64,000 nt of DNA from Mortierella sp. BCC40632 (Eukaryota > Mortierellomycota > Mortierellomycetes > Mortierellales > Mortierellaceae). The stretch's first letter is position 1, and every line of letters begins with the position of its first letter. Made by a program: the position numbers and the translations under genes. The notes beneath the pieces were generated by a model. That model was not told the origin of the DNA and did not search any database. It saw only the letters and a program-made list of their open reading frames with translations. Below are positions 1-64,000 of this stretch, piece after piece. The stretch spans positions 1,341,501 through 1,405,500 of the forward strand of contig WAEK01000014.1 of the NCBI GenBank assembly GCA_011634665.1, read 5' to 3'.

Positions 1-780
1 CACGTGACCCTAGGTGGGAATCTACCAGAAGAGGAAGACAACTGCAGGGCAACACTCCTAGGGCAAACGATTGAGGATGATGTGCGACAGGTGTTTAAGT
101 TGCAGCCGCATCACGAATGTACCAACACTGGTTACGACAGAATAGGACGAAAGAAAACATCCAGGACTGGAGATGTATTGAATAGAGCACCACACTGGAT
201 GTACTCAATGAGAAGAACTCGCTGAGGAGTCTTTACACTAGCGAGGGGGACTGCAGGAGGAGAGCACACAGGATCACGAAGCTCCATGGGATGCAGCCGA
301 CTCTGACTGAGATGAAAAAGCGCCACCCTGACCCCTACGATGACGACACGTATAGACTTCTTAGAGAGAAGGCAGATACGATGATGCACATTTGGAATTG
401 CAAAGCATAGGTGACTGGGCAAAAAAAAACACTAGAAAGGAGAAGTGGAGAAGGTAAAAGATTACGGGCGTACGCAGTTCAGGAAGGAGCTGAAGGCATG
501 GGTGGAGCAAACTAGGAGGACAGCAGGAAGGATGAGTTATTTGAAGAAGTCAGGCTTCAGGGAGAGGGATAAAGAATAGCTGTGGGATTCACTAGAGGAT
601 AGTTTTAAAGGTATCAAGGATATTCAGTCAGGGCAGTGCGAGGGAAGACAAGAGGAGATGAAGCGAACAGGTCGCACACGATCAGGGAAGCATACCAGGA
701 TTTGTACCAGATGTGGTGGCCCAAAAGTGGAAGCAAAAGCATGGAATGTCAATGCAGATATCAAGGCACATGACAGCACG
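1..780 (+). pseudogene. Decayed LINE C-terminal remnant
   Basis: The plus strand carries broken reading-frame pieces resembling the C-terminal part of a non-LTR retrotransposon polyprotein. Around 255-410 it encodes ITKLHGMQPTLTEMKKRHP followed by ADTMMHIWNCK. This matches the layout of the zinc-knuckle-like region after the RNase H domain in the LINE at 21761-23706 (motif CRLCLDDIEDNDHLWRCP there). Around 660-760 a piece with WWPK recalls the IWVPRCKEVARWEK segment of that LINE. Stops and frameshifts interrupt every frame, so no product is expected. The element continues to the left of the window. The family is fairly clear; the exact limits are not. Confidence 0.5.
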
Positions 781-785
781 GTTCT

Positions 786-1395
786 TTGACCGTGGTTACT
801 GTTGCCTCCTCAGTTTTTGCCTCAAACAACTTCTGCCAAGGACACACCGGCCACTATACATTCAAGATTCTTGTCACTAAACCCCCACATCCAGCTGTCA
901 ATGACACGCCAAACCACCCTAGGCGAGGCTATCATCAATGCTGCCATAATTTTCTTGGGAAGAGGCTCTGATGTCTCACAAACATGTCTTCGAGTGCGTT
1001 GATCGAATCTGTCTACACCTCATGGAATCCAAACAACCTTTCCTCTAAAAAGCTGTTGTATTTGGAGGTGACGTTAGACAAGTCCTTCTAACTGTACCTC
1101 ATGACTCTCAGTCTGATATTAAGAATGCCTCTCTCAGCAAGCCCAAAAAAAAAAAAAAAGCCCGCTGAGAATAGAAAATGACCTTGCACGTCAACTCTCT
1201 ATCAATTACCTTCTTCGAGTTGGTATTGCCTGGGATCCACCTTCACGGACGGTAACCATGACGACTACATCAAAACACAGGACACTATTGTTTTCCACCT
1301 TTCAGACAATAGCACAAACTAAGACTATGAGAAACAATTAATCCGATATCCAATCTTTGAACACGGGATAGTCCTTTTACACTAAACTTCAATAA
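786..1395 (+). pseudogene. Helitron PIF1-like helicase remnant
   Basis: Plus-strand fragments match the helicase of Helitron rolling-circle transposons. From 970 the frame reads MSHKHVFECVDRICLHLM, then AVVFGGDVRQVLLTVPHDS (the GGD-RQ block) and SDIKNASLSKP. About 70 nt on it reads LRIENDLARQLSINYLLRVG, the usual following block of Helitron helicases. Upstream, near 840-950, split frames hold remnants of the Walker A and TIHSRF blocks. An in-frame stop, frameshifts and an A-run at 1146-1159 break it. No Rep domain or Helitron ends were found, so this is an internal relic. Confidence 0.6.
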
Positions 1396-1434
1396 ATGGC
1401 CCAGGCATATGGCCTGGGCTTAGTATGTTTTGAG

Positions 1435-1466
<32 letters not shown>

Positions 1467-1479
1467 GTCGATGTCGATG

Positions 1480-1985
1480 CACTTCCGTGAAAACCAATTG
1501 ATAATCGTCTACCTTTGTATGGAGTGCATATCTACCATTCACGTACAACCTCACAAGAACCTCTTTCACAAGGTCCTTCAGATCGTTATCATCCTTGTTG
1601 GTCAACATCATCACCGTCTGTTGTAGCTTCATTTGTAGCAGCTTCAGCTTCTTCCATTGAAATACGCCAACAGATTTTGTCCAGGCTTTCTTTGTCCGTG
1701 TAATGAAGGTTCCTTAGTTCTTGAATTCGTTCGAGGTGCCGGTCCAAAAGAGATTGAAAACTCTGCTTGGTATTCGAAGCAAAGCGGACGACTTCTCTGA
1801 TGACCTTGAGTACCTCTTGGGATGATGTAGGATCATTCTATAGTGCATCCTTGATATTGGCTTGCAATGTGTCTACATCAAGGGTGATAGTGGGCGTCTG
1901 GTATCGAGAGGGCGCTAAGTCTTCTCAACTTCGCAGAGACTCTGCTTTTATCTGGACTGACAGCATCTGGAGCAACTAATCTTTC
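1480..1985 (-). pseudogene. Decayed coding remnant, unknown
   Basis: The minus strand keeps a long stretch of coding-like sequence interrupted by a few stops and one frameshift. It includes EVLKVIREVVRFASNTK, SFQSLLDRHLERIQELRN and, in a shifted frame, NGRYALHTKVDDYQLVFTEVH. The composition suggests alpha-helical, possibly coiled-coil protein. I do not recognise the family. A 26-nt poly-T (1440-1466) ends it on the plus strand, which would be a poly-A on the coding strand and could mark a retrocopy. Function unknown. Confidence 0.3.
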
Positions 1986-2011
1986 TTGGTGTCTCGTGGA
2001 AGACTTCCAGG

Positions 2012-2165
2012 TATTGCACATTCACATTTCACTTGGTTTTGACCTCAGTTTGCAATGCTTATCTGAGGATTAACAGCCTCTTTGCTGTATCCCCATGTAA
2101 CGGACCGTGCCTAATCCACGACAATAAGAACGGGAAAAATAAAAACAGATGACATGGACAATAGT
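2012..2165. repeat. MITE-D copy 1 (diverged)
   Basis: First of four copies of an approximately 140-150 bp repeat (others at 9658, 10035 and 48170). All share a core with GCTTAT, GAGGATTAACAG, CGGACCGTGC and TAATCCACG, and end in AAAACAGATG followed by a version of the terminal inverted repeat. This copy has diverged ends, so the terminal repeat is weak. Confidence 0.5.
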
Positions 2166-2518
2166 ACTCATAAAAAAAAATATAAATAAAAAAAAAAAAT
2201 GAGACAAGGTCACTGAGTGTAGTGGTTTGAGTGTTCAAACTAAGTTGTCAGTTTTGGTCCGTAATTACAGCGTTCGGCCCGCAACATACAAGCTGTCCAG
2301 TGAGAGAAAGATCTCGGTCATCTTACTTCATTACGCGCGTAGCCTGTCCATTAATTACGCACCACTATTATTTACGCACGTAGTCTGAAACAGCCTAAAA
2401 GGTATCGATGCCCAAAGAATATTAAGGATGGAGGGTCGATTAGGAAGTGGGATCCTCACTGAGGCTAATGCGCCGATGCTCCACAGAAAATAAGTTCCAT
2501 CCATCCATTCAGATGTAT
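2166..2518. other. Intergenic, A/T-rich
   Basis: A-rich tracts at about 2170-2205 are followed by unremarkable sequence. I see no gene, RNA or recognisable repeat here. Confidence 0.4.
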
Positions 2519-2635
2519 TTTTTTTTTCTGCACTTCCCAAAAAGGGTACCACAAACCCGGGAGGAGATCCTTTCACCAAGTAGTCGGGTCCTCTCGAACA
2601 TCTCTAATCAGTTACCCATATTTCGCTTCTGCTTC
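2519..2635 (-). repeat. Short dispersed repeat with poly(A) end
   Basis: Read on the minus strand, this piece has GATTAGAGATGTTCGAGAGG, then ACCCGACTAC, a short variable part, CTTTTTGGGA and a terminal A-run. The same order occurs on the plus strand at about 58750-58876, also ending in an A-run. Two copies ending in poly(A) suggest a retroposed short element (SINE or retrocopy). I could not find a promoter box or target duplications. Confidence 0.4.
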
Positions 2636-3559
2636 GCTATGGTTCTCAATGCACCATCATAGCTGGATACAGCTGTTTATACCTTTTGCACTCTAGCACC
2701 AGCAGGTCTCTTCCAACTTTCTCTAGGCCTTGGTATTGTTTGCTGATGGAGCCAGAATGGCGTAGTGGGGGCGATGAAGAGTCGTCTTCGATTTTTTCCC
2801 TCCTCCCCCCAATGTAACTATTCTCCATCTCCTTCCATCTCCTTCAATTGAAGCAACCTCTACCCTGCGTTCCTCCACTTTCGCCATCTGTTCTGTCCTA
2901 AATACAGCTAAAGTGTCCCCCCCCTCTCAGGCAATCCTTTTTAAACGTCTAACGTGTAACAAGAAGGCAGGTTGGTGGTAACAGTGTTGACGACCCAAGT
3001 GGGATGTCGTGGGCACTCACCACTCAAGCGGTCCGAGATGCCCTTGGCAATGTTCTTTTCGGCAATGGTGGTGAAGCTGGAAGCGAGACTGGAGATGTGT
3101 TACCCCGGGAAGGGCAGGATCAAGGTCAGTACCGGGTAGGAAGGGGCGAGGGGCTCAGCAGCCAATGGATGAAGGACACGAGCTGGAAAGGCGGTTGCAA
3201 CAGTCATGGATAGTCCGTTTATTGGCGTCAGAGTCAACCAATGGCAACGGTGAGTTACTGTAGCCGTAAAAAACATCCACCAATCTATCCAATCATTCAG
3301 ATCAAGAAAATTAACAGAGGAGAATAGTTAGACCCTCCTCCATAGAAAAATATCAAGGAAATTGTTGACTGGAGTATCACAAAAGGCCTTTGAAGCAGTT
3401 CGAAAAGAGAATCTGGCATTTTAGCACATTAGCAATGATATCTTGAGAAAAAAACTTGGTAATGACATATCGATAATAGAGTGGAACAAATCAGCTGATA
3501 AAGAGTTCAACGATAGCTAGGACCAACCCTGTAACGAGCAAGATTGAGTCAGCAATAAC
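2636..3559. other. No gene recognised
   Basis: This 0.9-kb stretch holds only short, uninformative open frames on both strands. It probably contains the 5' flank of Fanzor copy A. No element ends were identified. Confidence 0.4.
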
Positions 3560-6500
3560 GGAAGTGACGACGAAGAGGGCGGAGAGGGCGATGAGACCGA
3601 CCAAACAACCAAAGGAGATCTTCGAACGTGCCCAGCAATATTAAGACAACCTCTCCGTATCGATATCCCAACACTAAGGATGAGGACCGTGTTCTCGACA
3701 TCCTCGAGACCTATCAGAGAGACATGACTGATCTCATTGCAGAATTGTCCATGCTGACTAGGAAAGCTGTCCATGTGGTAGGTTAAAAGGAAACAGCTCC
3801 AGCCTTTTTTTTTTTTTTTTTTTTATGCTAAAGCACTAAACAGTTATTTGATGGGTTGCATTTGAAAATGGTGGATTGAAAGTGGGTGCATTTACAACAA
3901 TATCTCAGATCTTAGATCAGGAGCCTCCATCGCGCCCTTTAACACGACCATTCTCCTTCTTTCTGAGTTTGTGATACGAGACTAGACAGTCAATCCGATC
4001 GTCCAAGTAGCTCCACTCCCATCCAAACTGCAAGTCTACCTTGAACGACAGAAGGATGACATAACCGGTCTACTGTCCAGCCAACACCTTTTGTACATGT
4101 ACTCCCACATAATGTCATTCCAACGTGAAATGAGCAGCAAGCAATCTATTTGAGATGCCTTGGAGGCAACAATCAGGCGAGAATCCAATGTAGACAGCGG
4201 CTTTTCGCCTCCTGAAGATTCAACAATAATCACAATGCCCATCACTCAGCTTGCAACGGAGGGATCGATTTATGACAAAATGCGGGAATACCTACTGCGG
4301 ATCCTTTTGCAGATTCATCTGGCTCCAAAGTGCTAAAGGGGTTTCAAGGAGCGCAAGAAGGCAATATCGCAAGAGAAGGAGCAACCTGCACAAGAAAAGC
4401 AGGAAAATTTAATAACTAGAAAGATGTGGCGGCGGAGGGTCGTCAGGCTGTGCCAGGATTTGGAACGGTCATGCCCAAAAGATCCAACAAAGGAGGCAAA
4501 TCTTTCAAATCTTATTGCCCTACAAGCATGTGAACCAACACCACAGGACAGGATGCTAACCGGATTGGCACTCTCCAGGAGCGCTTATGCAGAGGCAGAC
4601 ACGGCCCAGGGATTGACAGAGACTTTCAAGGAGACATCAGAGGGAGAACCAGTACAAGATCAGTTGAATGCTGATCTAAGGGACATGAGTCTGCGGGATC
4701 TTGAAGACGCAGATCTAGAAGACCTGGAGCTCAACGACATGGTTCAAGAGAGTTTGAAGGGAGAACAAACAAAAGAGCCTTCCAACTTTCCAAGGTAGTT
4801 CTAAAGTTATTCCAGACTATCATCAAGGTGCTGCTCGAGTCTCCTAATATTCAGCCGTGGCAAAGAGTTGACCGTCAACATGTGAGAAACAACGCCTTTG
4901 TCGGTACCATATTCACGGATGAACAGTGTGATGTGGTGGCGACGATAGCAAATATATTGGATCCCTATGTTCCCAAACGACGACTAAACCCCGGATCATC
5001 TGGCGCAAAGACCTTTGCGTCGCTGGCCCATATCGCAATGACGGCCCCATTGGTGATCATAGCCACTGCAGTTCTTAGGGCGACAGGATACCTCAAGTTT
5101 ACACGGTCAATTGCGCCCGAGGTCTCCCCATCTTCGACATGAGCCCTCCTTTTGAATGCCAGGGGGATCTTTGATGCGCTCTGTTCCAGTGGACTGAACC
5201 ACCTTGATATCCAGGATTCAAACAAAAGGCACCTCACGTAAGGAAACATCGTCCCAAAGCACAAACGAGCAGTGTTTGCGGCCTTTTTTAACCTTGACAA
5301 GACCGAGCAGCTGAGTCGGTCTCATGGACTCAATTTTGCCGATTTCGTCACTTTTGTGGACTAGTACACAGTTCAAGTGATGGGTGAGGTAATCCACAAG
5401 AGCTAGAACGGAAGAATGGCCCTGTTATCAACCGGTTTGAGGAGCAGAGAAAGACTCGGTCAAACTGAGGGGGGGGGGGGCAATGAATTGAACCAAGGAG
5501 TATCAATACCAAGGATTGAACGAGCAACAAAGAGAGAGTCGACTCGACCAAGTGAATGCAGCCTACACCAAGACAGAGAAAGAGCTGGGGCCTCTCCAAA
5601 GCGAGCTCAGAGAGAAGGAAGGAGCACACTCAAAGGTGAGCAGCTATCATGGACAATTGTGCAAGACAAGAAGCATGGTAGCAGTTTCAGGGCAAGCCGA
5701 AAATCTAAAAGAGTCGTATAGGGTTCTCCAAGAAGCATAAAAAGGAATCAGGGAGATTCGAGGAAAGTTGGCCCACTTACGAAGAACTTTCGAGGACTCC
5801 GGCAAGAACGATACTACTGGAACAACATGCAAAGGGCAGCAAGAGGAAAAGAGGCGGCTTGGCGCACAAAGCATGTAGAAAAGACAGTTGTTGCGTCTTC
5901 CAATTATACGGTTGAAGATGCAACCGAGTGATTGGATGTTTCTCAGGTATCAAAGGACAGCATTGTCTTAGCCGGGACAGATCCTAGAGTAGTCTAGATG
6001 AGCGTGACATGTCCGATAACGATCCAAGGGGTTGTAACGCATGTGAACCGATTTCATTTGCTCCAAGGTAAAGTTATGGGTCCCAGTGTGGATTCGATCA
6101 GACTATGGACAGAGTGAGCTGTGTAACTGAAATGAGCCTTTTATTTTTCTTATTATTTGTCTAACAGAGAAGGCGGGTGCTTCAATGGAGGCTAGTAGTT
6201 CAAAGGAGCAAAGTGGCGTCTCCAATCCAAAGTCGCGATCATCATCAGAGGTCCCCAAGGCGTACACGATTACAGCAGGGCAATTCAATGAGGCGCCAGG
6301 AACAAGGGGGAAAAAAGTTAGGTATACAGGCAGAGACTGATAGGGGAATACCTTTCTTTAGATAGATGGTGCAAGGACTGTCAACGGTACCATGTAGCCA
6401 ACTGCACTGGTAAGAGATATTAACATCCATCCCATTGCCCCAAAGACCAACTAGCGAAAAAGATACCGATACTTTTGTATGGGGTGGTAGGAACAGGAAT

Positions 6501-6954
6501 AGGAAGTCGAATTGGAGGCCATGCAAGACAGGGAGGGGAAAAGATGCGAGTAACGCATGCGATATGGAGTAGTGGGAGTGACGAGCGAGTATCGGTCATC
6601 CCAAACATGTGCAATTTGCCTCCAGCTGGTGTAGTTAGCACGGAGCCGAAGGATTGTAAGAGGAAAGATCAAGACGGTCAAGGTGCATGATGTAGTAGAG
6701 TGTGTGAACGAGGAGTGCGAGTCGTTCAAGGCACACAGGACGATCAAGGGACGGGATGCGAACGCAGCGGTGTGCAGTGCGATCGCGCGAGCATCACAGC
6801 TTTTATCACCAAACAGACAACCCCTGAGTCCGTTCAGCATTCTCAACACCAGTCAATTGAACTGGAGTCAGAAATCAAGCCTTCAACACCCAAAACCTCT
6901 GGAGGATATAATGAAGGCTCTCGTGGGGACCACGGGCAGATACTACTAGTTTTA
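3560..6954 (+). pseudogene. Fanzor (TnpB-like nuclease) copy A, broken
   Basis: A degenerate plus-strand relative of the gene at 14120-16211. Pieces in order: an N-terminal part (about 3650-3775, then 4040-4800); a block with ANILDPYVPKRR, IAMTAPLVII and LRATGYLKFTR (about 4955-5140); VFAAFFNLDK and SHGLNFADFVTFVD (5275-5365); a coiled-coil region (5516-5740); RuvC-I AGTDPRVV (5970-5993), followed by a stop; a WCKDCQRYHVANC zinc-knuckle-like motif (about 6366-6410); SEYRSSQTCAIC (6585-6622); and the second half of the zinc ribbon plus RuvC-III, CVNEECESFKAHRTIKGRDA (about 6700-6760). Stops and frameshifts break it repeatedly, and the first glycine after RuvC-I DP is Arg. Intron signals match copy B (GTAAAG at about 6067, CTAACAG at about 6168). 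Fanzors are eukaryotic TnpB homologues guided by an RNA. This copy is almost certainly inactive, but it preserves an N-terminal region absent from copy B. Confidence 0.75.
6846..6954 (+). ncRNA. Candidate Fanzor omega-RNA scaffold, copy A
   Basis: Downstream of the zinc ribbon/RuvC-III of copy A, 109 nt align with 14014-14119 (minus) downstream of copy B, while flanking DNA does not. Two hairpins are kept. One is CCAGT-loop-ACTGG at 6849-6865, with a different loop sequence from copy B. The other is CTCGTG-GGGAC-CACGGG at 6920-6936. Both copies end in CTAGTTTTA (6946-6954), after which similarity stops. In TnpB/Fanzor systems the guide RNA scaffold spans the 3' end of the gene and element, with the guide just beyond. 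That would place a guide at about 6955-6974. The RNA function is inference; the conservation is seen. Confidence 0.45.
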
Positions 6955-8980
6955 CTTCAGAGTCCCCGCAGCCACCCGACAGTAACAGAATACTCCGTGG
7001 TCTTTGTCGACAGGAAGGCTACTGGAGCGCCTATTCCTGTCCTGGCATTCTTGACAGTGAGTGCGAATAAATTGGTTTTTTGCCTATGGATGCTCAAGCT
7101 CATCTATCCACCACATGATAAGAAAGTAAGGTCGTTTTCCTTCCTCATTTTGTTAGTCATGATGGAGTCATCACGAGAGAGGCAGCCCTTCTCCCGCGAG
7201 ACCTGCATAAACTTGTCATGCTCCATTGTAGGCTGGTTTATCACTATAGAAATTGTTGTCCCCCAGAATAAGCTTCTTGGTTATAAGAGAGCTACTGATT
7301 GTTGACGAGATCTCATACCATTACATGATTCACATCTGGCCTGCCCTATCAAGTCCAGGAATCTTTTAAGAACTGACTTGGATCCTGGCATGGTATCCTA
7401 TCTTCATACTTTGTCCTCCAACTCTTCTATCCACTATTTTTTTTTTTTTTTCCTGAAGATGCGCTTTAAAATTTTTTGTAATACAGAGTCAACACTACTG
7501 ATAGGAGTACAAGCGTTGGCAAGGTTGATATCTAGCGTCCAGATCCGCGCCTTAGGTGTCATCTCCCCACTACATCTAGGTTGAGGCTCGTCATTGAAAG
7601 AGCGGGCGAAAGAGCAGAGAAGAGATTGTAGGTGAGTGAGTAAAAGTACCAGCTTCCGCAGACTGTGAATGACAAGCATTTCAATATCCTTCTCATTGCG
7701 TGCTGGAGTAAATGGTGCAGCCTTGGCGTCCTGCCTCGACCATGGGAACGACGCGATGCGAGGGCAAACTTGGACGTAGGAGTCACATGGAGCATGGAGT
7801 CCTTCGTCATGGACCCATGCAAGTGTGCTAACAGCATAAACAGTGCGTGAGCCAAAAGAGATCCGATGCTTCCTAGCTCTCCTTAGCCAAGGTGAAAGAA
7901 GAGATGTATAAAATGATTAAGAAATCTTCTTGCAGATTCATCAGGAATAAGTCATGAGTGGCATGATTCTAGAGAGATGTCATGGCACTCATGCGAGCAC
8001 ATGCCATGAAAGCTCTTCTAAAGACCACTATTGTCGCAGCCACTCCTCGCTCAGTAGAGGCTGGAAGTAAATCCGTCCAACAAAAGGAGCGTGCTGCTTG
8101 TGAGAAAGTGGTGATTACCTTGATTACATTGGTTACGCTGATGGCAAACGCGAGCAGCCATCGGAGGTGAGACCTGAGTGATTAAGGGAAGTCAGACGGT
8201 GCCTGCAAACAGTTTTGAGGGATGAGGAATTGATCAGACGTGAACTGGAGAGTAAATACGTCCCAATCGCAATGACAGGACGCTTTGCATGCGCTACAAA
8301 CTGAATAGAGCTCATTACTTTCCAGGCTAGGAAGAGCAGTGTTAGTAGGACAACTGCGAACCCCAAACTCGCGTCAGGTCGTGGCATATTGTGTGTGAGT
8401 GGGCTTGAGAGTGCATGAGGTACAGGTTGAGACAAACAAGGATGAAAAGAATGTGATAAAAGGAAGAGTAAAAGATAAGAAACATGAAAGGGTGATCGTG
8501 ATTTGTATAGGAAAGTAATCTACTAGTAGAGTGATTGAAGAGAGAAATGGGAGCGATTGATGGAGTAGAGATCGATCGATGGAACGAGTGTTTGATCGAG
8601 GAAAGAAAGAGCAACTGATAGTTTGTAAGCCTTCCAAATCTTTAGAAATGTGACAGGCACCTCTCGCCACCATCGCCTCTACTGTTCCATGGTTGCTGTG
8701 TAAATCCCAGTCCTGAAGATGGCGCAATAATGGGGGTAGAGAGATGTTGGGAAGAGGAGGACAGGGAAGGCTAAGATGATGATTAAGTTGTGTAGAAGAA
8801 GGGAAGAGAGGAGAGGAGAGGGAAGTTCCAGTAGACAATACTCGCTCACATAGACCCGCTCACCAAGTTAGGGAAGACCCCTTTGGATTTTCTTCTCTAT
8901 TTCTCTTCAGACTCGAGACGTAGTAAGAGACTATCGCAGAATATTTCTAACAAGGGTGTTTTTCTAACAAGTTTAAAACA
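6955..8980. other. No gene recognised; low-complexity tracts
   Basis: Two kilobases with no convincing gene. There is a poly-T at about 7438-7452, and a polypurine/polypyrimidine-rich stretch at about 8440-8840 that gives long but low-complexity Ser/Leu/Phe-rich frames on the minus strand. I judge these chance frames. The lectin-like gene's 3' flank lies at the right end. Confidence 0.4.
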
Positions 8981-9382
8981 CTAGATTACAACCGACCAAA
9001 TCCCATCTGGATTGTTATTGTCAGAGAACCCAATAACACCATTATCGGGATTGTCGAAAAGGAAGATATGTGGTGTGAGAATATTTCGGATCTTGAAAGA
9101 CTTGTTGGTAACAGCTACAAGTTCCCACTTTCCATCTTCGTTGGCCGTATCCTGCCATGTCAAGGGCTTTCTTAAATCAGTGTTGTAGTAAATACAGTTT
9201 CCCGTTTGCTGATTCTTGATCTTATGGACCTTATCAGTGATGGGCGTGATATACCAGTAAGCATCAGGATTCGTTGACTCTTGCCAAGAAATCAGTCCAC
9301 TACTAAGGTTATCGTAGAGAAGGCGGTGGGTCTGTTCGTTCTTGATACGGATCGCGGTTTGAGGGATAGATAAGGTAGTCAT
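8981..9382 (-). CDS. Small beta-trefoil (ricin-B/CBM13-like) protein
   Basis: A 133-residue single-exon protein built from three similar units of about 42 residues (about 9-50, 51-92, 93-133). Each starts with an (I/F)(R/K)I(K/R)N or HKIKN strand and ends with a hydrophobic-Trp motif (DAYWYI, DGKWELV, DGIWSVV). Threefold internal repetition of this size is the signature of the beta-trefoil fold, often found in carbohydrate-binding lectins. The classic QxW motif is not clearly present, so sugar binding is inferred. There is no signal peptide from the chosen Met, so a cytosolic protein is likely. An upstream in-frame extension exists, but the Met at 9382 lies about 60 bp downstream of a TATA box, and the residues before it look like 5' UTR. 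A fascin-like or other trefoil role is possible. Confidence 0.65.
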   Translation of the reverse strand: MTTLSIPQTAIRIKNEQTHRLLYDNLSSGLISWQESTNPDAYWYITPITDKVHKIKNQQTGNCIYYNTDLRKPLTWQDTANEDGKWELVAVTNKSFKIRNILTPHIFLFDNPDNGVIGFSDNNNPDGIWSVVI

Positions 9383-9657
9383 TTCTGCGAAGGTATGCTG
9401 ATGTAGGCGAAGGTCCGTTGTGAGTTCAACCGGCTTAGCGCGCCATTTTATACTTAATGCCCTTCCCCTCGGAAAATAGAACAAAGAAAATATGATCCCA
9501 TTAAAAGGGCACACACGCAAACAAAAGAATTTGTTTGGACATGTGCCCACAAATATCAATAGGACTGCTCACAAGGCAAACAAAAAGTGTGTGGATCTGA
9601 ACTTAACCTCCTGAAGTTGAGGCGTGGTACTTCCTTCGGTCAAACAGTAGGCTGATG
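9383..9657. promoter_or_regulatory. 5' flank of the beta-trefoil gene
   Basis: Apart from the TATA box I see no other gene or repeat in this approximately 275-bp stretch. Confidence 0.3.
9445..9452 (-). promoter_or_regulatory. TATA box of the beta-trefoil gene
   Basis: TATAAAAT on the minus strand, about 63 bp upstream of the ATG at 9382. Its position supports that start over the longer open frame, whose extra codons would span the TATA box itself. Confidence 0.55.
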
Positions 9658-9805
9658 TATTGTACCTTTTCACCTGTTTTTGACTTCCGTTTGCCCTGCT
9701 TATTTGAGGATTAACAGCTCCCTTCGCAGTAACCCCATGCAACGGACCGTGCATAATCCACGAAAATAAGAGTGGAAAAAACAAAAACAGATGAAATGGA
9801 GAATA
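9658..9805. repeat. MITE-D copy 2
   Basis: A 148-bp copy of the repeat seen at 2012, 10035 and 48170. Its right end reads AAAACAGATGAAATGGAGAA, nearly the inverted repeat of the family; its left end (TATTGTACCTTTTCACC) is diverged. It has no coding capacity. Confidence 0.6.
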
Positions 9806-10034
9806 GTAGTTAGTCCCGATTTGAGATTGCTACGTAATCACAACAGCTCTCCTTTATATCTCTTCCTAGGCTATTGCTTATCCAGCTTCGTCCGTGAGAC
9901 TAATTACACCGATAATGTGTAGCTGTAAAGGGTCAACTTCGACACCTAAAGAAACAACCAGTCTCAGTAGCTTCAATTCAACTGGCACCAAACCGAAACT
10001 GTTCAGTCTCAGAGTGCCCTATGATTATACTACA
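9806..10034. other. Spacer between two MITE-D copies
   Basis: Unremarkable sequence; no gene or RNA recognised. Confidence 0.3.
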
Positions 10035-10174
10035 TATTCTACATACTTTTGACCCGGTTTACATTGCTTATTTGAGGATTGACCAGTCCTTTTCGCGGTA
10101 ACCTCGCGTAACAGACCATACGTAATCCACGAAAACATGAAAAAAAAAAAAAAAAGCAGATGAAATTGACCATA
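10035..10174. repeat. MITE-D copy 3
   Basis: An approximately 140-bp copy in the same orientation as copy 2 and only 230 bp from it. The core (GCTTATTTGAGGATT, TAATCCACGAAAA) is kept. An A15 run replaces part of the right arm. Confidence 0.55.
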
Positions 10175-10844
10175 ATTCTGCACTAAAAGTCATGAACCGA
10201 AACTAGTCCTTGTGTTTATTGTCCTTCATCTCTAGTCCTGAGATCCTAATCCCGTAACCATTCTCATATGCTTGATTTGGGATCTACGGCAGGAGACTAC
10301 AGTAGAGGAACAGTGCACGTGCGCATGCACCAAACAGCGTTACGTTAGACATAGCTTCATGCCTACAGAGAAGTAAAATAATACCTAACCTTCCTGGACC
10401 TAGTGTCTAGGCGTGTTCTTTTCTGACCGATCCATCTTTCCCTCTTTTTATGATTCTTGTAGATACTTTGTTTCTCTATATCAATGCATCTCATCTAGGT
10501 AGGCTAGAAATGTCATACCTTACATCTAATATCTCGTCTTACTGAATTGAAAGTATCCAGAGCTTAAGAGGAGTCTCCAGGGTCTAAGAAGCTCAATGGA
10601 ATCAATGATGGGGACACTCCCTTCAGCTATCTACCTATTCATTATGTCTATTGTACTCGCGATGTTCAAAAGTCCACCCAGTAGAAAGATGAACGGATAC
10701 ATTGGCGAAGTACAAATTATGGGTGAGATAGCCAAAGAAAGTCACGGTGTTTAATTTAAGATTGGGGACGCTTTGGGCTAGAAAAGTATGAAATAAAGAT
10801 CAAAGCGGAAGGACTATGTTTATCGGGTCACTATTGATGGACTA
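10175..10844. other. 3' flank of the S9 peptidase gene
   Basis: 670 bp with no gene recognised. It should contain the 3' UTR and polyadenylation region of the peptidase gene on the minus strand. No repeat is shared with the rest of the window. Confidence 0.4.
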
Positions 10845-13292
10845 CTACTCCAGCAGATCTTCCTTTCCCTGCAATATTTTTGCAGTACTTCCCTCAAAAT
10901 TGTTTCCATGGGGTTCACATCTTCCTCCGAGATGATTGCTCAAGAATCTCTCGCTAATGGCATTGAATGCAATCTTGTTGGGAGGACGAGCGAATCCATG
11001 ACCTTCATCCGAGAACAAGACATACCCAACTGGAATATTCCTTGCTACCATGGCTTCAACGATCTGATCCGACTCGGCCTGTTTCACACGAGGATCATTA
11101 GCGCCTTGACCGATAAGCAAGGGCTTCTTGATTTTATCAACAAAAGTCAAAGGTGAGCACTCAAGGAGGAACTTCCGCCCCTCCTCAGTTTTAGGATCTC
11201 CACCAACCCTGAGTACCATCTCCCGATACATTGCACTCCAGTAAGGTGGGATTGTCTCCAGAAGTGTGATGAGATTGCTAGGGCCAACAATATCTACACC
11301 ACAGCAGAACACATCAGGAGTAAACGCTAGTTTGAGATGAAAACGATCAATAGTAATTGTGAGTGTTAAATTTGTATACAGGCTCGCCCTTACAATGACA
11401 CATCGGGCACTAGAAGTAGTTATTCTTACTCAGACCAGTAAGAGTGGAGTATCCTCCGTAGCTGCCACCATAAATAGCCACTTTCTCACGAACTGCAATG
11501 CGCTCAGAGATAGCCCACTCGACACCATCTAGAAGCAGTTGAAAAAGCAAATCTGTTAGTCTATGAGCTAATAAATTCATATTCAATAAGGTCATCCATC
11601 GCCAGGTGCATACCGATGAGATCATTGTGCATATTTTTGCTCCATTGCCCACTTCCAAGGTTAACAAAGCTCTTTCCAAAGCCAGTAGAGCCACGGAAGT
11701 TCACACTCAAGACTGCGAAACCACGGTTACTAAGCCATTGATGTTCTGGATTAAATCCATAGCTGTCTCTCCACCAAGGGCCGCCATGGACGCGAAGAAC
11801 GAGTGGGATAGGTTGAATAGGACGACCAGGACGCTCTGGATCCTCAAGGTGATCTGGGATAGTCAAATATGAAACTAGGTTGTGGCCATCGCGAGACTTG
11901 ATCACAACTGGATGCATGTTGTTAAGAGTATACTGGAGAAGCTCATCATTTGAATGGAACAAGAATGACGTGGAGGTTGTTTCACGATCATAGATATGAT
12001 ATTGAATACCGGATGCAGTGGACTGAGTAATGATCCATTTGGTATTGTCAAGGGATTGCGAACTGATATCGATCTCTCCTTTAAACGTTTCTTCGAGGTA
12101 TTCAAAATCCTTTTTGTATCCAGCATCCAGGACGAACCACTCCGTAGTAGCGTGCTTGACATTGAAAGCAACAGGAATTCCGGTCTTAGGATCCTTAAGA
12201 AGACCTTCGATATCAGCAGCGTTCGGAGACTCTCCCAGAAGTCTAAGAGCCTTATCTGGTGACGTCAAATCCATCTCAACCAAAGCCTAGAAACGTATGG
12301 ATAATAGCCAGGATTACCATAGATCAATAGAGCCTTGTATTAACAAACAAATAATTTAACCAAACAGGTTATCAAGTACAAGTTTTAGTACTCTTTGTCT
12401 TCTACTACACATGTTTGCGTGCCTCACCTTGTTGTCACGTCCAGTACAATCCAACAAGTACGCCTTGGTTCCACTCCTGTTGAGCGAATGGAGGAAGCTA
12501 ACTGAATCTGAGAATTCCCAGGTCAGACTTGGGTCCCATTTTCCTGTAGTCTTATTCTTCTGGAGGAGAATCTTGCTACCATCAGACTGCTCTTGTACTG
12601 TAAAGTGAGCTGCAAGATCACTGGTAGGAAGGAGTGACAGATTAATAGTTGAATTCTGCTCCTGATATCTATGCAGAACGAACGGTCAATAGCACTTACT
12701 CTGCGCAAATCCAGTCACTGAATTTTCCGGTGTTCTCTTCAATCAACTCCAACTCGGCAGTAGTCAGGTTAACAAGGTAGAGATCGAACACAGTTGGGTC
12801 GCGCTTATTCATCATGATGAGCATCTCGTTGGGGCGAGAGAGCGAAAACTTGACTGGGAAAGTGGAGGTACCCTCAAAGGGAGTAAGGTTGAGTTCCTGA
12901 GCTGTTTCAATATTCACTAGGTAAGTTTGCCAATCTATGAAATAAGAGAGACTTGTCAGAGGTTCAGGTACTTTCAACCAGCTAGAAAGAAGAAAGAAGA
13001 TAACAGCGTCATTGAGAATAAATTGACAACCTTCATCTCCATTCTTGTCCTGACTATACACGATGTGGTTGCTATAAGTCCAATGGAACTGTCGGATGCC
13101 ACGCTTTGTGTCGTTTGTGATGCACTTTGCATCTTTTGGATCGGAAACAGGAGCAACCCAGATATTGAGAACGTCATCCTTTGGAGCGATAAAGGCGAGA
13201 AGTCTACCGTCAGGAGAGATAATAGGTTGCAAGCGAGTGGGATTGCCGAATATGACCCTTCTTGGGATGAGAGAATTGCTTGGGCCAGTCAT
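10845..13292 (-). CDS. S9-family serine peptidase (DPP/acylaminoacyl-peptidase type)
   Basis: A six-exon gene of 647 codons. Exons: 13292-13031, 12934-12700, 12620-12428, 12286-11614, 11528-11430, 11326-10845; the five GT-AG introns are 79-141 nt. The exon phases join exactly, and 1944 nt includes the stop. Residues about 1-380 form the WD/beta-propeller-like part ([28 protein letters not shown]). The rest is an alpha/beta hydrolase domain with LRVHGGPW, the nucleophile elbow GGSYGGY (Ser477), Asp565 in QGANDPRV and His597 in DEGHGF. This is the S9 order Ser-Asp-His, so the active site looks complete. Such enzymes trim N-terminal or acylated residues from short peptides. There is no signal peptide, so it is probably cytosolic. 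The start is supported by a TATA box 58 bp upstream. The gene is intact and unlike its transposon neighbours. Which S9 subfamily it belongs to is not settled. Confidence 0.9.
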
Positions 13293-13349
13293 TTCTTGAA
13301 GCGTCGATTGTGGTAGATGAGTTTGTGAAAGTGTGAGAAAAAAGATGCC

Positions 13350-13356
13350 CTTTATA
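13350..13356 (-). promoter_or_regulatory. TATA box of the S9 peptidase gene
   Basis: TATAAAG on the minus strand, 58 bp upstream of the ATG at 13292. The spacing resembles that of the beta-trefoil gene. Confidence 0.5.
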
Positions 13357-14013
13357 CCTTTTCAAATAAGGTTCCGGCTATGTGATGCTGTCTGGGATAA
13401 TCCCGATTGGTCAGTGAGAGTCTTTGTGGGAAAGAACATTTGTTTTCCACAACATCCAGCACACTAGTCAGGGCCGACATCCAAAAACCAAATGGGCTTG
13501 TGTGGGAAGAAACAATGTGGCATTGTTGGCTTGTACAACATTGAAAGTGAGGGGACTGACGAATGTGCTCTCAATGTTGATGCCAAGATTTCAGCTCTCC
13601 TATGTACGTACGTGAGTGCGAAAAATGCTTACTGGAATTGGTAGGGACCTTCTGTTTTGAGAACGTGAAGGCGACACTCTTTTTCGTTTTGTACACAGTA
13701 AGGAAAAAGTAGAAAGATCATTGGTCGCTGCTTTATTGTTTGGCGGCTTACAACTGCGTGTGCCCAAAGCAGGATACCTAAGCGAGACAAAAGTGCATAC
13801 ATCAACGGCCAGTTGGCGTAAATCAAGAATGATAAGGAAAATCTAGGCACTGCAAACTAGACTAATCCCGCTCTTCTTGGCAACTTATTTCCACGCACTC
13901 AGTGGTTCTTTTTCACCTGCCTGACTAAACACAGCGGCCACAAGAACGGCAGGACTTGAGGAGAGCGATCACCTGTTACGCCATTCTTCAATGACTTATA
14001 TACCTCTTTAACT
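13357..14013. other. Intergenic between S9 gene and Fanzor copy B
   Basis: About 650 bp with short frames only. If the Fanzor RNA model holds, the bases just left of 14014 (about 13994-14013, minus strand) would be the native guide of copy B. Nothing else is recognised. Confidence 0.35.
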
Positions 14014-14119
14014 TAAAACTAGCAGCCTTAGCCCGTGGTCCCACGGGTGTTCTCATCGCATCCGGTTGGTGAAGCCTTGGATGTTGAGAACCTAGTTGTC
14101 CCAGTTTGTAGACTGGTGT
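14014..14119 (-). ncRNA. Candidate Fanzor omega-RNA scaffold, copy B
   Basis: The 106 nt between the stop codon of copy B and the point where similarity to copy A ends. Hairpin 1, CCAGT-CTACAA-ACTGG (14101-14116), begins 4 nt after the stop. Hairpin 2, CCCGTG-GGAC-CACGGG (14032-14047), is perfect here and carries a G-T wobble in copy A. The end is CTAGTTTTA (14014-14022). Conserved stems with changed loops argue for RNA structure. Known Fanzor/TnpB guide RNAs sit at this place. The function itself is inferred. Confidence 0.45.
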
Positions 14120-16211
14120 TCATATGAACAAATCGACGGCTAAATGGATCCATTGTATGCCGATCTGGGGAAAGCAGTAGAGAGGCTCAGCGAGAGCAAT
14201 GCACATTGCCGCATTTTGGTCACGACCTTTGATTGTGTTGTGCAACTTGTACGATTCGCATGCTTGGTTGGTGCATTCAACTGCTCCGTGGACTTTGATC
14301 ATCTTGACCTTGCCTTTCACGATCCTCCTTGAGCGCGCTAACTGCACTTCCTTGAAGCAAAAAGGGCACGTCTGGGAACTGCGATAATCATCCTGAACTC
14401 CCACTACTCCATGTCGCATATGTAAATTCCGTATTTTTTTGCCACCTCGTCGAGAGTGACCCTTGGTGCGGCTGCCAACGCCCGTGCCTGCATTTCCATA
14501 CAGAAAAACTGGAATGGGCTGGCTGACTTTGTCCTTTGGGCAAGCGTTCCGGTGAGCGAAGCTTTTCCCTGTACAATTAGCGACATGATAACGCTGACAC
14601 TTCCTACACCATCCATCTAAGGCAACAGGTCAGAGCCATCATCATACAGTCGACTCAACGCGGCAATAGACAATCACTTTTTCCACTTACAAGATGATTT
14701 GGGCTCAACGGCTACATCCTGTGTGCTTTCCGTCGTTTCTTCTGCAACTAGTGTTTCCTTTGGTGCTCTTTCACTGACTGAACGGGCGTGCCGCTGAACA
14801 TGTCTTTTTTCTTCTGCAGCCAACTTGGCCCATACTCTTTTCGTGCGTAAGCGTTGGTAACGGAGTTCTTTGCATCGAGTCTTAGAAGACTCAAATGAGC
14901 ATAGAACCTTCCTGGCAGCTCGTTGCACCTTGGAAGCAGCGTCAATTTCTTCCATCGACTGTGTCAGCTTAAGACTGCCCTGTTGCGTGATGTCTTCAAG
15001 TGCATCCCTGACATCTTGGTTCGATTTTTGTTTTAGTCTGCAGTCTCTTTTGCTTGCAATCTTTTTTGTTCCTGAAAGGTTATCAATTTGAGCCGCTGTG
15101 ATCGAGTACGCCTCGGGTAGCTGTACAATGCTAGGCGCTCCCTGATCTGGAGCCTGCTCGGGGTTTGCTTCAGCTGTTAAATGAGACAACGGTATGGTGG
15201 ATGTAAGTGCTTTAATACCGCTGGCCATGGATACCTCTTTCGTGCGCACTTCAATTACTTACACTGGAGTAGGTGAAATCGGTTGCTGTGCGCCTCTATC
15301 TCCTGGAGGGTTTCTGGACATGTCACGCTCATCTTTACAACGCCAGGATCTGTCCCAGCAAAGACGATACCATCTCTGGGTAGACCAGAAATATCAAGTC
15401 GTTCAGTCGAATCCTCGACAGTGTAGTTCGAGATCGTAGGTCTCGTCATCTCCATCTGCTTTGGATTGTCTCGTTCTCTGGTGCCATCAGCTCTTGAGGC
15501 TCTGAGCATGTTATTCCAGTAGTACCTTTCCTGACGCATCCGTCTGAGATTAGCCCTCAATGGCACAACTTTCTCTCTCACTGCTCGGACGTCTCTTCGT
15601 GCTCCTTGAAGAATCTGGTATGATTGTTTCCGGTTTGTTACTTGACCTAAAACTCTCGTTGCGTTCCTCGACTTAGTGACTTGACGATGAGTACTGCTCG
15701 CATTGAATTGAGCGTTCTCTTTCTCCGTGAGTTCGCTTTGTAGGGGCCTGAGTTCGCTTTCGGATCTGGTGATGGCTTCGTTCACTTCATGAAGTTTATG
15801 GGTGATCTCTTCATGATCGAATCCATGGTTGAGTGCCTCTTCACTCCAGTTAATCGATATTCCTTTACCCGAGCGAGTTTTCTTGCGCTCTTCAAGTTGA
15901 CTGGTGAGCGGTCGACTCCCTCCGCTTGGTCCCGGGAGGAGAGCCTCGCCAGTTATGTGAACTGTGTATCTGTCCACAAAAGTAATAAAGTCGCCAAACT
16001 TGAGTCCATATGAACAAGTAGAGTGCCCGTGGCTTCGCCACTGGCACTCAACCCTCGCCTTTGGTAGTCTTTCCTTCTTTCCTTTTCTTTTTTTTTTAGC
16101 TGCAAGAGTGATGTGAATGGGCTTACCGCGAGGAAACGCCTCGATAGGGACGATCGTGGTAATCGAAGGTGAAGAGCAAAGGGAAAATGTGAGTCGGTGA
16201 GAAAAAGACAT
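14120..16211 (-). CDS. Fanzor RNA-guided nuclease, copy B
   Basis: A three-exon gene: 16211-15263, 15173-14691, 14616-14120; both introns are GT-AG, phase 1. The product is 642 residues, within the range usual for Fanzors. Residues about 66-90 (YGLKFGDFITFVDRYTVHI) start the region shared with copy A. About 130-240 is a coiled coil. RuvC-I is AGTDPGVVK with Asp288. About 380-470 is a charged helical insert absent from copy A. A CX2C-H-C knuckle lies at 481-492 (WCRKCQRYHVANC). LYGNAGTGVGSR (516-527) sits at the RuvC-II position. DDYRSSQTCPFC opens the zinc ribbon (Cys561, 564, 592, 597). RuvC-III is GRDQNAA with Asp610. The position that is Glu in copy A (SEYRSS) is Asp554 here. The first 65 residues do not match copy A and abut repeat R, so the true N-terminus may be lost or replaced. 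Fanzors use a 3' RNA to cut DNA and are carried by transposons. Probably expressed-like, activity unknown. Confidence 0.75.
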
Positions 16212-16230
16212 GCCTGGACACTTGGTCTCA

Positions 16231-16481
16231 GGAACGTTGAGTATTTATTCTGTTTCCTGTCCCACAGGAAGCTCTATCTAATGTACATAGCTGCTGTGAT
16301 GTGCACGTGCCCAAAGCACTGCTCCTCTGATATGGGTCTGCCACCATAGATCCCAAGTCGAACAGCAAGGTTAAATAGAGCAGACAGTGGGTGACTGAGT
16401 GTACCTTACTAATGCTCTCTCGAATCCCTCCCCCTACCCTCTCTATCTCGTAGACACACACTCAAACACAACACACACACA

Positions 16482-16556
<75 letters not shown>
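16231..16556. repeat. Repeat R copy 1, left part
   Basis: The sequence from GTTGAGTATTTATTCTG to the CT microsatellite and poly-T (16484-16556) matches 55221-55515. DIRS-1 is inserted in the poly-T, and R continues at 20899. Together 16231-16556 plus 20899-21723 equal the uninterrupted copy at 55221-56378, which acts as an empty site. Its boundary with Fanzor copy B is at about 16231. Confidence 0.7.
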
Positions 16557-16557
<1 letters not shown>

Positions 16558-16872
16558 GGGAACCAAGACGACAAAGGAAGTCTTGGCTTCATTATCCGAG
16601 ACTGCGACCCTATACTGTGTAATCCTTCTTTCTTTTTAATTCCACTCGAGATACAAATAAAATAAAAGAAAATCTAGCTAGAAATACCTCACTTGGCTAT
16701 CTCTGGACTCTTCATCTTTCTTTCGCGACTTCATAATACTAAGGCAAAAGGGTGGAGAGGGTGGGACAGTATAGGGTCGCAGTCTCGGATAATGAAGCCA
16801 AGACTTCCTTTGTCGTCTTGGTTCCCCATTATCCTTCATAGGGACTGCGACCCTATACTGTGGCTTCAGAGA

Positions 16873-18137
16873 CTAGCCAAGGACAACTTTGGTGAAATTT
16901 GAGTTCGTCTTGCTGGAAAGACGATAAAATTTCGCAAACATAGAAGACGACGACCAATTGCCCTGAGCAATGATGTCGTCAATGCTGACTCCTCTCTTCG
17001 CGGCTTGCGTGGACCCCGCGGCTCTTGCTTTGGGTGTGATTGCGCCTGGAGGGAGTTGTAGTCTTGACATGACGGCCTTGATGTGTTTACTGATTCGTTG
17101 GGCAGAAATACAGAGCTCATGATGCTTGACGTGTCGGACCAAAGGGTTGTATGAGAGCGATGGCTGGGTCGGGTGTGGTACTACAAGACGGTCCTTAGCG
17201 AACCGGGCGACATAAGTCTTGAATGTTTCCACTGGGCACAAGGCTGGGTCCGATGGGCAGTGCGTTGAGGATGACAAACTTGTTCTTGTGGATACCGTTG
17301 TTCTTCTTTTGGTCGGAGGATGAGGAGACGTATGAGTGTCTTTTCGACTTGGCATCCATCCAGATCAATACGTTCGATGTCGCTTGGGCGAAGGAATGCG
17401 CACATGCCTATTGACCAACATAGCTTCTGTGTGAGAAGTTCGGCTGATACTCGACTGTTTGGTGGAAGCGAACGGAAGTAATCTAATATCGGGGATATGT
17501 TCAGATCCATCTCTTTGTTCGAGTCGGTCTCGTTGGCTCGTAAGACACGGAAAAAACTGGAGAAGTAGCTGTCTTGTTGGAAAGGCAGAGCATCTTCGAA
17601 AAGACCTGTGAGCTGTGCACGATAGGTAGAAATTGTCGATGCTTTCCATCGCTTATGAGTATGTCCCCAGGCTAGGAAGTTTAGGACGTTGGCTGGTTCG
17701 GGGATTGTTGGATCCAGTTCTCTTTCCTTGCACCATTTTATGAAAGCTCTTTGCGTGTGACCGTAACGTTTTCGCTTCAATTTTTCTGTTTCTGCATCCC
17801 TGATGATGTTGACCACCGACTCATCGTATCCTTTGCTCATCATCGTTCTACGGCGCTTATGTTCCAAGCTAGCAATGACCAGTGCGGGTTCTTCCTCATG
17901 ATCCCTGGGTCTTTTTTTCTGGAGGCGGTTAGAACGGCGGATCGTGGTACTGGGGTTGGGGATTCCTGAGTCATCTTCGTCACCACTGGATACCATATCG
18001 CGCTCTCCCAATTCGGAGTGATCAACGTTGCTGTCAGTTTCTCCTCCTGGATTCTCTGCAGGGTCTGCGGGATTAAATTCCATGGTGGGCATATGTAAAA
18101 AGGCGGCCCAGTCCTTTCCAAGAATGTTGAAGTGCAT
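16873..18137 (-). CDS. DIRS-1 tyrosine recombinase (frames shifted)
   Basis: The recombinase joins the cDNA circle into the genome. Two overlapping frames cover it. The upstream one (18137-17181) holds the SAM-like N-terminal domain (FIKWCKERELDPTIPEPANV, STISTYRAQLTGLF) and the first catalytic Arg region FLRPSDIERIDL. The downstream one (17355-16873) has KARAAGSTQAAKRGVSIDDI and IAQGNWSSSSMFAKFYRL, with the conserved Arg and the nucleophile Tyr in FYRL. A frameshift near 17290-17330 separates them and may be decay or assembly error. It lies at the 3' end, just before the internal complementary region, as in other DIRS elements. Confidence 0.75.
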
Positions 18138-18359
18138 TCTGTGCTACTGCTTCCGGATCGTACTTCCAAGACATAAAGTTCTTCAGCTTCGTGTTGGTCC
18201 TTGAGGCGAAGAGGTCGATGTGATGAGGTCCCCATTTTTCGTCTATCTTCTGGAAGGTGTCGTGGTGGATGCTCCATTCCAACTGACTCTGCAATTGACG
18301 GCTGGGAGGGTCGGCTGGGTTGAACTCCGAAGGGACGAATGCTGTCGTGATCGATGTTC

Positions 18360-19680
18360 CTGTCTCCAAGCAATGTGTCCATATTCGGTCTGCTAGTGCC
18401 ATCAGTTCCGGTGAGCGGTCCCCCAAACTTGTTGATGTAAGCGATCGTTGTCGTGTTGTCGCAGTAAATTAGTAGTCTCTTTCCTTGAAACTGTGGTTGA
18501 GTGACTGTGTACCATATCACCATAAGCTCCTTCAAGTTGATATGTGTCGTCGACATTTGTTTGTCCCATGTTCCTGACAATGAGTGATGATCCTGAACTA
18601 TCCCCCATCCTGTATCCGAGGCATCGGTGTAAATCTCTGCTTCCGGAGGTTGATGGATCCATGTGAGTCCGTTCCATGATTGCAAGCCTTCGATCCACCA
18701 TTGAAGGTCCTCCTGGGCTAGTGTCGTCAGTGAAATAGATCCCGTCCATGAAATCCCCCGTTGAAGGGCTTCGTTCTTCACTTGGACCAGGTTCTGGCAT
18801 CTGAGTCTTGCTGGTAGTACTGCTGCTGTCATAGCGAGCGCTTTTTTCCGATGAAGGACGAGAGGGCTTTCAGCGTCATCTTTGCTCTTCTTGACCATCT
18901 TGGAGGCTTTCTCCTGATGTCGCGGATCTTTTCCTTGGGTACTGCGAGCGTCATCTTCTTCGAGTCTATCACGAAGCCCAGGTGTGAAATCGACTGTGTG
19001 GGTTCCAGATGAGACTTGCTCTCTTTCACTAGGAATCCGAGCGACTTCAGCTTGTCGAGAACTTGTCTTGTTGCCTTCAAGGACTGCTCCCTGTTCCTGG
19101 CCACTATCAGTAGATCGTCTAGGTATGCTGTAATCCTTATTCCCTTGCGCCGAGCCCATCTGAGGATCGGTTTGAGCATCTTCGTAAAGACGTAAGGCGC
19201 TAAGGAGAGACCGAAGGGTAGCACGCGGAACTGGTATTGTTTCCCTTTCCAATGGAACTGTAAGTATTTTCTGGAAGTCTCGTGAATGAGAACATGGAGG
19301 AATGCATCCTGGAGATCCACACTGGTCATGTAGTCTCCCCTTGTTGATCAAACTGCAAACCGTCTTTATGCTCTCCATCTTGAAGTGTTTCTGATGTACA
19401 TACTGGTTTAGAGGTCGGAGATTGAGCACTGGTCTCAAGTCGCCTGTCTTTTTTGGGATCGTAAATATTCGGCTCGTAAATCCATTTTCGGTAGCTTCCT
19501 CTATCGCGCGTTTTTCTAGTAGGGCGAGGATTTCCATTTCGATCGTTTCCGTTTCCTTGTTCTGTCGTGGGTGGTGGTGTCTGGGGTGAGGACTGTCTGG
19601 CGGGAGGGATGTGAATGGGATTTTGAATCCACTTTCGATAGTTTGACGAACCCAGTTTTCGTCTGTGAGTTTTTCCCATG
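18360..19680 (-). CDS. DIRS-1 reverse transcriptase / RNase H (several frames)
   Basis: Minus-strand frames encode the polymerase. 19330-18829 has MTSVDLQDAFLHVLIHETSR, FRVLPFGLSLAPYVFTK and the active-site AYLDDLLIVA. Upstream of it, 19680-19326 encodes the RT start (NIYDPKKDRRLETSAQSPTS in a shifted frame). RNase H follows in another frame: AEIYTDASDTGWGI, HINLKELMVIW and IYCDNTTTIAYINKFGG. Several frame changes break the polypeptide. RT and RNase H are fused to each other but not to an integrase, as in DIRS. Confidence 0.75.
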
Positions 19681-19689
19681 CTGCCTGAA

Positions 19690-20793
19690 ACCTGTGTAGG
19701 CGTCCCCTACTGGCGTCCCCGGCCTCGACCGCGTCCTCTCGGGTTCGAGGCTTGCTGAAAAGACTGGCGGTTGCTGTCGCCACTGGGAGGCTGGTGAGAC
19801 TCTGATGCAGAGTTGTTGTTTCTTTGGCCCGAATTGTCTGTGCCGTTGTTGTTTCCTTCGTAACTACGGTTGCCTTGGTTGCCATAATTGTTATTCCGGA
19901 AGTTACCTCTGTTTTGCCTCTGAAACTGCCTTTGTCGTTTTGACCTGTCGCTTTCTTAAGTGACTTGGTAAACTTCTGTTGGTCGATAAAGTCCTGGTGC
20001 GTGAGAATTGGGCTCCCTTCCGTTGGGGTCTGTTGGTGGAATGACATTCTTGTCCCTGTAAATTGCTTGGGTACGAAGTTGTCCAATTTCAGTGCTGAGT
20101 GCGGCGAGGTTGTATCGAAGAATGTCCAGCGTCTCCAGAGTGTTGGACGTGATCGGGTCATCTGGATCAGCTGCTGTCGAGGAAAGGATGGCATGTACTG
20201 TCGCATCAATTGGTCGTGTAAGGTGTGCCAATTTTGTTTGCAGTGTAGCAAGTTCTTGGTCTCTCTTCTGAAGGTGTTTGGAAGTGTTGAGGTTGGAGGG
20301 AAGCACCGGTGCTGTGTGTGTATTCAACGCCTCGCACACGAGGGAAGTGTTTAATGTCAGTGTAACCGTCGTCTTCGTCCCATTTGGGATGGGCATGGAA
20401 TTCCTGTCGATGTTTGAAGCTGGGAAGATACTCTTCAAGCCTTTCGTAGGGTTCGAGGATTGGGACGTTCGGATTGGTCGTAAGGTGAGGGTCTTTGACT
20501 TCGTTTGCTGGAGGTGTAGCGTTAGCCTGTCGAAGAGCTGGGGCCAGAGCTGCCACCAAGGCTTGGATGTCCTGAGGGGTGAGGGTGGAAGGGAGAGGGT
20601 GGGTGAACTGTGTATGTTGGGTGGGGTTATCGCCTTGAGAATGTTGAATGGGGTTACCATTCGAAGGTTGGTGAGTGGGGTTACCACTCTGGGAAGATTC
20701 TGGTGTAGTAAGGTCATTGATCATTTCATAAATGTGCTCGAGCGGACGTGTTCCTGCGAGAGAAAGAAAGATGAAGAGTCCAGAGATAGCCAA
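19690..20793 (-). CDS. DIRS-1 Gag-like protein (frames shifted)
   Basis: The 5' part of DIRS-1 encodes a polar, Pro/Thr/Gln-rich protein with an N-terminal stretch GTRPLEHIYEMINDLTTPE, followed by a helical region (LAHLTRPIDATVHAIL, LETLDILRYNLAAL) and an Asn/Gly-rich C-terminal tail (about 19950-19720). The same helical block LANLTRPIDLFLHQVW occurs in DIRS-2. It probably coats the RNA. Two overlapping frames imply at least one frameshift. No zinc knuckle was seen. Confidence 0.55.
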
Positions 20794-20898
20794 GTGAGGT
20801 ATTTCTAGCTAGATTTTCTTTATTTTATTTGTATCTCGAGTGGAATTAAAGAAAGAAGGATTACACAGTATAGGGTCGCAGTCCCTATGAAGGATAAT

Positions 20899-20935
20899 TT
20901 TTTTGTATATCTCTCTCTCTTTCTTTCTTTCTTTG

Positions 20936-20967
<32 letters not shown>

Positions 20968-21101
20968 TTTCTCTTCCGTAGCATTCCTTTTATTCTCGTT
21001 CTAACTTTCTGAAGGGACGTGGAGGGAAGGCAACGAAGCCGGGTGTAATGGGGTTAAAGAGTCGGAGCAAGCGCGCTATAGACTATAGTCATTTACCTCT
21101 G

Positions 21102-21140
<39 letters not shown>

Positions 21141-21723
21141 TTCCCTTCATCGTTATAAGAATTGTCGCTGAGAATGATAGGTGTTCTTCTTCATATTCTT
21201 GGTTATATTTAATGCCTTCGCGTAGAGTATCCTGGCCAAGTTGGGAGTCTACTCCAAAGTAATACTCTCATTCGAAACACCCTATAGCATTTTATCTTTT
21301 TGCAAGTGCATGGAGATGTGTCGGAAAGGCAATGGATACATGTTGTTCCTGAGAAGCAATGAAATTGATATACTGAAGCGTCTTTAGGTATTTCAAAACC
21401 GACCAAGTCCTCATGGATGACAAAGTGGATATCTTTGTACCCAAATGGTTCCAACCAACAGGATAGCTCTTTTAATTGAAAAATATATGGGTATGTTTGG
21501 TTGACTGAGCTTATTATCACTCCATCTTCATCACGGGTAGAAATAGTGATGGAGCAAAGTCTTTCAAGCCTTGATTGCTAGATGTTATTGTCTGCTGATC
21601 TGGGGTCAGAAGGAGGAAGGGACTCCAAGTCCGAGAAAAGGGGGACAATACTGACGTCGACCACTTTGAAAAGTTACAATATTATTTCTATTTCTATTGG
21701 ATCTAGAAGGGCAGGCTGGCCAT
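20899..21723. repeat. Repeat R copy 1, right part
   Basis: This continues repeat R after DIRS-1 and matches about 55516-56378. It starts in CTTT-type microsatellites (20910-20975), then GTAGCATTCCTTTTATTCTC, a second poly-T (21104-21136) and a conserved coding-like stretch. It stops at about 21723, where DIRS-3 begins; copy 2 continues unbroken. Confidence 0.7.
21209..21600 (-). pseudogene. Conserved unknown ORF in repeat R (copy 1)
   Basis: The minus strand encodes PYIFQLKELSCWLEPFGYKD, IHFVIHEDLVGFEIPKDASV and ITISTRDEDGVIISSV, nearly the same as the frame at 56005-56331. Conservation of protein rather than chance frames suggests a real, duplicated gene piece. I do not recognise the family. 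A stop (NNI*QS) and frameshifts suggest this copy is decayed. Confidence 0.4.
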
Positions 21724-21760
21724 TAGCTGACAGAGTCGAATATATGAAGACTCAAGCTTA

Positions 21761-23706
21761 TTTTTTTTTTTGCCTGCTTTACACAGTGAGATTTCGGCCA
21801 CTAGCTCTAAGCCTAACCAAACAAACACTACAAAGAGAAGCTCTATCTTGTGTCTGCCAATCTGCCACTGTTTACACGTTCTCCCCTCTAGAAACCCCAA
21901 CGGACAACCCCTCCCATCTTCTCCATGAAAGAGGCTGTAGTCTCCCCAGGAGACTCATCCGGAGAGCTGCATCTCCCTCCCTCCTGCTTCGTTTCCGTGC
22001 CTGGACAGCGGTCATGGACGTGCTTTGAAGTCGTTCGCCACAGTCACAGAGGTCCATCAAACCATCCGTGTTAAAGCCACCTTTGTACCATCTTGACCAT
22101 TCCTCTTTTTCTTCGGCTTCTTCTGGTCTAAATCTCATGCGCTTTTGACAAGCAGTGATTCTATTTTCCTTTTCCCATCTTGCGACCTCTTTACAGCGAG
22201 GGACCCAAATGTATTCATACGCGCGATCCGCAATGTTCTGGCACAGAGTAAGTGTTACCTTCCTTGCCACCTCCCGAGGAACGTCTGCTTCCTGACGTAT
22301 CACATCTGTCAACCACTTTGGTATGATCCCACGATAAAAGTCTTCAACAGTCCAGCAATCTCTATTGACCCTGTACCCACGTTCCCTGTCTGGTGCATCA
22401 TCGTCTGTGAGGGTTTCCGTTAGTCCCACTAGCTTCTCCATCATCGTGGTCCGCAACGATGTGAACTCTTTCCAAACAGCTGTTTCTCGCTCCGGGTACT
22501 TGTCATTGAACTTCCTGGTCACCGAGAGTCCGACAGTATTTACCGAAGCTAGAACTTCCTGCCAGATCTTCTTTCTTTCATTACGGTTTACCGGGCAACG
22601 CCAAAGATGGTCGTTATCCTCAATATCGTCGAGACATAATCTGCAGTTGTCGTCAGGATATGTGTATGGATACCTGTTGAACATTACCGACATTACTGGG
22701 AGTGAGTCATGAAGCCGTTTGATATTGAACGTTCGACGCTGGCTGTTCCTAAACGAACTCATCCACGTCGCCATTGGGATGCCGTCATGAATAAGATCGT
22801 GTGTTGCCAACCAATCGATGTCGAGACGTGTGGGGCGAATTGCACGTTGAACTCTATGCGACGATAGCCAAGCAGAATGTGCTCGTCTACACGACTGCAT
22901 TCTAAGTATTTTTCGGAATTCACTGTCAACGATCTTCTCCCCAAAGTAAACCTGGAACATTATGTCAACTTGCTGTCTCATATCTAGTCGGAAAGATGGT
23001 GTATCTCTCTCCTGAGCTGCACTTGCCACCCGATCGGCAATTTCATTGCCTTGAATCCCTGAGTGACCCTTGACCCATGCCACCATGGTATGTCCGGTGT
23101 GTCTTCTAACTACAGCATGGATTATTGCCCATTCTCTGTAAAAGTTACATCTCAGTTTCTGTCGTATCGTGAGACTCTCTCTTTCCTGCACAAACGTTTG
23201 GAATTTATCGACGACCCCCTTATTGTCTAGGTACACCGTGATATCCTGCATTTGAGGCACTGAGACCAATGCACCTAGGAGTCCGTACAACTCGGCTTTA
23301 GTCGATGATGCATAGCCATCCACACGTCCCGAGATCGCTCGACGCTGCCGCTCCGGCGCACGGATACACGCAAAAGCCATCTTCACTCCATGGGAGCCTC
23401 TATCCTTTAAAGATCCGTCTGTGTATAGTTCCAATCTTGTGTCGACTGATGGTTCCTCCTTCAGTCGTCTGGCAAGATTTGCCATTTCGGTCGGCATCCA
23501 TACTCCATCAATAGACTGCATCACTTTGCAGTGTAGTGATGCGGAAACTGGATTCACTAAAACACCTCTTGCTTTGTCGTCAAGCTTGTTGATGTTGATC
23601 TGGTACGAATGTACCTCCTCTGTTGAGTCAGTAAGTTCCCGCTGTATATCTTTATACCAGTTTCGACCCACATTACCCCTTTTATCCAACTTGCGTCGGA
23701 GGGGAA
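21761..23706 (-). mobile_element. 5'-truncated LINE with 15-bp target duplication
   Basis: A non-LTR retrotransposon copy inserted in DIRS-3. GAAGACTCAAGCTTA at 21746-21760 and 23707-23721 is the target-site duplication. A poly(A) tail (T-run at 21761-21771 on the plus strand) and 5' truncation fit target-primed reverse transcription. The roughly 100-nt 3' UTR (21772-21871) closely resembles the tail of the SINE at 47706-48010. Confidence 0.85.
21872..23706 (-). CDS. LINE polyprotein C-terminus with RNase H
   Basis: An open frame of about 610 codons without stops; the start is lost by 5' truncation. The RNase H domain has LELYTDGSLKDRGSHG (first Asp), STKAELYGLLGAL (Glu), ITVYLDNKGVVDKF (second Asp) and WVKGHSGIQGNEIADRVA (His and last Asp), so all catalytic residues are present. 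A zinc-knuckle-like motif CRLC-X9-HLWRC follows, then a conserved basic C-terminal region (YIWVPRCKEVARWEK). RNase H removes RNA during target-primed synthesis. The reverse transcriptase and endonuclease are not in this copy. The intact frame suggests a fairly recent insertion. Confidence 0.85.
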
Positions 23707-23732
23707 GAAGACTCAAGCTTATTATCCGAGGG

Positions 23733-23877
23733 TAGTGTTTCTCAAAAAAAGCCCGAGCCAAAAAAGCTAGTCCCACACAATGTAAAATTTCTCGGTGAAA
23801 GCTCACCCGACTCGGCTCGAAAATTTACATTGTGTGGGACTGGCTTTTTTGGCTCGGGCTTTTTTTGAGAAACACTA
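23733..23877. mobile_element. MITE-A copy 1 (hAT-type)
   Basis: A 145-bp near-palindrome starting TAGTGTTTCTC and ending GAGAAACACTA, with a direct 8-bp duplication TCCGAGGG (23725-23732, 23878-23885). Ends of this form and 8-bp duplications define hAT elements. It has no coding capacity, and the two arms could fold into one long hairpin. It sits in the inverted repeat of DIRS-3. Confidence 0.85.
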
Positions 23878-23898
23878 TCCGAGGGCCAGGACCATATA

Positions 23899-25514
23899 CA
23901 GTGAGTTCAGAAATTGTCCCAATGTTTATGTCCTCATCGTCGCTAATGCTCTTACTCGTACAGGAGACGTACTCAAGACACCTCCTGAGTTAGAGTGATT
24001 TAGCATTCCATTCGCGTTTCTGGTAAGCTGCTCAGAACATTCCATTGGGCACTCATCGCTGTTTTAGACCATCTAATCCCTACTTGAGTCATTGGGACAA
24101 TTATTGAGTCTTAGTTTTTTTTTGCGATTTTTTTTCATATAACACCCTCCTTCTCGCCACCTTGAATAAGAAGTAGAATCCATCATTGTTCCTCTTAGTC
24201 GCACTGTTCACTCTCTTCCTAGTTCTTCATCATGAGACCTCACACAAGAGCCGTAACCAATAACGCACTTCGACTTCTGAAGGAGGGAAAGTCAATCCGA
24301 GAAGTTGCTTCCCAAGCCGGCATTTCCAAGTCATCGGTCCATCGTATCTCCAGTGCATTGCCCCAAGGACACAGTGTAAATAGAGCAGGTCGGCCAAGAA
24401 AAGTAGCACGTCAGGCAGCACTCTTCCTCAGATTGTTGTTTCATCGTGGTGAAATATCAACCGCCACTGAGGCTACTCTGCGGTACAACGAGGACAACGC
24501 CAACCACGTCTGTGATAATACCATCCGCCAGGCACTGAGGAATCTAGGAATGAGAGCCAAGCGATCCATTAAGAAGCCAAAGCTCTCCAAAGAAAAGAAA
24601 AAAGCGAGATTGGATTTTGCTCTGGCGCACAAAGAATTGACTGAGGCCGATTGGAAGCAGGAAATTTGGTCCGACGAGTCGAAGATCAATCGCTTGAATT
24701 CAGATGGCAAGCGCTTTGTATGGGTAGACGAAATACCTCCTCCCGAGAAACAGAAAGGGAAAATCGAGCCATCAGTAGTTCAACCTACCCTCAAATATGG
24801 TGGTGGGGCTGTAATGATTTGGAGCTGTATGACATGGAAAGGACCAGGATACCTAGCAAAGATCGACTCAACATTGGACTCAGATCTATATATTCGTATC
24901 CTTTCCGAGGAGCTTCAGCAGACTGTGGAGTGGTATGATATCGATCCACACGAATATATTTTTCAACAAGACAATGATCCCAAGCATACGGCCAAGCGAG
25001 TCAAGAGGTATCTTGCCTCTATTGGATTGTCCGTCGCACAAGGCACGTTACTTAACTGGCCATCCAACTCTCCCGACCTCAATCCCATGGAACACCTTTG
25101 GGGTCATTTAAAACGGAGGTTACGGGCGAGGGGTGACATCCCTGCAGGAACTATTGAACTCTGGAATAGAATCATAGATATCTGGGAGTATGAAACGCCA
25201 ATGGAGGTATGCCAAAATCTGATTCGGAGTATGCCTCAGAGAATGAAGGCTGTGATTGCGGCGAAAGGAGGCAATACGCGATATTGATCTTGAAATTTTC
25301 AATACGCTCAAAAATTGTCCCAATGACAAGCAGATTTGGAACTGCTACTCCTCCACAGCCTCTCAATGAATTCAGGCTAGTAACTTCAGAGTAGTAACGC
25401 AATTGACAATACTTTCCATCCTAAGAGTTATAGTTGCCTACCATCAGTAGAGACAAAGAAATAAAAATACAAATGCCAACTGTAAAAACATTGGGACAAT
25501 TTTTGAGCTCACTG
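23899..25514 (+). mobile_element. Tc1/mariner element Tc1-1
   Basis: A 1616-bp element with inverted ends CAGTGAG(C/T)TCA and a TA on each side (23897-23898, 25515-25516). It carries one intact transposase gene. Its right TA is also the left TA of Tc1-2. Inserted in DIRS-3. Confidence 0.9.
24232..25287 (+). CDS. Tc1/mariner transposase (intact, D-D39-E)
   Basis: 351 residues, normal for the family. It has an N-terminal helix-turn-helix (about 21-40, SIREVASQAGISKSSVHRI), an AT-hook-like RAGRPRK, and a DDE catalytic domain with Asp148 (WSDESKIN), Asp247 (FQQDNDPKH) and Glu287 (PDLNPMEHLW). The spacing between the last two is 39 residues, against 34 in Tc1. The extra residues lie around SVAQGTLLN. 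It ends in KGGNTRY. The enzyme cuts the element out and inserts it at TA. The frame is fully open, so this may be an active copy. Confidence 0.92.
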   Translation: MRPHTRAVTNNALRLLKEGKSIREVASQAGISKSSVHRISSALPQGHSVNRAGRPRKVARQAALFLRLLFHRGEISTATEATLRYNEDNANHVCDNTIRQALRNLGMRAKRSIKKPKLSKEKKKARLDFALAHKELTEADWKQEIWSDESKINRLNSDGKRFVWVDEIPPPEKQKGKIEPSVVQPTLKYGGGAVMIWSCMTWKGPGYLAKIDSTLDSDLYIRILSEELQQTVEWYDIDPHEYIFQQDNDPKHTAKRVKRYLASIGLSVAQGTLLNWPSNSPDLNPMEHLWGHLKRRLRARGDIPAGTIELWNRIIDIWEYETPMEVCQNLIRSMPQRMKAVIAAKGGNTRY

Positions 25515-25516
25515 TA

Positions 25517-27148
25517 CAGTTGGCGCCAAAATGGTTTCAATGTTTTCAGAAATTTCGCTTTTTCTAATTTTCTCGTTTATTCTTTCTTTCTCTTTCATAT
25601 TCAATTCTAATAGAAAGGAAAGTCTTATCAATGGTGGACCCGAGAAATAAGAAAGCGGGCCTTTATCACTTCACATGAGCGAGCTATGCCGCCTCCAATG
25701 TTGTCGTCTCATAGAAACCATTTTGCCACTAGTCCGGGAAAATTCTTCAATACCTCGTATTCCCCCCTTTCGCTTTCAACACGGCCTCTACTCTTCGTGG
25801 CATCGACTCATAGAGCTTGTCAATCATATCCTGTGGTATCAGCTCCCATTCCTCCAGCACCATATCCCACAATTCATGAACACTCGTAGGCCGCTTTCTC
25901 GTTGACCAATCTGAACCTTCAGCTTGTCCCAAACATGCTCGATTGGATTTAAATCTGCTGATTGTGCAGGCCATCGAAGAACCTCAATATCCTGATCCTC
26001 CAGGTACTTGGTTGTTGCTTTGGCTTTGTGTTTGGGGTCGTTGTCGTGCTGAAAAATGAAGTCATTTTTTCCGAGATCATAATACTCGAGACTTTCTTTC
26101 AATGTTGTGTCGAGAATATTGATGTAATCCTCCTTTTTCATAGTTCCTTCATAGATCTGACAGCCATAGCCAAGTCCCTTGGACGTCATACAGCCCCAGA
26201 ACATCAAGGATCCACCTCCATGCTTGACAGTAGGTTGAAGATGAAATGGTTGAACCGGATCGCCTGGCTTAGCCCAGTAATATTGTATCCCGTCCGAGTT
26301 CCAGATGTTTATCTTTGTTTCATCTGAGAATACCACTCGCTTCCAGTCATCGATGGTCCAATTTTTATGACCTCTTGCCCACTCCAACCGCGCTTGCTTG
26401 TGTCGCTTACTAAGGAAAGGCTTTTTGACTTTTTTTCTTCGCTTGAAAGCCGATCTCCCTGAGGTTGCGAAGGACTGATCTGTACGAGATAACTGTCCCT
26501 TCACCATTGAGGCTCTTGTGGACCTGCTTGCCAGTCTTCAACATGCCGGAAAGTAACTTTCTGTTGAGATCATTCTTGGAGCGAGCCGAGAGAATTCTTG
26601 GTCTTCCTGTTGGTTGCCTTTGTAGAGTAGGTAAATGCTTGGTTCGGATCCTTGAAACAGAAGCAGGGCTGACTGATAATCGTCTAGCGACATTCTTGAC
26701 GGAGTAGCCTGCTTTTAGCTGGCTTATGATAGAGTTTTGAGTGTCTTCTTTTCTTTTTTTTTTTCATGATGGAGGAATATCGACCATTTTCGAGCGATTG
26801 CACCCGTATTTTTTATATCAAACTTGTCAAGATCTATTCATCTTCTTTTAATCTCTCTGACTGACTGTAGATATAAGACAAACGATTGTGAAAAAAGAGA
26901 TGAAATAGCAATAAATATAAATGGCGTGCCCAAGTGGCGAAATGGTTCCAATATCTAGCTTCAACAATTTACCTCATAGCACGCCTTTCTGACAACATAT
27001 TGAAAATCTGTTTACACTGTCGTGAACAAGGCATTCTGGGTATTGTTTTCAATCTAAGCAACAAGGTGCATTTACATATTCTCGATGGGTAGAAAATTGC
27101 TAAAATATGAAAATTTGAGAATTATTGAAACCATTTTGGCGCCCACTG
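25517..27148 (-). mobile_element. Tc1/mariner element Tc1-2
   Basis: 1632 bp with ends CAGTTGGCGCCAAAATGGTT and its inverted counterpart (CAGTGGGCGCC at the right), between TA 25515-25516 and TA 27149-27150. It is nearly identical to Tc1-4 (50260-51891, same length, opposite orientation). Its gene is frameshifted. Confidence 0.88.
25747..26767 (-). pseudogene. Tc1-2 transposase, frameshifted
   Basis: Pieces of one transposase: a helix-turn-helix (SVKNVARRLSVSPASVSRI), GRPRILSARS, and a DDE domain with Asp in VFSDETKINIW, Asp in FQHDNDPKH and Glu in DLNPIEHVW (D34E). The final KGGNTRY lies in another frame. Breaks are next to A-runs: the start ATG is followed by 11 A's, and GAGAAAGCG lacks a base compared with Tc1-4. 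The family is clear; this copy would not make full protein as sequenced. Confidence 0.85.
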
Positions 27149-27752
27149 TATCTGTCCTGAGCACTCGAGTAAGCCATTTGTCTACGTTTGAGTTCCGGAC
27201 TGTCCACTATAATGGAGGCGGTTGTTGCGTCCCAACCTTTAGCCATTAGTCGGCGCCGTTTACCCTCCAAGCGCATAGTGACCAATGGGGGTTCTTGGCC
27301 AGGATGTCCGGTGCGTTTCCTGGTGCTGGTATTACCTTGTCCCTCGGTATTGGGATGGGTCGGTCCGTCGTCATTGTCTTTATCATGGGGAACCATACTG
27401 CTGAGGGCCAGTATGGTGTCACGATCGTTGCGCTGATCTTCTCCTGTCGTATCTTTTGGAGAATTGCAGGGATTAAGTTCCAAGGGGGGCAAATGTAGGC
27501 GTTGCCCCAATGACTCCATTTGTGCTGCATTGCGTCGCTTGCGATTGCTCCTTCGGATGGCTTCCAAGTCATGTACTGGGGCAATTGGTGATTGTCTGGC
27601 GATGCGAAGAGATCTACGAGGTGAGGGCCCCATTTGTGATCGATCTTTTTGAAGTATTGTTTGTCGATAGACCATTCTAGTTGGCCGATAAGTTGACGGG
27701 ATGGCGCATCTGCTGGGTTGAATGCTGATGGGACATATGTCGTCTTGATCCT
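27149..27752 (-). pseudogene. DIRS-3 body: recombinase N-terminus and linker
   Basis: Minus-strand coding sequence with PQYMTWKPSEGAIASDAM, GNAYICPPWNLIPAILQKI, GNAPDILAKNPHWSLCAW and, in another frame, RRLMAKGWDATTASIIVDSP. It matches the region between RNase H and the recombinase core of DIRS-2 (about 40800-41330). It is broken at both ends by Tc1-2 and by the Harbinger element. Confidence 0.7.
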
Positions 27753-27920
27753 GAGGGGTATTCAAATCCGAAATACGGATTCGCATTTGTGCGAAAATAA
27801 ACAATAGCCAATCATTTAGGACGACCTTTGCGGTTATCAATATGAGAACTGAATTTTCGCACTCTTGAATGCGAAAGTGCCAAAACGATTGTCATCCAAT
27901 CATTTTTTCGCAGTCCGGAC

Positions 27921-27951
27921 ATTCATTTGCGATGTCCGGACTGCCAATTCG
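27921..27951. repeat. Palindrome near the Harbinger left end
   Basis: CAGTCCGGACAT and its reverse complement, separated by 9 nt, form a perfect 12-bp stem. It lies 170 bp inside the presumed left end and could be a transposase or host-factor binding site. Nothing more can be said. Confidence 0.35.
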
Positions 27952-28221
27952 AAAGTGCCATGATTAGAAATGATGCCTGCATGAACCGGCGGATGATCAA
28001 CAATGTCTACTAATCGCCGATGGTCGATCTCCCTTCGGAGCGGCAAGACAGTTGCTCTAGTCGCCCCTACCCCAAGAAAGCACCGCTTGCAAAAACAACT
28101 GTCAGTAGAGAAACAGGAGGAGAGGCAGAAGGAAGTGAGGCAGAAGGAGGAGACGCAGAAGGAGGAGACACAGAAGGAGGAAGACTATGTTACAGATTCT
28201 CCGACCGAAATGCCTTCAGAC

Positions 28222-28319
28222 TAGTGTTCTTCATGAGTTCGAAATCTTGGACGCTGATTGGCTGAAACTCTAAATCTAGCCAATCAGCGTTCAAGATTTC
28301 CAACTCACGAAGAACACTA
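28222..28319. mobile_element. MITE-B (hAT-type)
   Basis: A 98-bp near-palindrome, TAGTGTTCTTC to GAAGAACACTA, with the 8-bp duplication CTTCAGAC on both sides (28214-28221, 28320-28327). It lies inside the SANT/Myb-like gene. Confidence 0.82.
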
Positions 28320-29072
28320 CTTCAGACCAAGACGATGACCCCCCACTCTCTCGCAAAAAATCTCGTCCACGACCCCGAGAACTCTCGAGTCCTTCTGGAT
28401 TACAAAGAAACAAAAAAAAGCCTCGACACCTGTAATGTCAAGTATTGTACCAGAGGCAATGGTTGGAGTGATAAGATTCTCGCCCACACCAACCCCAGTG
28501 CCAGCGCCTACACCCACACCATCACCCACACCGCAGTTGCTGCAACAGAGCCCCTCATCCCCTGGTCAGCAGCTTTCTTTCATCCCCAGTCCAGGATCAC
28601 AACCACGAACACCCTCCTTGCGAGCTTCTCCAAAAGCCTCCGCATCACTTCGTCCATTGTTATCAGCTGGTCAGACATCCTCAACGCCCCCATCAATAGA
28701 CAGCCAAGACAAGGGGAAAGGGCGGCAAGAGTCGTATAGGAGTAGATCGGTTTCTGTCATACCCGGTGACAGAAATCACAAAGGTGTCTGGTCAAAGTCG
28801 GCAACACGGGCCCTCATGGACTGGCTAACAACGGGAGACAATTTTAATCGTTCACAAGATGCCGGTCTCGCAAAACCCTTCGGTGGAATACAAGGGGTGT
28901 ATAGGGAGGCAGCTGCATATGTAAGAGAGAGGCTGGATCTAACTCAAGAAAATCAGTACAATGGTCAAAAGGCTAGAAAGTCGGTTGAATACCTAAAAGA
29001 TAAAGTGAAAGAAGCCCATAGAAAGATCTCAGGTACAGGATCAGGAACAGTCGATAACATGACACTCAAGCA

Positions 29073-29217
29073 TAGTGTTTCTCAAAAAAAGCCCGAGCCA
29101 AAAAAGCCAGTCCCACACAATGTAAATTTTCGAGCCGAGTCGGGTGAGCTTTCACCGAGAAATTTTACATTGTGTGGGACTAGTTTTTTTGGCTCGGGCT
29201 TTTTTTGAGAAACACTA
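29073..29217. mobile_element. MITE-A copy 2 (hAT-type)
   Basis: 145 bp, same ends and sequence as copy 1, with the 8-bp duplication CTCAAGCA (29065-29072, 29218-29225). Inserted in the SANT/Myb-like gene; it brings an in-frame readthrough of about 50 codons, then a stop. Confidence 0.86.
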
Positions 29218-29403
29218 CTCAAGCAGCAGGCCGAAGAAATCTGTCCCTTCTATGAAGATCTGTGGCCAATTTTTAATACGCATATCAAGGGCAGGCCGCA
29301 ACAAACCCAAAGTTGTCTTCCTCCTGTTTACAGTCATGATTCTTCATCGTCCATTGGTAGGTTGTCGCCTCGTCTTTACATTATTTTCTGTCGTCGTCAG
29401 CAC

Positions 29404-29512
29404 CAGTGTTTCTCAAATGTCGGATGATATCCGATCCGACTTTTTTTTCCTGTGTTATCTCCGTCCAGAAAAAAAGTCGGATCGGATATCATCCGACTTT
29501 TGAGAAACACTG
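29404..29512. mobile_element. MITE-C (hAT-type)
   Basis: 109 bp, with CAGTGTTTCTCAAA at one end and its inverse at the other, and arms with GTCGGATGATATCCGATCC. The 8-bp duplication is GTCAGCAC (29396-29403, 29513-29520). A 25-bp fragment of the same end occurs at about 37479-37502. Confidence 0.82.
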
Positions 29513-29917
29513 GTCAGCACTCACTAAATAGAAAACCATACTCGTTAATAGTTATGGAGTCCGATGAGGAGAAGGACAACTCTACGTTACTGTCCGATGA
29601 AGCTGCAGCGTTCGACGATATTGACGCCGAAGACATGATGAGCGCCAGTTCACAAAGCCATCCGCCTTCTCAGTCAAAGTCAAAAAATGTCCAAGGGACC
29701 CTCGACACAGTTCTTAACGAGCTATCAGGCGTAATGGGCACGTTGCACTCTGGGAGGAGTTCAAAAAACGAAGACTCTGGATCCAAATTTTTTCAAGAGA
29801 AGTACAATGCGTTGGAGGAGAAAAACGCCGAGATGATGACCACCATCCTCAACTTGTCAGTAGAGAACGCACTCCTCAAGAAAGAGATTGAACAACTTCG
29901 AAAACCCATTTAGCTTT

Positions 29918-30172
29918 TTAGTATGGTTTGTATCTTGCAACAAACCTTACAAGTCTATCTCGCTTCACTCTTCCATCACTCAAGTCTATTTTGTCATTAT
30001 GCTTAACTTCGTCCTCGACAGCAGCTCGTCGCTTCCACGTCTGGTCAAACTTGTTGGGTGGTGGCTCTTCTAGCTGGTCGCCAGGGTGCATTAACAAGAA
30101 ATTGTGTAATGCCACACAGGCAAGAATCCAGCTACTCACCGCATGAATATCCATTTCCCTCTTGACATCAAC
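29918..30172 (-). pseudogene. Harbinger transposase C-terminus
   Basis: The minus strand encodes DVKREMDIHAVSSWILACVA then LHNFLLMHPGD and an acidic/basic tail. ACVALHNFL is the diagnostic C-terminal block of PIF/Harbinger (DDE_4, HARBI1-like) transposases. The upstream part resumes after MITE-A/Gypsy-1 at 35573-35655 with SARSLIENAFGLLKPKFRSL, the usual ERxFGxLK block. The catalytic Asp residues would lie further upstream and are missing, so the gene is dead. Confidence 0.75.
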
Positions 30173-30257
30173 GGCCAAATTAGTGTTTCTCAAAAAAAGC
30201 CCGAGCCAAAAAAGCTAGTCCCACACAATGTAAAATTTCTCGGTGAAAGCTCACCCG

Positions 30258-30524
30258 TGTAACAAGGCAAGAGGAATAGGGAAGGAGAAGAACAAGGACA
30301 GGGACTAGGACAAAGGCTAGGGACAAGAAGTGAGTTACTAACTGACGTTTATTGAGAAAGAAAGAGAGGAAATAAATACTAGAGAAGATATGTAGAAAAA
30401 GGGGTGAACCCTTTCCATGGAGCGCGGCAATGGGGGAAGAAAATTCGTGTCCGTCCGTACAGATCGAAACATTCCAGCAAGGACATTCTCAAAGAGACGC
30501 ACCAAGGTAGCATACTCTTTGACA
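30258..30524 (-). repeat. Gypsy-1 3' LTR
   Basis: 267 bp, starting TGTAACAAGG on the plus strand. It is preceded on the coding strand by a purine tract (30525-30540, plus-strand CTCCCCCCTCTTAAAA), the polypurine primer for plus-strand synthesis. Confidence 0.9.
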
Positions 30525-30534
30525 CTCCCCCCTC

Positions 30535-33500
30535 TTAAAAGAGGTCCTTCTCCTTGAGAGTATCTCGGTAATCTTGAATAACATCCTGTGCGTTCTCGAG
30601 GTCTTCGAGCGTCTGCCAAGTGCTATCTTTTACCGGGAAACCAACCCATTTGACTAGGAATTTAATTAGACCTTCCTTTTGTCTTCTTGTGCTTGACGAT
30701 TCGCTCCACCTCATAGGGCTGTTCATAGTACTCATCGCTATCGTCAATGAGAGGTTCCTTGTCAGGCCTCAGCTCTTCATTATCCGCAAACTCGTCACTC
30801 CTACGAGTAGTAGCCCTGAGCTTGGAGACGTGGAACACAGGATGCAGTCGACTTCTAGGAGGTAACTGCAACTTGTAGTTCAAGGGACTTGGTTGAGCAA
30901 TAATTTTTGTAAGGTCCTAGGAATGGTCTCCTCAGTTTGTTGACCTTCTTTTGTCGCATTTTCCGTGGCGGTTTTGATATCGGTTGCGTCGATATAGACA
31001 AGATCGTCTATTTCAAATATGGCCTCGCGTCTGTGGGCATCGTACTGGTCAGAGTACTTTTTGTGACTGTCTTGGATAGCGTCATAAACAATTCGGAATC
31101 TCGCTTGGTGTTTCTCCATCTCTTCTTTCACATTAGGTTGTTTGACCACATGAGCTTTTTCCGTCAAGAGTGTCGCTGGTGTTAACGGTACGTGTCCATA
31201 CATCACTTCGAATGGGCTAAGTCCTGTAGCGGATGACTTGGCAGAATTATGCGCAGACTCGGCATGGATGAGGAATTCGTCCCAATCATCGTGAGCCTCA
31301 TTCGTGTATAAGCGCAGATACTGTTCCAAGGACTGGATGATTCGCTCTGCTTGTCCGTTTGATTGTTGATGTCTAGCGGTTGACATGTCTAGACTCGTTC
31401 CAAGATGCTCGAAAAGGCTCTTCCAGAATGTACTGGTGAATCTGGTGTCTCGGTCCGACACGATTGACTTGGGAACTCCATAATGTCGGAACACTTGCTG
31501 GAAAAATATGTTGGCAACATCCTTGGCGGTGCAACTGGTTTTTGTGGCGACAAACACAGCGGCTTTACTAAACCTGTCCACAAATACTACTATTGCATCA
31601 TGTCCTGCTTTCGTTTTAGGTAGATGTGTCACCAGGTCCATTGCAATGTGCGTCCAAGGTTTCTCTGGAATGGGTAATGGCTGCAATAGCCCCAGTTCTT
31701 TTGTCGTTCTGTGCTTGCTAAGTCGACACTCGTGGCACGAGCTAACATAATTTTTGACGGATTGCCACATGCCCGGCCAATAGTATCCTTCAGATAGCCG
31801 GACGTATGTCTTGTCAACACCAAGGTGTCCTGCTAACGACGAGTCATGGATTTCCTTCATGATCGTAGACTTTTCCTCTGGTAGGTTGGGTACACATAAT
31901 CGCATGTCTTTCTTAAGGTAGAGGAGGTTGTCATGGAGCGTGAACTCGTACGGGTTATTCTTTCCTTGAACTGCTCTAACTCGTTTCAACCAATCGCCAA
32001 AATCTTCATCCTCCTCGTAGGCCTCTCTGCAAGCTTCCAAGATTGTGGATCCGATTACTGGTTTTGACTCCATACTGGCTGCATCTTGGTAGTCCGGCCT
32101 TCTTGAAAGAGCATCAGGTACAACATTGAGTGGTCCTTTTTGTATCGTATCACAAAATTATACTCTGCTAGTTTTTCCATCCAGCGAATTTGGCGAGGAC
32201 TGAGCGTGTTCTTTTGTATCCAGATATTTTAGTGATTCATGATCGGTGAAAACAATAAAGGGCTCGGCTGTCGAATGCAGATATACTCGCCATTTTTGGA
32301 GTGCATGGACGGCGGCAAGTTGTTCTTTTTCATGGATTGGGTAATTAATCTCTGCAGCGGACAGTTTCCTTGATTCGAACGCGACTGGTCGACCGTTCTG
32401 CATTAACGCTGCACCAATAGCATATTTCGAGGAGTCGACATGGACTTCAACAGGGAGTTCGGGATTGAAGACAGCCAGGACTGGGGCGTTCATAATTGCC
32501 TTTTTCAATTTTTTGAACGCACGTTTTTGTTCTTTCAACCATCGGAAGGTCACATCTTTTTTCAGTAGTTCAGTGAGGGGAGCGGCAATCTTGGCGAGCT
32601 TGTGAATGAAGCGTCGGTAGTAGTTGACAAGTCCTAGAAACGATTGGATATCTAGGACACAGCGCAAGGCTGGCCACTCGGCTATTGCCTGGACTTTGGA
32701 GGGGTCGACCGATACGCCCTTGCTGGACACGATGTGCCTAGGAAGCCAACTTCGCTCTTGGCAAATTCGCACTTGGACAGCTTGGCATACAGTCGATGTT
32801 CTCGTAATTTGCGCAAGATAATTTCCAAATGAACTAAATGTTGTTCCATGTTCTTGCTGAATATCAATAGATCGTCGAGGTATATGATCACACAACCATC
32901 CAGTTCGGTTCGGAAAACTTCGTTCATTAATGTCATGAAGGTGGCAGGAGCATTGGTCAATCCGAATGGCAGCACAAGGAACTCATATAGGCCGTATCTT
33001 GTGCGAAAAGCGGTCTTGTGTACGTCGTTTTCGTGAATTCGAACTTGGTGATAACCTGTTCGTAAATCCATTTTGCTAAACACTTCTGCGCCGTTCAGTC
33101 GATCAAGCAACTCATCAATTCTTGGTAACGGATAAGTATTCCTGATTGTTTGTTTGTTCAATGCTCTGTAGTCAATGCACATTCTCAAGTCGCCTTCTTT
33201 TTTTCCGCACAAACAATACAGGAGCACCGTAAGGGGATTGACTAGGTCTAATGAACCCGTGTCGTAGCAGGTCATCAATTTGTTTTTGAGCTCGTCCATT
33301 TCGGCCAAGGAAAGTTGATAGGTAGGCCTAGAGGGCGGCGTCGATCCAGGAATCAGGTCAATGTGATGGTCTACTGACCGCTCAGGAGGTAGTTCTTTCG
33401 GGAGTTCCTCTGGAAATACATCGCTGTATTTTTCTAGGAGAACTTCTACCTCCGGTGGCTGACTTTCGCTTTTCTTGTTATCCTCCTCGTTCGATCGCAC

Positions 33501-34376
33501 AATGCACAAGTAGGCTTGGTGTTTTCCAAGGGAACGTTTGAATTGCATTGCGGACAATACTGGTTGGTGTGTCGGTCGGGTGTATCCTTGGATTACAATG
33601 TCAGGTTCGACTCGGATGACGTGGTTGGCAAGGTCTAATATTGGTTGCGGTTTACTATGTGCCAGCCAACGTTTGCCCAGGATTGCTTCGAATTTCATGT
33701 CGACAACATTGAATTGGATTACTGGGCAAAAATTGTCGGCAAGTCGGAGTCGGATGTGGCAATATTGGGTACAAAGTGTTGGTTGGCCATTGCCAAACGC
33801 AACTGTTGTTGGATTTCGCTTTTTTGACGTTGCGATATGAAGGCGCTTGACTACCTCGTAATTAATGTAACTTGCGGATGCGCCGCTATCTACCATAATG
33901 TCGATAGTATGATCCTTGAAACGACCGGCCACATACATGAGAGGTTCGTCTTCGATTTCTTCTGGTAATTCAGGGTTAACTTCCTGACTGTTGGAATCTG
34001 GACATGGACTAGCAGAAAACTTATTCTGGGGACTGGGAGTGAAGGTTGAGTCGTCTGACTCACTACTGGATTCACGGGACACGGCACTACATTCTGCACT
34101 TGCAGGGAACTCGGGGCCAAGGCTACTATTGGTATCTTGAACAGGCAGCGGCTCACGTGAACCGACGACATTTAACGGGGTTGGACTGGGAATGGCACTC
34201 GCTGAGAACCGGAAACCAACTTTGGTCTCGGAACTGGGATCAATTGTTAACCCACTTGGATCGACAATTTTAGGCTGGGAGGAGATACGAAGCTCACTTG
34301 AGCTGGAGGGACATGATTCTGATTGTTTAGAAATGTCACTCGACGTTTCTGGACAATTTGTGGGTTTAGGGAACAC
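30535..34376 (-). pseudogene. Gypsy-1 pol: protease, RT, RNase H, integrase, chromodomain
   Basis: Pieces in order. 34376-32682: protease with IDIMVDSGASASYI and FEAILGKRWLAHS, then RT with [26 protein letters not shown] and the active site IIYLDDLLIFSK. 32895-32158: RNase H with VEVHVDSSKYAIGAAL, HEKEQLAAVHAL and FTDHESLKYL. 32073-30880: integrase with an HHCC finger (HDSSLAGHLGVDK to CHECRLSKH), Asp in HIAMDLVTHLPK, Asp in IVSDRDTRF and Glu in NGQAERIIQSLE. 30883-30535: a chromodomain (KFLVKWVGFPVKDSTWQTLE). The reading frame changes between blocks at homopolymers (for example a T-run at about 33200), so as sequenced it would not make one polyprotein. The chromodomain targets integration to marked chromatin in related elements. 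Confidence 0.85.
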
Positions 34377-34402
34377 TCCTTCTGGACAATCACCAATAAC
34401 AT

Positions 34403-35197
34403 TTACGACCGTAGTCCCATATAAAGATCCAGAATTCTTTTATTGGGACGGGGCTTTTTCCCGACGCATTCTTTTTTCTTTGCCTCACAGTTCTTGGCTT
34501 GATGGCCAGGTTGGTGACAATAGAAGCATGCACGATTTTTTTTTCCAGTCCCTTGTTTTTGAGGACTCATCTTGTGCATGTTCATAGCGTCTAGCTCCAT
34601 CGGTTCTGCTTGGCTATTCGAGGACTCAGGCCTTGCTGGTTCATGTTTGGGTTGTGGTTCCCAAGAATGTTGCTTCCCACGTTGGTACACTCGGTCGAGG
34701 CTCTCAGACACTTGAACAATCGTGTACAGGTCTTGTCGAAGGCTTGGATTACCGGCGAAATGTTCTTGAAGTCTTTGTCCAAGCCCTTGGAGGAAGACCT
34801 GGATCGCTTCTGCCTCACTCATGTCAGTGAGGACAGAGCGTAGGGTTTCGAACTCATTGATGTAATCCGTGACAGACCCTTTCTGTTTTAGGTTGTACAA
34901 TTTGCTACGAGCGAACAATTTGGTGTTGGGGCTCGAGTAGCGTTTTTCCAACGCAGCCTTGAAACTGATCCAATCGTTATCATTGAGGACAGCTGGAAAC
35001 GTAAGGGTCCGGACCCAGTTGCGCGCGTTGCCTTGGAGAAGAAGACGGCACCCTTGGATCCGTTGACTCGCGTTGAGACTGAGAGCATCGCTATACTCTT
35101 CAATATCCTTGATCCAGTTGGAAACGTTTTCGTTTGGAAGGCCTTTGAATTCATGGAGATGGACATTTTTAACAAAGGTATCGAAGTGGTTAGGCAT
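34403..35197 (-). CDS. Gypsy-1 Gag
   Basis: 264 residues, open throughout, starting MPNHFDTFVKNV. The N-terminal two thirds is a retrotransposon Gag capsid-like domain (RLLLQGNARNWVRTL, FKAALEKRYSSPN, SVTDYINEFETLRSVL). Near the C-terminus a CCHC zinc knuckle, CFYCHQPGHQAKNC, would bind the RNA genome. The ATG made at the LTR junction (35234) is in another frame and opens only 14 codons, so it cannot be the Gag start here. Confidence 0.87.
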   Translation of the reverse strand: MPNHFDTFVKNVHLHEFKGLPNENVSNWIKDIEEYSDALSLNASQRIQGCRLLLQGNARNWVRTLTFPAVLNDNDWISFKAALEKRYSSPNTKLFARSKLYNLKQKGSVTDYINEFETLRSVLTDMSEAEAIQVFLQGLGQRLQEHFAGNPSLRQDLYTIVQVSESLDRVYQRGKQHSWEPQPKHEPARPESSNSQAEPMELDAMNMHKMSPQKQGTGKKNRACFYCHQPGHQAKNCEAKKKECVGKKPRPNKRILDLYMGLRS

Positions 35198-35221
35198 AAT
35201 GGAGGTGGTGGAAGGGAACTT

Positions 35222-35233
35222 CCTTTGCTACCA
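35222..35233 (-). promoter_or_regulatory. Gypsy-1 primer-binding site
   Basis: TGGTAGCAAAGG directly follows the 5' LTR on the coding strand. TGG at this place is the usual complement of a tRNA CCA end. Gypsy-2 has TGGCAGCAAAGG at the same place. The primer RNA is not identified. Confidence 0.55.
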
Positions 35234-35500
35234 TGTAACAAGGCAAGAGGAATAGGGAAGGAGAAGAACAAGGACAGGGACTAGGACAAAGGCTAGGGAC
35301 AAGAAGTGAGTTACTAACTGACGTTTATTGAGAAAGAAAGAGAGGAAATAAATACTAGAGAAGATATGTAGAAAAAGGGGTGAACCCTTTCCATGGAGCG
35401 CGGCAATGGGGGAAGAAAATTCGTGTCCGTCCGTACAGATCGAAACATTCCAGCAAGGACATTCTCAAAGAGACGCACCAAGGTAGCATACTCTTTGACA
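35234..35500 (-). repeat. Gypsy-1 5' LTR
   Basis: 267 bp, same sequence as 30258-30524 as far as I can read. It holds the promoter of the element. Confidence 0.9.
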
Positions 35501-35572
35501 ACCCGACTCGGCTCGAAAATTTACATTGTGTGGGACTGGCTTTTTGGCTCGGGCTTTTTTTGAGAAACACTA

Positions 35573-35655
35573 GGCCAAATAGTTTAGCGACCGAAATTTT
35601 GGTTTCAAAAGTCCAAAGGCATTTTCTATAAGACTGCGTGCTGACTTGTGCCGTC
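35573..35655 (-). pseudogene. Harbinger transposase fragment, upstream part
   Basis: Encodes SARSLIENAFGLLKPKFRSL before the GGCCAAAT duplication and is continuous with 29918-30172 once MITE-A and Gypsy-1 are set aside. It is cut at about 35655 by the next repeat. Confidence 0.65.
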
Positions 35656-35771
35656 AGTGTTTCTCGTCGAATATTCGAGTCCTTGCGAGGACCGTGTAAC
35701 AGTCGAATCGAATATTCGATTCGAAAATTTTTACATGGCTCTAGCACGATGTCGAATATTCGATGAGAAAC
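35656..35771. repeat. MITE-like inverted repeat (MITE-E)
   Basis: CAGTGTTTCTCGTCGAATAT at the left and an inverted copy ATCGAATATTCGACA/AGTTTCTCAT at the right, with an internal palindrome TCGAATATTCGA. The ends resemble those of the hAT MITEs, but the last base and an 8-bp duplication are not evident. It separates the Harbinger fragment from DIRS-4. Confidence 0.5.
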
Positions 35772-35866
35772 TATGAGTCTGTGTGGGCTCCAGATGAGAC
35801 TTGCTTTCCTTTACTAGGAATCCGAGCGACTTCAACTTGTCGTGAACTTGTTTTGTTGCTAGCAAG
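35772..35866 (-). pseudogene. DIRS-4 RT fragment, left part
   Basis: A piece of DIRS reverse transcriptase close to DIRS-1 at about 18995-19085 (LDKLKSLGFLVKESKSHLEP). It continues at 52975 after the hAT element. The 8-bp CTAGCAAG at 35859-35866 is repeated at 52975-52982. Confidence 0.75.
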
Positions 35867-35879
35867 CAGTGTTTCTCAA

Positions 35880-36185
35880 CGAACGAGACGAAACGAAAAT
35901 TGGTCACACTCGTTTTCGTTTCGTGATCAGTAACGAGTTTGCGAACTCGTTCGTTTCGTTTGAAAACGAACAGGAGATGATCTCGTTTCGATAATGGTTC
36001 GTTTCGATAATATCTCGTATGTGCTCGTTTCGTTTCGTTTCGTCTCGTCTCGTTGGCCTCGATACCATTTCGTATGTGTTCGTTTCGTTTCGTTTCGTCT
36101 CGTCTCGTCTCGTTGGCCTCGATCATTTCGTATGTGTTCGTGTCTCTTCTCGTTGGCCTTGATATCATTTCGTATGTGTTTGCTT
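35880..36185. repeat. hAT left subterminal repeats
   Basis: Four repeats of about 55-65 bp, each with TTTCGTATGTGTTCG (or a variant), CGTTTCGTCTCGT and TTGGCCTCGAT. The same motifs in inverted orientation occur at the right end. In hAT elements such repeats are transposase-binding sites. Confidence 0.65.
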
Positions 36186-37963
36186 TTTTTTTTTTTTTTT
36201 TTTTTGGCTTCGCTTTGTTGGCTTTTGCAAACACATGATGAACTATCGCAGATCACAGGGGTCAATTCTCAGTGTCTAAAATAAATGGTGAAGTTGGGGA
36301 TCGAAACCGGGATTTGTTCCACTGGCTGGCAAACATATAAGCTCAAGCGATACCCTTATCGCTTCATACACCTATTTTCAAAATGCGTTCACGGTTGAAG
36401 CCATGGGGCCTTCATCCCTCAATTTCTCCATGGTCCATGCATGAGGATTTTGCAATGACGGCATCATGGATCCGGCTTGGCGAGTTGAATCGAACCAACA
36501 ACGCTGGGGGCCAGTGTTACTTATTGAGACAAGACCGGTAACCTCGTTTTCGTAATGACCGAACTAAATGCGTGTAGATAGTCTTCACAAGAGGGGTGAT
36601 CGACTTCTAATCATTTAAAATGACAGTGCCCAAATCACCTGATAAACAGATGCGCTCTATATCAGCTGATCATCAGCCCTGGTGAAGATGAGGGGCGCCA
36701 GGGAGGATGAGCATGGCTTTTGTTTGCTCATTGAGCTCCATGCCGGCTCAAGAAATGGGACAAATGGCTCAATGCACCAGGCTTTCTTGAACCCAAAAAA
36801 AAGGACCTCTCTCTATGAAAAAGAACGCGCGACGCGTCCGAGTCTAAAAAAATTGGCCTTCAAGCCACGCAGCCAATTATCTTCACGTGCTGAGCTCCAT
36901 CGCTTTTTCCTCCTCCTCCATTTCCATTGCATTGGTCCACCTCCTTCTCCTCACCGATCAGTTTGTCCCCATGATGAGTGCAGAACACTATCTCTTTTTT
37001 TTTTTTTTTTTTTCGACAAATAGGTATTAAACTTCTCTCTCTCTCTCTCTCTCTCTTCCTTTCGCTCTGCCTTTGCTGCCACCTCTGCTCATCTCACACA
37101 AGCGCTAGGCTCAACGGCGTTGCCTCTCCTGGTGCTAGGTACACCAACTTTAACCTTCTCAGTAAGCAGCCTATGAATCAATCCTTGGAACCAGGGAGTT
37201 GGATACCAAAACCCACAAGAGACACTCACGATAAGTCTTTGGATTAGGAATTTGATGAATTTGACCTTAGCCAACAGGAATGGGACGGTGTATTCACGAC
37301 GCTTCATGAGCTTGAACAAGAGAAAAAGCAGCGTCCTCGGAGGGCAATAACGTACCTTTTAGTTGACAAGAAGTGCAGCATCATCCAATGACCGAGCTTC
37401 CTCCACAAACGATGGGGCTGCTTCAACACCCGGATGGTCCGCTTCAACAACTTGAGGATCCATACTAACCACTAACCAGTGTTTCTCAAAAGTCGGATAC
37501 TAACATATGGAAGAGCTGCTGCTCCAACTACTGGAGGACTCAATTTAACAACAGGAGGACTCACTTCAACAACTTGGTGACGAAATGTAAATTCAACAAG
37601 CTAAGAGCGAAGTTACAATTAGGTTGCAATAATAAAAGATGCGGTAACTGGGTGGTCGTTCTGGCGCCATCAAAAGATGGACAGGCTTTGTACGGTAATA
37701 AAAATCAAGACTCAATCAGACCGGTCTCATCAAACAGCTAGGGAACCAGTCAATCTATGAAGATCTAATAGGAATGGAAAATGTAAGCAGCATTGTGGTA
37801 TCTAGACAACGAAAGAGAAGGAAACAAGATTGGCCATCACCAAGGTCGGAAGGATGGGCTGGAAAGGAAAATGTTTATTGTGCTCAGGCCTACCATGTAG
37901 TTCGCGGAGAAAATGCTCTTAGCCTCTTGCTAGCTCTCCAACTCATCCAAATATTTAAGTAGT
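36186..37963. other. hAT left arm, largely non-coding
   Basis: This contains a poly-T (36183-36205), a tRNA-like patch (see 36290), a poly-T plus CT microsatellite (36992-37057), a possible short exon on the plus strand (about 37240-37350, encoding EFDEFDLSQQEWDGVFTTLH between AG and GT) and a MITE-C end fragment (37479-37502). No gene is recognised with confidence. Confidence 0.35.
36290..36385 (-). repeat. tRNA-like patch (possible SINE relic)
   Basis: Read on the minus strand it has TATCGCTTGAGCT (A-box-like) and, about 45 nt on, GGTTTCGATCCCC (close to the B-box consensus GGTTCGANTCC). I could not fold a full cloverleaf, so I treat it as a tRNA-derived relic, not a gene. Confidence 0.3.
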
Positions 37964-37976
37964 GATAGATCTCATT

Positions 37977-38286
37977 TTTTTTTTTTTTTTTTTATTTGCT
38001 TTATACAATGAGACCTCGGCCAATAGTCCACGACCTAGCCAAACAAACACTATCTAGAGACTAGTTTGTGCCTGCCGGTCTGCCACTGTTATTGTGGGTT
38101 AAACCTACACATCGGACACAGTCCGAAACACTAAGTCTCGATTGTAGGGGGAGGCCCACTCTCCCGCCCACGGCCCATAAAGGGGTCATCATGCACGAAA
38201 AACACATGTGCTACCTCGGGCATGAACCGAGGACCTCTAGATTGAGAGGTGGAAGCTTTACAGCTAAGCTGAGGGCTCGCCCGCCC
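37977..38286 (-). mobile_element. tRNA-derived SINE, left copy
   Basis: 310 bp with its head at the right and poly(A) (T-run from 37977) at the left. The 13-bp target duplication GATAGATCTCATT is at 37964-37976 and 38287-38299. Sequence and parts are as in the right copy at 47706-48010, in opposite orientation. The duplication includes the first three bases of DIRS-2. Confidence 0.85.
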
Positions 38287-38463
38287 GATAGATCTCATTA
38301 TCCATTTGGGGCCAGGACCATATATGTGTAACCTTCTTTACTCGAAAATCCAGAAAAAATACCCGCTAAATAAATTCAGCTCTCCACACTACAGAGTACT
38401 ACATCTTCTTTTGTTTCGCCAGGAACACTATCCGCACGCAATTTTTGATCACAAATTTCCCTC

Positions 38464-39380
38464 ATGTCTCAAGATGATATTGTCTCCTCCTCTCTCCAAC
38501 AGCAAATGGCTACTATGGCCAAAGAGCTTGCCGCTCTTAAAAGAGACAATGCCCACGACAACGATCCCCAGTTGGAGGATCCAGTTCAGATCCGCACTTT
38601 CCACCCCTCCGAAACTGAGGGTGAGCGCTACCCTCCCCTACGCCCCTCAGACCCAAACTCATTTTTTTCGAGCAGGACATCAGCGATGAAGACTTCTGGG
38701 AGTCGTTCAGACAGTACCCCAAGAACGCCTTTATGCAGTACGATCCACCGAAGACCCCTTCTTCAGTCAAGTTCTCAACTTCCCAGAAAGGCCACGATCT
38801 TCAATTACGCTCGATTCAAAAAGAGACTCGCCAATCTCACCAGACCAATCGACCTTTTCTTACATCAAGTTTGGGCAATGGAAGACAGTGTTTCCATTGA
38901 CGCAAAGGACATGGTGGAGATCTGCACCTCGTTCGCGACACTTATGCGAGACCACATCGCAGGAACAACCGGGAAGGTCAACAGGATGCGCCTTGACAAC
39001 ATCCGCAACGCTCAAGGCATCACCTTTAAGTCGGACACCTCAGACATCATTGACCCTAAGAAGCTGGAGGAAGAGCTCAAGACCCAACGTTCGTTGGAGA
39101 ACACCTTCCGACCCAAGAGTAAATTCAAGAATAACAATTACTCTAATCCCAAGAACAACAACAGGGACAACAACCAGGGGTACAAGCAGAACAATGCATA
39201 CAACAATCGTCGTCGAAACAACAACGGCGATAATGACCGTTCCCATTTTCACAAGGACAACAACTCCAGACGGAGGGGGACGACAACAAGTACCGAGGCT
39301 CAAACCACCGAAGAGGACGAAGCCAGAGTCGCAAACCAACAAAAGAAGGTCGGAGGACGACTCAGATTCTTCTTAGAAGA
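38464..39380 (+). CDS. DIRS-2 Gag-like protein (frameshifted)
   Basis: Starts MSQDDIVSSSLQQQMATMAK with a short coiled coil. Frame changes follow at a T7 run (about 38661-38669), where EQDISDEDFWESFRQYPKNA lies in another frame, and at about 38810. The helical block RLANLTRPIDLFLHQVWAME and an Asn/Arg-rich tail (NNNRDNNQGYKQNNAYNNRR) follow, suited to RNA binding. It corresponds to Gag of DIRS-1. Confidence 0.6.
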
Positions 39381-39499
39381 ATGGCGGACTGTTACCGACA
39401 ACCCCGCCATTCTCCGAATCATCGAGCACGGCTACAGGGGTCCCGTTTCTCTCCCCTCCTCCGACATCGGAGACACACCCTCCTCCAAGACCCCTTTCA

Positions 39500-40785
39500 A
39501 AGGAGGAAACAGCGAGTATAGACGCCGAGGTGTCAGCCTTACTGGAAAAGGGAGCGATAGAATGTACAAATGGAGATGGTTTCACCAGCCAACTCTTCAC
39601 CATTCCAAAGAAGACAGGGGACTTGCGCCCAGTATTGAACTTGAGGCCTCTGAACAAGTTCGTACCGACCAGACCGTTCAAAATGGAGACGATTCAGCAT
39701 GTATGCAGTTTAATAAAGAGGAACGATTACCTTACCTCAATAGACTTAAGAGATGCTTTCCTCCACGTCCCCATCGACCCCTCATCCAGGAAGTATCTTC
39801 AGTTCCTGTGGAAAGAAAAACTCTATCAGTTCAGGGTCCTCCCATTCGGTCTGTCTCTCGCACCGTTAATTTTCACCAAGATTTTGAAACCCCTACTCCG
39901 CTGGGCAAGGAAAAAGGGAATTCGAATCTCAGCCTATCTGGACGATCTAATTATCGCAGCGACATCCAAAAAGAAGTCAGAGATAGCCACCAACAGGGTC
40001 CTAAAGAAGCTCAAGGACCTCGGTTTCTTGACAAAGGAGTCCAAGTCGAGCCTCAAACCATCCAAGAAGCTGGAGCACCTGGGGTTCGAGCTAGACACAG
40101 CCTCGATGACACTTCGTCTGCCGGGCAAGAAGATCCGCGATGTTCGCAGGATGGCATCCAAGATGTTGAACAAGAAGGAATGCTCAGTTCGCCAACTGTC
40201 GTCCTTTATCGGCAAGACAGTCGCGATGACAGCCGCAGTATTCCCGGCCCGTCTCAAAGTCCAAAACCTGATGACCGAGAAGATACAAGCTCTGAAATCA
40301 GAGGACTCATGGGAGAGCTTAATATCTCTATCTCCAGCAGCATGCAAGGAGCTACACTGGTGGACGACACAACTCAAGGAATGGAATGGGCTTTCATGGA
40401 TCACCTCAACACCTCAAGCAGACATCTACACAGACGCCTCCGACCCAGGGTGGGGTGTAGTGATCAACAACAGGACGGTCAAAGGGACTTGGCCTCCTCG
40501 AGATCAACACAAGCACATCAATGTCAAGGAACTGTTGGCAGTGCAAATCGCCCTTCGACAACCGGAAGCAAAGGGAAAAGTCGTCAACATAATATCGGAC
40601 AATATTACGACAATATCCTACATCAACAGGTTCGGAGGGACAAGGTCACCACAATTGAGGAAACTGGCGACGACGATATGGGAATGGTGTCTACAGACAG
40701 AGACAAGGATCGGACGACATATGTGCCCTCAGCCTTCAATCCTGCAGACGCTCCATCACGACGGCTCGTAGGTCAACTGGAATGG
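39500..40785 (+). CDS. DIRS-2 reverse transcriptase / RNase H
   Basis: One long open frame. RT: FTIPKKTGDLRPVLNLRPLN, SIDLRDAFLHVPIDPSSR, FRVLPFGLSLAPLIFTK and the active site ISAYLDDLIIAA. RNase H: ADIYTDASDPGWGVVI, HINVKELLAVQIAL and IISDNITTISYINRFGG. All catalytic acidic residues are visible. The exact start is unclear because the polymerase overlaps the Gag frame; an ATG at 39530 lies inside the conserved region. Product: cDNA synthesis for the DIRS circle intermediate. Confidence 0.8.
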
Positions 40786-41821
40786 TCCATAGACCCTCAG
40801 TTCTTCGCAAAAAACTAGATCGGTATTGGGGCCCTCACCACGTCGATCTCTTCGCCTCTCCCAGCAACCACCAACTGCCACGGTACATGACTTGGAAGCC
40901 ATCAGCAGACGCCATCGGTTGCGACGCTCTCAAACACTCCTGGGTGGACCTAGGCAGAGCTTACATTTGCCCCCTCCATGGAATCTGATCTCCCTCATTC
41001 TTCAGAAGATCCGCATGGAGAAAAATTCAAGCCACTCTGATAACTCCCTATTGGCCGACAGCAGTCTGGTTCCCAACGGCGTTAGAAATGGCAACAGCTC
41101 CACCGATGCCTGTCCCTCGACACAGAGTGATCCCAGCCCCAGGAAACGCACCGGACATCCTGGAGAAGAACCCCCACTGGTCTTTATGCGCTTGGAAGAT
41201 AAGAGGCGACGCCCTAATGGACAAAGGATGGGATGCAAGCACAGCATCTATCATAGTCGATAGCCCAGAAGTACAACGCAGACAAAAAGCGTATTCCAGC
41301 ATACAGGACAGGTACATAACTTGGGCTACAGCACGCAACGTAGACGCAATGGTACCTCAACCAGTCCAACTCCTCAACTGGTTAGCCTCAGGTGTATCCA
41401 TTAATGGATGGGCAGCCAACACAGTTGACACTTACAAATCAGCCATCATTCAGATGTACGACGACAAGTCTCTCTTCAACGGTGAAGACTACCAACAGTT
41501 CTTTTCGCTCTCTTCGCAGACGAGAGATCAAGCACACAAAGGAGTTAAGCATCGATATCAGTCCAATCGTGGAACACTTCCGACAGCAGGGGCAGAACTC
41601 GTCCCTCACTGATCTTTTCCTCACCCAAAAGCTTTGTTGGCTCCTTGGTACCTGCGGTTTCTTCCGACCCAGCGATATAATGTGCATTGATCTCTCCAAT
41701 GACAGGTTTCATATAGACCAGTTCGCTGTGGTATTACCAATCCTCTTACCAAAGGAAACTAGGAGGGGTAGTCGTATCTGCAAATACACCACCGTCAAAT
41801 GCCATGATGACCCTTTGTTGT

Positions 41822-42004
41822 TGCAACAGTCAGAGGCCAGGGAGTCTTTGGTTTGGGCAGTTTATTGCTAAAGATTAAAGTAATGAGAAAGCTAACTATT
41901 TATACAAGTGGTTTGGTGGCAAATGGAAGGGGGCGCGGCAGTGGTGGCAACTGGACAGTCACAAATAGTGGCAAAGGGCGCAGCTTGAAGAGGACACTGT
42001 CGCA
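41822..42004 (-). repeat. Gypsy-2 3' LTR
   Basis: 183 bp. The purine tract preceding it on the coding strand (42005-42016, AAAAGGGGAAGG) is the polypurine primer. Confidence 0.92.
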
Positions 42005-42014
42005 CCTTCCCCTT

Positions 42015-45000
42015 TTAAAAATTTAGGTCGTGTTTCTGCTTGTACTCGTCCACAGTTTCCTGGCAATGTGTAAGATCCTTTACTTTTTCCCATGTTGCCT
42101 CGTCTCGAGAGTAGCCCTTCCATAAAATAAGGAACTGATGCTGCCGTCGATAGTACCGATAGTCCAGAATACTGTCTACTTCAAACTCTTCTTCTCCATC
42201 GATGATTTCAGGCTCTGGTTCTGAATGTACTGTTGTCCGAGGGCCGAGTGATTCTGGCGACTCTTCATAGTGTCGGAAACGATCCACATGGAAACGTCGT
42301 GTATTTTCATTGTCGGAGGTAATTCAACTTTGAAGGTGACAGGGGACAATTGCTGAAGGAGTGTGTAGGGTCCAATGAATCTCGGCTTCAGTTTATCTGA
42401 TGGTCTGTTTTGGTCTGCTGGGATAGTGATATGTTCCGCGTTGAGCAAGACTTTGTCGCCTTCTTTGAAGCTGTGCTCGATCCTATGTTTGTCTGCGTTC
42501 CAAGTCTGCCTTTCCTGTGCGAGTCGAATAGAATCCTGGGCCTCCTTGAGTATCCTACTCTGGTCGCTTACAAAACTTTCAACCTTGGGAGCTTTTAGAC
42601 GGTTGGGGTTGGAGTAGAGCGGATGGGATACGGGGATGGTAGCCCATGTTCAAAAAGAAGGGAGAGTAACCAGTTGTTGGGTTGACCGAGTTGTTGTATC
42701 CAAATTCGAGTGAAGGTAATGAAAGATCCCAGTTTGTCTGTTGTTGATCTATGACAGACCGGAGCATCGTTGTGAGAGTTTGGATTGCGCGTTCTGATTG
42801 TCCATCTGTTTGGGGGTGGTGTGCAGTTGACATGGCTAGTCTTGTGTCCATTAGTCGATGTAACTCCTGCCAGAACTGACTAGTAAACTTTGTATCCCGA
42901 TCTGACACAATAGTTGTTGGCATTCCATGAAGTCGGAAGACATTTTTGAAGAAGCAATGGGCCACGTCAACAGCTGTGTCAGTTGTTCTACTTGGTGCAA
43001 AGTGGGCCTGCTTTTGATAGTTTGTCGACAAAAACTGTGATTGCATCGAATCCTCTCTCTGTTCGTGGTAATTGAACGACAAAATCCATTGTTACTGTTT
43101 CCCATCGCTGATCTGGGATTGGAAGTGGATGGAGGAGTCCTGTTGGTGCACGATTGCTATGTTTGTTCCTTTGGCAACTCTCACAAGTTCTGACGTACGT
43201 CCTGATATCATTGACTATCTGTGGCCAGAATGCAAAGCGTCTCAAGTTGTCGTAGGTTTTATCGAATCCCAAGTGTCCTGCTATGGCTGAGTCGTGTGCA
43301 TCATGGATAAGTGAGTGGCGGATGTCAGCATTCCTGGGGATACAAATTACTGATTTGCCTCGTCGTAGTACGTGGAGTAGGCCATCGAATATAGCATATC
43401 CTTGAGGTGGTTGTCCTTTCATGCAGCTGTAATAAATAGGCCATAAACGGCTGTCGTCTCTGTAGCTAAGGATGAGTCGTTTTCGAAGATCGCGGTCCAG
43501 AGCTATTTCCATGGAATTAAAATCGACAGGTTGGGGTAGGGAGTGGTCAGGTCGGCGGGAGAGAGCGTCTGATACGATGTTTTCCGATCCTTTCTTGTAC
43601 TTGAAGGTGAAGTCGTACTCCTGAAGGAGTTCCATCCAACGAGCTTGGCGACGGGTGAGCTTCGGTTGTGTAGGAAAGTGTCGTAGGGTAGCATGATCGG
43701 TGTATACAATGAAATGTGTTCCATCGAGATAGTATCGCCATGTTTTCAGGGCATGTACAACTGCCAACAGTTCCTGCTCATGTGTTGGATAGTTCCTTTC
43801 TGCTGAGTTCATTTTGCGAGACGTGAAGGCGACTGGTCGTGACTCTCCATTTTTGTCTATCTGAAATAGGACAGCTCCCACAGCAAATCCAGATGCATCT
43901 GTCTCCACGGATGTAGTCAATTCAGGGTCAAATATCCTGAGGACTGGTGCTTCACTAACTAACTTTTTTTTTGAGGGCGATAAAGGCTGACTCATGGCTG
44001 TCATTCCATTCGAAGGGGACGTCGTCTCCTAAGAGAGATGTCAGGGGGGCAGAGCTATCTGAGCAAAGTTGTTGACATAGTTATGGTAGAACTGAGCGAG
44101 GCCGATGAACTGTTGAACTTCCTTTTGCTTTGTTGGTCGAGGCCATTCTCTGATAGCTTTGACGAGTCCAGCGTTTGTTTGAATGCCATCCTTGGTGAGA
44201 ATGTGTCCCAAAAACTCCGTTTGTTGTTGTAGAAATGAACATTTGCTGAGCTTTGCGTAGAGGCCGTGCTTCCTGAAGAGAGAGAGAGAACTGTTCGTAG
44301 ATGGTCCAGGTGTTCTTTCTTGGATTTAGAGTAGATTAGCACGTCGTCTAAGTAAGCTACAACAATTTCGTCCAAGACAGGGTTCAAGACGGTGCGCATC
44401 ATTGAAGAGAAGGAAGCTGGGGCGTTTGTCAGACCAAAAGGAACAACATTAAATTCATAATGTCCATATCGGCAACGGAAGGCTGTTTTGTGGGTATGCG
44501 GTTCGTAGACTCGTTGTTGATGGTATCCTGATAAGAGGTCGAGTTTCGAGAAATACTTGGCACCTCTGAATCTGTCAATCAACTCGTCAATTCGAGGCAG
44601 AGGGTGGCGGTTCTTTTGGTGATTCGGTTGAGACCTCTGTAATCCACACACATTCTGAGGGTTCCTTCCTTTTTGCGAACGAATAGGACGGGAGCGCCAT
44701 GGGGTGATGTGCTAGGCTTAATGAACCCTTTTTTTCAACAGGTCGTCTAACTGCTTTTTAGTTCATCAAGTTCAGCGATTGAAAGTCGAATGACAGGTCG
44801 GACAGGTGGATCGGCGGTAGGGTCGGTCTCAATTCGCATTGCATCTCCTCTGTCTGGTGGGAGTCCATCAGGGAGAGAGTCGGGAAAATACATCAGGGAA
44901 CTCTTCCATAACTATTTTTCGGATTTCAGGGTCAGCATTTTCCAAGGGGTTGGTGACAGGCTTGACATTTCCTTCTTTGAGTAGGGCAATAAAGACTTCA

Positions 45001-45470
45001 CTACCAGGAAGGGCGGCGATGGTGTTGAAGTGCATGTGGCTAAGGAGGAGTCCACCAGAGGTTGTCGTTACTGAAGTGGGTTTGAAGCCGCGACATGTCC
45101 AGTGAACTGTCTTTCCGTTGTGATCAAAGACTAGTTTGTTCGTCTGCCAGTTGATATTCGGGTTGATGTCAGTGAGCCAGGGTTTACCGAGGATGATGTC
45201 GTATTTTTGGAGGTCATAAGCGATAGTGTCTACCGTGTCAGTGTAATTATCGCGTGCAAGTGTAATGGTTGCCGTGTGGGATGTCGTAGATGAAGAGCCG
45301 TTAGGGAGGAGGACTGGGATGGGGTTGCACGACTTTACGGGGATCGAGTGTTGGGATAAAAATCGTTTGCTGATAACATTCATTTCAGCCCCGCCATCGA
45401 TTAAAAATCTTTGCAGGGTGGTTGTTGACTGCGCCGATGAAAGTAAGGAGTCGTTGTTGAGCCTTTGCAA
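42015..45470 (-). pseudogene. Gypsy-2 pol: protease, RT, RNase H, integrase, chromodomain
   Basis: 45470-44868: protease with FLIDGGAEMNVIS (DGG in place of the usual DSG/DTG, which needs checking) and YDIILGKPWL. 44651-44055: RT with [31 protein letters not shown] and VAYLDDVLIYSK. 44004-42988: RNase H (SVETDASGFAVGAVL, HEQELLAVVHAL, YTDHATLRHF) and the integrase finger (HDSAIAGHLGFDK to CESCQRNKH). 43082-42579: integrase core with IVSDRDTKF and DGQSERAIQTL. 42287-42015: chromodomain (FLILWKGYSRDEATWEKVKD). Frames change at T-runs (about 43967, 44725) and elsewhere. It is not translatable as one protein as sequenced. Confidence 0.85.
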
Positions 45471-45792
45471 TAGTGAAGCTATGAAGACCCAATCCTTTCT
45501 TTTTCTTCGGTTTTGTGTGTTGACTCTGGCGATGGGTCTAGCTGTAATTCAGGAGCAGGTGGGTCCAGGTCCACTTTGTCACTAATACAAGCCTTCTCCT
45601 CAGTCTTTGACGACGTTGGCATTGGTTCATGGATGTTTGTGTGGGCCTTGGTTGGGTCGTGAGTATTATTGTCATTATTTTTTTCTGAGGAGTGGACGAA
45701 GTAGAGTTGAATACTTTTTATTTTTATTCGCTTGAGAACTTAACTCTGGTCTTGGAACACTCCCCTGATCCAGGTGGATAGGAGAGGGGGTT

Positions 45793-46860
45793 TCAGCAAC
45801 TAAGCCCTGGACTGATCTTAATTGCTGGGGCCTTTTCCCTGCTCGGGCTGAGGGGAGAGGTCTCTTCGGATTCTATGTTGTTGAAACGTTTTCCACTGCG
45901 ACATTCGTTAGCCATATGTCCATCCTTGCGGCAGCGGAAGCAAGCTCCTCGTTGGCGGAGTCGCTCGCGTTCTTGTGGCGATAGTTTGGGTGTTGATGAG
46001 GGGCGGGAAGAGAACTGTCGACGAAGGGCGTTAAGTTCGGTCCTGAGGTTATCAATTTCCATAGCCATCGGGTTTTTGAGTACTGTTGGAACCGGAGGGG
46101 AAGAGGGACCATGGTGATTATCGTGGGAGAAATAACTGGAGGGGTAGAGGATATCGTGGACGATTGTTGCCTCGGTGATTGCTTTTTCAAGGGTCTTGGG
46201 TTGGCGTAGTCGAACCTGTTTAGAAGTTTCTGGATCGAGGCCACGAAGAAACCGGAAAAAGTGAAGCGTCCTTGTCTTCCTTTTGGGATGAGACGAAGGT
46301 ATCTTCTGAACTCATTTGTATATTCAGCGACGCCTCTTTTTCCTTGGATCAGATTTTCCAACTTTAAACGAGCAGCGTGGACAGCATCAGGGAGGCGTGA
46401 ACCTTGCGATAAACGAAGCGCGGAAATTCTCCCAGGGGGTGTCAATCTTGATCTCAGATGTGCGCCACCAAGAGCGTGCGTCTTTTGTGAGGGCAAGTAC
46501 AAAGTACCGAACCCAAAGATTCTTGGAGAGCTGTAAGACAGTGAAATACTCTTCATAGCTATCGGCAAAATTTAGACACTCTTCAGCATCGATAATGCCA
46601 CTAAAGGGCTCGGGCTTGGGCGGTTTGAGGACGGCGGCAAGGGTTCTTGCTTGATCATTCGCGGCCAATCCTTGAAGAATGGAGGCGGAGGCGTCGGCTT
46701 CTTGGCTCATGATGGAAAGGGAAGAAAAATAATCGGAAAGGGGGTCTTGATCTTGGGGTACTTGGGTTGGAGTCGTGGGGGTCCGAGGGGGGGTGGCAGG
46801 GTTCGAGGGGGAGTCGGTGTCAGAGGGGTCGGTGGAAAGAGATTGTACCTTTGCTGCCAT
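45793..46860 (-). CDS. Gypsy-2 Gag (frameshifted)
   Basis: Starts MAAKVQSLSTDPSD at 46860, using the last A of the LTR as the A of the ATG. A Pro/Thr-rich N-terminus is followed by the capsid-like region (PEPFSGIIDAEECLNFADSY, SWWRTSEIKIDTPWENFRAS). A frame change near 46390-46410 leads to the second half and the CCHC knuckle CFRCRKDGHMANEC (about 45920-45960). It would bind and package the element RNA. Confidence 0.75.
46848..46859 (-). promoter_or_regulatory. Gypsy-2 primer-binding site inside gag start
   Basis: TGGCAGCAAAGG follows the 5' LTR directly and also encodes Gag residues 2-5, because the ATG is made by the LTR's last A plus TG of this site. Confidence 0.55.
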
Positions 46861-47042
46861 GCAACAGTCAGAGGCCAGGGAGTCTTTGGTTTGGGCAGTT
46901 TATTGCTAAAGATTAAAGTAATGAGAAAGCTAACTATTTATACAAGTGGTTTGGTGGCAAATGGAAGGGGGCGCGGCAGTGGTGGCAACTGGACAGTCAC
47001 AAATAGTGGCAAAGGGCGCAGCTTGAAGAGGACACTGTCGCA
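46860..47042 (-). repeat. Gypsy-2 5' LTR
   Basis: 183 bp, reads as identical to 41822-42004. A TATTTATA-like stretch (ACTATTTATAC) lies inside. Confidence 0.92.
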
Positions 47043-47705
47043 GTTGTGCCCTATCAAGACGCTTGCCGAGTACCTATCGCGTATTCAAGGCCATGAGGTA
47101 GATGTCCCTCACCCGAAGGACCCCTCATTATCGTATCGCCCATTGATCCGAGATGTCAGAGACCTAGACAAACCAGTCGGTTCTGAACGCATCAGCAACC
47201 ACATCGCTTCGATTACACGCAAGCTAAATCTTCCCAAGAATGCCAAGCTCCCTAAAGCAAGAGCAATTGGTTCCACGGCTGCAATCAGACAGGGTGCTAG
47301 AGTGGACGACGTTGTCGTACACGGGAATTGGTCGTCCTCTGTACTTTTCGACAAGTTCTATCGGTTGAACACAGCTACTTCAACCAATTTCACGTCGATG
47401 ATTTTGCCATAAATTCCGCTCTGGATCCACATATATGGTCCTGGCCCCAAATGGATAATGGCTAGCAAAGTCGAATATCATGAAGACTTTAGCCTATTAT
47501 CCGAGGGGCCAGGACCATATAGCTCCCACCCTCGTTATTTCCTCCCTTAGTTTTCTTTAGTTGTTTTCCTGTCTCTCCCATCGAAGATGTAGTACTCTGT
47601 AGTGTGGAGAGCTGAATTTATTTAGCGGGTATTTTTTCTGGATTTTCGAGTAAAGAAGGTTACACATATATGGTCCTGGCCCCTCGGATAATAGGCTAAA
47701 GTCTT

Positions 47706-48010
47706 GGCGGGCGAGCCCTCAGCTTAGCTGTAAAGCTTCCACCTCTCAATCTAGAGGTCCTCGGTTCATGCCCGAGGTAGCACATGTGTTTTTCGTGCAT
47801 GATGACCCCTTTATGGGCCGTGGGCGGGAGAGGGGGCCTCCCCTACAATCGAGACTTAGTGTTTCGGACTGTGTCCGATGTGTAGGTTTTAACCCACAAT
47901 AACAGTGGCAGACCGGCAGGCACAAACTAGTCTCTAGATAGTGTTTGTTTTGGCTAGGTCGTGGACTATTGGCCGAGGTCTCATTGTAAAAAAAAAAAAA
48001 AAAAAAAAAA
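47706..48010 (+). mobile_element. tRNA-derived SINE, right copy
   Basis: A 305-bp retroposon with target duplication GGCTAAAGTCTT (47694-47705) and GGCTAAAAGTCTT (48011-48023). The head (47706-47783) is tRNA-like: CTTAGCTGTAAAGC (A-box-like), an anticodon-type stem ACCTC/GAGGT, and GGTTCATGCCCGAGG (B-box-like with T-stem pairing CCTCGG/CCGAGG). A middle part follows (47784-47896). The tail (47897-47987) resembles the 3' UTR of the LINE at 21761-23706, and then comes poly(A). RNA polymerase III should drive it; the LINE supplies the enzyme. Confidence 0.85.
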
Positions 48011-48169
48011 GGCTAAAAGTCTTCATGATATTCGACTTTGCTAGCCAATAAAGGCGGGCGAAAAAAAAAAAACAACCGCGAGCGGAGCCTGGGCAACTGC
48101 TAGTGGTACTAAAAATTCCACTGGGGCATCCATTCAATGACCTCTCGATTTTATTCAGTTGGTATTGAC

Positions 48170-48316
48170 TATTCTCCATTTCAGATGTTTTTGACCTCAT
48201 TTAGCGTTGCTTATTTGTAGAATAACATGCCCCTTCGCAGTAGCCCCGTGCAACGGACTGTGCATAATCCTCGAAAATAAGAATGGAAAAAACAAAAATA
48301 TCTGAAATGGAGAATA
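48170..48316. mobile_element. MITE-D copy 4 (best-preserved ends)
   Basis: 147 bp with clear inverted ends TATTCTCCATTTCAGATG and TATCTGAAATGGAGAATA, and possibly a TA duplication. It sits next to the 3' end of the hAT transposase gene. Family members are at 2012, 9658 and 10035. Confidence 0.65.
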
Positions 48317-50259
48317 TATTTTTTTTCATGTTAAGAGGTGCTTCTCATTTCCAATCCACTCTGCGAGAAGAACCTCCTCTTGAACCTTGGTGCTACTGAG
48401 GCGATTGCGAGTATAAGGTAAACGTGCACGCCCTTTGGAGAAGGCACGTTCGGATGAAGCCGATGTAGCCGGGATGGCAAGATAGTCCCGAGCCATCTTT
48501 GCCAGGTTTGGGTAACCAGTGGTAGACTGAACATCATTCTGCTTCCAGAAATCCAAGGGTAATGCCTTGGCGTACACCTCTGCAACATAGTCTTCAAGCT
48601 CGCACCTGTTACGACCTGACAACGCTTTTGGGTCTGGAGCGCCAAGAAGGTCTAGCTCAGAGACCAACTCACTATCATCCTCAACTATGACAGTCCTTTC
48701 AGTCACGTCGCGGATTGAGCTAGGTTTATAACCTTTGGTTCAGATCCTGGTAACCACAGCCTTGGCATTGTCGGCGACTTCTTTCTCCCAATTTTGTGGG
48801 CTCCGTGTCCACCAATCAAACCTCATAGCTGGGTGCATTGCTGTTGCAACAGCATAGATTGGTGTGTCTTCCGTCGAGCAGTAGTACTGTAGGAGTTTTT
48901 CCTTTGCAGCCTGTGCTCCTCGTAAAATATCAGGTTGGTGATCACCGGTGCCAGAGTCAATGTAATCCTCCAACGAATCCAAGAGGGCGTTGTATGCTGC
49001 GATAGTCCTTGGAATGGTTGCATATGTACTTCCTTGGAGCATTGTGCAGAGAACATCAAAGTTCTTTAGGAGACCATTCAGCTCCTGCAAATACTGCCAC
49101 TCTGTTTCAAGAAGCATCCACCGCTTCAGCTCGGCGTCTATTCCACATAGTGAGTTGTAATAGGCCTTTAGTTCCAAGGCGCGCGTGACCATGCGAAATG
49201 TCGACCCCCATCTGGTAGCATTGTCCAATAAAAGGACGCGCGCTTTGATGTCATCGGGAATGAGACCATTCAGCATCTTTCGACGACTCAGTGATATCCT
49301 GTGAAGTAGCAAAAATATTGTAAGTTGATAGGCATTAATTTTCACTGAAGCACGCACGCTCAGAGAAAACAAGCATAGTTGGTGTCTTACCTCACTTTTC
49401 TGATTCCTTTACGAAGCTTGGTCAGCGGGCTGAGACGGTGTTGCTGATTTGAATCTTCTTCCTCTTCCTCTGTTTCATCCGGTACAGAGTCGATATTCTC
49501 ATCGCCTAGATGAGAGAGAATGAAGATATCTTCAGCTGCTTCAGCTGCTTCAGCTGGAGAGTAATCGCTTGATGCAGGAGATGAGGATCCAGGGAGAGTC
49601 ACTTCAGAGGCTCTTGGATAGGTACTGCTCGCATTGCTCTTTTCGTTTTCGTCTTCTTCTATATAGGGGTCGCTTGATGCCGGAGACTGGATACCATGCT
49701 TTCCTAGCATAGCTTGAACAGCGAGATTTACCACATGAGCAATGCAAGGGATGTGTTGCTTCTTGTAATCAAATGTTGCCCTGAAATAATGCAGTTCAAA
49801 AAAAAAAAAAAAAAGGTAAAGGAATGGATGAATTAGTACAATGTTAAGGAATGTACCAACAGGGCGGCCGCATGCATTTTAATCCTCAGAAAAAGCTGGA
49901 TCCATACCACTTGTTACGGTTCTCAGCCATGCTTGAGTACTTTTGGATATCTTTCAACATATTCAGGACGTTTGATCCATTGTCAGTGGTGATTGACATA
50001 ACTTTCTTGCCCAAACTGAACCTCTCGATGACTGAGACAAACACTTTCCGAAGTTAGGGTCCAGTTTGAGCCTCAACAAGTGGTTCGAAGCCAATTAACA
50101 GGTCCCAAAGGCGCCAGTTTTCGCCGATAAAATGTGCAGTGACAGCCATGTAAGATCCATTGAACTGTGACTTCCAAGAATCCAAGGTGAAAGCAATCTT
50201 TGGAACCTTTTGGAGAGTATCAAGTATGCGACTCTCATACTCCGTGTACAGTCTCGATA

Positions 50260-51891
50260 CAGTGGGCGCCAAAATGGTTTCAATAATTCTCAAATTTTCA
50301 TATTTTAGCAATTTTCTACCCATCGAGAATATGTAAATGCACCTTGTTGCTTAGATTGAAAACAATACCCAGAATGCCTTGTTCACGACAGTGTAAACAG
50401 ATTTTCAATATGTTGTCAGAAAGGCGTGCTATGAGGTAAATTGTTGAAGCTAGATATTGGAACCATTTCGCCACTTGGGCACGCCATTTATATTTATTGC
50501 TATTTCATCTCTTTTTTCACAATCGTTTGTCTTATATCTACAGTCAGTCAGAGAGATTAAAAAGAAGATGAATAGATCTTGACAAGTTTGATATAAAATA
50601 CGGGTGCAATCGCTCGAAAATGGTCGATATTCCTCCATCATGAAAAAAACGAAAGAAGACACTCAAAAACTCTATCATAAGCCAGCTAAAAGCAGGCTAC
50701 TCCGTCAAGAATGTCGCTAGACGATTATCAGTCAGCCCTGCTTCTGTTTCAAGGATCCGAACCAAGCATTTACCTACTCTACAAAGGCAACCAACAGGAA
50801 GACCAAGAATTCTCTCGGCTCGCTCCAAGAATGATCTCAACAGAAAGTTACTTTCCGGCATGTTGAAGACTGGCAAGCAGGTCCACAAGAGCCTCAATGG
50901 TGAAGGGACAGTTATCTCGTACAGATCAGTCCTTCGCAACCTCAGGGAGATCGGCTTTCAAGCGAAAAAAAAAAGTCAAAAAGCCTTTCCTTAGTAAGCG
51001 ACACAAGCAAGCGCGGTTGGAGTGGGCAAGAGGTCATAAAAAATTGGACCATCGATGACTGGAAGCGAGTGGTATTCTCAGATGAAACAAAGATAAACAT
51101 CTGGAACTCGGACGGGATACAATATTACTGGGCTAAGCCAGGCGATCCGGTTCAACCATTTCATCTTCAACCTACTGTCAAGCATGGAGGTGGATCCTTG
51201 ATGTTCTGGGGCTGTATGACGTCCAAGGGACTTGGCTATGGCTGTCAGATCTATGAAGGAACTATGAAAAAAGGAGGATTACATCAATATTCTCGACACA
51301 ACATTGAAAGAAAGTCTCGAGTATTATGATCTCGGAAAAAAATGACTTCATTTTTCAGCACGACAACGACCCCAAACACAAAGCCAAAGCAACAACCAAG
51401 TACCTGGAGGATCAGGATATTGAGGTTCTTCGATGGCCTGCACAATCAGCAGATTTAAATCCAATCGAGCATGTTTGGGACAAGCTGAAGGTTCAGATTG
51501 GTCAACGAGAGAAGCGGCCTACGAGTGTTCATGAATTGTGGGATATGGTGCTGGAGGAATGGGAGCTGATACCACAGGATATGATTGACAAGCTCTATGA
51601 GTCGATGCCACGAAGAGTAGAGGCCGTGTTGAAAGCGAAAGGGGGGAATACGAGGTATTGAAGAATTTTCCCGGACTAGTGGCAAAATGGTTTCTATGAG
51701 ACGACAACATTGGAGGCGGCATAGCTCGCTCATGTGAAGTGATAAAGGCCCGCTTTCTTATTTCTCGGGTCCACCATTGATAAGACTTTCCTTTCTATTA
51801 GAATTGAATATGAAAGAGAAAGAAAGAATAAACGAGAAAATTAGAAAAAGCGAAATTTCTGAAAACATTGAAACCATTTTGGCGCCAACTG
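50260..51891 (+). mobile_element. Tc1/mariner element Tc1-4
   Basis: 1632 bp between TA 50258-50259 and TA 51892-51893, with ends CAGTGGGCGCC and its inverse. It has the same length and nearly the same sequence as Tc1-2 in the other orientation. Inserted in the hAT transposase gene. Confidence 0.9.
50640..51661 (+). pseudogene. Tc1-4 transposase, frameshifted
   Basis: Same protein as Tc1-2: VKNVARRLSVSPASVSRI, VFSDETKINIWNSDG, FQHDNDPKHKAK, DLNPIEHVWDKL, ending KGGNTRY. Compared with Tc1-2 it has an extra A at several runs: CTCAAAAAC (about 50667), CATAAAAAATTGG (about 51041), ATGAAAAAAGG (about 51268) and GGAAAAAAATG (about 51334). Every break is in a homopolymer. It is correct where Tc1-2 is wrong (GAGAGAAGCGG at about 51510), and the reverse. 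Confidence 0.85.
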
Positions 51892-52554
51892 TAGACAGAC
51901 AAGCTTCTCAACCTTTTTTTTATCTTCAACAAATACCCTTGCGTCGGTCCATCCGTTCGTCCAAACCCAAGACCGCTTGGGACGACCTGAGCTGCACGAT
52001 GTTCGCTTGCTGCCACCCAACTGTGGGGATAGAGGATTGACAGTACTGGAGCCAATCTCGCTATGGGATGCAGCGCCTTCTTCGTGCGGGCCATCGTCTA
52101 CGTGTTCTTCAAGCAGCTGCCAGCTGTTTTGCTCCTACAATATAATACCGAGATGAAGTATATTTAGGGTTGGGTTGGTCAACTGAAAGGTTACTCTAAC
52201 TGAATCATATGTGAGGCTTCAGTGAGCTTACCAGCTCAAGAGTTGAGAGTTCTGAGTCCATTACACTCTCAGGTAGGGAGGAGAAGGAACTCTGTGGTTG
52301 TGCCATTGGGTTTAGGGAGAGAGAAATCAGAAGAAATGGAAGTAGGATCACTAAGATGGAGATGAGTGATGGGAATGGGGTGTTAAGATGGACAATTCAG
52401 CTTACATGTACACCTTTGTGGGCGCAAAAAAGTACTAAGGCAGGAGGCAAGGACACTTTTCCCATCCAATCAGGGGTTGAGAGCAATGCATCTGGTATTT
52501 TTTCCCATCCCATCTACTTTGGTCCCATCTATTGCTCAACCAAACGAACCGGAA

Positions 52555-52850
52555 CGAACACATGAGAAATGATATCGAGGCCAACGAGACGAAACGAGAC
52601 GAAGCGAAACGAACACATACGAAATGATATCGAGACCAACGAAACGAAACGAAACGAAACGAAACGAACACATACGAAATCATATCGAGACCAACGAAAC
52701 GAAACGAAATGAAACGAAACGAACACATACGAAATGGTATCGAGACCAACGAAACGAAACGAAATGAAACGAAATGAACAGGTATCGAAACGAACGAGTA
52801 ACGAAACGAAATGATATCGAAACGAAGCATCAACAAACACAAACGAGGCG
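52555..52850. repeat. hAT right subterminal repeats
   Basis: Five repeats of about 55-60 bp with ACACATACGAAATGATATCG and ACCAACGAAACGAAACG. They are the inverted counterpart of the left repeats at 35880-36185. Confidence 0.65.
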
Positions 52851-53321
52851 AACGAAGGTCATAGTTCGTTCGTTACATAACGAAACGAAACGAAGTCCAA
52901 TTTGTATTTCATTAACTAAATTTAGGCTCCTAACGAATGGGTTCGTCGGTTCGTTGGTTCGTTGAGAAACACTGCTAGCAAGGACTGTTCCCTGTTCCTG
53001 GCTACTATCAATAGATCGTCTAAGTACGCTGCGATCCTTATTCCCTTGCGCCGAGCCCATCTGAGGATCGGTTTGAGGACCTTCGTAAAGACGAAGGGCG
53101 CCAATGAGAGACCGAAGGGTAGTACGCGGAACTGGTACTGTTTCCCTTTCCAATGGAATTGTAGGTGTTTCCTGGAAGACTCGTGGATGAGAACGTGGAG
53201 GAATGCATCCTGGAGATCTACACTGGTCATGTAGTCTCCCTTGTTTATCATATTGCAAACTACCTTGATCGTCTCCATTTTGAAATGTTTCTTCGGTACA
53301 TACTGATTTAAGGGACGTAGG

Positions 53322-53564
53322 TGTCATGGACAAAGCAGGGGGAAAAGGGTAAGAGGAACGAGGTAAGGCAAGATATGATTTTATTGCAGACTGAGGCAGA
53401 AGAGGAGGTGTACCTCACCTCCTATTTATACTATAGAGAAAATAAACTTTGACTTTCCGAACGCGTCTTGTTCGGAAAGTTTACACAGGTTACACTCCCA
53501 CTATCCGCCGAGGCGGATAGTTGCCCGCGCCTCTATAAGAAAAAGGGGTTGTTTATTCGTGACA
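53322..53564. mobile_element. Solo LTR 1
   Basis: 243 bp, TGTCATGGAC...TTCGTGACA, flanked by the 5-bp duplication GTAGG (53317-53321, 53565-53569). It has no internal domain, so it remains from recombination between two LTRs. Contains TATTTATAC. Inserted in the RT of DIRS-4. Confidence 0.88.
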
Positions 53565-54241
53565 GTAGGTTTAGAACAGGCCTCAAGTCTCCCGTTTTCT
53601 TTGGGATCGTAAAAAGTCGGCTCGTAAAGCCATCTTCGGTAGCTTCGTCTATTGCGCGTTTTTCGAGAAGAGCGAGGATTTCCTTCTCTATTGTTTCCGT
53701 CTCTTTAGTCGATCGAGGATGGTGGTGTCTGGGATGGGGACTGTCTGGCGGGAGAGAAGTGAGCGGGATTCTGAATCCATCTTCGATAGTCCGACGAATC
53801 CAGTCTTCGTCGGTGAGTCGTCTCCACGCTGCTTGGAACCGATGTAGTCGTCCTCCTACTGGCGTCCTCGGCCCCGACCGCGTCCCCTTGGGTTCGAGGC
53901 TTGCTGAAAAGACTGGCTGCTGCTGTCGCTGTTTGGAGTTTGATAAGAGTTCGAGTTCGATTGGCTCTGTTTCTCATTGTTGTTGCCTTCTGTGTGCCGC
54001 TGTTGGTTACCCTGGAAATTGTGGTTCCCATGATTTTTGTAGCCGCCTCTGCCCCTGCCCCTTCCGTTACCTCTGTCACCCTGTCCTGTCGCATTCTTGA
54101 GTGACTTGGTGAACTTTTGTTGATCGATAATCTCCTGGTGAGAAATGATTGGGGTCTTCCCGTTGGGGTCAGTAGGGGGAATGATATTCTTGTCTCTGCA
54201 AATGGCCTGCGTACGAAGATGGCCCATCTCAGTGCTGATTG

Positions 54242-54511
54242 TGTCAGGAACTGACACTGGGACCAAGGGGAAATGAGGGAGAGGGATGAGAGGACAGGCA
54301 AGGCAGGTATTCAAAGGAGGAAGGTTTTATTTCTGGATGTCGATCTAACGAGGGGAAGAGGGGAACTATTTATGTATGTTGGTCGGGGCAGTGACTCATG
54401 ATGACTTTACTACTGCGGGTGGCTGTCGTGCTGCGGGTGGCTTCCTCGGTGGCAAACAACAGTCGATCTCATTTGACTGAGGGGCCTGAAGAGAGAGAGG
54501 GTGGCGTGACA
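54242..54511. mobile_element. Solo LTR 2
   Basis: 270 bp, TGTCAGGAAC...GGCGTGACA, flanked by the 5-bp duplication GATTG (54237-54241, 54512-54516). It shares the TGTCA/TGACA ends with solo LTR 1 but is otherwise different. Inserted in Gag of DIRS-4. Confidence 0.88.
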
Positions 54512-54580
54512 GATTGCTGCGAGATTGTAACGAATGGTGTCCAGAGTCTCAATGATGTTAGCCATGACCGGTGTCGTGTA

Positions 54581-55068
54581 GTAACTGACACTGGTCGCAG
54601 TAGCTACGATTTTAGCCCTTTCCAAGAGGTGGACAACTTGGGGCTGCGGAGCCATCTGGTCTGCATGCCCCTCAATAGATAGTAGATGAATAAATACTTG
54701 AGCAGGCTCTTGTTTGCTCCGGGTCGTTTCTTCCTTTTGTTTTGGTTTCTTGTTGACTTTGAAAGTAAGATGCGTCCACCCTTCCCCTTTCTTTTGTAGA
54801 AGCTTGATTTAGCTTTGTGCTGCCTTCCGCTCGTTTCATGCCATTGAAGAGCTCCTGGCGACCCGTTGGTAGCATGGCGCTTCTGATGTTAGACTCTTCT
54901 CGTTTCGTACCCCCCCCCCCTCTTTCATTCTTTCCTTCCTTCCTGGCTGTTGTTCCCACCTGAGCAATCCTATGACTCTCATTCATTGGCCCTCGACCAG
55001 ATGACCGTCCCTTTGCCTCCCTCTCCTTTGAGCATGCCCCGTGTGTCTTTGGAGCAAGGAGCTACAGC
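54581..55068 (-). repeat. Repeat P copy 1 (5' region of a DIRS-4-type element)
   Basis: This is the inverted counterpart of 59676-60145. On the minus strand it carries an open frame starting MNESHRIAQVGTTARKEGKN and ending YSSTIY (54986-54672). A second frame starting at MAPQPQVVHLLERAKIVATA joins the Gag block of DIRS-4, so P is probably the 5' leader of that retroelement. The first frame is conserved between copies, but I do not recognise it. Confidence 0.5.
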
Positions 55069-55212
55069 TAGTGTTTCTCAAAAAAAGCCCGAGCCAAAAA
55101 AGCCAGTCCCACACAATGTAAATTTCGAGCCGAGTCGGGTGAGCTTTCACCGAGAAATTTTACATTGTGTGGGACTAGCTTTTTTGGCTCGGGCTTTTTT
55201 TGAGAAATACTA
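55069..55212. mobile_element. MITE-A copy 4 (hAT-type)
   Basis: 144 bp, ends TAGTGTTTCTC and GAGAAATACTA, 8-bp duplication GCTACAGC (55061-55068, 55213-55220). Confidence 0.86.
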
Positions 55213-55220
55213 GCTACAGC

Positions 55221-55451
55221 ACAACGCTGAGTATTTACTCTGTTTCCTGTCCCACAGGAGGCTATATCTAATGTAGCTGCTGTGATGTGCACGTGCCCAG
55301 GGCCCTGCTCCTCTGATATGGGTCTCCCACCATAGATCCCAAGTCGAACTGCAAGATTAAATGAAGCAGACAGTGGGTGACTGGGTGTACTTTACTAATG
55401 CTCCACCGAATCCTTGCCCCTATCCCTCTCTATCTCCCTAGACACACGCTC

Positions 55452-55501
<50 letters not shown>

Positions 55502-56378
55502 TTTTTTTTTTTTTTCGTCTATCTCTCCTTATATTTTCTCTCACTCTTTCTTTCACTACCTTTCTCTTTCTTTCTTTCTCTCTCTCACTCTTTCTTTCAC
55601 TACCTTTTCTTTCTTTCTTTCTTTCTCTCTCTCTCTCTATCGTAGCATTCCTTTTATTCTCCTCTAACTTTCTGAAGGGACGTGGAGGGAAGGCAACAAA
55701 GCCGGGTGTAATGGGGATAAAGAGTCGGAGCAGGCGTACTATAGACTATCGCATCTTATCTCTGTCTGTCTGTCTGTTTTTTTTTTTAATATTTCCCTTC
55801 ATTGTTGTAAGAATTGTCACGGAGAATGACCTGATGTTGTTCCTCATATTCTTGGTCATACAGTATTCAAAGTCTTCGCGTAGAGCATCCTCGTCAAATT
55901 GGGAGTCTACTCCAAAGTAATACTCTCATTCGACCCTCCGTACACCATTTTATCTTTTTGCAAGAGCATAGAGATGTGTCGGAAAGGCAATGGATACATG
56001 TCGTTCATGAGAAGCAATGGCATTGATATACTGAAGCGTCTTCAGGTATTTCAAAACCGACCAGGTCCTCATGGTTTACAAAGGGGATATCTTTGTACTC
56101 AAATGGTTCCAACCAACTGGATAGCTCTTTTAATTGAAAAATATATGGGTTGAATGAGCTTATTATCACTCCTTCTTCATCACGGGTAGAAATAGTGATG
56201 GAGCAAAGTTTATCATGCCTTGATTGCTGGATGTCATTGTCTGCTGATCTGGGGTCATGAGGAGGAGGAGGGGACTCCAAGTCCGAGAAAAGGGGGACAA
56301 TACTGACGTCGACCACTTCGAAAAGTTGCAATATTATTTCTATTTCTGTTGGATCTAGAAGGACAGGTTGGACATTGC
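55221..56378. repeat. Repeat R copy 2 (uninterrupted)
   Basis: The intact version of R, with CT microsatellite and poly-T at 55455-55515, where copy 1 carries DIRS-1. Similarity to copy 1 ends at about 56378, where DIRS-3 starts in copy 1. R is probably a duplicated genomic segment; no element ends were seen. Confidence 0.7.
56005..56331 (-). CDS. Conserved unknown ORF in repeat R (copy 2)
   Basis: A frame of about 108 codons: QLFEVVDVSIVPLFSDLESP, LCSITISTRDEEGVIISSFN, YIFQLKELSSWLEPFEYKD, DLVGFEIPEDASVYQ. Copy 1 (21209-21600) encodes nearly the same residues, with stops. Open here, decayed there, so it may be an exon of a real gene. No domain recognised; no start or splice sites can be fixed. 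Confidence 0.4.
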   Translation of the reverse strand: MQLFEVVDVSIVPLFSDLESPPPPHDPRSADNDIQQSRHDKLCSITISTRDEEGVIISSFNPYIFQLKELSSWLEPFEYKDIPFVNHEDLVGFEIPEDASVYQCHCFS

Positions 56379-58749
56379 AGCGGGGGTCATCGCGAGTACT
56401 CCTGGCTGGAGTGATTTTGCTCGAGGCATCCTTCGCAGATCAAACCTTAGCTGATTGAACCAAGGATAAAAAAAAAGGGACATATCTTTTGAGGTGAGGA
56501 AAGAGAGAGGGAGATAGGATGGTAGAGAGGAGAACAGAAGGCAAGGACAGTGTGAAAAGGGCATACTCTGTCTCATATCGCTCTTCATATGCTCCCTCTG
56601 TTTTGAGTAGCATGAAGCGATGAAGGGGAGAAGGCGGTGGAGACAAAAAGTGAAGTAGTGGACACAGAAAGTATAAGTACAATAGGAGAGGAGAGATTAG
56701 GCTTAATAGTGTGTTGTTTAATCTCTTTTTTCTCTTTTTCACTCTTTCTTGAAGTCTCTCTCTCTGTGTGTGTGTGGGTGTGAAGGTAATTAAACCTCAC
56801 ATTTAGTTGGTTTTACTCGAGATGTTTGAGTCATCTCATAGTCAAACTGGGGCAATTATTGCAAAGACACAGGGCAAATAGTGTTGCTTCATACTCCAGT
56901 TGTTAATATCTCTGTAAATGTGCAATGTGCGTGGGAAGACGTGAAAGAAAAAAAAGACAGTGTTGCGTGGGAAAGAAAAAGAAAAGGAGAGAAAGGTGTC
57001 TGTATGATAGGGATGTAATATCACTTTTACCCCTACTCTATCCAGGTTGGGCTCTATCTTGAAGAAGACCATGGAGCCATTAGTTACTGCTGAATCTGTC
57101 GTACACAGGAATGTAGATTCTTTCACAGAGATACTTCCGAGTATGAGTTGGTTTGCAGATCAGTGAGCTTGTGTATGGATACTCCAATGATTAAGGTGGA
57201 GCCTTTTTTTTATTGTTTCCTATTCCTTTCGCTTTTTGAAGTAGTGTATGGAGGCCAATGCTCTCTAATCCTTGGCTCAGAAGGAGCTCCAGTAAGTTGG
57301 TTTCTCATTTTAGGTGGGGATGGCACACTTTTATTGAAGTGGTAAAAGGGTAGTCTCCGTAATCCATAATGCTATCAACATTAGGCTTTTTATGTTTCTT
57401 TTTCAAACAACAATAGCTAATTCAATGGTTCACGGGAGGAAGACAATGTATTCATGTGAAAGGCAGCTTTGAATGGAAGAGAGAGATGAAGAGAGAGATT
57501 GAATGAATATGTTCGTGTGAGAGAGAGGGAAAAAGTGTGGGAATTGGCCATTTTTATGTTGATGACTGAAAGTCAGCAGTATCAAAAGCTCCTACGCTCT
57601 CTACGCAGATGCCATCAAACCCACTGCAGCTACAACCTCTTTCATGGAGCTGCTCCCAGTCTCTCTGTTGCAACAACTCCACTTAATTGCTCTGACCACC
57701 TTTCGCTTTTATACTGCAACTGCTACATCAACTGCTACATACATCTCTACAAAAAAAAAAAAAAAAAAAAGAGCATACCTTCCCACGACTGTACCTTTGA
57801 GGAGCCATATGTATGCGCTTCCTGCAATAATAGAAGCAAAAGAAAGCCAACTTATCGAGGTCAATGGTGAGCACACGCAAAGGAAGACGTTGAAATGAAC
57901 TACGCTCAAAATGGTTCAGTTGATAATGAAATGGAGACCATACACCTCTTGGGTCTCCTAGATGCCTCTCTCTCATATGCACTTGCCTTATTTCTGTTAT
58001 CAATGCATAGGAAGAATAGCTGGTGCTTTTTCTATTTCTTGAATAAAAGAAAAACAAAAAAGAAAAAGAAACTTGGCTCAAGTCAATGAAAGATTGAGGA
58101 TAAGAAAAGAGTAGAGACAAAAGGAAACACAGAGAGACAAATATCATGTACAGTAGGTTCTTACGGGTATGGTTGCTGGCGACTACAGGAAAGAGGAAAA
58201 AGTAATTAGGGCCTTTGCTGAAACGATGGATGGCGAGCATGCCGGCCGGAATGTATGGAATGTTAAGGTGAATGAGGATTTATGAGGGACGGCTGTGGGA
58301 ATGAGGGTAGGTTGTTGAGAGGAGGAGGAGGGAGGGAAGCAGGAGAGGATAAGAAAGAGTAGGAGGAGGAGTTTAGAGCTGGAGGATGGAAGAAAGAAAG
58401 AAAGGTGGAGTGCGGTCAAGGGGAAAAAAAGGAAAAAAAAAAAGTGGGGCATACCTCACATGGTGTACCATGACCTGTCACAGAATACAGTGCATTCTGT
58501 GCTCAGCCAGAAGACTGCTCGTGGGAAGATTTCTGACGCACATGGACTGAAGTTTCCTCATTTAGACAGATCCTCTCGACCTTTTGTGCTTTTTGCAAGG
58601 CTATGATGGCATGCGATGCATGGCCCTCTTTTGCTGAGGAGGCAAGAACATAATTCACAGAATGAGATAAGCTGGTCTTTTCTCAAGAAACGATGCCAGC
58701 GTACATGAGTCCAGGGCAGGGGGAGAGGTGAGCCTTGTTTATGGCTCTT
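56379..58749. other. No gene recognised; microsatellites and A/T runs
   Basis: 2.4 kb with GT/CT microsatellites (about 56755-56775), an A-run (57751-57770) after a unit ending TACATCTCTAC, and a polypurine stretch (58320-58450). Open frames are low-complexity. Possible retroposed piece at about 57590-57770, without visible target duplication. Confidence 0.35.
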
Positions 58750-58876
58750 TAGTAGGTTTCTGAGTAATCAGATTAGAGATGTTTGAGAGGACCCGACTAC
58801 TCGGTGAAGGAACTCTTTTGTAAGTCTGTGATACCTTCTTTGGGATGTTCAATAAATGATAAAAAAAAAAAAAAAA
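58750..58876 (+). repeat. Short dispersed repeat with poly(A), second copy
   Basis: AGATTAGAGATGTTTGAGAG, ACCCGACTAC, CTTCTTTGGGA, AATAAATGAT and an A16 run (58861-58876). It matches 2519-2635 in reverse. The AATAAA just before the A-run looks like a polyadenylation signal, as in a retrocopied transcript. Confidence 0.4.
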
Positions 58877-59118
58877 GTCTACCCATCTACGCCCTATGCA
58901 ATAAGGATAGGATTCTATTTTCGAGTTTTTCTCGAGGGTTCATGAATGAAAACGACCTTTTAATGGATGAAAGTGATTCATTTTTCAAAGGAGCATTTGG
59001 TCATTCACTTTTGATGAGGACATGGGGTCGATTCAGAAGGGGCATCTTAAGAGATTTTCCTTATTTGGGCATCGATACCTTTTTAGGCTGTGTCAGTTAC
59101 GTGCGTCATTATATAGAT

Positions 59119-59214
59119 GTAAATTTTCGAGCCGAGTCGGGTGAGCTTTCACCGAGAAATTTTACATTGTGTGGGACTAGCTTTTTCGGCTCGGGCTTTT
59201 TTTGAGAAACACTA
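59119..59214. mobile_element. MITE-A copy 5, left part missing
   Basis: The right 96 bp of MITE-A ending GAGAAACACTA. The next 8 bases (CCTTGGAG, 59215-59222) belong to the Gypsy-1b gag sequence, where the MITE inserted. The left arm and left flank are deleted at about 59119. Confidence 0.75.
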
Positions 59215-59675
59215 CCTTGGAGAAGAAGACGGCACCCTTGGATCCGTTGACTCGCGTTGAGACTGAGAGCATCGCTATACTCTTCAATATCCTTGATCCA
59301 GTTGGAAACGTTTTCGTTTGGAAGGCCTTTGAATTCATGGAGATGGACATTTTTAACAAAGGTATCGAAGTGGTTAGGCATAATGGAGGTGGTGGAAGGG
59401 AACTTCCTTTGCTACCATGTAACAAGGCAAGAGGAATAGGGAAGGAGAAGAACAAGGACAGGGACTAGGATAAAGCCTAGGGACAAGAGGTGAGTTACTA
59501 ACTGTTGTTTATTGAAGGTGGAAAAGAGGAAAATAAATACTATGGCTATTCTAACGCGAACCAGTTGCTCCTACAGACAAGTCGGGCCAACTGGGAAGGC
59601 ATGTTCTGCCAACATGGCAAGACCCTTGTTCTTTGGAATACAAAGAGTTGTCGAAGACAAGGATACTCTTTGACA
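59215..59675 (-). mobile_element. Gypsy-1b: gag start and 5' LTR of a truncated gypsy
   Basis: 59215-59417 matches the first part of Gypsy-1 gag (FDTFVKNVHLHEFKG, NVSNWIKDIEEYSDALSLN), and 59418-59675 is its LTR (258 bp, TGTAACAAGG...TTTGACA), diverged inside from Gypsy-1. It is inserted into repeat P after CAAAG. The rest of the element is gone. Confidence 0.85.
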
Positions 59676-60145
59676 CAAAGACACACGGGGGATGCTCAAA
59701 GGAGAGGAAGGCAAAGGGACGGTCATCTGGTCGAGGGCCAATGAATGAGAGTCATAGAATTGCTCAGGTGGAACAACAGCCAGGAAGGAAGGAAAGAATG
59801 AAAGGGGGGACGAAACGAGAAGAGTCTAACATCAGAAGCGCTATGCTTCCAACGGGTCGCCAGGAGCTCTTCAATGGCATGAAACGAGCGGAAGGCAGCA
59901 CAAAGCTAAATCAAGCTTCTACAAAAGAAAGGGGAAGGGTGGACGCATCTTACTTTCAAAGTCAACAGGGAACAAAAACAAAAGGAAGAAACGGCCAGGA
60001 GCAAACAAGAGCCTGCTCAAGTATTTATTCATCTACTATCTATTGAGGGGCATGCAGACCAGATGGCTCAGCAGCCCCAAGTTGTCCACCTTTTGGAAAG
60101 GGCTAAAATCGTAGCTACTGCGACCAGTGTCAGTTACTACACGAC
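59676..60145 (+). repeat. Repeat P copy 2
   Basis: The inverted counterpart of 54581-55060. It starts CAAAGACACACGG (CAAAG being the gypsy target site), has the frame MNESHRIAQVEQQPGRKE to YSSTIY (59740-60046), and ends in the Gag start of a DIRS-4-type element at about 60145. The two copies point toward each other around 55.1-59.7 kb. Confidence 0.55.
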
Positions 60146-60187
60146 AACGTTGCGATTGATAGAAAATGAAAATTAACCCAGTCAGGA

Positions 60188-60523
60188 TCATCTAGGCTGG
60201 GTGGTGCAGCAGAAGACGATGATGAAGGCTACAAAATGAAGAAGGTACCATTGATAAATTGTCATGAAGCATAGTCCATTGGTAAATGAGGCCCAAGAAT
60301 CCATTGATGTACGTACCAACCAATATTCTAGCAAGTAGAAAGCGAGCGCGCCGACAGGACATGACTCAACGTTAACGTTTCGCACTACAACACTGTATTG
60401 GATTTTTCCAAGCTTACTCGTCTTGCCCTGTCTCATCATCAAGACTACGCCAAGAACAAACTTTCGTTCTTGACCACCAATTACTGGTGCAACATTCTGG
60501 CCAAACAGGTCTGGTAACCTCAT
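60188..60523 (-). pseudogene. Crypton/Ndc10-type recombinase fragment
   Basis: The minus-strand frame has MRLPDLFGQNVAPVIGGQER, VLMMRQGKTSKLGKIQYSVV, VRNVNVESCPVGALAFYLLE. The QGKT-NKLG, R-N-ELCPVGALAFYL pattern is the conserved block of the Ndc10 domain II / Crypton-F tyrosine recombinase family. No catalytic Tyr is within reach: the frame runs into IYQWYLLHFVAF and a stop. The upstream end is cut by the LTR of Gypsy-3. A captured gene fragment or dead Crypton. Confidence 0.6.
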
Positions 60524-62083
60524 CCGGCGCGTGACCTCGCCGCGTCTAACAAAGAAGGGAGTGGCAGGAAAAGATGATCTTTATTGGTGGTAGGTGAAGG
60601 GACTATTTATACATGTGAGTGAGGTGGACCTTTTAAGTTATAGGGGTGGGAGTGGACATGACCTCAAAGGTTAAAGGGGTGGGTGCTGATGGTCGATACT
60701 GTGACACCTTCCCCCATTAAGTGAAGCAGGTCGTGATCCTTACAGTACTGTCTAAGGGTGTCTTCACAATGTGAAAGATTTTTGAGAGGCTCCCAGGTGG
60801 CATCTGAAGCAGCATCGTACCCGACCCATTTGACAAGAAAACTTGTCTTTTTCGTTTTGGGTGTCGTCCTGTGCGCTAAGATAGCCTCTACTTCATGTTC
60901 CTCATTACCCTCAATGATATCGGGTTCTGGAGGAGGTGAAGTCCGGCGGCCAAGCGACTCTGGAGATGGAACAAACGGTTTAAAACGGTCGACATGAAAT
61001 ACGTCATGTATTTTCAATGTAGGGGGTAGCTCGACCTTGAAGGAGACCGGGCTTCGTTGTTCGAGGAGTGTGAACGGGCCAAAGTATCGAGCCTGTAGTG
61101 ATGCAGCTGGTCGGCTAGAGTCATACGCAGTTGTGATGTTTTCCGTACTGAGCAGGACTTGGTCCCCCCACTTTGAATGAGTGTGGCCTCCGGTGAGCAT
61201 CAGCATTCTTGATTTGCTGATTCTGAGCCGAGAGAAGGCTGTCTTGTGCCAGAGATAATGAGGTCTTCTGCAAGGCAACAAATTTGTCCATGTCTGTGGG
61301 ACAAGCTTCTTCAGGGGGCCCGAGGAGGGAAGCAGGAACCCGTGGATGGAATCCATGATTGAGAAAAAATGGGGAGACTCCTGTGGATGAATTGACGGCA
61401 TTGTTGTATGCGAATTCTGCAGCAGGGAGGTATAGGTCCCAGTCATCCTGTTTGTGGTTCACTAGACTCCGAAGAACTGACTTAAGAGTTTGAATGGCTC
61501 GTTCGGATTGACCATCTGTCTGCGGATGAAATGCTGAGGACATGGCAAGCTTCGTTCCTAGTCGCTCGTGGAGGCGCTTCCAAAAGGAACTAGTGAACTT
61601 GCTATCCCGGTCGGAGACAATCGTGGAGGGCAACCCATGGAGGCGAAAGACATTTGCAAAGAAACAATTGGCAACGTCCTTTGCTGAATCTGTAGTCCGA
61701 CTAGGGGCAAAATGGACCTGTTTCGACAATTTGTCTACGAAGACAGTGATTGCATCGAATTTGCGTGCTGTTTGTGGTAGTTTTACCACGAAATCCATTG
61801 ATACTGTGTCCCAACGTTGTTCTAGAATGGCTAAAGGTTGAAGAAGTCCAGCTGGAAGGCGGCGGACTGCTTTGTTACGTTGGCAGCTCGAGCAGGATTC
61901 GACATACCGTCGGACATCATTTGACATCTTAGGCCAATAGGCAAACCGCCGTAAGGTGGCGTATGTCTTGGCAAAGCCGAAGTGGCCTGATATTGCAGCA
62001 TCATGAACCTCGTGGAGTAGGATTAAACGCAGAGTGGACGACTTCGGGACGCAGAGTAATAGGTCACCCTTGCGCTCGACATA

Positions 62084-63699
62084 AAGTGAATCCATAGATC
62101 GATCAATGATTTTTTTAGAAATGCATTCTGGCAGATTGCTCATTCGTCTATGATGCATTCCAATGGGGAACTCTCATGGGAGAATGGGTGATCCTTCAAC
62201 TTTAAACTGATTGCTCTCCATCTCCTTTAGTAGAGCTATACATCAATAGTTTACCTGATGTAGCAGAGAAGTCACATTGATCAAACGCTGGAAAAGTAGA
62301 AAGGCTGAGACATCTCTCTATTGCATGTCTTTTTTTCCCCTAACCAATCATTCACCCAGCTTGAATATTCTTCTCTCCCAGTCTTTTGAACCACAATGCA
62401 GCAGCCATTGGAGCGAACTCGAAGGCCCCCAAAGCACCTCTCTCCTGAGAAAAAGGAATCGGTCAAAGATCTGCTGATGCAAGGGAAATCAGTTAGACAA
62501 GTGGCAAGTGCCCTTGATGTCTCCATTGGGACCGCTGTCAACATTCGTAAAGGTATTCAAGAAAACGTTCCTCCATCAAAACCAGGTCCTCAATGTAAGA
62601 TTCCAGAGAGAACGATGGTCCTTGTTGCCCGCAATTTCAAAACTGGCAAAATGGAAACACTTCGTCAAGCTCAGCGGTTCATTCAGGAGCGAGATGGAGT
62701 GCATGTCCAGATTGAGACTGTGCGGACCAATCTACGTAAGAGAGGCATCAAAGCATCTGTCAAGCAGAAACGACCTGATCTCTTCCCCAATCACATTCAC
62801 GAGAGGTATGAATTTGCAAAAGCGCACAAAGACTGGACTGTCGAAGAATGGAAGAAAGTAATGTTCTCCGATGAGAGCATGAACAGCCGCGTGGGAACAT
62901 TTGGCAGACAGTTCTACTACAGCGACCTTGAACACAGGAAGCTTTCGCGTCAGCAGGTCCGTCGAACTCCACAAGGTGGCGGAGGCAAGATGATGATCTG
63001 GGGATGCATCACTTACAATTCCCCAGGCGACCTCTGCTGGATCGAAGTAGGAATGAATTCGGAAATGTACCTCCAGGTTCTCCAGGATTATGTTACCAGC
63101 TCATTCGAATGGGCCCAAGCATGGACCCAGCAGAACTCCATCTTCCAACAGGACAACTCCAAAGTGCACATGGCAAACATAGTAAAGAGATGGTTTGCAG
63201 AACAGGAGTTTAGAGTTGTGAAGTGGCCAGCGAAATCCCCGGACCTCAACATCATTGAACACGTCTGGAGTATCCTCAAGCGTCGCCTCAATCAGTACGA
63301 CAATGAGCCGAATGACTTGAATGAGCTCTGGGAACGAGTCCAAGACGAATGGGTAAAACTCTCGCCAGAGTTGATCCATAAATTGTATGAGAGCATGCCT
63401 CGGCGCATTGAGGCTGTGCTACGTAGCAAAGGAGGACACACAAAATACTGACCCTCCATGGAGAAGCAATCATCCGATGAGGATCCATGAATCCAGTGAT
63501 GGCTCAATGTGACAAGTGAAATAAAAAAAAAATACATCAAGTCTTCCCTACTGCAGGTCTGTGCAACTGAAGCAGGACATAGATAAGTGGCTGACTTATT
63601 TTCCCACGGTGGTCTCCAGTTGGGATGCATCATAGACGAATGAGCAATCTGCCAGAATGCATTTCTAAAAAAATCATTGATCGATCTATGGATTCACTT
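62084..63699 (+). mobile_element. Tc1/mariner element Tc1-3
   Basis: 1616 bp with unusually long inverted ends, about 75 bp (62084-62160 and 63623-63699, AAGTGAATCCATAGATCG), between TA 62082-62083 and TA 63700-63701. One intact transposase gene. It is inserted in Gypsy-3 pol. Confidence 0.9.
62396..63451 (+). CDS. Tc1/mariner transposase (intact, D34E)
   Basis: 351 residues. Helix-turn-helix at about 31-52 (KSVRQVASALDVSIGTAVNI), a second DNA-binding part, and a DDE domain with Asp159 (VMFSDESMN), Asp253 (FQQDNSKVH) and Glu288 (PDLNIIEHVW), spacing 34. Ends KGGHTKY. The frame is open and the element ends look intact, so it could be functional. Only distantly related to the Tc1-1 and Tc1-2/4 proteins. 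Confidence 0.93.
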   Translation: MQQPLERTRRPPKHLSPEKKESVKDLLMQGKSVRQVASALDVSIGTAVNIRKGIQENVPPSKPGPQCKIPERTMVLVARNFKTGKMETLRQAQRFIQERDGVHVQIETVRTNLRKRGIKASVKQKRPDLFPNHIHERYEFAKAHKDWTVEEWKKVMFSDESMNSRVGTFGRQFYYSDLEHRKLSRQQVRRTPQGGGGKMMIWGCITYNSPGDLCWIEVGMNSEMYLQVLQDYVTSSFEWAQAWTQQNSIFQQDNSKVHMANIVKRWFAEQEFRVVKWPAKSPDLNIIEHVWSILKRRLNQYDNEPNDLNELWERVQDEWVKLSPELIHKLYESMPRRIEAVLRSKGGHTKY

Positions 63700-64000
63700 T
63701 ACAATAGACCGTCCTGCAAAAAGTAGTGTGGTGGTGGTTGGCCTTGAAGACACCTCTCATAGACGGGAGCAAGACCAGGGTCATCAGCATACCCCTCTAT
63801 AACGTGCTGTCTCCAACTTGTATCCGTCTGAAGGCTGAAAGAGTTGATGGACATAGGGACAGGATCTGGTTCAAGTTTATCAGGTTCGCGGTGGTCCGGA
63901 CGACGAGAGAGAGCATCTGGTACGATGTTCTCAATTCCCCGCTTGAACTTGAACTCGAAATCATACTCTTGGAGGAGTTCCATCCATCTCGCCTGGCGCC

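Follow-up and report, generated by a model that had tools for sequence, protein, structure and literature searches.

The 3′ end of a Mortierella Fanzor element as a candidate omega-RNA scaffold within coding sequence, with a putative spliced guide RNA in related families

What is the hairpin-bearing segment found at the 3′ end of a Fanzor gene in Mortierella? The segment, at 14014-14119, belongs to a gene on the minus strand (copy B) of a 64-kb stretch of contig C14, hereafter the window, and was compared with the whole assembly (49.9 Mb). Among named proteins, the nearest are those of Mortierella sp. GBAus27b, Entomortierella chlamydospora and Mortierella sp. GBA43, in keeping with a Mortierella-like source. 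A preliminary description took it for a non-coding omega-RNA scaffold whose guide lies in the 3′ flank. Our best explanation, to which we assign a probability of roughly 0.8, is that the segment is the 3′ end of a Fanzor element, which codes for protein in the relatives of copy B and would form a three-hairpin omega-RNA scaffold with the flank as guide, copy B itself being probably dead. The part of this explanation that we computed consists of the hairpins with their compensatory changes, the boundary, the coding overlap and the defects of copy B. The coordinates of all features are collected in Table 1.

The segment has eight matches genome-wide, itself included, and its counterpart in copy A (6846-6954) is related to it more distantly. 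A genome search with the C-terminal exon of copy B gave 150 scored matches among 211 candidates, with some copies hit in two pieces. We sorted these by eye into six Fanzor families, I (with copies A and B), II, III, IV, V and VI, the fifth of which is a single copy. The identity of their last exons to family I is 58% for II, 54% for III, 50% for IV, 46% for V and 43% for VI. Tails, that is, the equivalents of the segment, could be parsed in 75 of 78 cases, 45 of them distinct.

The published Fanzor fingerprint consists of DPG in RuvC-I and of an alternative RuvC-II glutamate known as Ealt (PMC10711439). Copy B and L041 read GTDPG at RuvC-I, while L028 (family III) and P0001-P0004 have DYG instead and are thus exceptions to the fingerprint. 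The Ealt glutamate, six residues upstream of the zinc finger, is present in the families, as is a C4 zinc finger followed by RD, which copy B shares with its relatives. The best PDB match of P0001 is SpuFz1 (8gkh), with a weak E value of 0.013, and SpuFz1 is also the sole PDB match of family profile A3 at E up to 1, again weak (E = 0.028). L028 found no solved Fanzor in the PDB, and Pfam assigned no Fanzor family to the ten window ORFs and four Fanzor proteins or exons submitted to it. An AlphaFold2 prediction of P0001 from four sequences reached a pLDDT of 44 and is unusable as a model. We file the families as Fanzor on their motifs and the weak match to SpuFz1. P0004 is 1,080 aa long, and at full length the protein may have more than 1,000 residues. 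An ORF of L041 (1611-2594), upstream of the Fanzor core, resembles by eye the N-terminal part of P0004.

Table 1. Positions of features in the window
Feature	Position	Strand	Basis or remark
Copy A gene, diverged family I Fanzor	3615..6845	+	~62% identity to C4 copy
Scaffold-like tail, copy A	6846..6954	+	
Copy A hairpin 1 arms	6849-6853/6861-6865	+	
Copy A hairpin 2 outer arms	6878-6885/6912-6919	+	
Copy A hairpin 3 arms	6920-6926/6930-6936	+	
CTAG ending the 13-nt linker, copy A	6946-6949	+	then TTTTA 6950-6954
Predicted guide region, copy A	6950..6974	+	prediction
Copy B Fanzor remnant, 5′-truncated	14120..16014	-	homology and motifs
RuvC-I Asp codon (GTDPG), copy B	15348..15350	-	
Asp codon at Ealt (alternative RuvC-II Glu) position, copy B	14387..14389	-	
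RuvC-III Asp codon (RD), copy B	14220..14222	-	
Apparent stop of copy B, off relatives' frame	14120..14122	-	
Scaffold-like tail, copy B	14014..14119	-	sequence, fold, covariation
Copy B hairpin 1 arms	14116-14112/14105-14101	-	
Copy B hairpin 2 outer arms	14091-14085/14055-14049	-	
Copy B hairpin 2 inner arms	14083-14079/14063-14059	-	
Copy B hairpin 3 arms	14047-14042/14037-14032	-	
TAA closing relatives' frame (L010, L012, L014)	14028..14030	-	
CTAG ending the 13-nt linker, copy B	14022-14019	-	then TTTTA 14018-14014
Predicted guide region, copy B	13994..14018	-	predicted from boundary

Copy B had been put forward as a candidate working system, and the motifs on which this was based (a DPG RuvC-I, a four-Cys ribbon and RD) are all present. 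Over a 2,009-nt alignment that starts at 16014, it is 97.7% identical to a copy on contig C4, and two introns can be placed in it by homology to L041. It is, however, 5′-truncated, since the C4 copy and another on C2 have about 3 kb more in common upstream of its limit at ~16014, and the homology of copy A likewise begins further upstream. The ORF at 15255-16211 therefore starts outside the element, and its first part is foreign to it, because homology to the relatives begins at ~16014 while they extend further. There is also a one-base length difference from the other family I copies near 14188, and downstream of it sits the apparent stop of copy B, which is not in the relatives' frame. At the Ealt position, all 14 other copies printed have Glu and copy B has Asp. 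The truncation, the frameshift and this Asp together lead us to infer that copy B makes no active nuclease, and it is probably a dead relic; that it works unchanged as an RNA-guided nuclease gene, as the readable RuvC-I, zinc ribbon and RuvC-III would allow, we find barely credible in the face of these same three defects. Copy A, whose identity to the C4 copy was measured over 3615-6071 and 6353-6953, has stops and frame breaks in its last exon, with stops in the C-terminal matches. A possible link of copy B to Cryptons, prompted by a sub-threshold Pfam match (integrase N-terminal) in the ORF at 17181-18137, was set aside because this ORF lies outside the 5′ limit of homology. Upstream of copy B, 16560-16620 and 16780-16861 are inverted copies of a CACAGTATAGGGTCGCAGTC-type sequence, which resemble the ends of a small DNA element.

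The segment had been described as lying just after the stop, but in other copies and in copy A the reading frame passes through it, and its non-coding appearance in copy B is due to the frameshift. In L041, for example, the last exon reads through the tail. When six family I tails, that of copy B among them, were translated in the relatives' frame from downstream of its frameshift, four closed at the same TAA, one closed three codons later and one (L015) had an early stop within the tail. The frame of copy A is open up to the TAG (6947-6949) of the terminal CTAG, and family II frames, by reading, end in the same way. The tail in the relatives of copy B is C-terminal coding sequence, with an overlap of about 30 residues.

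Does this coding sequence also fold? Both stems that had been recognized in it are real. CCAGT/ACTGG has the same letters in copies A and B, and in CCCGTG/CACGGG one G-C pair of copy B is a wobble in copy A. There are, however, three hairpins in all, and the middle one (14091-14049), which had been overlooked, displays the strongest covariation of the three. Between copies A and B, three of its seven outer pairs differ on both sides, yet all seven pair in both copies. Folds of single sequences give this second hairpin a one-by-three internal loop and yield three hairpins in the majority of tails from families I, II, IV and VI, and in some of family III if one mismatch is allowed. RNAalifold, applied to a MAFFT alignment of 20 tails, recovered 11 pairs (those of hairpin 1 and the outer pairs of hairpin 2), six of them changed two-sidedly; the evidence for hairpin 3 comes from the single-sequence folds because MAFFT misaligned it.

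We counted pairs in 20 tails of the six families, at 16 positions of the structure, and found 90.6% of the 320 cells paired. Two-sided changes occur in 8 of the 16 pairs, a number matched by 1 of 500 shuffles, and the covariation score of 0.318 compares with 0.177 in shuffles, none of 500 reaching it. Slid versions of the structure score 0.154 at most, a control that is partly circular since the counted structure was derived from the same sequences. One of the five covariation measures, that of further pair types, is borderline (reached by 29 of 500 shuffles). Taken singly, the tail of copy B folds better than expected (z = -3.20; 1 of 200 shuffles as good), while that of copy A is weak (z = -1.28; 23 of 200). 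The full three-hairpin shape was present in five of nine tails tried, as against none of 9,000 shuffles, and in 26 of the 45 distinct tails; in its strict form it is missing from all nine family III tails, the one of family V, 3 of 7 in family I and 6 of 23 in family II. Among 25,560 segments of 100 nt covering both strands of the 64 kb, it occurs in four places, one of which is the tail of copy B and none that of copy A. When RNAalifold was run on last exon plus tail in 15 copies of three families, the tail scored z = -1.68 versus -2.64 for a coding window, so the long alignment does not single out the tail, and an Rfam scan of the window returned no match at the gathering score.

The 3′ edge of the element is sharp, as described, in that similarity stops there, but the Helitron-like boundary is CTAG/T (between 14019 and 14018), up to 5 nt before 14014. 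CTAG followed by TYTT[AT] is the end of similarity in the seven family I copies that retain it. As all seven flanks start with TYTT[AT], the start of the guide can be placed only to within 5 nt: in copy B it would be 14018 if CTAG closes the element, or 14013 if the element includes TTTTA. The guide of copy B would thus span 14018-13999 or 14013-13994, the latter being the guide first proposed (13994-14013). Hairpin 3 is separated from the CTAG end by 13 nt in seven of eight family I rows (I_L008 being without an intact end, and I_L013, unmatched, not being counted) and in 38 of 44 family II rows, the others being at 14 nt (two) or not parsed (four). T is the first base in 25 of the 27 distinct flanks of family II, and the remaining two have an altered CTAG.

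A hairpin shortly before a CTRR 3′ end and insertion between A and T without duplication are traits of Helitrons. Families I and II have a hairpin before CTRR, and families III, IV and VI have 3′ ends other than CTAG. As for targets, all nine empty copies of one repeat that we fetched read GGAAGA^TAAAAGG, and TTA^TCA is the site at which one family II copy sits within a family I gene. These features (hairpin, 13 nt, CTAG then T, A^T targets) suggest a Helitron-like 3′ end in families I and II. Helitrons are further characterized by a TC at the 5′ end and by a Rep/helicase protein. At the other end, the 5′ ends of three family I copies did not agree when compared, and no inverted repeats were recognized in the three longest copies of this family. 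Helitron_like_N has 23 matches in the genome but none that falls in the family I copies of C4, C2 and C10, which would therefore be non-autonomous. A degenerate Helitron_like_N with stops (G000:C14:1340498-1340950) lies about 0.5 kb left of the window on the strand of copy A.

The left flank of the empty repeat has ten matches, none of them at the 40 family II tails listed, and no left junction of a filled copy was seen at this A^T repeat; since none of the ten adjoins a listed tail, insertion is not shown from both sides. A second group of flanks has six matches, five after family II tails, and the sixth, L116, was rejected as a clean empty site because it still ends in CTAG. Seven family II copies (L022, L023, L060, L064, L076, L077 and L083) have one common 3′ flank and never the left half of the repeat, which is found only at the ten empty loci (the empty copies are L104-L112); in the shared-flank copies, tail and downstream DNA were perhaps amplified together. 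L113-L115, on small contigs, are further examples of degraded tails. In four other family II copies (L017, L026, L031 and L032), upstream similarity seems to end at a poly-T just before the last exon, leaving copies of last exon plus scaffold with a precise 3′ end.

Could the tail be explained without a guide RNA? It might have been kept solely for protein coding, the hairpins having arisen by chance, and the frame is indeed open across it in most relatives read. However, the frame in which ACCAGT is read varies by family, giving NTS in I and IV, RQS in III and HQS in VI, one family I copy stops early within the tail and pairs change on both sides, all of which make a coding-only tail very improbable. 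An unlikely explanation, but one that deserves more weight, is that a Helitron-type 3′ terminus is joined to ordinary C-terminal coding sequence, so that the last hairpin serves as a signal for transposition, without any guide RNA being produced. The ends of families I and II have the expected form, and the tail does code for protein in the relatives of copy B. Yet families III, IV and VI, without CTAG ends, retain hairpins 1 and 2, which Helitron ends lack, and their hairpin 3 lies more than 70 nt from the end, where it cannot be a terminal signal. Conserved stems and boundary were both found in the other genomic copies examined, and the omega-RNA reading has come through this check. At the level of the families (hairpins, fixed distance to the end, variable flanks), a scaffold with its guide in the 3′ flank appears well supported; what has to be given up is a separate non-coding segment, the tail being C-terminal coding sequence in the relatives.

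The more distant families differ in what follows the scaffold. Families III-VI have, between scaffold and element end, a GT...AG segment of 72-111 nt that starts with GTGAGT, GTAAGT, GTAAGA or GTGAGC and ends with TAG or CAG. The end was found in 21 of 24 tails of these families (10 of III, 4 of IV, 1 of V, 6 of VI), and 19 of the 21 segments have a GTRAG donor, the other two having GTGGG. An AG acceptor is present in 20 as parsed and in the 21st if shifted by one base, and 18 contain a branch-like CTAAY. The donor is 6-10 nt past hairpin 3 in all four families and the acceptor AG 5-8 nt from the element end. With the segment removed, 13 nt (III, V) or 15 nt (IV, VI) would be left, compared with 13 nt in the intronless families, lengths that follow from the family ends as we set them and not from each copy: the end of family III may be 3 nt earlier (L029 and L093 differ there), and that of family V, known from one copy, was set by likeness to III. 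By reading, the spliced frame of III, IV and V reaches a TGA that lies at the junction or spans it.

These features incline us to the view that the omega-RNA of families III-VI is a split gene, in which a spliceosomal intron would be removed and splicing would join the host-derived guide to the scaffold. If the segment were kept, constant element sequence would stand at the guide position; if it were removed, host flank would stand there, which is why a spliced omega-RNA is predicted. The segment might instead have nothing to do with the guide, as an ordinary intron at the end of a gene or an acceptor that lets host transcripts splice the element out, and any guide RNA would then be made unspliced. 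We regard this as a possible but doubtful alternative. The acceptor, so close to the element end, could be used by a host transcript, and the genome yielded no spliced copy of III or VI: the spliced junction of family III, with up to two mismatches, had one match in the genome, not Fanzor-like on reading, and that of family VI, with up to three, had 12, namely 11 unspliced donors and one that was not Fanzor-like. On the other hand, the alternative does not account for the position of the donor shortly after hairpin 3 across four families or for the length left after removal, so near that of the intronless families, and an unspliced RNA would have constant element sequence where its guide should be. 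A single loss of the intron would fit the families, as family II is closest to family I in the last exon.

The intron of bacterial IStrons is self-splicing, and its splicing competes with the making of guide RNA; here, by contrast, splicing would be required. In IStrons, too, a TnpB-type element has an intron at its end, but it is a group I intron (PMC4227781). Guide RNAs in the Fanzor literature available to us are contiguous transcripts of scaffold plus guide (PMC10432273, PMC11423790), and in the solved Fanzor1 complexes the guide comes directly after the scaffold (PMC11423790, PMC10432273). The word "intron" does not occur in the main texts of PMC10432273, PMC10711439 and PMC11423790. By title and opening of the abstract, none of the papers listed in searches that mostly did not extend to subscription journals deals with an intron in an omega-RNA, and under the same coverage we found none on Fanzor in Mortierella.

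Among known systems, SpuFz1 of Spizellomyces punctatus is likewise a Fanzor1 in a multicopy fungal element, Spu-1 (PMC10432273). The ~75-nt scaffold of Spu-1 is at the 3′ end, and its transcript runs 14-15 nt past the element edge, this extension being the guide (PMC10432273). Spu-1 has inverted repeats and its scaffold follows the stop (PMC10432273), whereas here the candidate scaffold is within coding sequence. GtFz1 of Guillardia theta is closer in this respect, with several stem loops and a scaffold over C-terminal coding sequence (PMC10432273, PMC11423790), although the overlap is 17 residues as against ~30 here (PMC10432273). CRe-1, -2 and -3 of Chlamydomonas reinhardtii also place Fanzor1 in non-autonomous Helitrons, with many copies 5′-truncated and 3′ ends intact, but they are of the Helitron2 group, with insertion after TTTT and hairpins at both ends instead of CTAG then T and A^T, and no guide RNA is described for them there (PMC3627910). 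MCi-2 of Mucor circinelloides is another fungal Fanzor1 with constant 3′ and variable 5′ regions; it differs in its 11-12-bp duplications and in the partial Crypton transposase of one subfamily, neither of which we saw here (PMC3627910). In the reRNAs of IS607 TnpB and of insect-virus Fanzor1, a right-flanking base or duplication likewise enters the scaffold, the Fanzor1 reRNAs have a three-stem shape, and the DPG and Ealt fingerprint is shared, but an intron between scaffold and guide is not described for either in the main text (PMC10711439).

Comparison of 73 3′ flanks (59 distinct) showed that some Fanzor copies lie within another Fanzor gene of the same orientation, namely L034, L029 (III), L088/L042 (II) and L019/L020/L024/L035 (II). 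The 3′ flank is Fanzor coding sequence from base 1-3 onwards in L034, L029 and L088, and from about base 80-140 onwards in L019, L020, L024 and L035; L036 has Fanzor sequence further out and on the opposite strand. The guides of L034, L029 and L088, as predicted from their flanks, would match rival Fanzor genes. The window also holds mobile-element ORFs at 30880-34376, 61121-62158, 24232-25287, 62396-63451 and 21872-23806, with aspartic protease, reverse transcriptase, integrase, DDE transposase with a Tc3-type HTH, and RNase H domains.

We propose that one stretch of DNA would encode the C-terminal ~30 residues of the nuclease and, once transcribed, serve as omega-RNA scaffold. As the three hairpins would stop 13 nt short of the edge of the element, the host DNA just past that edge would become the guide; transcription, protein binding, use of the flank as guide and cleavage make up the inferred part of our explanation. 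In families III-VI, a splice would join the flank-derived guide to the scaffold, and in III, IV and V the same splice would place the TGA stop of the protein. In families III-VI, one transcript would then serve as both nuclease mRNA and guide RNA, and whether it yields a usable guide would depend on the spliceosome.

With many scaffold-bearing copies and an identifiable insertion dinucleotide, this genome may offer a natural experiment on guide acquisition, and guides from Fanzor copies within Fanzor genes would match rival elements. If the splicing reading is true, the guide of a eukaryotic RNA-guided nuclease would depend on nuclear splicing, and splicing would be a control point that bacterial TnpB lacks.
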